Source: Gossypium raimondii (Eukaryota > Streptophyta > Magnoliopsida > Malvales > Malvaceae). Taken from it: a stretch of 64,000 nucleotides of DNA. Below the pieces are notes generated by a model, which was not told where the DNA came from, ran no database searches, and was given only the letters and a program-made list of their open reading frames with translations. Location: the NCBI RefSeq assembly GCF_025698545.1, contig NC_068570.1:54579924-54643923 (forward strand), written 5' to 3'. The position numbers and the translations under genes were made by a program. Shown here piece by piece: positions 1-64,000 of this stretch. Numbering within the stretch: the stretch's first letter is position 1; every line of letters starts with the position of its first letter.

Positions 1-55
1 TATTTTTTGCTCTGATTTTGGGGAATGTCTTATTTGGATTTGTTCTCTGGTACAG

Positions 56-1828
56 TGAAATTTAGCATCAAGTCCTTTAGGATTCCAGAACTTTACATCG
101 AGGTGCCCGAAACTGCAACTGTTGGTTCACTGAAGGTATATAAATGCTGTGTTTTTATTGTGCATCGGTTAATATAATTATTTAATTAGTCCATATATTC
201 TAACTTTTACCATTGATGTTATGTAAATGTGAATAGAGGACCGTAATGGAGGCAGTGACAGCCTTAATTGGGGGTGGAATACGTGTCGGGCTACTCCTTC
301 AAGGGAAAAAGGTGAGAGATGACAGCAGAACTCTATCACAGGCTGGTATTTCCTGTGATGATAATCTGGATGCTCTCGGTTTCACTTTGGAGCCTGGTCC
401 TGCAAAAGCTCCTCCAACCATGTGCTCTGAAGAACCACCTCTTTTATTATCATATGACGCCGCCCCACAAAATTTAACAAGGTGATTTTTTTATGGTTTA
501 TGATAGGTTGTTTTATTACTGGTTGTTGATTCATATCACTTTATTTCATGTATCTATATTGTGAGTTAGTTGTACTGTTGATTAATTACTGCTTGGTTTC
601 CAGCTCTCTGGCCACTCCAGCTGTAAATACTGGCATTCCGAATTGCACATCCAACCTACATTTACTGACCAATTCAGAAAATCCTGCGACTGACCATGAA
701 CCCATTTCCTCCAAAACTGACATGCCAACTGATCAAAGTCTGTTGGAGCCAAGGGCTCTGGTTCCGGTTCCAGTTCCAGTTCCAGCAACAAATGTTGAGG
801 CACTAACTGCTGTCGCAGTCAACCAGAGTTTCCAAAAATCTGAGCTTGCACAGCGTCGAATCTGGAGGCCATTTTCCATATCAGAAGTCGAAGCATTGGT
901 ACAGGCAGTTGAGGAGATTGGTACTGGAAGGTATAATATATTATGCTGCCACTGTTTCTGTTCACATTTCTAGTGAGCACTACTATTTCTTTTCATGGGT
1001 TTGTGGAGGAGGGTAAAAGTAGTTGTAGGATTGGCTCTTTGAAGAGGATGCAGTTATAAATATTCAAGATTAATATCGTTTTCTCTCTTATGTAGGTGGC
1101 GTGATGTTAAATTGCGAGCTTTTGAGAGTGCTGACCATCGGACTTATGTGAATTTGAAGGTAACATTACTCATCTTTTTCTTCTCGTTCTTGTTCAATGA
1201 AGAGATATGGGCAATGAATGGGACTTCCCATGTACGATAACCATTAGAGCAGATTTCTGAGGCCTGGGTGTACCATTGAGAAAGAAACCTATCAACTCCA
1301 GGACAATTACTGAATTTTTATTTATCCATCGTGCTTAGATGCCTATGCAAAAGCTAGTAAAATTTTGTTGTGAATTAGCTGAAGCCACACTGGTCTCCCA
1401 AGACCGATAAGCCTCGTTAACCAATGCTTTCATTATTTATTTTCATTGCAAGCTCTATTTTGGTAACTGATCTTTGAGCTTATATATGCATTTGGGGTAC
1501 GGATTAAGCAACATGTTTTGTACAACCAGGAGTATCTTATCGGTAATACCTGTATCAACTGTTTCTAATTACGGATCACTACCATCTTCAGGATAAATGG
1601 AAAACACTGGTTCACACAGCGAAGATTTCCCCACAACAACGGCGAGGAGATCCAGTACCTCAGGAACTCCTGGACAGAGTTTTGGTTGCCCATGCTTACT
1701 GGGCTCAGCATCAAGCTAAAAAGCAGCAAAGTAAGCATCACCATCATCGTCATGGAACTCCGAGCATCACAGACACCACTGAAGCTGACAGAAAGGGTGT
1801 TGCACGTGTCCCAATCGGTACAATGTAA
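56..1828 (+). CDS. Telomere repeat-binding protein (TRP/TBP family), 3' part
   Basis: Exons 56-135, 237-481, 604-930, 1096-1159 and 1592-1828 splice in frame by GT-AG, giving about 316 residues and a stop at 1826-1828. The N-terminus lies left of the window. The first two exons encode a ubiquitin-like region (IPELYIEVPETATVGSLK, then VGLLLQGKKVRDD). The third ends in RRIWRPFSISEVEALVQAV, which continues through WRDVKLRAFESADHRTYVNL and LKDKWKTLVHTAK. This is the C-terminal Myb domain with the plant-specific extension (VPQELLDRVLVAHAYW) known from plant proteins that bind double-stranded TTTAGGG telomere repeats. A His-rich patch precedes the C-terminus. The family is nuclear and affects telomere length. 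Family assignment is firm; which paralogue it is cannot be told without the N-terminal half. Confidence 0.93.
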
Positions 1829-2544
1829 GGAAAACAAAAGGCACACATACCCACACTGACATGAAACATTGTACAAATTATTCACATTTTATGTAATGTT
1901 GCACTCTCACTTGATTTATTGGCCTGGTCTTTTCTTGGTGGGGGAGCCATTGGCACTTTCTGCAAATAAAATGATGAGATGAAATAAGATGGGTCAACTA
2001 ACCACATTTTTCAGTACTTTTTGGTTATTCATTCTTTTGATTTAAATTTGTAATTCATATCCAATGAAGTTAGGGGAATCAAAGACAAGATATTTATGAT
2101 TAATTAATGTAAAGGATTAGGTTAGTGTGTTAATTAGGAATTTTCTTTTTTGATTTGCACTAGTGCTAAATGATGAGGATGGCAAGAAGGCTAATACACA
2201 GATATTATTGATTTAATTTCAAAGTGGGGTATAAAATTATAGAATGTTAATCTGTGTTCAGTGTGATATTTAAAATAAATATAGTATGTTTTATATTTTT
2301 TAAAGAGTTAATTCACTATTTGGTCCTTAAACTACATTTCTCTTTTCACTTTGATTTTTTTTTGGTTCCACTTTGGTTGAATCCCATTATTTTAGTTCCA
2401 CTTTTGCCACAAAATAAAAAAATTTGCCAACAAAATGTGATATGTCACATCGTTATTGGATGCCGGTAAATTTTCAAAATAAAATGGATAAAAATAATAG
2501 TTATGGTATTAAAATCAAATCATAAAATGAAAATCCGGTGATAG

Positions 2545-2596
<52 letters not shown>

Positions 2597-3350
2597 CTGT
2601 AAAATAATTAAATAGAACAAGTTATAAAACATTCAAGAAAACAGAAAAATAAGTCATAAATTTGATTAACCAAATTTTTATTACAATAATACTTATTTAA
2701 AATAATACTTATTAGCAGTAGAACAATAGTCAAATAATAAAAATAATAAAAATAAGAATATACAGATTTTACTTGAAAAATTCTATTTTAAGCAAAGTCG
2801 ATTAGAAGAATAATAGTTTTATACCGATTCAATTTGTAATGGCCTCTCACTCTATAGATCTTATTTTGCCGAGTATTTATTTCTTAAACAAGTGAAAAGA
2901 TTCAAATCACATAATTTCTAACAATGAACGACATAATAAAATAAGATAGTAAAGGTATAATGTGTCTCGTGGTCTATGATTTTCATTTTAATAATAATAT
3001 TATTATATATTTTGTCCATTTAAAAATAATTATTTGTAATATTAATATAAATTTTTTACATCTAAACTTTATAATACTTGCTAAAATGAATAATGCTTTT
3101 TTTGGATTAACAGGAGAATTTTAGAAATATCTAAAATAAGCTTACATGTCTGACATATTTTAGACCCAAAAGAATGTCAGAAAAAACTCTTTTCCTTTTT
3201 AGAGATGACTTAATTAAAAGAAAAAAAAAATACCAATCTTATGAATCAAATACTATATTTAGGAATGAATGGACGGCTAAGATTCAACCAACATCATCAC
3301 CCTATTTAAAAATTAATTTTCTTATTGTCCAGTGAGTCTGTTCTTTTTCT
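1829..3350. other. Intergenic DNA between the TRP and GRAS genes
   Basis: AT-rich, with no ORF resembling a protein. A (TA)n microsatellite lies at about 2547-2594. A stretch near 2290-2460 has the phrasing of dispersed MITE-like repeats but no ends I could define. The TRP 3' UTR should lie in its first few hundred bases and the GRAS promoter in its last part. Confidence 0.6.
2547..2594. repeat. (AT)n microsatellite
   Basis: Uninterrupted AT dinucleotide run of roughly 48 bases in intergenic DNA. Confidence 0.95.
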
Positions 3351-3421
3351 TTATAACTCCAACAAAGGTTTACCTTTGTCTCCCCTTTTCTCTCTTTTTC
3401 TCTGTAAGATTCTCAGCTCAG

Positions 3422-3845
3422 GTACTTTACTTCTATTGATCTTTTCTCTGTTCTTTTAAAAGTAAAACTAGCTTGATGGTTTTTTTTTTTTTTAAGGTTG
3501 TCTTGTAAAAGATTTTGATGTGTTTTTAAGGTTGTCTGACTTTTAAACCCTTAAAGAATCTTTTGTTTTTGGGTATATGTGTGTGTGTGTGCTCCCAGTT
3601 TGATTCTTATATTTGTTCTTGAAATGATCACTTTCTATCTAGGTTTTGGCTTATATTCATTGTTGTTTAAGTTCCCTTATTCATTACTGTTCAAATATCT
3701 CATTCTTTTTTATAAAAAAATGTTTTATATTGTAAAAACATGTTATTTGCTGTTCTCGTTGATAATATAATGCCCAGAATTTTCATTTTTTATTTAGAAT
3801 CCAGTTCTTTCTATGTTTGATGTTGTGTTATTTTGATTTTTATAG
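3422..3845 (+). other. Probable 5' UTR intron of the GRAS gene
   Basis: A pyrimidine-rich leader (about 3350-3421) ends at CTCAG followed by donor GTACTT. A plausible acceptor TTTTTATAG lies at 3837-3845. The intervening sequence is T-rich, typical of plant introns. GRAS coding regions are usually uninterrupted, but a leader intron is common. This is inferred from splice signals only. Confidence 0.45.
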
Positions 3846-4056
3846 GTATTTTTGAGAAGGAACATAGTAGTTTATTGTTGGAACTTGTGTTGGTTTTTTG
3901 GACAAGGAACAGTTCCTAGAGGGGAGGCGTTGGATTTGAGGTTGGAATTTTCTAGGTTTTATTTTGGGTTGTCAGTTTTTGAACTTGAAAGTGAAGAGCT
4001 TTGATAGTTCTGAAATTCGGGTTTCGGTTTTTTATTGCTTTGTGAAGCGTATCATC

Positions 4057-6219
4057 ATGGATCCGTCGTTGCAGGGGCTTTACAGTTCTGTTGATAGATT
4101 CAGAGTAAATGATGATACTTTGTTAGCGATATCGAGCCAGAACTTTAATAACGGGTTTAAGAATGAAACTTTTGCTGGTATTCCTCCTTTGCAACCTGCT
4201 ACGATTCCGATAAATTTGCGGCCTTCTGCAAGTGTGAACGAGCCCGAGGATTATGACTTTAGTGACTTAGTTCTTAAGTACATAAGTGAGATGTTAATGG
4301 AAGAAGATATGGAAGATAAGACCTGCATGTTTAAAGAGTCTTCAGCAGCCCTTCAAGCTGCCGAGAAATCATTTTATGAGGTTCTCGGAGAACAGTATCC
4401 ACCTTCTCTGGAACCCGAATTGAAATATCAAAACCATGAAAGCTCGAATGAACTTCATGGTCATAGTTGTTGCAGTTGTAGTAGTGCTGACGGTAACTTA
4501 CTCAATCTTCCGTCCAACTATGATTTAGGCATGCAAATGTCTTTAAACTACAGTTCTCAGGCCAATTCATCCCATAGTTCCGGGAACAGTGCTGGTAGTC
4601 TCGTAGATGGCTTTACAGATTCTCCGGTGAGTACTCCCCGGCTTCCTGAAATATTTGGTGATAGTGAGTCAGTCATTCAATTCAGAAAAGGGTTTGAGGA
4701 AGCAAGTAGGTTCCTTCCGAATCGTGGAAACTTGTTTGTCGATGTAGAGAGTGACGGACTGTTTCTCAAAGAGGTGAAGGAAGAGGCTAAAAGTGTGGTA
4801 GAGAAGGTGGAAAATGAGTTATTGCAGGACGGATCGAGGGGAAAGAAGAAGCCTTATCCCGAGGATGTGAATTTATACAACGGCAGGAGTAACAAGCAGT
4901 CGTTGGTTTATACTGAATCCACTGTAAGCCCGGAAATGTTTGATACAGTGTTACTGAATTGTCAAAGCGTAGCCGACCTTCAAAAAGTTTTGCAACACGA
5001 AACAAACAAGAATGTGCAACAGAACGGACAGTCAAAAGGACCTACAGGTGGGAAGGCACGTGCGAAGAAAGGTAAACGGAATGTGGTGGATTTGAGGACT
5101 CTGTTGACTCTTTGTGCACAAGCTGTTGCGACCGATGATCGGAGGAGTGCAAATGAGCTGCTGAAGCAAATCAGGCAGCATTCTTCGCCTATGGGTGATG
5201 GGATGCAACGGTTGGCCCACTATTTTGTCGATGGTCTAGAGGCACGCTTAGCTGGCTCCGGGACCCAGAGTTACAATCCTGTTGTCACGAGACCGACATC
5301 AGCTGCTAACATTTTGAAAGCTTACCATCTGTTTCTTGCTGCATGCCCTTTTAGGAAGCTCTCGAATTTCTTCTCAGATACGACGATAATGAATCTTGCG
5401 GAAAATGCAGCTAGGCTTCATATTATTGACTTCGGTATTCTATATGGCTTCCAATGGCCTTGTCTTATACGGCGTCTCTCATCTAGACCGGGGGGACCGC
5501 CTAAACTAAAGATCACAGGGATCGATCTTCCGCAACCTGGTTTCCGGCCAGCAGAAAGGGTTGAGGAGACAGGGCGTCGTCTTGCGAACTATGCTGAGAC
5601 TTTCAAAGTTCCGTTCGAGTTCGATGCAATTGCACAAAAATGGGACACCATTCAGATCGAGGACATAAAGATTGAAAGTGGTGAAGTGCTTATTGTAAAC
5701 TGCATTTACAGGCTTCGGAATCTGCTCGATGAGACTGTGGTTGTGGAGAGTCCGAGGAATAAAGTTCTGAACTTGATGAGGAAATTGCATCCCGATGTTT
5801 TCATACTAGGGATCGTGAACGGCGCCTACAGTGCTCCATTCTTTATTACGAGATTCAGGGAGGCTCTCTTCCACTATTCCACTTTATTCGATATGCTCGA
5901 GACTAATGTGCCCCGTGAAATTCCGGAACGGATGCTAATCGAGAGAGAGATATTTGGGTGGGAGGCAATGAATGTCATTGCATGCGAAGGTGCTGAAAGA
6001 ATCGAGAGGCCCGAGACATACAAGCAATGGCAGGTTCGGAATACAAGGGCCGGGTTCAGACAGTTGCCACTGGATAAGGAGATGATGAAGACGGCAAAGG
6101 AGAGAGTCAATACAAACTACCACAAGGACTTTGTAATCGACGAGGATAACCATTGGTTGCTTCAAGGGTGGAAGGGACGGATTGTTTATGCACACTCGTG
6201 TTGGGTGCCTGTCTCATAA
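4057..6219 (+). CDS. GRAS transcription factor, SCARECROW-LIKE 14/33 type (LISCL subfamily)
   Basis: Single-exon protein of 720 residues. I start at MDPSLQGLYSS (4057): the frame stays open 31 codons further upstream, but that part looks like leader and the MDP start fits the family. The acidic N-terminal half contains VLKYISEMLMEEDMEDK, a hallmark of the LISCL group. The GRAS domain runs from about residue 343 (VVDLRTLLTLCAQAV) to the end. It includes LHRI, the VHIID-type motif (LHIIDFGILYGFQWP, about residue 454), LHRII, PFYRE (NVPREIPERMLIEREIFG) and the terminal SAW motif (WLLQGWKGRIVYAHSCWVP). GRAS proteins are nuclear transcriptional regulators; Arabidopsis SCL14 works with TGA factors in xenobiotic-stress responses. 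That role is family knowledge, not shown here. Confidence 0.95.
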   Translation: MDPSLQGLYSSVDRFRVNDDTLLAISSQNFNNGFKNETFAGIPPLQPATIPINLRPSASVNEPEDYDFSDLVLKYISEMLMEEDMEDKTCMFKESSAALQAAEKSFYEVLGEQYPPSLEPELKYQNHESSNELHGHSCCSCSSADGNLLNLPSNYDLGMQMSLNYSSQANSSHSSGNSAGSLVDGFTDSPVSTPRLPEIFGDSESVIQFRKGFEEASRFLPNRGNLFVDVESDGLFLKEVKEEAKSVVEKVENELLQDGSRGKKKPYPEDVNLYNGRSNKQSLVYTESTVSPEMFDTVLLNCQSVADLQKVLQHETNKNVQQNGQSKGPTGGKARAKKGKRNVVDLRTLLTLCAQAVATDDRRSANELLKQIRQHSSPMGDGMQRLAHYFVDGLEARLAGSGTQSYNPVVTRPTSAANILKAYHLFLAACPFRKLSNFFSDTTIMNLAENAARLHIIDFGILYGFQWPCLIRRLSSRPGGPPKLKITGIDLPQPGFRPAERVEETGRRLANYAETFKVPFEFDAIAQKWDTIQIEDIKIESGEVLIVNCIYRLRNLLDETVVVESPRNKVLNLMRKLHPDVFILGIVNGAYSAPFFITRFREALFHYSTLFDMLETNVPREIPERMLIEREIFGWEAMNVIACEGAERIERPETYKQWQVRNTRAGFRQLPLDKEMMKTAKERVNTNYHKDFVIDEDNHWLLQGWKGRIVYAHSCWVPVS

Positions 6220-8900
6220 CCGCATACTTTTGAACTACTCAAGGAAAGGCAAAGTCTTGCAAAATCAGCTGCAGCCTTTTTGATGGTTACGATCCAGTGA
6301 TGGATTTCACATAGACGGAGATAAGGTGATCTATCCGCTTCACTCCATCCCTTACACACACGCATACACAAAAACTCAAATTCCTGAAAACGAAACTTGA
6401 TATTGACGACCGTTTGTCGTATTTTCCAACCAGGTTAGGTTACGTAAGATCATTGCTGGTGCTTATTCTCATGCTGTTAGAGACTGAAATGCAACATGTA
6501 CCATATCATTTCGGCGGTTACCTTATGGCTGGAGGTCATTGCATTGATGCGCATAACACGTAAAATGTATCCGGGAATAACGGCAGCAACGGTAACGCAA
6601 ATTCTTAACGAAACAGATACGTAATTATATTAAAACCTAGCTGTTTAAGGGAATGGTAATGATATTTAAGTATGTTGTATGCACAAAAATAGTGATTATT
6701 CTGTTTGCTTCAAAGTTGTAAATTTTATTGTCAAGTTACTCGGACTTTGATGGTAAGTTTCTGGTATATGTCTTTGATATGAGTAATTTTTTTAAAAAAG
6801 AATTATGTATTTGGAAGATTTTTAAAAATTATTATAATTTTGTATCATATATGTTGAATATAGGGATGACAAAACTCGAACCGTCTAATAGATTTTGAAT
6901 TGGTTCACTTTGAATGGAGTGGCTGATTTTGTTTGAAAAGTAGAGGCGAGGAGGGGTGGGATGATTTTTTTTTTTTTTTTTGGATAGTGAGTACGAAATT
7001 GTTTTTATATATATAAAAACAGAATTTTTATTATAAATATGATAAATCTTCTTAACAAGTAAACTTATATAACTAGATATTTCAAAAAAAACGAAAACTT
7101 GTTATTTTTAAATATCATAAATATTATAGATAAAAAAATGATAAAAACAATAATACAAAAAATAACCAAATTATATTAATTAGGTCAAAAGTTTCTTTGA
7201 ATTGCATTAGACTTACAGGTTGGATCAATAACCGGTCAAAATATTAATCTGAAAAGGAGTATTAGATTGGTTGACTCGAAAATCGATATGAAGTTGAATC
7301 GAATTTAAAAAAATATTTTATAATTTTAATAATTTATTTAAATAAGTAGGACGAATATCCGATTTTTAAAAACATTAGATGTATATGGTGGTATATGTTT
7401 TTTCCATTATATAGCTAGTGGTATTGATGCTGTGATATTATCTCAATCATTTGTCAGATTTAGTCATAGTCAAATGCAACAAAGTATTACTTCGTTAATG
7501 ATTTTATATTATAAAATTTTCTATCTTTTAGACTTAAGATGCATTCAAATCTAAATACCAACACCCAAGCTTTCATTGAGAAAATTATGACATTCTAGAA
7601 ACCTTTAAATATTTGGAAAAGAAATCTCTAAAATTTTTGTATCAGACATATGCGTTCAAATCTGAGTGCATTTGACTGGTTGAAGTTCACACACATGGTT
7701 TTACGTAGAATTTAGTAATTAAGTCAATTGGAGTGGTTGCTTTCTACTAAGCAATTATTTAAGTTGAATGAATTTATGTATAATATTTATATAAAAGATA
7801 AAAATAATGACAAAAACATCCTTCAAATAATACAATTTACTTTTATAAAAATGGTGTATTTTTGTCTTTCCTTGACCGAGTTGGTACTCGGATGAGTTCC
7901 AATCTCATCTTGTGCGTTTTCCATATAAAAGATACAAAAGTACTTTATAAAATGGAGGTATTTTTATTTTTTCTTAGTTGAATTGGTATTCATTTAACTC
8001 GTGCCAATCATTTTAATAAGTTTTATAATAAATATATAGATATAAATCTAATTGAATTGTTTAATTAAATTTGTGAATTTAATGTTAAATTAAGTAAACA
8101 AAAACATGAAATTGGGTACAGTGTTTATGACTAAATGTATTGTAATTGATGAATGAGTAAATGGTAAACTGATGTGACGTCAAATGTATGATGTAAATGT
8201 CATGTATCAAATTGTTTGAAACAGTCTTAAGGCTCTTTGGGTCACACTGTTCAGTGTGTTTCACACTTTTCTATGCTCAACTGCACCTGATTTGCTATTT
8301 GGATTAATTTTTTAAGTTTGGATTTGATTTAAAATATAAAACTTTAAGATTTATATTTAGTATAATAACATATTTATTAGATTTATTTGTTAAAATAATA
8401 TTTAGTATTTTTTATGGTTAACTATAAAAATAATTAAACAAATAATTTAAAGTGGTTACAAAACAAAAAAATATTTATAAAAATATTGTGATAGATATTA
8501 TTTTATTAAATAAAATTAAAATTTCACATGTTTTCAATAATTTTATAAAAGTAAAAAATTTTAAACTTTCTATTATATTTATTTTTATAGTAATTTTTCA
8601 TTTTCACCTTACCGTTATAGTTGCAATTGAATCTAAGCACATGTCTTACTGTTGATTTTGATCTCACTACTACAGTATTCAATCTCACCGTTATAATAAT
8701 TACTCACTGTCACTATTGTTTTTCACATCACCAGAATCAAACTCACCGTCTATCTAAAGGATTAGAAAAATTAATAATGGTTAGAATTATGGTATAATTA
8801 ATTCAAATTTTTCAAAAAAACTCTAAAAATTCAAGGCTTCAAGTTGGTTTAAGAAAAACATGAATTATTTTCAAGTAACATGTGAAATATATTCGAAAGC
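6220..8900. other. Intergenic DNA after the GRAS gene
   Basis: The GRAS 3' UTR probably runs to about 6.75 kb. Beyond it is AT-rich DNA with no coding signal. Fragments near 7200-7300 (GGTTGGATCAATAACCGGTC) resemble a dispersed GGTC-rich repeat but are too decayed to bound. Confidence 0.5.
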
Positions 8901-9465
8901 TAACTGAATTATTAAAAAAAAGTATTTAAGGGTGAGTTTGGATGGGCAGTTTGTTTACCTGCGGTTAGTTTAAAAACAACGGTCGTGGTGATATTAGATA
9001 CTGTAGCGTGAGATAAAAAGTAGGCTAAACGCACCGCATCGCACCTAATCGCCCATCCAAACCCACCCTAAGTCACTGGCTTTTTTTTTTTTTTAAATCT
9101 GCCTAGTGAGCTCTAATTGGCAATTTGACTATCAGTATGGTAGATTAGTACTCATCGACAAGTAGAAGATCATTTCTTAGATTTAAGTTGATCTGGCAAT
9201 CAGTGCCGAAGATCGAAGAAGAAAATTGTGTGAAATTTAGTTCGTAAATCCGTGACATTCAAAATTGTTTCATTAAAAAAAACTGAACTGTAGAAGAAAA
9301 GGTGAATGAGAGCTTTCGATTGGTGTAGGCGATACGAACAAAAAATGCCATAAAACAACGGTTTTAATAGCCCAATGACTTAAATGAAAATTTTCGAATA
9401 TTTCAATTACCTTTTTGTAATAATTTAAAGTTGGATGATCAAAATGTAATTTTTTATCTATAAAT
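8890..9465 (+). repeat. Decayed 'TTTAAGTCACT' MITE-like repeat, split by the Harbinger MITE
   Basis: Sequence right of the MITE (ATTGGCAATTTGAC, TTAGTACTCATCGACAAGTAG, TTGTTTCATTAAAAAAAACTG, GAACAAAAAATGCCAT, CCCAATGACTTAAATG) parallels copies near 36.0-36.4 and 37.1-37.6 kb. The left part (CTAACTGAATTATT...GTATTTAA) matches the stretch just before the split in those copies, so the MITE broke the repeat at TTTAA|GTCACT. Boundaries are approximate. Confidence 0.6.
8930..9068. mobile_element. PIF/Harbinger-type MITE, copy 1 (139 bp)
   Basis: Terminal inverted repeats GGGTGAGTTTGGATGGGC and GCCCATCCAAACCCACCC are flanked on both sides by TAA (8927-8929 and 9069-9071), the 3-bp target duplication typical of PIF/Harbinger elements. 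It has no coding capacity. A relative is at 54223-54367. It sits inside an older repeat (see 8890-9465). Confidence 0.85.
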
Positions 9466-9701
9466 AGAGCTAAGCTCTCAACAAAATTTTCAGACTTTTG
9501 GAAGGTCCAGGGGCCTTTAATTTTTAGGAAATCATAAATTAATTAATGGTAAAATTATACTTTGCCTCCTAAATTTTATTTATTTATTTTTGGCTTCCTA
9601 AAACAATTTTCTGGCTTTACCTCTGATGAGTTTCTTCTTAAGTAATATAATTTAAAATCGTTATTAAAATCTTAATTTAACTATTAAATGATACGTCTCA
9701 T

Positions 9702-12506
9702 TGTAATAGGCCCAATTTGCCCGGTCCGCTATTAAAATAAATAATAAAAAAACAAATAAAATAATAGTCCAAATTACAAAAAAAATTCACCAAACCCAAT
9801 TTGCCTAGACCCTAGCCCAAACCCAAACCTGATTCTAAGCCCAGCAAACCAACTCAGCCCAAATGGCCCAACACCAGAATGCACAGCAGCAAACTCTAGC
9901 AGCATTCAGCCTCCAGCGCCGCAGCCACGCCTCTAAGTCACTCCACGCCAGCCTATGCCTTCATACGCGTCGAGCCACGTCACGCGTACCCGTCCCTGCA
10001 GCAAATAACAAGACAACAGCAAAAGAAGAAGAAAAAAAGCAAAAAAAACGATAACAACAAAAAAAAAGGAAAAAGAGGGTTTATTTTTTATTTTTCGGGC
10101 TATAAGAGCCTTATTTTCTCATGTACTCAATGGGGAGATGGTATCAAAAAAAAAGAAATCAATACAAAAAAGGTTTTCTTTTTTCCTATTTTCGGTTCTG
10201 TTCCTTTTCGATTGCTTTTTCTCTTTTTCTGTTTGCTAGTAATCACATATATAAGCATATATATAAAATAAAAAGGGAGGAGAGTTCAAAACTTTACCTG
10301 GATCGGTGAGTCGCCGAATCCCTCCTCCGTTCAAGCCAAGATTGAATAGGTGAGGGGGGTTTTCGACACTGAAGCGGCGCCAGGAGTTTAGTTTTCTTTT
10401 AGGTTTTTTTTTTCTTAAAAAATGACTGAGAGCTTTAAGTTTATTTTAGCTTATATAGTGTGAAAGAAACAACGCCGTTTAGTGTCCTTGGACCCACGCG
10501 GTGACTCGACCCGGGTAGGATCCGCGCATTCTGGTCATTGGACTATTTGTGCAATCAGTCCTCTTTTGTCTTGTATTGTTCTAATTCGATTTTCTGCAGT
10601 TTTTCGATTTATACCGTATGATTTAATCTGGTTTCAATTCGGTTCATAGTTAAACGGTGACGTTTCCATTATCTGAATTTGAATGTTTGAACCATTGCGT
10701 TTAATTGTGGTTTTAGTCCTCATGTTTTCGATTGATTGCAAATTTAGTCTTCCAAGTGCTGTAATTTCGATTCAATTATTGTTTTTTGTTTAAATTTTAT
10801 CTTTATTTCTCATTAATCATAATGTTTTGTTAAATTTCATAAATATTATTGGCTCTTATAGAGAATATATTAAAGAAAATTTCATTCAAATTTAGTTTTT
10901 TTTATATATATAACATAATGTAAAATTAGCTTAGTATTTTTAATATGTTTATTTTAATAAGTTTTAAATATTAGGATTAACATTGTTTTCAAAATTTTTA
11001 TCATAATTTTAAGGTACAACATATTGTTATTTAAAATTATTATTAACATATTTTGAGTTTATTAACATTGTTTTAAAATTTATCCTTTTATTTTAAAACT
11101 CTATATCATTATATGTTTCATCATCTATATATGTAAAAATGTTTTATAGCAATTTGACAGACTTTGAACATATTTTAGTAATTCATTTTGTGTTATAACT
11201 TAATTTTCTTTTAATATAATGTTTTTAAATGCTACTATATGTGCTATTAAATTATTTCAATATATATATATATATTATTGTTTTGATGTTTAATATCATC
11301 ATGATTATAAATTTTCTAAGTACTTTTATATGTATATATGTATTTTAAGTCGATTTCATTTATATAATCTATTTCTTTCAAAACCTATTTGGGTAATTAC
11401 TTATTTCTTTTAAATCATACATGCATTGAGACCCTTTCATAGTTAATTTATGTGTATTATTTAAGGTGGATTAATAAATATATTTTAAGTTCATTTCAAA
11501 TGCTATTATCTGAAGTCATTATTATTTTATTTCAAATCTATTTTTAATTCGTGAATAAATCCTTTTAGAACTTGTGTGCATAGATTTTGTTAGGTGAAAT
11601 TCTCTCTTATTATCTTGGATATACTTTAGAATTTGATGTTCGATTGTCAATGTTAGCATTAGTATGATATTATTAAAACTATTCTTGCTATTCTTTATTT
11701 GTATTTATTTATCGCTTATTTGCTACTTCTAGGTCTAAGTTTGAATTATCATTTATCTTTTGCATCACATATTTCTTTTAAAATTTCTCTTTTCATTCTA
11801 TTTCATATTAAAAAGGCCTAGTGTTTATAATTCTCAAGAGAATTGTGCCCTAACTTACTGGGTTCCAATTTTTCTCGAGGAATTTAAATAGCCATGTGAT
11901 TATTTTATCTAAACCATATCATTTTAACTAAGCATTTAGAATTTCAAAATGTCGGATCCTAACTTACCGAATGTGACATTCTGTTATCCTGATTTTAAAA
12001 TAAAGGCAATGCTTGACGTTTAAGAACTTCGAGAAATCGAAACCTAACTTACTGGATTTTGATTTCTCGTTTGACTTAAATGACCGAACAACCTTCTCAA
12101 AATGCATGAATTTTAAATTTAAAAACTAAAAAGATATACTTAATTTTGACGATTGAATTGTTGCACCCTAACTCACTGAGTGTGACAATTTATTTCTTCA
12201 AAATAAGTACATCTCATTATTCAACTTGGTTTATTCAAAACTTCAAAGGATCTTATTTCAAAATCTTTTTAATTTTTCAACCTTAAGACATTAAACAATC
12301 AATTTGGTACCAATTTTGGGAGTTACGAGGGTGCTAACCCTTCCTCGTACGTAACCGACTCCCGAACTTATTTTCTCAAATTTCGCAGACCAAAAATCAT
12401 TTTTAATGGTGAACCGGTCACACCCCAATAAAAGATCGGTGGCGACTCCCATTTTATTTTCAAAGTCGATCCCCGTTTTTCAAAATTATTAAAAATGGTT
12501 TCGACA
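9702..12506 (+). mobile_element. Solo LTR of a Ty3/gypsy-type retrotransposon (2,805 bp)
   Basis: Starts TGTAATAGGCCCAATTT and ends GTTTCGACA (TG...CA), flanked by an exact 5-bp target duplication CTCAT (9697-9701 and 12507-12511). No gag-pol sequence and no second LTR adjoin it, so it is a recombination-derived solo LTR. Its last 200 bp (GGTACCAATTTTGGG, CTCGTACGTAACCGACTCCC, AATAAAAGATCGGTGGCGAC) match the end of the second solo LTR at 54.4-56.4 kb in the same orientation. A TATA-like TATAAGAG occurs at 10101. Assignment to gypsy is by resemblance to known LTR ends. Confidence 0.88.
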
Positions 12507-12599
12507 CTCATCTTACGTGAAATAATTTAAAATGAAAAATTTAAAAATAGATGTTGTAAAAGTCTTGGTTTTAAAGTTTTCGAAGCTTAAAAAAAAAAC

Positions 12600-12893
12600 G
12601 GGTTTTTTACCCAAATATATTAAAAAAATTAAATACCTAAATAGGTTCTCAGCTAGATTAATTACCGAAATAGTACGTTTACTTTAATCGCGCCTATCTG
12701 ACAGGTGCGAATCAATTTTTTATATTAAAAAATATTTTTTGTTTAAATAAAATATTAATTTTTTATTTTTATTAAAAATATTTAAATATATATACAGGTA
12801 AAAATACGGTCAACGGGTTAAAATACGGGTAAAAAACGAGTCGCGCCTGTCAGATAGGCGCAACTAATCGAGCCTGACAGGTAGGCGCGAATG
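12600..12893 (+). repeat. Left terminal inverted repeat of the PMD element
   Basis: Contains GGGTTTTTTACCC, an AT-rich spacer and two clusters of the palindromic module GCGCCTGTCAGATAGGCGC. Complementary to 15838-16139 with diverged length in the inner part. Confidence 0.75.
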
Positions 12894-12940
12894 GTCTGTT
12901 GCATGCCCCCTCCCCCGCTGCTAGCAGCTGTTGCTGCACC

Positions 12941-13003
12941 ATGCTGTTGTTGTCCTTTCAATGCTGTTGTTGTCCCTTCAATGTTGCTGCTGTCCCTTCA
13001 ATG
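12941..13003 (+). repeat. Three tandem 21-bp units
   Basis: Three near-identical copies of ATGCTGTTGTTGTCCCTTCA lie just inside the left arm of the PMD element, probably in its leader. Confidence 0.8.
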
Positions 13004-13869
13004 GGAAAAAGTTGCAAATGGGGGACCTTATAAGCATGGTCCCCCAAACCCCATCCACTGGAAGAGAGAAAGAAAAGAGAGAAAGGAGAAGAAGAGAAGA
13101 AGAAGAAGAAAAAGAAGAAAGAAAGAAAAAAGGTAATGTATTATTTTAGTAAATAATTTTGTTTATAATTTAAAGAGTTTAATTAAAAAATGATTGTAGA
13201 AATATTGAAGAATATAAATCAATTGTTAACATACCAATACTTAACAACTTAAAAAATTAAAAATTGATAATAATACATTAATAGTATCAATTAAAAGCGT
13301 TTCCTAAAACTCATAATTAAGATTCTTATTTTGAGCAATGAGAGTAGAGTTTTGGCTGTGTGAAAAAATATGGGATATGGATATTTTATATAATGTAATT
13401 TTATTTGATTTTATTTATTTATTTAAAATTTTTATTGATTTATTAAAATGTTGATTAAATTTGTTGTTATATAATTTTATTGGTTGTTTGAAATAAACTA
13501 CTGGGTATGTATCTATTTCTATTTTTATTTTTTAATTAGTATGTTTTATGTTTAGATAGTTTATATTAATTTTAATTATATTATTATTGTAATCTAACAT
13601 AAATTTTTTATTGTAGGTAAATTATGGGAAATTATTAGACATTTATCATGTTTTGTTTCGAAATTTGAAATAATTTTTGTATTTTTAAAACAAATTAAAT
13701 GAATTCATTTTTTAATTCTGATTTGCAACAAATAGGTTCTTTGATTAATAATAATAATCACATATCAAGTACTATTAAAAAGATGATAATAAAATTTTTA
13801 TTTGATACTCATGTTATTTGCTGAATTAAATTATATTGTATTAACTATTTTGTTAATTTAATAATGTCA

Positions 13870-15719
13870 GGGTCCGTACCGCGTATTGAGGGGCCATGTT
13901 AATAGTGTAGGGTTTCTGCTAGATGAACACCTAATACCATACTTAGAGTTAGCCGGGTTCAGACCAGCGGCATTGATCCGGACTTTTGATCTACGATACG
14001 ACTTGATTTTTGCTTTAGTCGAGCGATGGCGTCCGGAGACCCACACATTTCATTTGTCGTGCGGGGAGTGTACCGTCACTCTAGAGGATGTTGCACTTTA
14101 GCTCGAGCTTCCCATCGACAGGAATGCGGTCACAGGCGTAAGCTCAACCTCTAGGTCGGCGTAAGCTCAATCTCTAGGTCGGCTACCTTTTGCTATGAAT
14201 TACTTGGACGCTCGCCAAGTGAGGGGAAATTTACCAGTTTGAGATTTTCATGGCTAAAGGCCAATTTTGAGCATTTGCCGAGTACTGCCAATGAATGGGA
14301 GGTGATGCAGGCCGTTCGAGCTTACATTATGCACCTTATAGGGGGTGTACTCATGCTGGATTCAAACGGCAGTACAACCCACTTGATGTACTTACCCCTA
14401 TTATCCAATTTGCATAACACCGTTCATACAGTTGGGGGTCCGCAATTTTAGCCATGCTGTATCGCGAACTTTATCGGACGACAGATCCTTCTACGATGGA
14501 CATAGGCGGATGCCTCATACTGCTGCAGTCGTGGGCACTTTACTGGATGCCATTCTTGGCATCCATTAGTCACCAATCATATATATTTTCACTCATTAAT
14601 AGGTGATGAATTTTTACTCGTTATAAGAACTAGTTGACTTTTTTTCAGATTATATTGTTCTAACAATTTGTTTTCGTAGATGGAGTACTAATCCGAGTAC
14701 CGGGAGGTCATACACGGTTCCAGTATACCGTCTGATGATTGTGAATCATGCAGGAGAGGGGGTAAGTTTTTCCAATATAAACTTAATTTTATTATTTTAT
14801 CTCACTCAACTCATGTTAATATAACAATGTTATTAACTGTGCAGTTCATTTGGATGCCGTATTCTGTTCCAGAAATTATGGCGGTTATTCCCTCATCTGC
14901 CCACGTCCATTCAAACCTATGGTGCATTAATGCACCCGTTATCAATTTTCAGGTAGAGGAGTGGTATCATGGCGATCGAGTACTCCGGTAGTTCGGTTGC
15001 ATACAGTATATCTCGACACTGCCAGTACGATTGGGGAGATCCATGAGATGAGTAGGAGGGGGAGGTATGGAAATGATTGAGGAGAAGTGCATGAAGAATA
15101 TATTACTGTGTGGAACAATCGATTGGGGAGGGTACCTCAGATGGATCGTGCTTTGGATCTGTAGCCCTCGTTAGAGTACATACAGTGGTACTGTGAGATA
15201 GGGAAACCATTTTTGTTTGGTGGGCGGTCCATGGTAGTCCCTCCACATACGACACGAATTAGGCAACCCCTTCCAGATCCGCATCATGCACTAGAGCCAG
15301 AGCTGGAGCCGGAGGCAGAGACGGAACTACATTCTAGGGATAGTTTTTATCATCCAGATTTGGGGGGCGATGATTATTTCCCGGGCTCGTCAGGCCACGG
15401 ATATCATTCAGAGCTTGATATCTTCAGCCCACTACCACCTCAGTACTCCAGTCATCCTAGCTCGTATCCACCTCAGTACTCCACTCCTTCTGGCTCGTAT
15501 CCACCTCAGTACTCCACTCCTTCCGGCCGTATCCACCGCCGTACTCCGTTCCTCCCGGCTTCATCGATGACATTTGAGACATATGATTTTTCATCTATGT
15601 TTTGCACACCCCTACATACGGATGACGAGAACGTTAATCACTGTAATCGCCCGTAACGTGAACGTCGAGCTCCACAAAAATATACCCCTAGAACCACACC
15701 GTTAAACCATCAATTTTAG
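13870..15719 (+). pseudogene. Degenerate plant mobile domain (MAIN-like) gene
   Basis: Pieces of a PMD protein appear in order. VLRGHVNSVGFLLDEHLIPYLELAGF begins after an AG acceptor near 13870. RFSWLKANFEHLPSTANEWEVMQAVRAYIMHLIGG is at 14239 on. LLQSWALYWMPFL follows near 14520. RWSTNPSTGRSYTVPVYRL and FIWMPYSVPEIMAVIP continue after apparent introns. The C-terminal tail has 33-bp PPQYSTPSGSY-type repeats. The frame is broken by stops at 14099-14101, 14989-14991, 15162-15164 and 15654-15656, and by a tandem duplication near 14139-14182. PMD proteins relate to MAINTENANCE OF MERISTEMS in silencing and meristem maintenance, and many copies travel on transposons. This copy cannot make a full protein. 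Confidence 0.85.
14139..14182 (+). repeat. Tandem duplication in the PMD pseudogene
   Basis: GCGTAAGCTCAACCTCTAGG is repeated at once as GCGTAAGCTCAATCTCTAGG, with a unit of about 23 bp. It lies at or near the point where the reading frame is lost. Confidence 0.8.
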
Positions 15720-15837
15720 GGGAAAAATTGATTGACTATCAATATAAATAACTTCATATTTATGTAATGAATATAGTTGATTGACTATCAACATACAATA
15801 TCGGATGGGGAAAAAATTAAGCAGCAGTGGACCCCAC

Positions 15838-16139
15838 CATTCGCGCCTCTGAGTTAGGCACAACTACTCGTGCCTGTCAGATAGGCTCAACTAGTCGCGC
15901 CTCTGAGATAGGCTCAACTAGTCAACTTGTATTTCGTATTTATATCCGGGTTATATATTGATTTGGGAAAAAAATTAATAATATTTTATTTAAACAAAAA
16001 AATATTTTTTAATATAAAAAATTAATTCGCGCCTGTCAAATAAGCTCGATTAAAGTAAACGTACCATTTTAGTAATTAATCTAGCTAACAACCTATTTAG
16101 GTATTTAATTTTTTAAAAATATATTTGGGTAAAAAACCA
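15838..16139 (-). repeat. Right terminal inverted repeat of the PMD element
   Basis: Complement of 12600-12893. It carries three to four GCGCCT-CTGAGATAGGC modules, then the AT-rich arm and terminal GGGTAAAAAACC. The presumed terminal C at 16139 has become A. Confidence 0.75.
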
Positions 16140-17390
16140 AAAAAAAAAAAAACTATTGCTCACTCTCTCTTTTTTATTTTATTTTATTTTAAGTTTTAAT
16201 TTTTAAAATTATGCTGCAACATTCTACTCTTCTCTAAAATTTTCATTTTAAATTATGTTACATAAGATTTTACATGCCATTTAATGATTACATTAATGGC
16301 TTCAATAATGAAAGGACCTGATTGATACTAAATTAAAAGTTTAGAGATATATTTAGAATATTTTAAAATTTAGGACCAAATTAAAATGAGGTCATAGTTG
16401 TAAGATGTGTGGAGCAATTAACTCGAATAAATTCCCAATCAATCAATTTGTCCCTACGTTCCCACTAACAAACAGAATCACTCATATACCCACGCTTTAC
16501 AATCGCGCGTTATTCCACGCAAAATGCACCCAACATTTCTAACAATTTGCACGTAGTGCTTTGTTTTTTCATTGGTTTTTAGTTCCGGCCTATGTATATG
16601 TTATGAATTAGTTTTGTTTGGGCATATTTTATAAAATTTTAAGTTATTAATAGTAAAATTATATTTTATTTCCTTTAAAAATGATAAAAATTTAATTTAA
16701 TTATTTAAAATTATAAAGATATATGCTATTAAAATAATAAAATTGAATTTTACTATTGTAAAAATATACGATTTAATTTTGACTCCAAAAATTTTGTTGA
16801 CGCCCATGAGTGTAGTGTATTTATAACAGTGAAACTTGGAAAAATTATAATTCAACTTGATTTGGCTAGAATAACAATATAATAATTAAAAATTATTTAA
16901 ATTTAATTATAAAATATAAATATTATTATAAATTAATATTTTATTTTAAATTCACAAGTTAAGCTGAAAAATAGTTCTAAAAGAAATTTTGGATTCACGA
17001 CTCGGTGGCTTGTCTCATGTTGAATGTATTTTAGCTTATATTATAGGAATAATATTTGGTGAATTGTCAATAGAATTTTAAACTATACAAACAAGATTAG
17101 GAGATGGACAAACACCGTATAAAAATATAATAAAATATTAAAAATGAATATAAGGAGAAACACATTAATTTTTTCAAATTAGTTGACGTAAGAAATACTA
17201 ACCCTATATTATAAATGTTTTAAAAGATTCTTATACTTGTGTTTGATGCTTTTTTTAAATATACACGTGTTAATGTAATTTTTGTATAATAATTATTTTT
17301 CTAATTTTAATGTTTGATCATGTCTAATTTAGTAATTTCAAATTCATCGTGTATCCACGCGCTAGAACGCGAGTCCGAATCTCATTTCCC
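16140..17390. other. Intergenic DNA upstream of FKBP20-1
   Basis: AT-rich, with no supported gene or bounded repeat. It should contain the FKBP20-1 promoter toward its right end; I could not single out a convincing TATA box. Confidence 0.5.
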
Positions 17391-17478
17391 TTCTCATTTT
17401 CGAAATTCCAGCTTTAATTTTTATTTTCCTTTTATCTATTCAGCCGAACCCTAAAGAAAACCCCTCTTTGACAGCTTT

Positions 17479-17587
17479 ATGGCCACCAGAATCGACGGCG
17501 ATTCCTCCCGAAAAATCATCCCCGACCCGACCCGAATAACCAATCCCTCGATAACTCTTCGGATCCTCAATCCTTGCTCCATTCCAG
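17479..17587 (+). promoter_or_regulatory. Upstream ORF in the FKBP20-1 leader
   Basis: An ATG at 17479 opens a short frame (MATRIDGDSSRK...). After splicing of the leader intron (donor GTGAG at 17588, acceptor AG at 18279-18280) it reaches a stop within three codons of exon 2, ahead of the main start. It would encode about 38 residues and might lower translation of the main frame. Splicing and translation are inferred. Confidence 0.4.
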
Positions 17588-18301
17588 GTGAGTTAAGGAA
17601 CTCTTTTTATATTTTATTTTATGATCTTTTTACCTAGGGTTTTAAGCCACTGTAGTTTTAAAATTGAAATTAGAGTGGAAGGGAAGTTAATGAATTTGGC
17701 TATTTTGGGAGGTGTTTGCTTTTTAAATTACAATTTCTTGAGAGAAAAGAACCAAATTATGTAACTAGTTGACATTTCCCATTCGGGGAAATTGATGTGA
17801 AAAATGGTGGAAGAAATTAGGGCTGTGAATTCAGGGTTTTATGTATTTATCCCTAATATTGAGAGAAAGTTGCGAGGAAATTAGTGAAATTGGTATGTTT
17901 CTTTCTTCTGCCTTCTTTAAATTTTTGTTGATTTTGATGTTAAAATCAAGGTACCATGGTGGCATTATGATCCATATAATTGACTCTGCACTGCGTGAAA
18001 AGGGCAAATTTTCTTTCTTTTTGTTTATAAAGATGTAGGAATGATGAAATTCTTGTCCGTTGATTGGGCGTTTTAATGGATTTGAGTGGTGTTTACCTTG
18101 TATTCTTATTTGTAGGACAATAACATTTACTCATAGTTGAATTGTTTCTAAAGGTTCATCATCCGGTTCTCTGCTCACGGGATTGTTTTTATTGTCCATG
18201 GATCACTGAAATGATTGTTTAATCCTTTTAGTTTCAAAAAGTTTGATTTTGTTTTACTCTTGTTTCTCTTACGTGATCAGGTTTTTAAAAGTCTAAGCGT
18301 A

Positions 18302-19741
18302 ATGGATGATGTAACTGATTTGACTGGTGATGGAGGTGTTATTAAGAAGATCGTAACAAGAGCCAAAGCGGGTGCGCTCGCCCCTTCCGAGGATCTTCCG
18401 ATGGTTGATGGTATGCACTTGTTGCTCGCATGAAGTTTACAGTTGGTTTCTACGATGAGTGATATTTTATTCATCCATTCATATATAAACCTTTGCTGAA
18501 TTTCACCAGGAATGATAACGTGTTTGGTCAGCTTGAAATTTCGTTTTCTTTTCTCTTTATATATTTCTGCAGTCCATACTCCAAATATATAAATTAGCAT
18601 TCCCACAAGATTCTGGATTTGTAAAATTTGCTTCTTTGTTGTTTGGACAGTTCATTATGAAGGTACCCTAGCTGAAACTGGTGAAGTTTTTGATACAACA
18701 CATGAAGATAACTCTGTTTTCTCCTTTGAGCTTGGAAAGGGCACGGTTATTCAGGCTTGGGACATTGCTTTAAAAACTATGAAGGTCAAAATATAATGTC
18801 TCTATGTCGTTTTTAAGTTATTTAGGCTTCTCTGACATATCTTTTTTTTTCCCTTTTCGGCAGGTTGGTGAAGTTGCGAAAATAACTTGCAAGCCAGAGT
18901 ATGCCTATGGTGCTGCCGGATCTCCCCCCGATATCCCACCCAAGTACTTGATTCTTATTTTCATCTTTTATTGTTATTATAATGCAATTGGCTTGTCAAT
19001 GGCTATGATGGCCGAAATATGAGATATTGAATTAGCACTATATTTTGTTTACGGATACAGTTAGGACCTATTTTGTTCAGATTCAAACTCTTCTTTTCTT
19101 GAAGTACCGGTGTCTGATATCTGCATCTAATGCATATCCGGGCATGGTATGGGATATAACCGTTTAAGGGCCCTCAAAATACATGAAAAAAACGTAGAAG
19201 AAAAACTTGAACATACCTGTTTCAGAACATATCTGCATCCTATTTCCACCTGAGTCCGAGTATAATACTCAGGATGATTGTGATTTGCTAGGGTATTTAA
19301 CCCAGTAATCGGGTCATTTGTATTTCTCTAATTTCCTATGAATGAATGTGATTTCATATTTTGTATACAGTGCTACCCTTATCTTCGAGGTGGAGTTACT
19401 GTCCTGCAGGCCACGCAAAGGTTCCAGTCTCGGTAGTGCTTCGGCAGAGAGAGCTAGGCTAGAGTAAGTCACATTTCTTTTCCCGCACCTTATTCTGCTC
19501 GTATTCTTGCATAACTCTCATTGCATAGATCTTGTCTAATACATGGAACAATAAGAACTTTGTTTTAACATACGTTAAACTTAAAATCAGGGAGCTGAAG
19601 AAGCAGAGGGAAATTGCTGCTTCGGTGAAGGAGGAAGAGAAAAAGAAGAGAGAAGAAGCGAAAGCTGCCGCAGCTGCTCGTATTCAAGCCAAGTTGGAGG
19701 CCAAGAAAGGTCAAGGAAAAGGTAAAGGCAAAGGCAAATAG
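18302..19741 (+). CDS. FKBP20-1: FKBP-type peptidyl-prolyl cis-trans isomerase FKBP20-1
   Basis: Five coding exons (18302-18410, 18651-18784, 18864-18943, 19371-19463, 19591-19741) join to 188 residues. [18 protein letters not shown] leads into a single FKBP domain: [71 protein letters not shown]. The tail is Lys/Glu-rich and ends in KGKGKGKGK. Order and tail match Arabidopsis FKBP20-1, a small nuclear-type immunophilin. The enzyme family isomerises X-Pro bonds and binds FK506-like ligands; the cellular target is not evident here. A non-coding first exon (to 17587) precedes a leader intron. The start is the first in-frame ATG of exon 2 and matches the family N-terminus. Confidence 0.95.
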
Positions 19742-20377
19742 TTAAAGAAGGATTTTCTATTAGATATAGACTGAAAAAAAAACAAATGTTAAACTGATAA
19801 AGTTTCATGTCAGCCATTTTAATGGTGATATTGCTTACTGTTAATGTTGGAAAATGGTCACTATAACCCTCTTGTTTCTGGTGCTTAGCTACTATGTTAA
19901 TTAGAGCTCTTCCAGAAATTAGTTAGTCGATTAGACGTATACTTGGTAATCTTAGACACGATATGAAAACACGACCATGAGCATGACTAGTTTGGCAAAC
20001 ACGTTAACACATTTTTAATACATACATTGTATTTCTATTTAGGGTTTTTACACATTCTTGATAATGTTATACGATGTGAAAACTCGAGCACTAGCATGAC
20101 ATCGACACAAACATAATAAATGCATTTAATAAAAGCTCTAATTTCAGAATTTTTAACAAGTTTTCATAAAATCAAAATATGGATTATAAATGTTTTAATA
20201 TAATTAATATTACAATGAAAAATTAAGTACCAATATGGTCGTACGATCAACGGTCCATCTTTATTTATAAAGATGGGCCCTGCCCTGATTGGACTATGTT
20301 GGCTTCATTCTGAACTTCAAAAAATGTCTCTTCCATTTTAATCCTTTGGTGGGATCCTTTTTTTTAAAGGCCCATCT
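19742..20377. other. Region between convergent FKBP20-1 and protease genes
   Basis: Holds the two convergent 3' UTRs. No ORF or repeat is supported. Confidence 0.6.
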
Positions 20378-21694
20378 CTAGTTGTTGACCGGCAATATAC
20401 ACCTGATCTCTGCAAATCCAACCCTTGATTTCACCAAATCAAATTCCATCCACACATTTTGTTGATGATGATGGCCAATCACGAACGCTTCAATACCTAA
20501 TAGATCAGAGTTCCCAAATGTGAAGCAATACACTGAATCACTCCCCTTATTCAGCTCGGGTACTTGATATAATAGCCTCTCGCCCGATACGCTCATCTCG
20601 GCTCCTTGAAACATCAAACTAACTCGTGGTAAATCCGAAAAAATCGTACCGGGTGACTCGTCAACTTGGTAACATAAGTCCATTGGTTCTTGGAAAACAA
20701 AGTTCGGATCCTCAAAAACTCGTAAAACCTCTCTTGTTTGTTGCAAAAACTCGTTTCTTAACGAAGTATAAACCGGACCCATTAAGAAAGTAAATTGGGT
20801 GCCCGAATCAACCATTGTTTGACCCGCACCCGTGTGATCCGGTAAAAAAGCGGATCTTGGTAGGTCCAATATTTTGTTCCCAACTTTAATACCTTCTAAT
20901 TGCACCGTATATGCAACCCGATCAAAATATGGCAATGGATCGGATATTTGAATCAAAGGAGTATAATTTAACGTTTTAAGCCACGAGAATCTCGTATCGC
21001 CGAGAAGTAAAACACCAGACGAGTCAAAACCCGATATACAGTACGAGAATTTGGGAAAACCCATTTGACTCACGAATGATAAGGACCCACGGTTCATGCC
21101 CATTAACCCGGTTGCTTTCGAATCTTCATCTGAATTCGAGCTAAAACCTGAGTCCATACACCCGAATAAAAACCCGGGTCGGACGGAGGACCCGATTACA
21201 AAATTCTCATACGCGAGAGTTCCCTCAATTGAGGAAGCGTCGGCATAAGAGACAGCCACGTGGCACAGCTTATTATTCGGTTCGCAGGAAGCGGGTACGA
21301 GTAAGTCTCGGGTACGGGTTTTACAAATGGGTGAAGCGCAAGGGATGTGAATGTAAGACTTGGAAAGTTCAGGGGTAAAAACGGAATTTAAGTCGGGGGT
21401 TTTTTTGCAGTGAAGCCATGAGAGTTCACTCCCAGTGTCGAGGACCATAGTGACATTTTGTGGCGGCGAGCCGACGGATAAAGAAACTGTTAAAGTAACG
21501 TTATGGTGGAAGCCAAGCTTGTTGGTGGCGGCGGCGGAGGAAAGTTTAGAGTTACGGGCAAAGGTAAGTGGGGGTCGACCAAGGGTTGTTTTGAGAGGTA
21601 AAAAGAGTGTTGTTTGTTTGGAAGGAAAAGAAAATTTTTGATGGAAAACAAGGAGGAAAATTGTCAAATGAAGCAGAAAATGAAAAGAAGACAT
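20378..21694 (-). CDS. Pepsin-like aspartic protease, PCS1 type
   Basis: Intronless, 438 residues. The hydrophobic N-terminus (FHFLLHLTIFLLVF) is a probable signal peptide. The first catalytic motif is VLDTGSELSWL (Asp86) and the second MVDSGTQFTFL (Asp296). The flap region is VSYADASSIEGTLAYENF, and Cys pairs are spaced as in atypical plant A1B proteases. There is no plant-specific insert. DTGSELSWLHC and VDSGTQFTFLMGPVYTSLRNEF closely recall Arabidopsis PCS1 (PROMOTION OF CELL SURVIVAL 1), an ER-retained protease needed for gametophyte and embryo cell survival. Potential N-glycosylation sites occur at NVT. Whether this is the orthologue or a close homologue would need a tree. Confidence 0.92.
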   Translation of the reverse strand: MSSFHFLLHLTIFLLVFHQKFSFPSKQTTLFLPLKTTLGRPPLTFARNSKLSSAAATNKLGFHHNVTLTVSLSVGSPPQNVTMVLDTGSELSWLHCKKTPDLNSVFTPELSKSYIHIPCASPICKTRTRDLLVPASCEPNNKLCHVAVSYADASSIEGTLAYENFVIGSSVRPGFLFGCMDSGFSSNSDEDSKATGLMGMNRGSLSFVSQMGFPKFSYCISGFDSSGVLLLGDTRFSWLKTLNYTPLIQISDPLPYFDRVAYTVQLEGIKVGNKILDLPRSAFLPDHTGAGQTMVDSGTQFTFLMGPVYTSLRNEFLQQTREVLRVFEDPNFVFQEPMDLCYQVDESPGTIFSDLPRVSLMFQGAEMSVSGERLLYQVPELNKGSDSVYCFTFGNSDLLGIEAFVIGHHHQQNVWMEFDLVKSRVGFAEIRCILPVNN

Positions 21695-21797
21695 TGATTT
21701 AGTTTTGGGAAAAGAGTGCTTTGATCTTCGGTTTTGTTTTGTACGTAAAATGTAACTGTTGTTTGAAAGTTTTTTGAGTTTCGTTTAGCTTTGGTTC

Positions 21798-21807
21798 CTT
21801 AAATAGT
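21798..21807 (-). promoter_or_regulatory. Possible TATA box of the protease gene
   Basis: CTATTTAAGG on the minus strand, about 105 bp upstream of the start codon. Supported by position and composition only. Confidence 0.35.
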
Positions 21808-24779
21808 GGTAGCAAAAATCATTATTCTTTTTTTTTTAAATTAAATAAAATAGAAAAATTGAAGGAAAAAATTGTTCTATTTATTTATATTTTTTAAAAG
21901 AAAATTCTTAAATTGGTCATACGATTTTTTTTTTGTTTTGAAACTCCAGCTATTTACACCTGTTTTTCCATTGCATCTTAAAATGTTTTAGAGCAAAAAA
22001 CACTTTTGCATCATAAGCAATAAAAAGTAATGCACTTTTATGTATAGAAAAAGTAATTTTAAAGTAAAATGATACTTTTAACTTTTATTTTTTATAATAT
22101 TTATATTGAATATACGGTTATTTTTTATTAAAGTATTTTTAATATTTAAAATATAATTTATATAGTTAAATTAAAATTTATTAACAATTCACATTAATTG
22201 CTTTAAAATATTTAAATTTATATTTCTTATATCAAAATATTAATAATATTGTTTTCTTATATTTTACTGAAATATTGTAATATTAATGAAATTTAATATT
22301 ATTTAAATATATATTTTTACTTTATAACGTCTAAAATAGACATTTTTTCTTTTCAAAACACATTTTAACAACAATACAATCCACTTAAATTTTAAACTAA
22401 AATTTTAAAAACACTTTCTCACCGCACTTCTCAAAATGTAATGAAAAACTAACCCTTAATATACATTCACGTATAGGTAAGATAATGTGGTAATATTTAT
22501 TCATGTTTGTATTTTTTCCATGTAAAGTATTTTGATAATTTTAAATAACAATTAAAATTTTTAGAATACTTTTTATGTACTTATCCATCATATTAATTTA
22601 ATTTATTCAAGTTTTTTTTGGTAAAATCTTGCAATTTGGTTTTAACCGGTTGGCACTTGGGTCGTAGAGGTCTTGACCTCTCTAAAATAAAATTTTTATT
22701 TTGATTATTTAAAATTTATGAAATTTTAAATTAATACATAGTAAAATTACACTTTGACTCTCTAAAAATGATAAAATTTTAATTTATTCCTTTAAAAATA
22801 TAAACTATTAAATGGTAAAATTATATTTTAGCTCTTATAAAATATACTATTTAATATTACCTCAAAAAAAAATCCTAGTTTCGCTTGGCGCTCTCAATCT
22901 CTCTTGTCATTTTGTCATTAGTCCTTCTGTCTTGTCGATTTAGCTGTGGATGACCTTTGGGAAAGGGCTTCATGCCTTCTTCCGATAGTGGTGCGTAAGT
23001 GGTTGTCACCCCTCGGGTTTCCCGTCATCCACTTTCCTTGCCTTCCATTTTCGTTTTTCTTTTCTTGGCATGATAATGCCACAAGTACTTGGACTCTTTG
23101 AAATTTTAGACTTGAGTCCATGTAATTCTATTTTCAAGAATACAATCTTTATATTTTTTTAAAATTTTAAATTATTATCATTATTATTATTTGTTAAATT
23201 CAAATTCATTATAACGTTATTTTTAATTACATGTTTGTCAAGTAAGTATTTTTATTTCAAAATATCAAATCAACAAATTATTTCTCAAAAAATTAATAGC
23301 ATTAACAATTGAATCTGAAAAGTAAAAGAACCAAAATTTTAAAAATTAAAATATATGAATTAAATTTTTAAATTTAAAAATACAACAACTTATAGCATAC
23401 TTTAATTATTACTATTTTTGAATCAATGCATACTTTAATCTTTTATTTGTGAAGGTTGGTGTCCTTTATCATGTTGAATATGAGGGAAATGGATTTAGGT
23501 TTTTCTTGTGTTTTTTTGAGGGTTAGATTGTTTAAGTGTATTGTATATTTTAATTAACTTTTTGGTAATATATAATTAAAATATTAATTACTCATCGAAA
23601 GTTTGAATTCAAGTAAATTTTATGGGTGAACAGACTCTTAAATTTTAATGTGTAACAAAATAAAATGTCTCGTTTAAAAATATATATAATGCTCTTCCTT
23701 CATAAAATAACAATTGTTAAAAGATAATCACATAACCCATTTTTAATTATGTTAATATTAAACTTTAAATATTTTTATTTTGAAAGGTACATTTAATTTT
23801 TTTACTAGATTATACCATTGAAAAGATTAATGTAAAAATATATTTATTAAAAATTGATGTAAAAAATAAATGAGGCTTTGGTTGAAATGTTATCTTATAT
23901 TTAAATTTTATAAGATGTATTTTTTTAGATTTTACATAATATATAAAAGAAAAAAATTTGCCCCCATGATAATGTTTGTTATTTTATAGAAGGAATGGAT
24001 TTTCGATAATTTTTCAACTGAGTTGGGACTCAATTGGTAGGTGACATAAACTCAGCCAACCTTTCAAATAATACTAGATTTTATCACACCCACGATGTGG
24101 GTGAGCAAAATATTTTATATCAAAAATATATTTTTTAAAATTATTTTAATAAATAATTATAGGTGGAGCGGCAAGAGATTTTTATTTGCATTGTTGGTCT
24201 TGTATTTGATTCCTAAATAATGTTTTCCAATTGTTTTAACTAAAATATTATATAAAAGTATGAAATAACATGAATACCTTTACAATAATAATAATTAACC
24301 TTTACAGTAAAGATGTTTTAGTAATTTCATAACTAAATTGATGATACTCATGATACCAACTCAAGAAACCATTTTGTATATAGTATAAATTATAGATATG
24401 TAATGAATTTAGAACGGTGTAAATATTAATTCTTAAACATATATTATTCAAATTCACTCCAAATTATTAGATAAGAAATTCGAATATTCAAATCAATTTT
24501 TTTTTTAATTTTTAACATTGTCCCTCAATTTTTTCAATCCAAATCTTTGTTTTGCCAACGATGACGACAATGTCAACCTTCGAACTAGTTGTAGCTTCTT
24601 CAATAATATTTCTTGATTTTACTTGTTTATTTATTTCAATCCACAATACTATGATTTTTGTCTACACTTTCGTGGTTTTGTTTTGTCTACTTTATTTTAT
24701 CTGAAAACAATGGTAATCTTAGTTTTAGTTTTAGCAAGGTTTCCAGTTTTAGATCAGTGGGTGAAAATATGGTATAGCC

Positions 24780-25010
24780 ATCGGTTTTTTGGTCCAACCA
24801 GTTCGACTGGTCCATATGTTTCGATTAAATAAAAAATTCATAAAAATAAAAAGAAAGTAAAAGTTTGTTGTTCGATCAATTTTTAGCCCGGTTCAATCAC
24901 TTTGTACCAATTTTCAGATCAATTGATCTAATGACTTTCTCCAGATCAATACCATAATCGGTTTTTGGTTCCATTAGACAATTTGATCCAATTCAAACAA
25001 CCATAATTTT
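24780..25010. repeat. GGTTC/CCGGTT dispersed repeat, copy 1
   Basis: Phrases CCCGGTTCAATCACTTTGTA, AATTGATCTAATGACTTTCT and CAATTTGATCCAATTCAAAC recur in the same order near 38120-38275 (TTGGTTCAATTAATTTGTAC, AATTGATCTAATAACCTTCT, ACTGGTCCGATTCAAAC). Class unknown. Confidence 0.5.
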
Positions 25011-25590
25011 TAATTTCTTGTCGTTATCAATGTAAGAGTGTTACCAAAGGTATTAGATTAATATTTATTATTTTAAAAAATAGTTTATGAAATTCAAATT
25101 GGAATATTAAAAAAGAAAATCCAAGATGGTATCCTAAAATCAATCAAAAGCCACTGATGAAGGCGCACCATTTATAGTGAATTTAATGGTGAGAACAAGA
25201 CAGCATAATTAATAGATTTATACAAATTTTGTTCAAAACATATTAAATTGCCTTCTTTAAATCTACACGGTTTTATTTGCGGCTTATTTCGTCCATTTTC
25301 TACATTTATCAATTCTATAAAAAGAGGTTATAGACTCAATTTAATAAATCTATAAAATTAATATTTATATAAAGTATTAAAATGGAAGTGGGTCACAGCC
25401 TCCTCTCCTATTAATTTAATTTAACATATAAATTGCATCCAATATTATTTCAAATAATTATTCTACTCGTCTTCTTCATTATAATATAATATCATAAAAT
25501 TACATTTTATATAGATGATAATCACCATTTTTTTGTATTTTTCTTTAAAGCAAATACTTTTAAATTTTAATCCATTATTTTTTGTTGACA

Positions 25591-25594
<4 letters not shown>

Positions 25595-25641
<47 letters not shown>
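25595..25641. repeat. (AT)n microsatellite
   Basis: Uninterrupted AT dinucleotide run of about 47 bases. Confidence 0.95.
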
Positions 25642-25643
<2 letters not shown>

Positions 25644-27280
25644 GTTAACCACTAACAGTAACAGGTGGCATGAGTTAAAATGTTATAAATAAAAAGAAAA
25701 AAATTGTTCAAAGGTCTAAAATTTGAGAAGAATTGAAGAAAATTATTAGATTTTAAAAGTTGGATTTGGAAAAAATTAATTCTGAATTAAAATATAGATT
25801 AAGTTTGGATTTTAATATTCAAGTTCGGGATTATTTTCAAGTTCATGATTTTTTATTTTTTATAATTTATATCATATAAAATTAAATATACTATACTATA
25901 AAATAATATAAATATTAAAAAGTATGTTAAGTTGTGTGTGTTTAGATTTAATAAAATATATAAGGATAGTAATATATATAATTAGTAAATATTAAATAAA
26001 ATAATATTTTAAAAATAGAAAAAAATATAAATTGGTTTAAGTAGGTTTGGACTAATTTTTTAAAGTAAACATAGACAAAGTTTAAGGACCTTATTTGAAT
26101 TGAACTAGACTTAAATTATATATGATATTTACTAACATCATGCATAATTCCAACGAATTTGACTCGACCAAATCTATGAACACCTTTAATCTTAATTTTT
26201 AAAATTTAGTAACATATTAAATACAATTTCTTCTTTAGAAAGCAAACCAAAAATTTTGAACTTCCTTATTTTTAATCTAAGGTTCATATTCAAATCTTAG
26301 AATATATTCCTTTAGAAAGGAACTTAAAATACATTAATATGAATTTTTAATAAAAGTTTTTTGAAAGAAAGAAATTTTAATTTTAATTTAATAACAAACA
26401 ATAAACAATTTTTGATCACCAATTAAAAACAATTACGTTTAAACAAATATTATAGGCAATTTTAAAAGTTTGAAAAAAGATATGGATTAATAATAGAATT
26501 TGTATATAAAAAAGCAATTATATATTAAAAATGCAAATATTTGGGTATTTAAAATCATAAGATAAATCCTACTATTCCAAAGCCAATCTTAGAGAACTCC
26601 AAAATTTAAAATCCTAAAATGTCACTCCATATTCTACTGGAACAGATGAAATTTATTTTAAAATATTCATATATTCGTGATATATGTAAATTTTAATTTT
26701 AAGATACTGATATAATTATTTCGCATTTTATATTAGTATCATTTGTGTAACTATATCTTGTTCTATAATGTGAATATTGTGGATAATATATCAGGTTTGA
26801 ACATTAAAGAAAGGGGCAACAGCGAATCTTGAACACCTCAAACAGGGACTAGAAAATGTTCTCAAAGGTTTCATACACAACATAGCCTAACCACAAAAGA
26901 TTGCATCAAGTCAACAGGTCTTACATCGGCTTCGTTTTACGATTATGATTCCGATGCAAAAATAATGAGCTTGAATCCAACATGTTAAAATGGATGCAGT
27001 AGTTTCTTCCCAGAAAGTAATATTATTACACCAGGGAGCTGACAATTATTTAACATGGGATTCAATGATATGTTGATATAAACAATACTTACAGGGCATA
27101 AAACATCACCGCAGAACGTTCTTAGATATTTCGAGGACACTGCTCCCCTTATAAGCAGTCAGAAAATTAGTTCCTGCAATAAAACAACGAAAGATGTGAT
27201 CAGCGATTCATGTTTACGACAGAACATTGAAGAACTTTTACTCTTTTCAACAACTACCTGAAAAATAAGTTAGTATCGTT

Positions 27281-30200
27281 TCAGGTCATTCCTCGTTTGC
27301 CTTTGGTGGCGTTCCACAGGTTCAGTAAAAATTCAACACCCTCTTGCAGGCTTGCCCTTCTTCCTTCTCCATAGTTCCACAATTCAGAAGTTGCGTACCG
27401 TCCACTTGGATTGTATTCGTTTATTTCATTTATAACGGAAGTGACCGACTTATACACTTCATTGCCCATCTCATCCTTCAAATCTTTCAGCTTTTCATCT
27501 TCATTATCAATCACTTCCTGAACCAGCATTATCAAACTTTGAGCACACCATTTCGTACAGACAGAAAAGAAACTGAACAAGGAACAAGCAAGATGGGTTT
27601 CACAAGAAAACACCTAACAATACAGTCCGGAAAGGTTTTATGATTATGAAAGTTTTTATGTTAGGCAGGCTTCTGCCGCAATCTAATTCATTTTTCTACA
27701 ACAGAGGAAGAGTTATATTTGCTCCGACTCTTAGTATTTCTTAAAGCACCCTATCTAACACCTATGTCTGAAGCATATCGAGACACGGGTACAGAGAAAT
27801 AACCCTAAAAGAATCCTCCAACTACATAGGAAAACATAGAAAATTTTGAAAATACCGATGTCAGACACATATCCATAGACACTCTTGAGTCCGAGTAGCA
27901 TAAGAAGAGAACAACAGAACTTCAGAGCTACCATGAAGTAATAGGACTCTGGCAATTGTATCCCTAGTCATGTTCAGTTCTATAAAGGATCCATACCTAG
28001 GATCAAAGCAGTAGGACATATATACATGACATCTACGTTGTACCAGTGGTAAAGTTGAGAAAGGGAAAGGGGTGAATTTGCAACACAAATTTAATGGGAG
28101 CCAAGACCTAAAGACCTGATATTCTTCTCCCTCGAGTTTAATTCGTTTAAAAGGATGCCAGTTTGGATCCTTCAGATATTCCTCCCACAATGAGCACAGT
28201 TCCACAGCTCTCTCCTCGGCTAGTTCCTCATTATACCTTCTCTTCATTGCTTCAAGGAACGGTTTATTGTCAAGTTCTCCCATTCTCTTGACACCGATAT
28301 TTGCACAACTTGATATTTCTTTCAATCCCTACAAAGTGAATGGATTAGTACTTCCTGACTAGCAAGAGTGACGAGCCATAAAAGGGTGAAGCAGAATTTT
28401 AAGAAATATATGATAAGCACTACAAAACAGTAGTAAAGTAACCATATATGAAAATCTTCTTAAGCCTTAGAAGCTTGTAATGAGGTCAAATAGCTGTACA
28501 TGAAACTCAAGGAATAATCTTAATCGGCCCTGACTGACGTTTCATTTCATAAAAGGCAGGGAATCAGAACTTTCATATTCCAGGAAAAAACCATTTATAC
28601 GATTAAAAACCTGTGCTTCATCCTCTTTCTGTTGTATCCTTTAGTTTTTAGGAAAAGCATTCAAATAGAATGAAAAAGAGAAACACCAAGAGAAAATAGT
28701 AAACCTCTGCATTACTATCCATTGGACATCAATTTCTTAGGCTTAATTCTGTTTTTCACAATACCATCAAATAATTCATGATTAAGCAAGCTTATCATAT
28801 AATGCAACACAAATCATAGTTCCAATATCCTACATCTGAAAAATATATTGTTTTAAGATCTTAGAAGACTTTCAAATGTTCATGCAGTAAAGTTCAAGTG
28901 TCTCAGCGCAAGCATTTTAAAAGGAAAAAAGAAAAAGAACTCACATTAATCAATTCTTTGCGAGCTTCCTGCAGCTCATTGTTGCTCTTACGTTCGCTTA
29001 CAATAAGAGTTTGGTTCAATGCTTCTAAATCTTCAAGCTCTCTCTCCTTTTCTCTCAACTCCTTAAAACTTGCCTCTATGATTGTCAGAACTATGTCATC
29101 ATCTTCGTCTCCCAGTTCTCTAATTACGTTCATTGAGCCTCTCAGTTGCTCAATTTCCAGTTCTAATGCTTGCTTTTGATCTAATTGTTTCTCCAGTTGA
29201 ATTATCCTATTGTGAAGTTCCTCCTTCTGCCTCTGGAAAATTGATGGTCTAGTCATGTCATCAATTCTCAGCATTCTAAAACCGACAAGGAAGTAGCGAG
29301 GTATTAAAATAAAAAAAGGGCTCGAATGACAAACAAACAAACCTTCTGATCTTCAGCCAATTGCATTAAATTTTCATCAGCCCTTTTTTGCTCCAAAGCA
29401 GCCAACCGTAATGCACTATTTTGAACAACATTCTGGAAGAAGAAATATGTTAGCATCTATATTTTCCAGTCCTGAGCATGCAATTAAAGTGGTCATATGA
29501 ACTAACTACGAGACGAAAGTTTCACCAAAAACAATTTCACATAAAACTTAGAAGGTGAACACACAAAAGTGCAAATGAAGAATGAAGCATGGTACCTCTT
29601 CAAGCTCCTCAGCCAACTTTTTTCTTTCTCCTTCAATCAGTGCCTCTCGCTTTTCAAGTTCAACTTCGCGCAATTCCAGATCTTTTCTATGAGATTCTAG
29701 CTGTGACTTCACTTTTTCATGGTCACTAAAAACCTTCTGGTAGTGTAGCCTAGCACTTTGTTGAGTCTTATTAATCTCTGTGAACAGAGGCAAAATAAGT
29801 TGAACCTTTGAGACAACAGTGGTACCAGGGAGCACTTCTAAATATAAAAGTTAATGCTCGACAGTATTGTACAAAAATAGTAATGACATGTACAAGACCT
29901 GATGCAAGCTACCATCTGCGAATGAAATTGAACGGTCAAAAACAGAATAAAACCAAGGATCACGGATGCATATAATGTATATATTTTTATTAATAAAAGT
30001 AGTTTCATAATAAAACTTAAACTGCAAGACAATAGCTAAAACACACCTTTGTTATATGCTTGAAGAAGGTTATCTTTTTCTTCCATTAAAACCTTGAGTG
30101 ACTCGGAAGTTACGGAACACATTGCTTCCATCTCTTTTAGGTGTTTGTTTTTAGTCTCGAGGATATTTGTCAAATATGATACAAGTCTATCTTGTTTCCT

Positions 30201-31214
30201 AGCTTCTTCCTCCATGAGCTTGGAAATGGTCTTAATGTCACTAGTCTTGCGTAAATGTTCTCCAATAATACTGCTTGACTTGTGGTCATCAGCACGGGCG
30301 ATCCAAGCATAAAGACCATACTTAACATCATTATTGGCACCCCAGTCCTTTTTCCCACGATGGTCTGCCTCATAAGCATTCTCAAATGACAAGGCATTGT
30401 GTAGCCCTGACCAGTCTTTATGGAATTCCACGACAGCAATTCCTGAATGATCACAGTTATTCCAAAGTGGGCGAACTCTTATGGGGTTGAACCCTCTCCT
30501 GATCAATTCATCCCTCAACTTGGATCCACTTTCCCCTACAGTTCGTCCATCCTCTGACTTTCGAGTAGGAATATTAACCACAATTCCGGTCCATGGCCAA
30601 ACAATTTTCTCATCATGGTCACAACCACTAAGAGGATCCTCTTGAGCTGCAGGTTTCAATGAACTAACCAAAGGCACAAGACCCTTTTCCAAATACTTAG
30701 CCAAAGCCAGGTGATTGGCTTTCATTATTGGTGTTCTTCTTGCAGAACTACTATTTCCCACACCAGAAGCATGCTGGACGAGGTCTAAATATCGGTAAAT
30801 TTTCTTCTCAGGACAATAGGGGCACGTATAAGTTTCATCTGAAGCTTTGACAATGTGCTTCCCATTCTCATTATGGTCACAACCACTAAGAGGATCCTCC
30901 TGAGTCACAGGTTTCAATGAACTAACCAAAGGCGCAAGATCCTTTTCCAAATACTTTGACAAAGCCAAGTGATTGGCTTTCACTATTGGTGTTCTTCTTG
31001 CAGAACTACTATTTGCCACAGCAGAAGCATGCTGGACAAGATCCATGTATCGGTAATTTGGCTTTTTCTTCTGAGGACAAAAGGGGCACGAATAAGTTTC
31101 ACCTGAAACTTTGACAATGTACTTCCCATTCCTTAATTTTTCATAAGATCTATCTACATACATTCCCATTTCAGATTCAGTTATATTCGAACCATCTATC
31201 GAGCTGATATCCAT
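27281..31214 (-). CDS. FDM/IDN2-like RNA-directed DNA methylation factor with doubled zf-XS
   Basis: Six coding exons on the minus strand (31214-30047, 29777-29596, 29432-29343, 29232-28945, 28328-28116, 27517-27281) give 725 residues. Domains in order: zf-XS 1 (Cys43, Cys46, His62), zf-XS 2 (Cys131, Cys134, His148), XS RNA-binding domain (about 203-315, starting KIVWPWTGIVVNIP), long coiled coil (about 330-585), and XH domain (KRMGELDNKPFLEAMKRRY to the end). XS/XH proteins of the FDM/IDN2 group bind RNA duplexes and pair through coiled coils in Pol V-linked DNA methylation. The start is ATG at 31214 (MDISS, matching the paralogue). The second zf-XS is an in-frame internal duplication. Most of the leader intron is replaced by the truncated copy upstream. 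The leader may come from 33101. Confidence 0.93.
30606..31130 (-). repeat. In-frame tandem duplication encoding two zf-XS units
   Basis: Two adjacent units (31130-30867 and 30866-30606, 88 and 87 codons), each running from NGK(Y/H)IVK through the CxxC-H finger to EDPLSGCDH(N/D)E. Both lie within one exon. The paralogue at 41-45 kb and the truncated copy each have a single unit. Confidence 0.92.
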
Positions 31215-31426
31215 TGGCAAGGAAACCTAAAAGGTAACAAGACAGAAAATCAAACTACACCCAATAGAAAACTATGCACTACTTCATTATAGGTTTGAAC
31301 AACTAACAAACCAATTAAATTACAAAATTTTAAAGATATCTCGCCTTCAAACAGAAGCCATGCACATTATCTAGCAGATAATTCGAAAATATGGAGATAT
31401 TTTTTAATTCAATAGCTTATAAAACT

Positions 31427-32308
31427 TCAATGGAGCAAGATATGATTAATTACGTTGAAGCATGGACATTTCTGGACGGCAGTGTACAAGTCTATCTTGT
31501 TTTTAGTCCCGGTGATATTTGTCAAATATGATACAAGTCTATCTTGTTTCCTGGCTTCTTCCTCCATGAGCTTGGGGATGGTCTTAAGGTCACGAGTCTG
31601 GCGTAAATGTTCTCCAATAATACTACTTGACTTGTAGTCATCAGCACGGGCAACCCAAGCATAAAGACCATACTTAACCTCAGTATTAGCACTCCAATCC
31701 TTTTTCCCATGGTGATCTGCCTTGTAAGCATTTTCAAATGACAAGGCATGATGTAGCCCCTGCCAGTCTTTTTGGAATTCCACGACAGCAGTCCCCGAAT
31801 GACCATGGTAATTCCGGAGTGGGTGAACTGTTATGGGGTTGAACCCTCTCCTGATCAACTCATCCTTCAACTTCGATCCACTTTTTCCTACAGATTGCCC
31901 ATTTTCTGACTTTTGAATCGGAATATTAACCACAATTCCAGTCCATGGCCAAACAATTTTCTCGTCATCGTCATGACCACTAGGGGTATCCTCTTGAGCT
32001 GAAAGTTTTGATGAACTAACCACAGGCACATGATTTTTTTTCAAGTACTTCGCCAAAGCTCGGTGAGAGGCTTTCACTATTGGTCTTCTTTTTGCGGAAC
32101 TACTATCTCCCACACCAGAAGCATGCTGAAGAAGATCCTCATATCGGTAATACTGCTTTTTCTTCGGGGGACAATAAGGGCAAATATAAGTTTTGTCCGA
32201 AACTTTAACAATGCATCTTCCTTTCTTTAATGTTTCATAACATCTATCTTCATACTTTCCCATTTCAGATTCAGTTATACCCGAATCATCTCCTGAGCTG
32301 ATAACCGT
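31427..32308 (-). pseudogene. Truncated FDM/IDN2 copy (zf-XS plus XS only)
   Basis: Homologous to exon 1 of both full genes: one zf-XS (CPYC finger) and an XS domain as far as RKQDRLVSYLTNI. It then departs into an unrelated tail (TAVQKCPCFNVINHILLH) and a stop at 31427. The usual ATG has become ACG at 32308 (the frame reads RTVISSGDDS). The first in-frame ATG is at 32263, which would still leave 278 residues with both domains. The splice donor, coiled coil and XH exons are missing. The acceptor before the exon (CTTCTAG, exon from 32320) is intact. It is probably a pseudogene, but a short XS protein is not excluded because the frame is otherwise open. Confidence 0.8.
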
Positions 32309-33100
32309 TCTCACGGAAACCTAGAAGATAGCGACAAAACAAACATCAAACTACACTCAACAGAAAACCATACTATTCCTTATAGGTCTGAACAATTAAT
32401 AAGTCAACCAAATTACAGAATTTTAAGATAATTCTCCTTCAAACAGAAACCATGCACACTAAAGCAAAATAATTAATTCAATTATATAACCTTTTTAACA
32501 ATAGGGTATTAACCAAACTAAAACAAGGTACAATTATACACAAAGTACATTTTCCAAAATAAGCAACTGTTTATATACCCGGGTTGAACACATACCCGAC
32601 ACTCACACTCGAGGCCAAGTAACATAGAAGCAAATCCAAATACTATGATTTTAATTTGAATAGTTAGAATTAGTGTTGGATGTTAATAATTCGCTATTTT
32701 TCTATCATTAGGCAAAGTTAAATATAAAAATACAAGCAGAATTAAAATAAAATAAAAAAACCCGCTGCATTGCAGTATCTAAACCAAATAAAGTCCTTTA
32801 CTTTCTTCTTCAACTACTTCTCCCAGGAACCAAACAAAGGCAGAAAGTAAACAATTACAAGAAAACAAATGCATGCAATGGTTTAGATTTAAAACAAAAA
32901 TTGCAGGAATCAAAAGATGAATAACAAGAGTAGAACAGCTACAATATCTAAATGAAAAAAAAAGGGAGAGAAAGGAATTACTGAGTCCATAAAATTTTCA
33001 CACTGAAAATGCAACTTATTGGCAAAACAAAAGTAAAGATTTTCATGAATAAATTGAAGTAAAAAAGAAATGAAGAAGAAGATTAGAATCGGAGTTTTAC

Positions 33101-33175
33101 CTTCACAAATTAGAGGTTCGAATTTGAGGCTTTTGAGGTTCTCCGAAGACCTCAAATTTTGCGAAGAAATTATTA
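33101..33175 (-). other. 5' UTR exon upstream of the truncated and full FDM copies
   Basis: On the minus strand a leader ends ...TTTGTGAAG followed by donor GTAAAA at 33100. It is homologous to the leader exon of the other FDM gene (ends ...TTGTGAAG, donor GTAAAC, at 46143). The first acceptor downstream is that of the truncated copy (32320) and the next that of the full gene (31226). The upstream limit is approximate. Confidence 0.65.
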
Positions 33176-33360
33176 AAGTAATTAATTATTTGTTCATTGT
33201 AACGAATGATTTTTGACTCAAAATTGAGAAAGTAGAAATCAAACCCGCTCGACCCAACCAGAAGACATTTATGAATTTTAATTTGGGTCGACTTCACTCT
33301 ATTCGAATTAAATTTTAAATTTTAAATATTAAAATAATAATACTAATACCAATATATTTT

Positions 33361-33810
33361 GGGTAAACCATAAAAATAGTCACTTTTGTTCACCTCAGAT
33401 TACATTTTAATCATTTATGTTTGAAATGTTATATTTTAGTCACTTACATTATCGTTTTATTACGAAATGATCACTCTACCATTAAGTTTCATTACCTCCC
33501 TAACAGCGGTCCTACATGGCAGTCCAAATGAGTTTTAAATGCCAACTTAGATGTCCTACGTGGCAATCCAAATTAATTTTATTTAATTAAAAATCTATTT
33601 TCATCCGAGCATCTGGATATCCAAGTTGGCATTTAAAACTCATTTGGACTGCCACGTAGGACCGATGTTAAGGAGGTAACGGAACTTAACGATAGAGTGA
33701 CCACTTCGTAACAAAACGATAACATAAGTGACTAAACCGTAACATTTCAAACATAATTGATTAAAATGTAATCTAAGACAAACAAAAGTCACTATTTTTG
33801 TAGTTTATCC
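33361..33810. mobile_element. Foldback MITE, Mutator-like (450 bp)
   Basis: Arms of roughly 190 bp are inverted copies: left GGGTAAACCATAAAAATAGT, right ACTATTTTTGTAGTTTATCC. Inner matches include CATTTGGACTGCCA and its complement. Flanking 9-mers are ATATATTTT and ACATATTTT (8 of 9), as expected of a Mutator-type target duplication. Non-coding. Confidence 0.8.
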
Positions 33811-33952
33811 ACATATTTTTATTATTTTTGAAACAATAAAATTAGCTCTTTGAGTCGGCCCGAAAATTCCTTTATCATGGTTTGATGTGGCTATGTACAA
33901 TGCCCATTAATATCTTTATTTATATTTCATCAAATAATATTAGGGTAAACTA

Positions 33953-34200
33953 CACTCAAGGTCACTAAGCTATTAATAAGTTTACATTTTGGTCATTCAA
34001 TTTCAAAAAGTTACAAAATGGTCATTAAACTATTTGAAAGTTTTCATTTAAGTCATTGAACTGTTAAAATCATTGTTGCATAGCCTTCTTTGTTCATATT
34101 GCTTGCACAAATCAAAAGCTATCTTTCGCCTTCTCTTCTATAGTTCAGTTTTTCATGAAATAACATTGAACACCATGAATTTGCAAACCAAAATCCTAAT
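33953..34200 (-). repeat. Inverted, truncated copy of the 'TTTAAGTCACT' repeat
   Basis: Begins GGTAAACTACACTCAAGGTC. Further in it carries complements of motifs from the 36-37 kb copies: GCATAGCCTTCTTTGTTCAT, then AATCAAAAGCT, then AGTTCAGTTTTTCATGAAA. Its right limit is approximate. Confidence 0.55.
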
Positions 34201-34536
34201 ATCTTTCTTCTCTAATCTTTGACATTGACTATCATATCAAATTGGATATAATGTATGTTCTTCTACTAGTCGATAGGTATTGAATAGGCTTAATCATGGG
34301 TCGTGCTGGGCCAATACAAAATTTTAGGCTCGAGCCTAGCTCGACCTAAAAAATAGGCCTAAAATTGTGTCCAAACTCGGTCCAGATAAAAATGCTAAAC
34401 TCGAGCCTAGCCCTGCTCGCTTATATTAATTTTTTTATATAAAAACAAATTTAAAAAATATAATACATCAAATACACTAAAAATATTAAATAATTGTTTC
34501 CCAACAAATTGAAAATACATTAAAAAAAAGCCTTTA

Positions 34537-35860
34537 TGTAATACCCCGATACTCAACTGGATCGCCGAGTCCGAGTTACAAGATGTTACATTTATTGCCA
34601 AAGTAACTATGATCAATAATAGTCAATTTATTCCATTAATGCTTAAATTCGACCAAAATATACATTTAATACAATACATAATCATTATCGGGTCCTACAC
34701 GAACTTATGAAAACCCTAAAACTAACCCGAGGTAGAAATATGACCTAATTGTAAAGAATTCAAAATATAGGTTTGATGTCTTGACACCAGTGCTTCATCG
34801 TCATGATGTCACCAAACAGTTTGTCACATCACGACGTCAGACCACTCAACATTGCAATGTCACTTATTGTGTTGGCCTCGTCGGGACAACAAATTCCATG
34901 TCGCACCGTGACCTTATAGGTCATTTCTTGCCACAATGACGTTCAAACAACGTCGCAACGTCACATGTTGTTTCTACAAATTATGCACAATGACAATCTG
35001 CAATTTCCATTTCACCAAAATGCATACATATTCCAATATCCATATGACCAGAATAAACCTTAAACAACTAATTTATACATTCCAATTCTATACATAACAA
35101 TACACTAAGATAAACTAAACATTTATGATATACCAAACATACCATTCCATCCACCACATTCACATTGCCGCCATTTACAACCTTTTAAAACATATAAGCA
35201 AAGATTTCATAAACACCTTCAACCATTTGACCAAATATTCATCGTAAGGTACCAATTCCAAAAGAAACATGGACTTAGAAAGCAAACTAAAACTTGACTC
35301 AACTAGGTACATGCCATTTAACTAACAAAAAGGATTCACCAACTTTGTTGAGTCTGGGATTCTAAATGGATGCTGAAGTCGATGCTTGGGACCTGGAATT
35401 GTATTGAACCTATGCACGGAAAACAAAATCGTACGCTGAGTAACAAAGCTCAGTTGCATTTCTATAATTCAATCGATAAAATACAAGTTAATAGAAAACA
35501 TGTAACCAATATACAATTCAAAATGAGTACTAAATATCATGTTATAATGTGTCACTATACTATACAATTCATTTTTATATTTGATCAATTGACTAACATA
35601 AGATACATCATATTAACATGTAATTTTCTGAATTGAATTGATTAATTCATCCCATTTTCACGTCAATTCTCCAGACTTATAATTCCAATTCACATACTTT
35701 TTCACAATAGTAATTCAAATTATATTTCATTATCAACTTTTCATTTTAATTCACTATTAACTTGACTCGAACTCAAACAGATGCATGGGGCATGGATCTA
35801 ACCAACACACCAATTTGGCACCTAGTGCCTCATCAGACAATCCGAAGTAAATAAAAATAA
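34537..35860 (-). mobile_element. Remnant LTR of a Ty3/gypsy-type retrotransposon
   Basis: On the minus strand it ends ATCGGGGTATTACA at 34537. It contains stretches I associate with del/Tekay-like LTRs of cotton: ACTGAGCTTTGTTACTCAGC at about 35442, GACGT-rich 'cacaacgtc' phrases at 34.80-34.97 kb, and GATGAGGCACTAGGTGCC near 35820. The 5' end and target duplication could not be fixed. Assignment is by resemblance only. Confidence 0.5.
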
Positions 35861-35863
35861 TCT

Positions 35864-36431
35864 GACGCATTTTTTATTATCAAAATCTATTTTTTGGGCC
35901 TAATATTTTTATTCAACCCTTCTCAAATTTTGGACAAGTAATCTGACGCATGAACAGATCTAGTTATAAATAAAAGTAAGTTTGTATAAAAAAAGGGGTA
36001 TACTACACCTGAGGCCACTAAACTAGTAGTAGGTTTATATTTTCATCACTTAACTTTAAAAAGTTACAAAATTATCACTGAACTATTCAAAAGCTTTCAT
36101 TTAACTCACTGAATTATTCAAAAGTTTTTATTTAAATCACTTAAGTTTTTTTTTTAATGTTCGGCTAGAGAACTCCCAAGCGACAATTTGACAATCGGTA
36201 CAATGGATTAGTACCCATCGATGAGTAAAATGACATATCTTAAATCCAAGTTGATCTGACGGTTAGAGTCGAGATCGGAGAAAAAAATGTTTGGGTTTTG
36301 GTTCACATATTCGCGACGTTCAAAGTTGTTTCATTAAAAAAACTGAATTGTAGAAGAGAAGGAAAAAGAAAGCTTTTGATTAGTGTAGGTGGTGTGAACA
36401 AAGAATGCCATAATATTAGGTGCATTTACCC
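35864..36431 (+). repeat. Direct repeat copy 1 containing the 'TTTAAGTCACT' MITE
   Basis: About 130 bp of flank (ATTTTTATTCAACCCTTCTC, TTTGGACAAGTAATCTGACG) leads into GGGGTATACTACACCTGAGG and the MITE body. It lacks most of the right inverted part, ending at GGTGCATTTACCC. The second copy is at 36943-37605. Confidence 0.7.
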
Positions 36432-36942
36432 ATAATATTATTAGGATGTTGTGATTACATAAAATAAATATTATATTAAAAAGGTTTTTTTTTAGATATA
36501 ATGCCTATTTCTACTTATAATCTCCAAAACATTACACCAAAAGAAATTTAAGTGCATCCAAACCCACGTCCTTCCGATTGTTGCTATTGTAGCAATCAGG
36601 AGGAAGAAATTCAAGGGGGCTTAAGTGTGTTATCTTCTAATTTAAGGGTTGAAGAGAGATTAAAGGTAGATGTGTTCATGAGCTGAGTTAGACCAGGTTT
36701 AAGTTGAACTTTAGACGATATTAACATGCTTTCTGTTAGCCCAAGCTCAGTTTAACTTAAAATATGAGCTTAAAATTTGCGTAAACTCGTTTTATTTGTA
36801 AATGGCTAACCCAAGCTATTTTAGACCCCTCATATGATTACTATAGATTTAATTTTTATACATAATAAGTTACATTATATATAAAAATAATATAATATAA
36901 TGTATTACAAATTTAGAAAAACAAGTTTTTTTTCTAAACGAG

Positions 36943-37605
36943 TCTAATTTTTTTTTATCAAAATCCATTTTTTGAGCCTAATATTTTTATTCAACCCTTC
37001 TCAAATTTTGGACAAGTAATCTGATGCATGAACAAATCTAGTTATAAATAAAAGTAAGTTTGTATAAAAAAAAAGGGGTATAATACACCTGAGGTCACTA
37101 AACTAGTAGTAGGTTTATATTTTCATCACTTAACTTTAAAAAGTTACAAAATTATCACTGAACTATTCAAAAGTTTTTATTTAAATCACTAGGCTATTAA
37201 GTTTTTTTTTTTTTTAAAGTTCGGCTAGAAAACTCCCAAGCGACAATTTGACGATCGGTACGGTGGATTAGTACCTATCGATGAGTAAAAAGACATACCT
37301 TAGATCCAAGTTGATCTGACGGTTAGAGTCGAGATTGGAGAAAAAATTGTTTGGATTTTGATTCACATATTCGCGACATTCAAAGTTGTTTCATTAAAAA
37401 AACTGAATTGTAGAAGAGAAGGAAAAAGAAAGCTTTTGATTAGTGCAGGTGGTGTGAACAAAGAAAGCCATATATCAATCATTTTAACAGTTCAATGAGT
37501 TTAATGAACACTTTCAAATAATTCAATTACCATTTAGTAACTTTTTAAAGTCAAATAACCAAAATATAAATTTATTCAGCATTAGAAATAATTTAGATTT
37601 ACCCC
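36943..37605 (+). repeat. Direct repeat copy 2 with the complete MITE
   Basis: Same flank as copy 1. The MITE runs from about 37075 (GGGGTATAATACACC) to TTTAGATTTACCCC at 37605, so inverted ends are present. Inner arms carry GTCACTAAACT and its diverged complement (TTTAGTAACTTTTTAAAG). Confidence 0.7.
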
Positions 37606-38119
37606 CTCCGAAAAAACCCCAAAGTGTTTATAGATTGGTTGGATAGTGGACAACCTTAATAAGTGGAAATGTGGACAAAAAATTTTGTTAGGGGGTTGAA
37701 ATTAAATTTTAATTTTTACAATAGTAAAAATGCAATTTTACCATTTGAATAGCCTATATCTCTATATTTTTTAAAGGATTAAATCAAAATTTTATCATTT
37801 TTAAGAGGGACTAAAATGTAATTTTACTTTTACTAATTTAAAATTTTAAAAAGAATTAAAGGACATAAATGAAAAATTTTCCATTTTAAGGACGACTAGG
37901 ATCCCTGCCAGTCCCCCTGGCTACGCCCCTAGAACTGGAATATTGTTATAATATATTATACGTAAAAACAACATGCAAGACATCTTCCTTTCTATTAACA
38001 AAACATAACTCTTATTGAATTATGTTCAATTTTGTTGTTTCTCTCATTTTCTCGAAGTTTTAGGGTTTAGCCAAATCCATCCAACTTATTCTGGTTGAAT
38101 TAAATAAATTATTAAAAGT

Positions 38120-38275
38120 TAAAAAAATTAATTTAATCGGTTCAACCACTCAATTCAATCAACCTTTTGCTTGGTTCAATTAATTTGTACAGAGTCCTAA
38201 ATTAATTGATCTAATAACCTTCTTCAAGCCAATACCTCATTTAGTTCCTAATCAAACTGGTCCGATTCAAACAAT
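38120..38275. repeat. GGTTC/CCGGTT dispersed repeat, copy 2
   Basis: Shares ordered phrases with 24780-25010. Ends are not definable. Confidence 0.45.
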
Positions 38276-38699
38276 ATTACATTTTCTACATAAATACTAC
38301 ATTATTTTCAGTTACATGCCACACTTCCATATTTGACTTGAACTATTTAAATTTTATTAGGAATGACAATGGATTGAATATTTATTATTTTGAATTATTC
38401 AAATTTTAATCGGTAAGTTTGCACGAAAATTTATATCTAGTTTATTATCTTAAATTATCCGAATATCACTACTTAAATCTAAATTAAATATTAAATATTT
38501 GAATTCACAAAATAAAAATCCAAAATGTTAAAAGTAAAATTTTAAAAATAATATAAATTTGTAATGATAAATTTAGCTCTCAATTTTACATCTTTTGTCA
38601 ATTTGACCCTTATTTTTTAGCTAAATTTGATCATTAACCTTTCAAAAATAGTCAAATCGTTTTTTAACAAAAATGTGAAGTAAAACATTAATTATTTAA

Positions 38700-40067
38700 G
38701 GCATAATGACTTATTTGACCCTCCAATTTTATAAAAAAGTCATTTTAGCCCTCCATTTGAATTTTCGTCTCTTTTAATATTTGAACTTGCAGTGTTTGTC
38801 AAATCATCCCAAGATGGATGGAAAAATTAACATTTGTTAACTTTGCGGACACAACATTCACGTGGATGCCACATTAACAATTAATTATTCTTTTATAATC
38901 TAAAAAATCATTTTTTTAATTTTAAAAAAATTAATTGTTGATGTGATATACAGGGTTTTTTACTAAATTATTATAAAAAATAAAAAATAACAAAAATATT
39001 ATAATTTTTTTATTTACCAAAATATACAAAAAAAAAACAAAACAAAAAATGCTATAGATTTACCTAGTGGAGGTAGCGATTGGCGGCACCAAAGGTGCCT
39101 AACTGATTGGCGGCACCGATGGTGCCATACTGATTGGCGGCATCGAATCGTGTTATAAACACGAGCTCTGTTCGTATTTGTTCGTATTTTTTTCTCCGTA
39201 TTTTATTTCTTTAAAAAATATCTTAATTTCTAATTTTATAATTTTACATTATTTCAGTGCATTATGTTTAAAATTTATTAATTTAGTGTGTTTTTAAATT
39301 AAATTGGTGTAAAAAACCCTTATCCACGCTTTTTATTATTTTCCGATTTTATTACTTTCAATAAAATATATTATTTTAAATATTTTATTATTTTATATTA
39401 TTTCAATAAAATAATAAATGTACTGAAATAATATAAAATAATAAAATACGAAAATAATATATTTTTATTGAAAGTAATAAAATCGGAAAATAATACGAGT
39501 AAAGGGCAGAGATAAGAGTTTTTTTTTACACCAAATTAATTTAAAAAACACACTAAATTAATAAATTTCAAACATAATGCACTGAAATAATGTAAAATTA
39601 TAAAATTAGAAATTAAGATATTTTTTGAAGGAATAAAATGCGGAGAAAAAAATATGAACAAATACGAACGGAGCTCGTGTTTATAACACGATTTGGTGCC
39701 GCCAATCAGTATGGCACCATCGGTGCCGCCAATCAGTTAGGCACCTTTGGTGCCGCCAATCAGTTACCCTCCACTAGGGTCCTGTCAAATTGGCTGCAAC
39801 TTTTTTTTTCCTGTTTTTTGTTTTTTTTTGTATATTTTGGTAAATAAAAAAATTTATAATATTTTGGTTATTTATTTTTATAATAATTTAGTAAAAAACC
39901 CTGATATACACGTTGATTGTTACACAGATGCCACATCAGCAAAATTCCATATATTTTGGGGTGATTGGACAAATAACGCAAGTTCAAAGGCTAAAAGAGA
40001 CGAAAATTAAATGAATGGCAAAAATAAATTTTTTATAAAGTTGGAGGGCCAAATAAGTTATTATGCT
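38700..40067. mobile_element. Outer Mutator-like MITE interrupted by a second element
   Basis: Inverted ends GGCATAATGACTTATTTG and CAAATAAGTTATTATGCT have about 120-bp arms (CCCTCCAATTTTATAAAAAA on the left; the complement on the right). They are flanked by an exact 9-bp duplication ATTATTTAA (38691-38699 and 40068-40076). Without the insert and its duplication the element is about 410 bp. Non-coding. Confidence 0.85.
38953..39901. mobile_element. Inner foldback Mutator-like element (949 bp)
   Basis: Almost its whole length is a hairpin: GGGTTTTTTACTAAATTATT at the left, its complement at the right, and a short centre near 39.4 kb. Exact 9-bp duplication TGATATACA (38944-38952 and 39902-39910). 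Each arm carries near-tandem modules GATTGGCGGCACC...GGTGCC. No coding capacity; ORFs in it are read-throughs of the hairpin. It lies inside the 38700-40067 element. Confidence 0.9.
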
Positions 40068-40076
40068 ATTATTTAA

Positions 40077-40890
40077 AAATATTGACATGACATTATTTAT
40101 CTTATATGACATCAAAAAATAATTTAAAAATTATAAAAATTTCTAGTAATAATAAAAATTCAAAAAATAAATAAAAAGTTTTAAAAATTAACATTAATAT
40201 ATATGAATGGTCAATCAGTCTGTTATATTTAAAATTTTAAAATTTTAATTTATATTACCGTTAAAAATAAAATATGATTAAGTTCATGAGAAGGGAAGAA
40301 TGATAGCAATATACGTAAAATATCCGAGTATTACCAACCAAATCCGAAACCTGAGTTGAACACTATTATCTATTAAATATTGGAATTCATAAAAAAAAAC
40401 TAGTTTTAAAAATTTTGATATTTTTCAAATATTCAAATTCACAAAAATCTAAATTCGATTTCGCTAATATTAGAATAAAAAATGCAAATTTGAATAATGA
40501 ATAGCTGAAATATCTATCTACATCCGCTCCGAATCCCCAAAAAACAGATCAAATGCTCCGCAGTTCAAGAAAAAAATTTGAAGTTTTGTAACCCACTTTT
40601 CAAAATATCAAAATAAGCAGATAACCCAAACACTTTCTAAAGCCTTAACTCAGTTTTTCTAGTTTCGTGTTCAGAACAACGAAAAGAGTTCTTCATATTT
40701 GCTTTTGTGGATTTTTTTTAATCTGTATTTTATATATATTCGAAGTATATAAGTAATTTTAAAATAATTAAATAAATATATTTATATTCGATATTTATTC
40801 AAATATAAATAATAGAATCATTCCCTATTAATAGAAAAAGAAAAGTAATAAAGAAAGGAAAATAGGTGTAAGAGGTTGAAGGTGTGCAGG
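40077..40890. other. Intergenic DNA downstream of the third FDM copy
   Basis: AT-rich with no supported gene. From about 40900 onward sequence is homologous to the 3' flank of the first FDM gene (ATGAGCTTGAATTCAACATG compared with 26967 onward). Confidence 0.55.
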
Positions 40891-41210
40891 TTCCATGGAC
40901 TCAGAAAAGTTCTCAAAGGTCTTTTATACCATATTCATGAGCTTGAATTCAACATGTTAAAATCAATGCAGTTTCTTCCCACTAAGGTATATTCTACCAT
41001 GGGCTGGGAGCTGAAAATTTATTTAACATGGAATTCATGCAATACTTACGAATCCGATATTCCGAACATGCATTCAGTCTTTAGGTAGTCGGGAAATTAT
41101 TTCCTGCGATGAAAACAAAGATACTATGATCAGCAATTCAAGATAAACATCTCCAAGGGTTCAGAATCAATTTTCAACAACACCTACCTGAATAATGAGT
41201 TAGCATCCTT

Positions 41211-44200
41211 TCAGGTCATTCCTCGTCTGCGTTTAACGGTTTCCCACAGTTCCAGTAAGAATTCGACACCTTCTTTCAGGCTTGCCTTTCTTCCTTCTCT
41301 GTAGTTCCACAACTCGGAAATTACGTACCTTCCACTTGGATTGTATTCGTTTATTTCTTTTATGGCCAAAGTGACAGACTTGTATGCTTCATTGCCCATC
41401 TCAGCTTTCAAATCTCTTAACTTTTCGTCTTCATCATCAATCACTTCCTGAAGCAATTATCGAACTTTGAGCAAACCGTTTTTTTACCGACAAAAAAGCA
41501 GTGGAACAAAGAGCACGCTAGATGTGTTTCACAAGAAAAAAACATAATGATAACTTTTAAATTTATTTTCTAGCTGATTCAACATCGAGAACTGCATCCA
41601 GATATCCAATGAACAGAATGCATAATTGCATATGTAGAAAAACAGCCCTCTATGATGCCTATAACAAACAAAGATAACAATTATAGCCGGCTAACCTAAA
41701 AGGTAAGTGCGGGTAAGACTGGTGAATCTTGAAGTACATCATTGGACTGTTACAAGAGATTGCACCCAACTAAAGATTTACTCCTCTATCAGGAAATATA
41801 TTTATACACACATATATAAATACATAATACATACATAGCCGTAGCTATGATTAGTGGAACAATTAGAGGTAAAGGGTTTATCCAGTTCTATCTTTTACAA
41901 GTTTCCAAGGACAAACAAAAACCAATGAGTAATGCTGTCCTGAAATTGACATTTGTGATTATAAAATGTTTTGCACGAGGTAGGCTCCATGGAAATCTAA
42001 TAGTGTACATGTTTTTTACAATGGAGGAGGAAGAGAGCAATGCAACTTTAGAACTACCATGAACTAATCACACACACATATATATGACATCTTCATAGTA
42101 ACAGTGCTGAAGTTGAGAAAGGGGGGAAAAGGGGGACTGCAGCATAAATTTAAGGGGAGTCATGAAATACAGACCTGATACTCTTCTCCTCCCTCAAGTT
42201 TAATGCGTTTGAAAGGATGCCAGTCCGGATCCTTCAGATATTCCTCCCACAATGAGCACATTTCCGAAGCTCTCTCCTCAGCTAGTTCCTCATTATATCT
42301 TCTCTTCATTGCTTCAAGGAACGGTTTACCATCAAGTTCCCCCATTCTCTTAACGCCGATATTTGCACGCCTTGATATTTCTTTTAATCCCTACAAAGTG
42401 ATTGAATTAGCACTTCCTGAATAGAAAGTGTCATGAGCCATAAAGGCTGAAGCAGAGTTTTAAGAACTTATATGAAAAGCATGTTCGCAAATCAATTCGA
42501 CTGATAAACCTAACAATTCAGTAAAAAAAACAGTTGCAAAGCCTTAACCCATGTTTCATTTGACAGAACTGCAATATCTCGGGGGAAAGAAAAAAAAAAT
42601 GTACACAATCAACCAACTTGCTTTTGATCACCTGTGCTTCAGCTAATCTTTTTATCATATCCATTAGTTTTTAGTGAGGAAAAGGTGTTGAAATACAACC
42701 AATTAGCTAAAAACCATGCATTACTATCCAATGAGCCTGATTTCTTTGGCTTATTTCAGTTTTCCCAATACCATCATATAATTCATGATTAAGCGAGCTT
42801 ACCTTGTAAGGCAACAAATCATAATCTCAATATCACCATTGGAAAAATATATGTTCAAAGATACTAAAAGACTTTCAAGTCGACATCTGCTAACTAAAGT
42901 CTGCAGTAATGCACAAGGTTGAAAAGAAAACTCACATTAATCAATTCTTTGCGAGCATCCTGCAGCTCATCATTGCTCTTACGTTCGCTTACAATAAGAG
43001 TTTGGTTCAGTGCTTCTAAATCTTCAAGCTCTCCCTCCTTTTCTCTCAAATCCTTAAGACTCGCCTCTATCTTTTGCAATACTTCTTTATCATCTTCATC
43101 TCCCATGTGCCTAATTACATTCAACGAACCTCTCAGTTGCTCGATTTCCAGTTCTAATGCCTGTTTTTGGTCTAATTGTTTCTCCAGTTGAATTATCCTA
43201 TTGTGAAGTTCCTCCTTTTGCCTCTGGATAATTGGTGGTCCAATCATATAATAAGTTCTCAGCATTGTAAAACCGGAAAGGTAGTATTCTGGTAAAGAAA
43301 AAAAAAGGGCACGAATGATAAACAAAACCTTCTGATCTTCAGCCAATTTCATTACATTTTCATCAGCCCTTTTTTGCTCCAAAGCAGCCATTTGTAATGA
43401 ACTATTTTGAACAGCATTCTTGAAGAAGAAAAATGTTAGTTTTAGATTCTCCAGGAACTCTTTGATCAACATTCCTGAGTATACAACTAAAATGAAACAC
43501 ATCAAGATGCTGCAAGAGCAACCAAAGTTGATTTTATTCTTTTTATCGTTTTGCCTTCATGATAAAAGAAACTAATGGTAGGAAATCACCAATTCTAGAT
43601 TTTAGCTTGCAATGTAGGCACCTATGTTTACCCTTCAGAATATATGATTACATATTATTCAGGAGATTCATGATTTTGAGAATCAACGATTATCTCCACA
43701 ATTTGTGATAGACGAATTTCTATCAAGACTGTCAATAAGGAACAAAAATGTTGATTTCGGGACAACATTGTTGCAAAAGGAAAAACTCTACACCAGGATT
43801 ATGAGTTCCAATGGCATCAATTCCGAAGTGGTCATATGAACAGAATATTAAACAGTAGTTTCACCGAGAACACCTCAATATAAAACTTGAGGAGAACAAG
43901 CAAAAGTGAAAATGAAGAATGAAGCATAGCACCTGTTCAAGCTCCTCAGCTAACTTTTTTCTTTCAGTTTCATTGAGTGCCTCTCGCTTTTCAAGTTCAA
44001 CTCCACGCAATTCCAGTTCCTTTTTATGAGTTTCTAGCTGTGACTTAAGCTTTTCGTGGTCACTAGAAATCTTCTGGAAGTGTTCCCTTGCACTTAGTTG
44101 AATCTTTTTAATCTCTGTGAACAGTAGCAACATGAGTTTGATACCTTTGAGACTACAGTAGTACCCGAAAACAGTTTCAAACATTAAAGTTAATGGAACA

Positions 44201-45261
44201 CCACAGTATTGTATAAAAACAGTAATGACGTGTAACAGACTCGATGTAGGCTACCATCGGCAAACAGAACTGAACACTCAAAAACAGAATAAAACCAACA
44301 GATGAATGGAATGTGTGTATTATTACAACTTGATAAGAATTAAAAACACACCTTCATTATATGCTTGAAGAAGGTTTTCCTTTTCCTCCATTAAAACCTC
44401 AAGGGACTTGGAAGTTTCAGAACATATTGCTTCCAGTTCTTTTATGTGTTTGGTTTTAGTCTCGATGATATTTGTCAAATTTGATACAAGCCTATCTTGT
44501 TTCCTGGCTTCTTCCTCCATGAGCTCGGAAATGGTCTTAAGGTCACCAATCTTGCGTAAATGGTCTCCAATAATACCACTCGCATTGTAGTCATCAGCAC
44601 GGGCAACCCAAGCATAAAGACCATGCTTAACATCATCATTAGCACCCCAGTCCTTTTTCCCATGGTGATCTGCCTCGTAAGCCTTCTCAAACGACAAGGC
44701 ATTATGTAGCCCTGGCCAGCCTTTACGGAATTCCACAACAGCAGTCCCAGAATGACCACGGAAATTCCAAAGGGGGTGAACTCTTACGGGGTTGAACCCT
44801 CTCCTGATCAACTCATCCCTCAACTTGGATCCACTTTCTCCTACAGATCGCCCATCCGCGGACCTTCGAGTAGGAATATTAACCACAATTCCAGTACACG
44901 GCCAAACAATTTTCTCATCATGGTCACATCCACTAGGAGGATCCTCTTCAACAACAGGTTTTGGTGAACTAACCACAGGCACAAGATCTGTTTCCAAATA
45001 CCTCGCCAAAGCTAGGTGATTGGCTTTCACTCGTGGTTTTCTTTTTGCAGAACTACTATTTCCCACACCAGAAGCATGCTGAAGGAGATCCTTGTATCGG
45101 TACTTTTGCTTATTACTCTTGGGACAATACGGGCAAGTATAAGTTTCATCCGAAACCATGACCGTGTACTTCCCATTCTTTAGTTTTTCATATGATTTAT
45201 CTTCATACTCTTCCATTTCAGATTCACTTATATCCGAATCATCTCCTGAGCTGATATCCAT
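41211..45261 (-). CDS. FDM/IDN2-like RNA-directed DNA methylation factor
   Basis: Six coding exons (45261-44352, 44114-43933, 43418-43329, 43223-42936, 42390-42175, 41447-41211) give 640 residues. ATG at 45261 opens MDISSGDDSDISESEM. One zf-XS (CPYC...H) is followed by the XS domain (KIVWPCTGIVVNIPT...YGLYAWVARADDY), a coiled coil rich in Glu/Lys/Leu, and the XH domain (KRMGELDGKPFLEAMKRRY...SGRYVISELWNYREGRK). Exon sizes equal those of the gene at 27-31 kb except exon 1 (258 nt shorter, one zinc finger) and exon 5 (three nt longer). It is a tandem paralogue in the same orientation and presumably works in RNA-directed DNA methylation. Exon phases agree throughout, with no disabling change seen. 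Confidence 0.94.
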
Positions 45262-46142
45262 TCTCAAGGGAACCTAAAAGGTACAATAAAACAAAACATC
45301 AAACTACATCCAATAGCAAACCATAAACTTCCTTATAGGTCTGAATAATTTATAGGCCAATTAAATTACAAAAATGTAAACATAATTTCTCCTTCAAACA
45401 GAAGCCTCGAATATTATCTAGCTGATAATACGTAAATAATTAAAATGCTCAAGTACAATTTTGTCACTGCATTTCTTTTCCTGCCAGATACAGAAGTCAT
45501 ATGTTGCTCCGACTTTTTATTTTATTTTCTTGAAGTAGATATGATACTCTAAAAACTCTCCAAACATACAGAAAAAACTTAGGAAAAATAGAAGACGATC
45601 GAGCACATACCCATAATCCGCACTCACATTCGAGTCCAAGTAACATAGAAACAAATCGAAATACTACGATTTTAATTAGTGTTGCATGTTAATTATTTGC
45701 TAATTTTCAATCCATTGTTTCTCATTTTTCTATAGAAAACAAAATTACAAGAAAAAAGACGTCGCATTGCAGTATCTAACCAAACAAAATATTGTCCTTT
45801 CTTCTTCACCTACTTTTCCCAGGAACCAAACAACGCCAGAATGTTAAAATTTTATAAACAGAAAATGCATGCAAGGACCTAAACGATCATTTCCACTGCC
45901 CCCTCCCCCCATTCATGATCACAGTAACAAAAATGCAGGAGAAAAAAAATCAAAACAAGCAGCAGATCATTACAACTACAATATCTAAAATTCAAAAAAG
46001 ATAAAGAAACGATTTGACTGAAGTCAAAAAATTTTCACAGAGAAATGCAACTCTCATTAAAGCAAAAACAAGGATTTTCATGAAATAAATTGAAGAAGGA
46101 AACAAAATGAAGTAAAAAAAAATAAAAATTTTAACTGTTTAC

Positions 46143-46220
46143 CTTCACAAGATATGAGCTGCTTTGATTCTGAGAAATTTGAGCTTTCTCCCAAGAGCTC
46201 TGATTTTGTTAAGATTACAC
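46143..46220 (-). other. 5' UTR exon of the third FDM copy
   Basis: Leader ending TATCTTGTGAAG with donor GTAAAC at 46142. The acceptor CTTTTAG lies at about 45274-45280, with the exon from 45273. The leader intron is therefore about 0.87 kb. The upstream limit is approximate. Confidence 0.6.
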
Positions 46221-46229
46221 AATTGTTAG

Positions 46230-47637
46230 TGCATAAAAGACTATTTATTATTGTCTACTTTCAGGGAATTATTTAAGGGTGCATTTACTTGACACCTGGT
46301 AATATTCGACGGATATGATTGCATCTTGAGTCTAAATATGATATTATTATATTTTATATTTGTTTGAAATTAATTTGATGTTAATATATTTTATGCTTAT
46401 TTAAGTTAAGAAATTATTTTATGCATCATTTTCATCAATCCGTCCAATTAAAATATGATACATGATTCTGTTCAATTAAAACATGACACATCATTTTCAA
46501 TTTAAAAGTTTGGTCCAAATGTACATATGATGTGAAAAAAAGATGATATATATTCTTTTAATTAGACGAGACCATAAATGATGTGATGGAAAAAGTCTAT
46601 AAAATTATTTCTCATTTAAACTTGATTTATTTAATGTGAAATATAAATTTAAAATTTTAAATTTAAAATTTAAAATTTTATATTATAATATTATAAATTA
46701 TTTTAGATTTAACTTTTATTTATTAAAAGTAACATAAGAAAATATATTATAAGCTTAAAAATAGTTCAAATTTGGACTTTCAATATTTAAGTTCAAGTTT
46801 GAATTAAATTTTTTGTTAAAAGTTTATTTTTAGATTTAATATTTTAAATAAATTTTTCAAATTTGAATAAATCTTCTATGTGGATAACTCAATCATTAAA
46901 CAAATTACATGATAAAAATAAATAAATAAACAAAATACTGTACAATTTTAGGAGTTTATGGATGAAGTTGCGACCTGAAAATTATTTTGTTTTATTGTCA
47001 GTTAAAGTGTAATAGTTTGTGTCACTATCTAAAATAATATTAAAGAATATTTGTATGATTAAAATAAAATAATTATTAAATTAAATGATATAATATTTTG
47101 TTTTCCTTATTTTAAAATTAATAATTTCATTTATTTTTAAGCTTTTTAATTAAAAATAAGTTTTTATTTTATTTTATTAATTTATAATTCAATTTAAGTA
47201 ATGTAAAAGTGAAAATCTTAACTTTAACCTTAAAATTTTTTGTTTTATTTTAATCTTAAAACAAAATTTTTAGCTTGATTCCTACATATATTAATCCAAA
47301 ACAAAAAACCTCAACCCTTACACAAGTTTACACACGTAAAACTTGCAAAAAACATACACATATTAATATAATATAAAATTATTGATAGATCAAAATTTAT
47401 ATAAATATAAAATATTTAATACCTTTCTCGTTAAAAGTCTCAAGAAATCTGAATAGATTGGCCAATTGGAGTACTAATTTAGGAAAAGGAATTGCGAATT
47501 GCTTTTATTTTTAAATTTTAATAATTTATTTAATTGAACTAATCGGATTATTCAAATAGTTTGTCAAAATATACCTACAAAATATTAAAAAGATAAAAAT
47601 ACTCGAACTTGAAACCCGAATCCTAATAACATAATAA
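46230..47637. other. Intergenic DNA between the FDM and DUF547 genes
   Basis: AT-rich; no gene or bounded repeat seen. It includes the FDM promoter side and the 3' UTR of the DUF547 gene. Confidence 0.5.
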
Positions 47638-49346
47638 TTAATTATAAGGGCAGGAAAGCAGATATCGGAACTCAGATTCATAATGCTGAACTTCAACCAT
47701 TTTGGCAAACTGGTATTTAGATTCTTTGTTTAAACAATCCATAATGGATGTTTTCAAAGACCCAGAACGCGGCAATTGGCTATAAACCCATTCCACCAAC
47801 GATTCCATGTCGTCCGCGAAATCTTTCATATGCCATTGCAGTAGCTTCGGCAATGACACCTTCTTCTTGCTCGTAATTCCCACCGATGCTTCCAAATAAT
47901 CAACTTTTGCTTTCCCCAGTTCGTTCACTACTTCATCCGCTGTATAGATCCTTAACTGCATGCATTTTCATTTTCATTACTTTCATGTATCCGACACTAA
48001 CATCCGAGTTCAAATAATATGAAAAAGACTTACTGCTGGTGAGGACCATGTGCCTCGGCACAGGGCGAAAGTTACATTGGGTTCTGGATACCCCAAACCA
48101 TATGCATGTCTTAGTAGCATTTCTTTCTCATCCATTGGACCCTTCCAATGTCAAATCACATCAATGAAAAATCTGTTATAATTCGAATAGATTTTCGGTT
48201 TTTTTTCTTAATTACATATTAAATTCACGATTGAATAGATACAATGAAATAAATATATATACACATATATATATGCAAGAGGTAAATCATGTAAACAATG
48301 TGTATATTGACTCACATATTCTGATTCACATGGATGGCGAAGAATAAAGTGCTCAATGGCTAAAGCATTCAGTACTATACCGCCCACATTCAGTGCAGCC
48401 TGCACCATCAAAACCAAATGAATTTATAATTATTATTTATATTATAATTATGGATAATAGCTATATATATTAAAAAAAGAACACGAAACCACAAAATAAT
48501 GGGCTGATAGTGATAACAAGTCTACCTTATTCATAAGTGCTAATAATTTCTCTTGTGTGGAAGGTAGCCCATGTTCAAGAAATACCTGAAATTGTGATTA
48601 AAGTATAATTAAGGCATTTTGCTGCTTTTAATTTGATGATCATATTATTCTAAAATACATAAATGTTTTTGAGTTTTAAAGGTGTCTTACAGTACATGCA
48701 TAATACAGGCATTGTAGATATTGATCCAAAATGCCAGCTTTTGCTTGTAGGTTAAGAATGTCAAGTCAACATTAGATAATCTATGCATCAATATCCTGTA
48801 AAACAATGGAATTATATTAAATTAAAGTAAAAGGATTAAATTGTGAGAATCGTAGGGTCTAGGGCGTACATACCTCAACTTTCCAATGGGTGCTAAGCAA
48901 TCAGAGAATCGAGTGAGATCGAAGGAATGTCTTGTGATTTGGATGAAGTTCTTGTAATCCCCAATATCTCTAAAAAGGCCATCAAATTCTGGGATTATAC
49001 CGTAAGGATCAATGTTTGATGCATTTTGATTGAAGCCAAAAATGGGTGATTTTAAGTTAATCAATGAGTTCTTTGCCGAGTATCCTCTCGAAGCCATGCA
49101 AGAGAAGCTAAGCTTTGCTACAATGGCGGATCCTTCTTTATCTTGTGATCCCTGCTGGTTCAATTCAAAAAATATGCCTATTAAACATCTCACAAGTTCT
49201 TCCGACAGTTCATTTGGTTTCTCATTAATGATCGGGCATTGCTTTTGAATTCTCCATGTTTGTAATTTCTTTGATCGTTGATTAACTTCTCCTGCTAAAA
49301 AAAAAAAAAAAACCAAAGCTCTTAAAATTTGATAATGGATACCTTT

Positions 49347-49380
<34 letters not shown>

Positions 49381-52300
49381 AAACTTACCAGTAGAGCATT
49401 GTGAGGAAGACAAGGTTAGGATATCTGAAGCAGAACCCATGGAGGCTCGCCTATGGCTTTTAATTCTCCTTTTTCTGAGGATATCGTAATTTTGGGATCT
49501 GGTTCGTTGATTTAGATCATCGTCGTCATTTCTCGGTGGTTTGCATATGAGTTGATTCTGTTGTTGCCGGATTTCCCATAGCTGGGTTAGTTTTTTCTCT
49601 TGATACAGTTTCATTTTCAGGTCATCGATTTTTCTCTCCAGCCAAACAATCTCTTCTTCAACCGTTGCTAGTTCAGCGAGAAGTGCCTGAACCTGACGTA
49701 AATTTTAAAAGTACGTATACAATATTGGAAGTGTTAATTGCAATTTAGTGTGCATCTGTCAGGTCATTATAATTTGTTATAAATTAAATACTGCCATTAG
49801 TCCCTGTACTTTATGAAAGTTATAAATTTAGTCCTTATACTTTAATTTGATATTTTTAGTCTTTATACTTTTCAAATTTTAAAATTCTAATTATGACCAA
49901 ATGATAACTATTAAATTTATTAAGTTCTATTATTTTCAAAACTAATGCGTAAACATATGATCATATGTATAATGCCATGTCGACATGTTATTTTCACATA
50001 GTACTCACTAAAAATTTCAATAAATGGATTAATGACTGTCATTTATGCCAAGATTTAAATTTCAAATTTCAAAAAGTATAGGGATTTAAAATGATTCAAT
50101 TGGAGAACACGGACTAAATTTATGTTTGTATGCATACAAGACTTGTAATTGAATTTAACCAAACAGATTTAACTATTACTATTTGGGTTACAACCAAAAT
50201 TTTAAAATTAAAAAGTATAAAGACTAAAATTGACCAATTTAAAAAGTATAAGAACTAAAATTGATCAAAATAAAATATAATTATTAAATCCTTAACTTTC
50301 ACAAAATACTGAAACTTTCTAGGCGACACCCACATATAGTTTTATATCCATATTTTATTATTTTAGTTTTACACTTAAGTGTACCTATATATATGGATTA
50401 TTATTCAAAATGATTAAAATATGATAAAAGTTTATGCCCTCTTCATAAATTTGAAATTTAGTCATATTTTTATTTTAAGAATTTAATGTTTTTACTTTTC
50501 GATTTTAAAATTCAGGTCCAACTCTTAATATTGGTAAGATTATTTTGTTAAATTCAAGTTCATTACTGACATCATTTTTAGTTATATTGCTACCAAGTGA
50601 TTTTTTTAATTTTAAAATGTCACACCAGCAAATTAAAAAAAAATAGTGTTAACAATTGAATCTGAATTTTAAAATCCATAAAAGTAAATGAACTAAATTT
50701 CTAAAAATAACAATATAAAGATTAAATTCTAGATTTGTGATATATATATAGGGAAAATGACAAAAAAAAGCTCTTTTTTTTCAATATTTACCGAAATAGG
50801 CCGGTTTTTTAATTATTTACCGGAATGGGTCATTTGCCGCGAAATCGCGTCCACGTAAGCGCGATGTCAGGGTACATGTCAGGATATCGCGTCCACGTCA
50901 GCACGATTTGCTGACATGGACACAAATCGCGTCCTTGAGGGAGCGATTTGTTGACGTGGCATGAACAGTTTATGTTTTTAAGCTTGGAAAACTTTGAAAG
51001 GCCATAACTTTTGGCTCGATTGTCCGATTGAGATGATTTTTTTTATTTCGAATAACTTTTCGAGATATACGCGCTGACAAACTGCTTAGAGATGAATAGA
51101 GACTAATTTGTAAAGTATAATTTGTTAGTTACGAGTATAGGGACTAAAGTGTAATTATTTCAAAATTAGCATGAAATTTTTGTATTTAAGAATATTTGAA
51201 TGTTATGGAAGGATGAAATTGAAATTGAATTGAAAACGAAGCTTAGATTTGAAAATATGACTATTTAGGTTTTAGACTAAATTGAATAAAATGGAAAATT
51301 TTAGGAACTTCTCAAAAGTGGAATGAGTGACTTATACCTATAACAGGATGATATAAGACAATTACGTAAAAAATATCCGTGTTTACTTCAAATAAATAAG
51401 GAAAATAATGATTTGAATGTTTCAAAATTCAATTTTAAATCGAAAAATCAAAATTTAGGGGTAAAAGGATCTTTTTCGACGAATCTATGACAAACCGCCT
51501 TTGGCGGTTTGTCGTCACAGTAGATCTCGAAAAGTTATTCAAATAAAAAATCGTCTCAATCGGACAACCGAGCCAAAAGTTATGGCCTTTCAAAGTTTTC
51601 CAAGCTTAAAACATAAACTGTTCATACTACGTCGACAAATCGCTCCCTCAAGGACGCGATTTGTGTCCACGATCATCAAATCGCTACCGACGTGGACGCG
51701 ATGTCCGACACGCATTTCGACATCGCTTACGTGGACGCGATTTCGCGAAAAATGGCCCATTCCGGTAAATAATTAAAAAAAGGCCCATTTCGGTAAATTT
51801 TGAAAAAAAATGGCCTTTTTAGGTAAATTGCCCATATATATATATATTTATTATAGATAAATAGATAGATATAGGTTGAATTCTAGTTTTAGTATTTTAT
51901 TAGATTGATATTTGATATTTAATCTCTGTATTAAAATTATATTTTTATGAAATTTTAATTAATTTTTTTATTTTATAATATTATTAATTAGTATATTCAA
52001 ATGGATATTAACATTATTTAATTATTTACAATTTTTCTTTCAAACAAATTTATGTATTCGATTAAAATGAAAATTTATTATTAATTAAGGGTAATTGATT
52101 AAATTTTCATATTGCTCTAACAGTATCATTAAATAATAGTAAAAGAAATCCATATCATCAAGTATTATTAATTTTAACCTTCTAATAACATTTTAAAAAT
52201 ATTATCAAATTATGAGATTAAATTCTAAATTTCAAATAAAATAAAATGATAATTACACCTATATATATGATTTTAGTATATATACTAAAAATATAAAAAA

Positions 52301-52769
52301 AATACATAAAATGTTTTAATAAGTAGAACAATCGTTTTTTCTTTCTGTATTTAAAATAAAAAATGGATAGGGATTAGATGGATGGATAAATCGGGTTTTA
52401 GTTCAACCATCCTAAATAAATTCTAGTGTACTGAATCCGAATCATCCATATGTGTGCATATATATAAATGCGCTTACTTGAGGCGGAAGCAACGGTGGGA
52501 GCAATGGCGGCTGCTGCGACAATGACAGCGGCGAAGCCTCAAGCGCCCGCCGCAAAACCCTGTTCACTTCTTTCTCTTCATCTAATTCCGCTTGCAATTT
52601 ATCCACCTGTTTGTCAACAAACACTCACTAGATCCTTAAAAATACTCCATTAATTCCTGCATTAACAAAAAAATTTAAATAATGGAGCTCAAATGCTTAC
52701 CTCTTCTTGAAGCTCGATCTTCTTCTTCTTTTCCTCTGTTCGTTCCATCAAAAAATCTTCGAATTTCAT
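47638..52769 (-). CDS. DUF547 protein with MIP1-type leucine zipper
   Basis: Nine exons (52769-52701, 52606-52478, 49692-49389, 49291-48874, 48795-48696, 48585-48526, 48399-48316, 48141-48034, 47955-47638) join in frame to 529 residues. The N-terminus (MKFEDFLMERTEEKKKKIELQEEVDKLQAEL, then VQALLAELATVEEEIVWLERKIDDLKMKL) is the coiled 'leucine-zipper of ternary complex factor MIP1' region. A Pro-rich PPLLPPLLPP stretch lies between its halves. DUF547 spans about 295-420 (LTFLTYKQKLAFWINIYNAC, ALNVGGIVLNALAIEHFILR, EPNVTFALCRGTWSSPA). The C-terminus is charged. The biochemical role of this family is unknown. Intron 2 is about 2.8 kb and contains a Mutator-like MITE. Confidence 0.9.
49351..49380. 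repeat. (CAT)n microsatellite in intron 3
   Basis: Ten CAT units just inside the donor of intron 3 of the DUF547 gene (exon ends at 49389). On the minus strand this is an ATG run, which produces a spurious poly-Met frame. Confidence 0.95.
50751..51833. mobile_element. Mutator-like MITE in the DUF547 intron (1,083 bp)
   Basis: Inverted arms of about 330 bp. The left reads GGGAAAATGACAAAAAAAAG, TTTACCGAAATAGGCC, GCGTCCACGTCAGC, ATCGCGTCCTTGAGGGAGCG, CATAACTTTTGGCTCGATTG. The right carries the complements in reverse order and ends TAGGTAAATTGCCC. Flanking 9-mers are both ATATATATA, consistent with a 9-bp duplication but in TA-rich DNA. No transposase. Confidence 0.85.
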
Positions 52770-54220
52770 CGTCTTCTTTAATAACACAGATTTCAGTTTT
52801 GAAATTCATCCAAGATAAAATCGATCTATATAGAAAGAGGTTAAATTCGGGATGACGCCATTAATGGAAGCGAAAAATTGGAGGGAAGAAGCGGTGGAGG
52901 TGATTGGGCGGTGAGTTGTAAAATGGATTTGAAGAGCATGGCCATCTCATGAATTTATTTAATTGTTGGAAAACTGGAAAGTTTATAAAATTGCAGACGT
53001 GAAGTCCATGAACAGTCAACACATTCGTGGCTTCAACTCTTTTTAAAAAAAAATAATTTAGTGTAATTATTTTAATCTAGTGTTTTGGTTGGAAAATAAT
53101 TAGAAAAAGAAAATGGATTAGGAGAGAAAGAAATTTTTCCAAAGAGTTGAGCTATTATAACTGATTCATTAAATTGGTTGAAAAGTAAAACAAATTCATT
53201 ATGAATTTTTAATTAATTAATTTATTTTATAATTGAGAAAGAAACAGGATTTTTAGGATCGAATCCAAGCTTTTATACTTAAAACATAATGCTTTTACCA
53301 TACAAGTTTTATTAATATTTTTAGGAATTTTATTATTGTTTTTCTTTAATAATTTTTATTTAATTATTATTACACGATAATCAAGAATTACTAGTTTGAC
53401 AATGAGTTATTCAATGATTAAATCTGTGGTTAATGAAAATTGAAAACTTAAAGCTAAGCTTTTTTCGAGTCCATCAAGTCAAACATAGAATTAGCGTTTC
53501 AATTAAAAACTTAAATATAATGCCTTTGCTAATTTCAATAGGAGAACTAGGTAGAAAACTGCTTATTAATTAATAATGTAAGGGAGAGATTTACTTATAC
53601 TTGTTTAAAATTATTTTAATAATCCAATTACCATTTTTCATATTATTTTCATATGGATAATGCGTTTGATATAAATTAAAAAATTTAACAATTTGTTTGA
53701 TATTAATAACTTTTAACCGTTAAATATATATTAATATAGATAATATTTTAGATTCGATCAAATTAAAATTAAGATGCATATCAATTACAAATATCTTAAT
53801 AAATTTAATGGTTAAATGTTTTAAATTATTAATTATCAAAATTACAAAATATATAAAAAAACATAACTTTAATTTTACACCACCCTGAAATATGTTAACT
53901 AAATCAATTATGTTTTTATAGATTTTAGCTTAGAATTTATGTTATTATTAGAATGCAAGATATATATAATACTTTTAGAATACAATAAATTACTATATAA
54001 AGACAGAATGGAGATTCTCTTCTTCTTCTTCTTCTTTTTTCCAAGTAAAGAAATCATATTTCAATTATGGTAATTAGTCAGATGTTGGTGTGTTTTCTTT
54101 TTTAAAATGAAAGATTAGTTGAGACATGGCAAGGAATATATTAGGTAATATTGGATAAGATATGATTTATGGTAGTAAAAAAATAGGGATAATTTTTAAA
54201 ATTACACACGAAGTTTGATT
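52770..54220. other. Intergenic DNA upstream of the DUF547 gene
   Basis: The first 200 bp should hold the leader and promoter of the DUF547 gene. The rest is AT-rich with no supported feature. Confidence 0.5.
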
Positions 54221-54222
54221 TA

Positions 54223-54367
54223 GGATGGGTTTGGATGGTCGATGTGTTTATTTACGGTTAGTGTAAAAACAGCGGTGGCAGTAAGATTAGATATTGTAGC
54301 GATATTGTACGGTGAGACAAAAAGTAAGCTAAACGCACCGCATCCTATCGCCCATCCAAACCTATTC
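54223..54367. mobile_element. PIF/Harbinger-type MITE, copy 2 (145 bp)
   Basis: Ends GGATGGGTTTGGATGG and CGCCCATCCAAACCTATTC are flanked by TTA (54220-54222 and 54368-54370). The body shares TTTACGGTTAGTGTAAAAAC and AAGCTAAACGCACCGCATC with copy 1 at 8930-9068. Confidence 0.8.
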
Positions 54368-54405
54368 TTAATGTGCAATTGTATACATAAACTTTAATTT
54401 GGTGC

Positions 54406-56390
54406 TGTAATACCCAATTTTAGCCTGGGCTCACATATGGAAACATAATCTTCGAGGATATGTAATCTTAGATATGATATACAATCTTAGATATGATATA
54501 TGCAATCTTAAATATGATATGTAATCTTAGAAGATATGATTTTGTAATCTTAGAGATTTAATTTGTAGATACCCTTTAATCTCAGCCGTTGATGTAATTG
54601 ATCTGTACCGTTGGATTTGGGGAGGCTCTACTATAAATAGAGGCCTCTCCCTTCATTGTAAAGGGAGAGAAAAAAAAAGATGGAGGAATAAAAAAGAGAA
54701 CGATTGACAGTTTTTTAAAGGTGGCTTCTTATTTTTTTCTTTCGATTATTTTTTACTTATTTACGATTTTAAAAAAGGGAGAAGGTGATACCGTTGCGAA
54801 TTTTATTTATTTATTTTATTTAGCCCCTCCGCCTTTTAATGTTTTTGTAATTAAGTTTTTTTTTAAATTTACCCCTTTATTTATTTTCGATTTCAATTCG
54901 ATCCTGATTGGATGATGCCGTTTAGGGAAATAGGAAAAATTTCTCTTCCGGTCCCTCCATGTAATATGCGCGTTCAATTTGGTCCTTCAGTTTCCATTTA
55001 TGTATAGATTTGTCTCAGAGTTTTTATTTACAGTTCAAATTAGTCTTTTTTCATTTTCTTTATTTTTTATTAATTAGTTTTTTTATTCTTTTTTAATATT
55101 TAGTTATTTTAAAAAATATATATATGTATATATATTTTTCATATACGCATATTTATTTTTTGTAGTATAATATAATAATTATTTTTATTTATTTATATGT
55201 AATTATTTTTTATCTATATGTATATATTTATTTTAGTATACATATGTATGTACACATATTAATATTTTAACTAATTTTATATATATGAACATATTTATTT
55301 TTAAAAATGCAAATATATTTTTTATATACTTTATTTTTTTTCCTTTATTTTCATAAATGCATCATGTATGTATAAGTTTCATAGCCCAAGATTTCATATG
55401 TAAATTATGTGTATGACTTTTAATTTCAATGCATATATACTATGTGCCTTTTATTCTTTATATTTTGTTTATTTTCTTCATTCGATTATTAATTCATGTT
55501 TTCGTTTATATGTTAAAATTCATTTTTTATTTTGATCATTCATTTGATATTTTGTATGTGATTATTTTTATTATGTATATTGATTCTATTTATTCATTTA
55601 TTTATATTATTTCTACGACGATGTAATATTTATTATTGCATGGTATATTTAATGTAGCATCACATCATTTTTTTACTCGATTTCAAACTTTTCAAAATTG
55701 AGATAATGCTCGTATTTAGGATTTTCAAGGAAATTGAGCCCTAACGTATTGAGTTCCGATTTTCTTCGTTAAATCTAACAATCGAGCATTTCTCTTTAAT
55801 AAAAAAATAAAGAACTCATTATTGGGAATTCAACACGTTGTGTCCTAACGTATTGGATGTGACGCATTGATTTCTCGAAATGAATATTTTTAAAAAAATA
55901 ATAAAGGAAATATTCCGAGTTTGGGATTCTAAAGGAATTGTGCCCTAACGTATTGGGCCACGATTTCTTAAATCTTGAATAAATGGATATTCTTTTAAAT
56001 TTTTATTGCACTAGTATTTTGGCCTAATTCATTTTTGGGGAAAATTAGAATGTCGTGCCCTAACGCATTGGGTGTGGCATTTTCTTTCTCTGAAATGATA
56101 AAGGTTTTAATACGTAATGTTTTTAAGTTTTTTCTAAGGATTATATTTCTTCAAATTTTCGACATTAAGACATTAATTAATTAACTAGGTACCAATTTTG
56201 GGCGTACGAGGGTGCTAATCCTTCCTCGTACGTAATCGACTCCCGGATCCGTTTTTCTAAAACTCGTAGACCAAAGCCGTTTTTTAGGTGATCCAATCAC
56301 ACCTCAATAAAAGATTGGTGGCGACTCCCAATTTTCATTTTTTGAAGTCGACAACCTAAAAATTTTGTTTTTCAAAAAATAGTTTCGACA
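54406..56390 (+). mobile_element. Solo LTR of a Ty3/gypsy-type retrotransposon (1,985 bp)
   Basis: TGTAATACCCAATTTTAGCC ... AGTTTCGACA, flanked by an exact 5-bp duplication GGTGC (54401-54405 and 56391-56395). No internal region adjoins. Its 3' end matches that of the 9702-12506 LTR. A clear TATA (CTATAAATAG, 54631) lies about 225 bp in, preceded by tandem ATATGATATGTAATCTTAG units at 54442-54556. Confidence 0.92.
54442..54556 (+). repeat. Tandem ~20-bp units in the LTR U3
   Basis: About five degenerate units of ATATGATATGTAATCTTAG, starting about 190 bp and ending about 75 bp upstream of the LTR TATA box. Position suggests promoter or enhancer repeats. Confidence 0.75.
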
Positions 56391-56395
56391 GGTGC

Positions 56396-57004
56396 AATTG
56401 TACATGTGAAACTCTAATTATGGTTCAAATGTATATTTGAAACTTTAATATTGATTTAATCATGCACATTTGAAAGAAACAAATACATCAATTTATTTTT
56501 ATATTGGATAAATATAATTATTTATGTATACAATATGTGAACATAAAATGATATTATATTAATAATTGTGTTAATAATTTACAAGAACTGGATCAAATCA
56601 CAATTTCATGTATATAATTGTACATTAAACCATAATTCACTTATAATTTTAAGATTCATCCCTAAAAATAATATAAATTTATAAAAATTATACTATGAAA
56701 TATATTCTTAAAAATTATATAAATATGAATTATTAATATATCTAACTTTATAGAGATTTATACTTTTTTGAAACAACAATAATAAGAATACATAGAAAGA
56801 ATGTTGACTTGAGTCGCTTTTTGAGTCAAGGGTGCGTTTGGTAGTTTTGTTTATTAATTGTTATTTATTAATTTATTTATGTGATGGGTCTAATCATAAG
56901 TGCGTTTGGTAAAGCCGAAATGTTGGCTCCACAGATTCTTTTCTTCCATAAAGAAATTTCAAATAATGTGAAAAAAACAAAAGAAGGTCTAAATATTCTA
57001 AAAT
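56396..57004. other. Intergenic DNA between the solo LTR and the tRNA gene
   Basis: AT-rich; nothing supported apart from the pol III terminator run beside the tRNA. Confidence 0.5.
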
Positions 57005-57077
57005 CGCCGTCTGTGGGAATCGAACCCACGACCACGTGGTTAAAAGCCACGCGCTCTACCGGCTGAGCTAAGGCGGC
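57005..57077 (-). tRNA. tRNA-Lys (anticodon UUU)
   Basis: 73-nt cloverleaf on the minus strand. D-arm is GCTC...GAGC, anticodon arm CGTGG-CTTTTAA-CCACG (anticodon TTT), T-arm GTGGG-TTCGATT-CCCAC, discriminator G. A-box (TAGCTCAGCCGG) and B-box (GGTTCGATTCC) are present, and TTTT follows the 3' end at 57000-57003. The acceptor stem has one C-A mismatch (positions 5 and 68). No intron. Confidence 0.95.
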
Positions 57078-57845
57078 TGTTGATACTGCTTTGCTTATTA
57101 AAAAATTTTCTTAGTGTTAATGTTTGACTAGGAGAAAATTATGAAGAAATATTAACTGAAATTACACGCGTTTACTCATTAAATCAAATACTTTGGTACA
57201 ATAGGTAGAGTTAATTATATACAATATTAGAAGAAAATTTAATGAGCTATGATAATCTACTATAAATATTTTTGTTAAAATGTATGGCTACTAAATAAAA
57301 GAAAAGACTTAAGTCTTTTAACAATTAAATTTAAATCAACATGTTTTATTGATTAAATAATAATTCATATTTAAATATAAAAGTTTTGTTGGTTAAATAG
57401 TAGTTCGATTGGCATAAACATTATTGTCAATGCAAGAGAATATGAATTCAAGGCACTAAAACGCATTACCTTTTTATTTATGAGTTGAGAATGAGTTATG
57501 AGTAGTGAATAAATTTTGATAACGGCATTTTTATTTAGGTTAGGTAGGATTGACTTGGAATAAAAATAAAATAAATTTTTAATTTAAATTTTATATTAAA
57601 AATTCAAGTAGATTGAGTAATCTGGAAATTGAAGGGGGGGGGGGTCTAATTTTTCTTAAAAAAAGCCAGAAAGATTGTCGCAAATACATAAAATTCAAAT
57701 TTAAATCCTCAAATTCCATGCAATCCATTCTCTTATCTCAAAATCCGACATAAACAACCCTACTATTATAAAATCTACCATATGATAAATGCCATATTAA
57801 AAACCATAAGGTTAGCCCGCTTCTGCAGTCGATTATCGACTGCTT
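57078..57845. other. Region between the tRNA gene and SCL30
   Basis: Holds the SCL30 3' UTR and a G run at about 57637-57645. No gene seen. Confidence 0.5.
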
Positions 57846-58763
57846 TTAACGGCTACGCCTAGGTGATGGGTCTGCCGACCTAGACCTGGACCCAGGGGGT
57901 GACCTTGATGCTCTAACAGGCGGCGATGGCCTCCGTGCAGCCCGTGGTGCTTCCTCAGATTCGTATGCAGACTTCCTACAAGTAGGTCAAAAGATGGATT
58001 CGATTTAAATTATGGGCTAAGTTGCGGACAATATGAATATCACAGTGGTTAACTACAGTAAATATCGGTCGTGTTGTGCCCGTAATAGGTCATTTCTTTG
58101 CATATATGGGTTGCAAGTTGAAATGGTGAAATAGACCGACTTACTCGCCATAGCCATTTCCACCAGCATTTTCATATCCTGGAGAATATGATCCGGGATT
58201 GTAATCACCGCCACGATCTTGTGGAGGACCTCTTGGGGATCTCGGATGGTCTTCATGCATTCTATCTGGTGAAACCGAATAGTTTCCTCTTCGTCTTGGA
58301 GCAGGGGAGTACGACCTGACAATACCAATATTTAACCATTGAATATTTGCTAACACCCAAGGTTCTGATGGCAATTTGACAGCTTACCTTGAGCGATATC
58401 GGCCTCTAGAACCTGAAGGACGGCGAGGAGAGCGCGTTGGAGATGCTGAACGAGACCGGGAACGCCCTAACACATCGTGTAAGGAACCGCTACTAATTAG
58501 TTTACTATCACATAGCGGAAAAAATAAACGAATGATAATTTGCATATATCTGAAGCAAACTACCCATTTCACCACACTTGGGCCCGGAAGTGAGTGTCAG
58601 ATATGGATATGTATCTAACAAGGATGCTATGAAAACTGAATTTAATGTCCGTAATAACGTACCATAATAAGATGATCGTCCCCCGTATCCCGATGGTCCT
58701 CTAGAGAATTACATGCCATATAAATCTCCAAGCAAATGTAAGTAAAATAACAAAAAACCAAAT

Positions 58764-58800
<37 letters not shown>

Positions 58801-60667
58801 CCTTTGCCTTGCTTTATGCCGCATCTCCTCTGGCCTTTTCCTTGATTCCGCAGCAACAACGACAGATATCTCTCTCCCACCAAATATCTTCCCATTCATG
58901 CGCCATTGAGCTTCGGCAGCATCATAAGAATCGACAAACTGCACAAACGCAAACCCTCGAGGAGCCCTGCAGAAAGCATACAGCTAGCCTTCACTTACGC
59001 ATGCGAGTTAACAACAAGATGGGACGGGAATGTCGGAACTAGAATGTAATGTTACTTCTACATTGCCATCACTTTGTACACTTCACATCCAAATATGACT
59101 CCATATGTGGTCCAAATTTACATAAAAACGGGCTTAGTGGCTGACCTTTTCCCTTAATATTCAATATCAAAGGCAACTTCAAAAGGAGCAAGTGAGTCGA
59201 AAAATCTTCACATGCTTGAAAATATAAGAAGCACTCAATATCAACAATTTCCCTCTAACTAAATATCTCTTCAAGTAGTCCTCAATTGGTCGGGGTCTCG
59301 TGAATCAATCTTCTTCCTCAAAAAAAACCTCTATTTGATTGTGTAATTATATAGTTTCGCTTCATAAAGGAACATTCTTCATATGATCATTACTCGTAAA
59401 ATCCTCGGATTCATCAAATGTGGGGCTTCGGCTTGTTTTTTACTTCAAACCAATATACCCCCTGACAAACCAGTTCAAAATTGAATTCACTCCGGGTTCA
59501 AAAAAAGAAAAGAAAAGGAACACGAGTGTTTTAAGAAATAGCACGAAAAGCAATCCAAAGGAATTAACTTTGTTTATATGTACTGACCATACAATGACTA
59601 AAGATATAAGAGGAGAATAAGAAAAAAACAGCAGCCGGTGAGCTATGGTAGTTTTAGCAATGGCCAAAGATAGAGAAAAGTCGGTTCCGATTTCTCATTC
59701 AATATAAAAAATGAGAACAATCTCAGCAGTTTTTGGCTTGGTCAACCCGTTTTATGAAATAGCACGAAAAGCAATTCAAAGAAAGCATACAATGACATAA
59801 AATCTAACACGAGAATACGAAAATGTAGATGGCCACCTATCACAAAACTTCATAAAACCATCCATTTATACCACAAATTGCCGTTTTTATAGCTAGCAAT
59901 GGCTAAAAAAGAAAAGGACAGTCAGTTTATGGTCGGTTTATGCATAAATGTTTTACCAAGTATGGCGAGGAGCTGATTATCAAATTTTCCGAACCAACCA
60001 ACTTGGGTTTGACAGAAGAGAAAAAAAAATGAAGCTCGTGTTTAATCCCAATAAAACTAAACCAAACATAACCTAAATGCCTTAAAACAAACATAAACTA
60101 CAAAGAATGAGTGTTACACCAATTGTGGCAGGGAGTTGAATATCAAATTTTCTGAACCAACAATCTTGAGCTTCGACTAAAAAAAACCATGGAGTTCGTG
60201 CTTAATCTGGATAAAACTAAACTGACATAACCTAAGATGCCTTAAACAATCATAAACTACAAAGAATGAACTTCCATTAGAACAATGCAAAGAAGCATGA
60301 AATACAAACCCTGTATAGTAATCTTTCGGAATATACACATCTCGAACAAGTCCGAATCTCTCAAATGGAATTCGAAGTTCTTCAGGTCTGCAAACAGTAA
60401 TACAAACATAAACTAAAACAATTCATTTAACCAGCATTTGAAAAGGGGTTCATGATGAAATATTTACCTGCAATCCAAAGGAATGTTTCTAACCAAAAGG
60501 CTTCCATTATTCTGCTCCCTCCTTCTCCCATACCCTCCTCCACCACCACCGCCGCCGCCGCCGCCGCCGCCACCACCACCACCATAACTCCTCCTTGGGG
60601 GACTCCTTTCTCTGCCTCCATAACCTCTCCTTGGCGGACTATAGTATTGAGGACTGTATCTCCTCAT
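57846..60667 (-). CDS. SCL30: Serine/arginine-rich splicing factor SCL30
   Basis: Seven coding exons (60667-60468, 60387-60310, 58966-58802, 58700-58663, 58466-58388, 58315-58145, 57975-57846) give 286 residues. MRRYSPQYYSPPRRGYGGR and a 17-Gly run precede one RRM, with RNP2 LLVRNI (57-62) and RNP1 RGFAFVQF (96-103). The linker is VVVAAESRKRPEEMR, then an RS region (SRSRSASPTRSPRRPSGSRGRYRSRSYSPAPRRRG) and a C-terminal SPPGSRSRSADPSPRRSR. This order is that of plant-specific SCL30, a nuclear pre-mRNA splicing factor. Intron 2, inside the RRM coding part, is 1.34 kb; related SR genes use such introns for alternative splicing. A leader intron precedes the start exon (acceptor at 60678-60679, leader donor at 61195-61196). 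Confidence 0.95.
58768..58798. repeat. (GA)n microsatellite beside an SCL30 splice donor
   Basis: Fifteen or so GA units (CT on the transcript strand) begin a few bases into intron 3, next to its donor GTAATC. Confidence 0.95.
59945..60277. repeat. Tandem duplication in SCL30 intron 2
   Basis: Two units of about 160 bp (about 59955-60116 and 60117-60277) share ATCAAATTTTC(C/T)GAACCAAC, TAATC..(A/G)ATAAAACTAAAC and CATAAACTACAAAGAATGA in order. Smaller repeats (GAAATAGCACGAAAAGCAAT) occur nearby at about 59535 and 59756. Confidence 0.8.
60538..60592. repeat. Coding trinucleotide run (Gly) in SCL30
   Basis: CCG/CCA triplets on the plus strand encode the 17-Gly tract near the SCL30 N-terminus. 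Confidence 0.9.
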
Positions 60668-61196
60668 TCCAAAAACCCTGCAAAAAAAAAAAAAAGTACA
60701 TGAACTTCACATATATGATTTTCAAATAAGTAAATAAAATTTTACCCATCAAACTACATGAAATCCTTGTTATTTTCTCATTTTAAGATGATCCAAGAAA
60801 AAAATTAAAATTATACAGTTAATTTTATTTTATTTAATGAAAGAATGATTCATTATTTGCTTATTATTTTTAAGAGAATCAAAGTTAAAATTTCGTTTTT
60901 TTAAAAAAATCCATAAAAAGGGGAATTTCTTTTTACTCAAAAAATAACCCAGACAAATAACGAATTTGACAAAAAAACACTTTCTGTTTGGTTGATGAGA
61001 AAAACCAATGAACAGAAAATCTTAACTATGAGCATTAACTGGGTTGAACCTCAACAATACCCTGTTAAAATTAAGTTTATATACAATAAAAACAATAAAT
61101 GTTAGTCAAATATAGCCTAAAAATCATACCCAAATCTTGAAATTGAAAAAATAAGGTAAAATTTTTAGATTAGGAAAAAATAAAATAAAAGATTAC

Positions 61197-61280
61197 CTGA
61201 AATGAAAAATTGAAAGAGAGACAAAAAATGAGGACAAAGATTTTTGGTTTGAGGCTTTGAACTTAGATCTGAACTCCGAA
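61197..61280 (-). other. 5' UTR first exon of SCL30
   Basis: Leader ending TTTCATTTCAG with donor GTAATC at 61196-61191. The start exon begins at 60677. The transcription start is approximate. Confidence 0.55.
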
Positions 61281-61323
61281 GTACTATGTTATGTTATAAT
61301 AATGTTAATGTCAATGTTATTTC

Positions 61324-61329
61324 CACGTG
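61324..61329. promoter_or_regulatory. G-box (CACGTG) upstream of SCL30
   Basis: Perfect palindromic CACGTG a little upstream of the SCL30 leader. It is a bZIP/bHLH binding core often linked to light and abscisic acid. Function is inferred from sequence. Confidence 0.5.
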
Positions 61330-63370
61330 CTTTTTTTTTTCAAATCAGGTTTGGACCGCAGTGTTGGGCTCGGCTCTTCCACAGTTCGACCCTAAACCCC
61401 GTTAGAAATTAATTCTTTTTTGGTAAAACACCTCTTATGGTTGTCTAAAATTTGAAATTTAACAAATTGGTCCCTATAAAAAAATAAGATCAATTTAAAC
61501 CCTGTCAATTTTAAAAGTAAAAGATTAAAGAGAATTAATCACAGCGTTCATGTTTTTCTTCAATTGTACATGATTTTAATTGGTATAGTAATAAATTTAA
61601 CTCTTAATATCTATAACTTTTATCAATTTGGTCTTGATTTAATAAATTTAACTAACACCGTTTACACATTTTATCAATTTAATCATGATTTAAAATTAGT
61701 CCTCAATATTTATGCATTTTATCAACATGTACACAAAATATATAAACACTGATAATTAAATTTGGTATTATATCAATCAAAATCATGTATAATTGATAGA
61801 AAAAATTAACATATTATAAATTAATTGTTTTAGTTCATCAATTTTATTTATTTTGAATAAATAATTTGGATAGTGTTATAAATCCTTCATTTCAAATAAA
61901 AAATAATAATGTTTTTCATAAAATTTTCAGCCCAATTTTATTTATTTAGTAGTAAGGATATTAAGAATGGAGTTAGAAATACAACAAATAAGCAAAAGTG
62001 ATATCTAATTTGATTTTTAAGATGTGTTTGAATACCATAAAATAATTGGATCAAAGCGTAATTATTAATATATTAATTACATCTTCTTATAATTATAAAG
62101 ATTTGTAATTTCTTAAGAGTTTATTTGGACATCATAGAATAATTGAAATTGTAATTACAAAGAGTCGTAGTTCTTTAGAGGTGTTTAGTTGATATAGTGT
62201 AATTATATTGTAATTTTTATATTATGCTAGGTAGTACAAATTGTAATTACATAGTTAAATAATTCATATTTTTAAAATACTAATTGCTATAAACAATATT
62301 TACACGATAAAAAAATCTAAATAAGTAATAAAATTAAAATCAAATTATCATATGTATTATGTTAGTCCAAAAAGTAGTTGATAATACGATTACTAATAAA
62401 AGTAATAAGAAAAATAAACATTATATAAAATTTTATCTAAATGTTCTAGTGTTCCATATTTGTTGGTTATTCCTCTTTAATATTTAACAACATAAGCTCC
62501 TTTTCGTCAAATGTTGGTCCTTTACCAAGTTCATCATCATGTGAGTCGAATCTAAATCATTAAGATTATCAAGACCTTTTTTTCATATACTTGTCAAGTA
62601 TATATATATATATTTATCAACATTCTAGTACGATCCAACCTTATTTTTATATGACATACTAAGGTGATGCTGTTAATATGAGAAATATTCTTTTAAAATA
62701 ACAAATGTCCTCTCAATTACATTTCAAAACTTTAAATGTCTTAGTTTAAAGAGTTCACGAGCCATTTCTAGTGCTTATGTCTAGCTCCACCCTCTCAAAT
62801 GATATCATACCCTATAATATGGTGCAATAAAACTTTATGTATTTGCATAATTAATATTTATCATATAATATTTGGGTTCATGGTGTAAATAGTCTGTAAC
62901 TTTAATTATAAAACTTATATACACTAAAATTGGAGAAAGAATTATACTAGGTTATAACCTTTTTTTATAATATGTAAATTAAGGTTATAGCCTTTTTTAT
63001 AATATGTAAATTAAGTTAAAATAATATAAAAGTTATAATATATTACATTTATAAAAAGGTTTTTATAAAGTGCCCAACAACTTCAATAACATATCTTATA
63101 GATAATAAACATTCTTGTCATAACTTTAGAAAGTTATTTTGTTGAAAAATAATTGTTAAGAGATGAATGATAAATTGATGCTCAAATTAAACAATTGTAT
63201 CTCTTGGTTTAATATTGCATTTTTTCATACAATTGTATCTTTTGAACAATTGTATCTCTTGGTTTGATATTGCATTTTTTCATATATTGTCTCTATTCAC
63301 TTATATCTATTAATTTTTCAACAAAACTCTTCATGAATCGGTCTAAATCTCTTCATTCATTTCCTCTCCT
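61330..63370. other. Intergenic DNA right of SCL30
   Basis: AT-rich. Contains two small duplications: ATAATATGTAAATTAAG near 62969 and 62999, and an ACAATTGTATCTCTTGGTTT unit near 63190 and 63245. No gene supported. Confidence 0.5.
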
Positions 63371-64000
63371 CTATATAAAGCCAAGTTAGGAGATTTCAAA
63401 AACACATAATAAAAAACCATCAATATAAAAAATTCATTCTAAATTCTTTTCTCTTGGTGATAGAGAAAGGCAAGATTGTTTTCGATTGATCACTGTTGTT
63501 GTGCTACTACTGTGATAATTTGTTATTGTATCCTATGAGACAAACATCCACGTTACTCAAAGCACCGATGAGAGGTCAAATTTGTCTCAAGAAAACTGTT
63601 CATACAGGCCTCAACAAAGTTCTTTAACTAATTTTCAACTCTATTTGGTTACAGGTATTCTGTTGTGTTACTACTACTGCATTGTATTGCATTATCATTG
63701 TTACGGACATATTAATACTACATACAATATTATATTTTCTTACAATATTAAGACAAATTATTTGTTACTGATATTGAGATGGGCTAAGGCCCAAATGCAT
63801 CGACATTGAAAAGGGCTTAGGCCGGGACTACTTTAAGCGTAATCGTGATTTGCTATTGTTTGTTTTCTGTGAGATTACACACTGAGTTTTCGTAAACTGA
63901 CCTTTTTTGTTTAAATGTGCACATGTAATCCCCAAATCTAGACGGATCGGTGCGGCGGAGGACTTGGCAGTGACCATAATTTTGGACTTTCATGGTTTTT
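63370..64000 (+). mobile_element. Probable partial gypsy LTR at the window edge
   Basis: CTATATAAAG (63371) is a good TATA box. GATGGGCTAAGGCCCAAATG, GATTACACACTGAGTTTTCG and CGGCGGAGGACTTGGCAG near the end resemble the R-U5 part of del/Tekay-like LTRs of cotton. No ends or target duplication are visible because the window stops. A 5' part of an ordinary gene is the alternative. Confidence 0.4.

Follow-up and report, generated by a model that had tools for sequence, protein, structure and literature searches.

The window analysed here, the whole stretch of 64,000 nt that was searched (G000:C6:54579924-54643923, in a genome of 750.8 Mb), holds three relatives of the IDN2/FDM family, all on the minus strand: a truncated copy (T), a complete gene (F) and a complete paralog (A). 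Exon models were built from homology and splice consensus, with F modelled by homology to A. Read along the minus strand, the T/F locus consists of a leader donor at 33101, T at 32320-31427, about 95 bp of filler sequence, about 174 bp of leader intron and finally F at 31226-27281. The leader exon is non-coding (33101..33185) and was recognised by alignment with the leader of A and by a shared donor block; its homology to A begins near 33167, and position 33185 is the bound used for the scan of upstream ATGs rather than a mapped start. The donor after 33101 reads AAG/GTAAAA, and the same block holds the donor of A at 46143.

From the leader, 780 bp of intron lead to the acceptor of T (32321..33100, by homology; 869 bp in A), and the upstream flank of T runs unbroken into this intron, as it does in A. 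The residual leader intron and acceptor of F occupy 31227..31400 (upper bound approximate), and their match to the leader intron of A extends only to about 31390-31400, so that roughly 170 bp of intron were kept. Alignments across the window and the genome thus confirmed what a first-pass annotation of this DNA had described, namely a truncated copy sitting between the full gene and its sole recognisable leader, with the leader and most of the leader intron belonging to the truncated copy and only about 170 bp of that intron left to the full gene. Within the window, the leader region matched a single further place at E <= 1e-3, which lies upstream of A, and the search of the window found none between T and F. 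A genome query with 33260-31226 returned seven matches from four candidates, and besides the query itself only the match at A covers the leader. The same geometry supports the further point that a transcript from the 33.1-kb leader would reach the acceptor at 32320 before the one at 31226. Absent from the annotation were paralog A, the loss of the start codon of T, and the fact that T is without the donor of the first coding exon.

Other elements of the window were also recorded. A high-copy, MITE-like foldback element with 212-nt arms that are 84% complementary was located by repeat search at 33345..33826, its end lying 244 bp upstream of the leader donor. The genome search scored 40 of 2,206 candidates; apart from the element, these were 39 copies of nearly full length, 85-88% identical to it and distributed over all 13 large contigs; the element could be a target of RNA-directed DNA methylation beside a gene of that pathway. 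Farther away, the plus strand carries a 759-codon open frame at 3940-6219 with a near full-length GRAS domain, and the minus strand a 468-codon open frame at 20378-21784 with TAXi_N, TAXi_C and aspartyl-protease matches.

F encodes 725 aa in six coding exons, from the ATG at 31214 to the stop at 27281, and is open throughout. Its first coding exon (30047..31226; alignment and Pfam) holds the ATG, two zf-XS stretches and XS, and the remaining exons (27281..29777, at 29777-29596, 29432-29343, 29232-28945, 28328-28116 and 27517-27281) cover the coiled-coil region and XH by homology to A. Both zf-XS stretches, XS and XH score over the Pfam cut-off. The second zf-XS derives from an in-frame internal tandem duplication of 258 bp (30607-31164; 88% identical over 267 bp), which by this identity appears younger than the splits among T, F and A. 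Proteins with several zf-XS make up about 2.8% of those surveyed, according to excerpts of PMC6631971.

Paralog A (41211..46143; homology and Pfam) encodes 640 aa with one zf-XS, XS and XH. It has a leader donor at 46143, an acceptor at 45273, an ATG at 45261, six coding exons and a stop at 41211, and is open throughout. Being complete and 13-14 kb away, A serves as a control and allows tests of the T/F arrangement. Its strongest DNA alignments are to T (85% over 958 bp) and to F (82% over 1,393 bp), and the three copies differ by about 14-16% in the shared exon. F and A each combine zf-XS, XS and XH in one protein, the Pfam domains of IDN2/FDM (XH/XS) genes, and a putative coiled-coil region between XS and XH is present and aligned in both. 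A single replacement in A (exon 44352-45261), W122C, places a Cys near the start of XS where T, F, the contig-4 copy described below and PDB 4e8u have Trp; the last is a distant relative, with the molecule labelled T8P19.180, which we take to be Arabidopsis IDN2.

The closest copy found outside the window lies on contig 4 (L009) and has the same acceptor and ATG; a leader search in this paralog gave only short matches, of which the best (E 7e-4) spans 25 bp. Contig 5 carries an XS fragment (L012:2004-3073) at a distance of about 12 kb from a longer relative (L011). One of the two stretches in which this fragment matches contains two stops, and its best alignment shows 77% identity across 914 bp. 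Judging from this case in the same genome, the T/F locus is not alone in having a fragment next to a longer copy. Clustering of the family also occurs elsewhere, as one contig of Hypericum has four XH/XS genes in about 20 kb (PMC6631971). The excerpts of that survey describe no XH/XS gene with a truncated sibling in its leader intron, and a literature search found, by title, no study of cotton FDM or IDN2 genes.

T (31427..32320) was delimited by its open reading frame, Pfam and alignment. It is one open frame from the acceptor at 32320 to a stop at 31427, of 297 codons plus the stop, with one zf-XS and one XS, both far over the Pfam cut-off. Pfam found no XH in T, which ends just after XS and before the coiled-coil and XH regions. 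The donor that closes the first coding exon in F and A is absent. The tail of T is open as well, but this was dropped as evidence of coding, as by our own arithmetic 23 open codons occur by chance about one third of the time. Additionally, alignment with A, F and the contig-4 paralog, all of which have the start ATG, shows ACG in its place in T (32306..32308). The context of the ACG is AGAACGG, with a purine at -3 and G at +4, and a near-cognate start in such a context can allow weak initiation. The first ATG of T is out of frame and opens a 4-codon upstream ORF, and the next in-frame ATG would give a protein of 278 aa.

T-F identity stops at about 31497, and between this end of the homology and the residual intron of F lies the junction filler (31401..31496, bounds approximate). 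The filler contains the stop of T and a TATAAG at 31421. It is single copy in the genome, where the search at the sensitivity used returned one match, the filler itself, and no other source; within the window and the contig-4 locus only short words and an 18-nt repeat were found. The first 12 nt of the filler repeat sequence 47 nt upstream, the 18-mer AAACAAGATAGACTTGTA being present twice, at 31549 and 47 nt downstream. Templated end joining leaves insertions that repeat nearby sequence, and the filler resembles such an insertion. The layout would be compatible with two origins, either a tandem duplication of about 1 kb in one gene or a deletion that fused two full tandem genes.

Constraint on the three copies was estimated with a codon model run by our own script over three trees, the best of which is called the best tree here. 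On this tree, omega was 0.65-0.68 on the T branch versus 0.31 for the background, and the other trees gave 0.67-0.71 versus 0.32. The difference between T and the background is nominally significant (LRT p 0.017-0.021), while neither omega_T=1 (p 0.15-0.20) nor omega_T=0.4 was rejected; the likelihood profile of omega_T is broad, at about 0.38-1.2, and still peaks near 0.65 when the start codon is omitted. For F, omega in the exon shared with T was 0.36-0.37 on the best tree. In the 3' part the F-A ratio was 0.27 by NG86 versus 0.52 by YN00, so that constraint there is less certain.

Unique amino-acid changes number 24-25 in T, 12-16 in F and 12-13 in A, and unique silent codon changes 7-9, 11-12 and 6-7, respectively. 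By BLOSUM62, radical changes (second set) account for 14/24 in T, 4/12 in F and 4/13 in A. Neither the radical excess of T (p 0.088) nor its excess of replacement over silent changes (p 0.23) is significant alone. In a by-eye count, 11 of the 13 T-unique changes in the XS region fall at sites where 4e8u holds the ancestral residue, and the T-unique changes at sites conserved in 4e8u include a Trp as well as the Cys and His that directly precede the XS domain.

The frame of T is nevertheless intact. Under neutrality along the full branch, 5.2-5.4 stops would be expected in its 271 codons versus none observed; the probability of zero stops is 0.0115 for neutrality over the whole branch, 0.084 for half of it and 0.27 for a quarter. 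The intron next to T shows four gaps and 28 mismatches between T and F, and three and 27 between T and A. With indels included, at an assumed frameshift share of 0.75 and an assumed lowest indel ratio of 0.05, neutrality beyond about 17-31% of the T branch is unlikely at the 5% level. The stops and frameshifts expected of a pseudogene neutral since the T/F split were thus not found, and T as a long-dead pseudogene was rejected on the lack of stops, a case made stronger by the indels.

Pairwise dS (NG86) was 0.31-0.32 for T-F, 0.23 for T-A and 0.28 for F-A. By this measure T is no nearer to F than to A, yet the tree groups T with F, a grouping favoured by 6.5-7.3 log units overall and by about 3-4 per segment. 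The internal branch measures 0.05-0.06 substitutions per codon versus 0.24-0.30 for the T and F branches, which places the T/F split only slightly after the split from A. Gene conversion was rejected as the main story, since only in the last three windows of the comparison (91-93%) does T/F identity rank highest and the tree groups T with F. An open frame without the expected stops implies that T was full length until fairly recently, or that the fragment has been under some selection. The intact frame argues for a decay that began late or for weak selection that persists, and relaxed constraint with recent decay is favoured over continuing weak selection. Most likely, T remained full length along most of its branch, was truncated recently in comparison with the T/F split, and has decayed since.

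Splice and transcript signals were then considered with scoring matrices of frequencies for Arabidopsis-like sites, which are untrained and poorly discriminating. On this scale the acceptors score 6.3 (T), 7.8 (F) and 7.6 (A), and the AGs at 32947, 32436 and 32387, which were not taken as sites, score 7.5-8.4, above the acceptor of T. The locus would have a shared first exon, with donor 33101 facing acceptors 32320 and 31226, each followed by a related body. The first-pass annotation had held that skipping T gives the full protein. In keeping with this, an mRNA joining leader and F would be free of upstream ATGs provided that its start lies at or below 33185, and the 725 aa of F are open; the junction 33101-31226 is itself a prediction. 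The companion claim, that use of the acceptor of T yields a short zf-XS/XS protein, stands as far as the frame is open and is without coiled coil and XH; the lost ATG, the probable removal of the RNA and the relaxed constraint speak against it.

In the region 31200-31500, none of AATAAA, AATAAT, ATAAAA and TATAAA was found. Looser A-rich words near the end of T are AATGAA at 31288, AAAAAT at 31404 and TTAAAA at 31407 and 31333. Plant poly(A) signals are loose, and such words may allow a short T mRNA. On read-through, 1,380 nt would separate the stop of T at 31427 from the next predicted junction, the F donor at 30047, and RNAs in which a premature stop precedes a later junction by more than about 50 nt are subject to nonsense-mediated decay (NMD). 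Since T has no F-type donor and no AATAAA precedes F, inclusion of T would likely give an NMD target, which is the most likely fate of a T-included RNA as read from these signals.

Altogether, these observations are best accommodated, at a probability of a little under one half (about 0.48), by T being a broken sibling in the leader intron of F, with F made by skipping T and inclusion of T mostly wasteful. T would be what remains of the 5' part of a tandem FDM-type gene, stranded in this intron when an end-joining rearrangement fused the end of its XS exon to the leader intron of F about 170 bp before the acceptor. The F mRNA would arise by splicing leader 33101 to 31226 over T. Use of the acceptor of T would lead to read-through and the early stop at 31427, in an RNA mostly removed by NMD, so that T would lower the output of F rather than yield a working short protein. 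The splice-choice mechanism proposed in the first-pass annotation is plausible in its geometry and unproven in its biology; the lost start codon and the relaxed constraint weaken the functional part of the proposal, a useful short protein.

A possible account, though distinctly less probable, is that transcription of F starts separately, within the filler, the residual intron or the exon of T, which would make T irrelevant to the expression of F. The TATAAG at 31421 is in line with this, as is a single-copy filler that could hold promoter sequence. Additionally, proximal acceptors often win in splice-site competition, so skipping of T is not guaranteed. TATA-like words, however, arise by chance in A/T-rich DNA, an unspliced transcript beginning near 31395 would have three ATGs ahead of that of F, and F retains a plausible acceptor that such a start would not need. 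That the F locus is silent, or that the layout is an assembly fault, is improbable. The disagreement between the NG86 and YN00 ratios leaves some room for a silent F, but its open frame and its low omega in the exon shared with T argue against it, and the divergence among T, F and A makes collapsed or duplicated reads an unlikely cause of the layout. Least probable is T as a cassette exon whose donor joins 31226 in frame to give a longer F with an extra zf-XS or XS. The frame of F is open from its acceptor, and 5 of the 16 GT sites scoring >2 before the stop of T are in frame, at 32306 (5.3), 32021 (7.9), 31931 (5.4), 31679 (7.1) and 31454 (4.4). One third is expected by chance, however, and the matrix is untrained; a significant case for a T-F fusion was therefore rejected. 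All in-frame sites other than 31454 fall, by eye, in coding sequence common to F and A, and 31454, the last exon base of a weak candidate donor in the tail of T (AAC/GTAATT), scores low; the weakest predicted donors of F and A score 4.5-4.8.

It is also unlikely, if slightly less so than a silent locus or an assembly fault, that the locus is a regulated splice switch, in which use of 32320 would yield a working short zf-XS/XS protein able to interfere with FDM function. The open frame of T, its well-scoring zf-XS and XS profiles, the shortage of stops relative to neutrality and an ACG in a context where near-cognate starts can work would all suit a switch. Weighing against it are the lost start, the exposed upstream ORF, the relaxed omega, the changes at conserved sites and a T without an evident 3' end. 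The domain content of T bears on the same question. In excerpts of PMC3342958, the coiled coil of Arabidopsis IDN2 is essential for homodimerisation and XH for binding its paralogs; an IDN2 fragment comprising XS and the coiled coil was enough to bind RNA, and the paralogs IDP1 and IDP2 showed no binding of double-stranded RNA. As T ends before the coiled coil and XH, interference through dimers is unlikely, and the dominant-negative role suggested earlier for its product is doubtful and, by this analogy, weakly founded.

The precedent for such a switch is unc-60 of C. elegans (ADF/cofilin), which shows that splicing from a common first exon can select between paralogs and which is, by analogy, the closest proven parallel to the T/F layout. 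There, as in T/F, one first exon is followed by two related bodies in order, and expression of the distal body requires that the proximal one be skipped, its first acceptor being held back (excerpts of PMC3469465). The two loci differ in that unc-60A is a complete exon set encoding a working protein, whereas T is truncated, startless and under relaxed constraint, although its intact frame points the other way; the splicing is proven for unc-60 and predicted for T/F. In the cholinergic locus, VAChT lies inside the first intron of ChAT and shares its first exon (PMC3469465), but its products are unrelated and functional, whereas one of the two T/F bodies is a broken paralog. By title, the literature search brought up no plant case in which splicing from a shared first exon selects between paralogs. 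T also has a likeness to a poison exon, in that its early stop precedes a later predicted junction and its inclusion would lower the amount of functional mRNA. Poison exons of the classic type are conserved and end in a donor; T is without the donor that ends the exon of F.

For annotation the locus is a hazard, as gene models may join T and F or assign them incorrect first exons. Should T be a decaying remnant without effect on F, the locus would represent ordinary turnover of a plant gene family. If F depends on skipping T, the locus would be a natural case of a tandem rearrangement that forces splicing over a broken sibling, in a gene of the DNA-methylation pathway.
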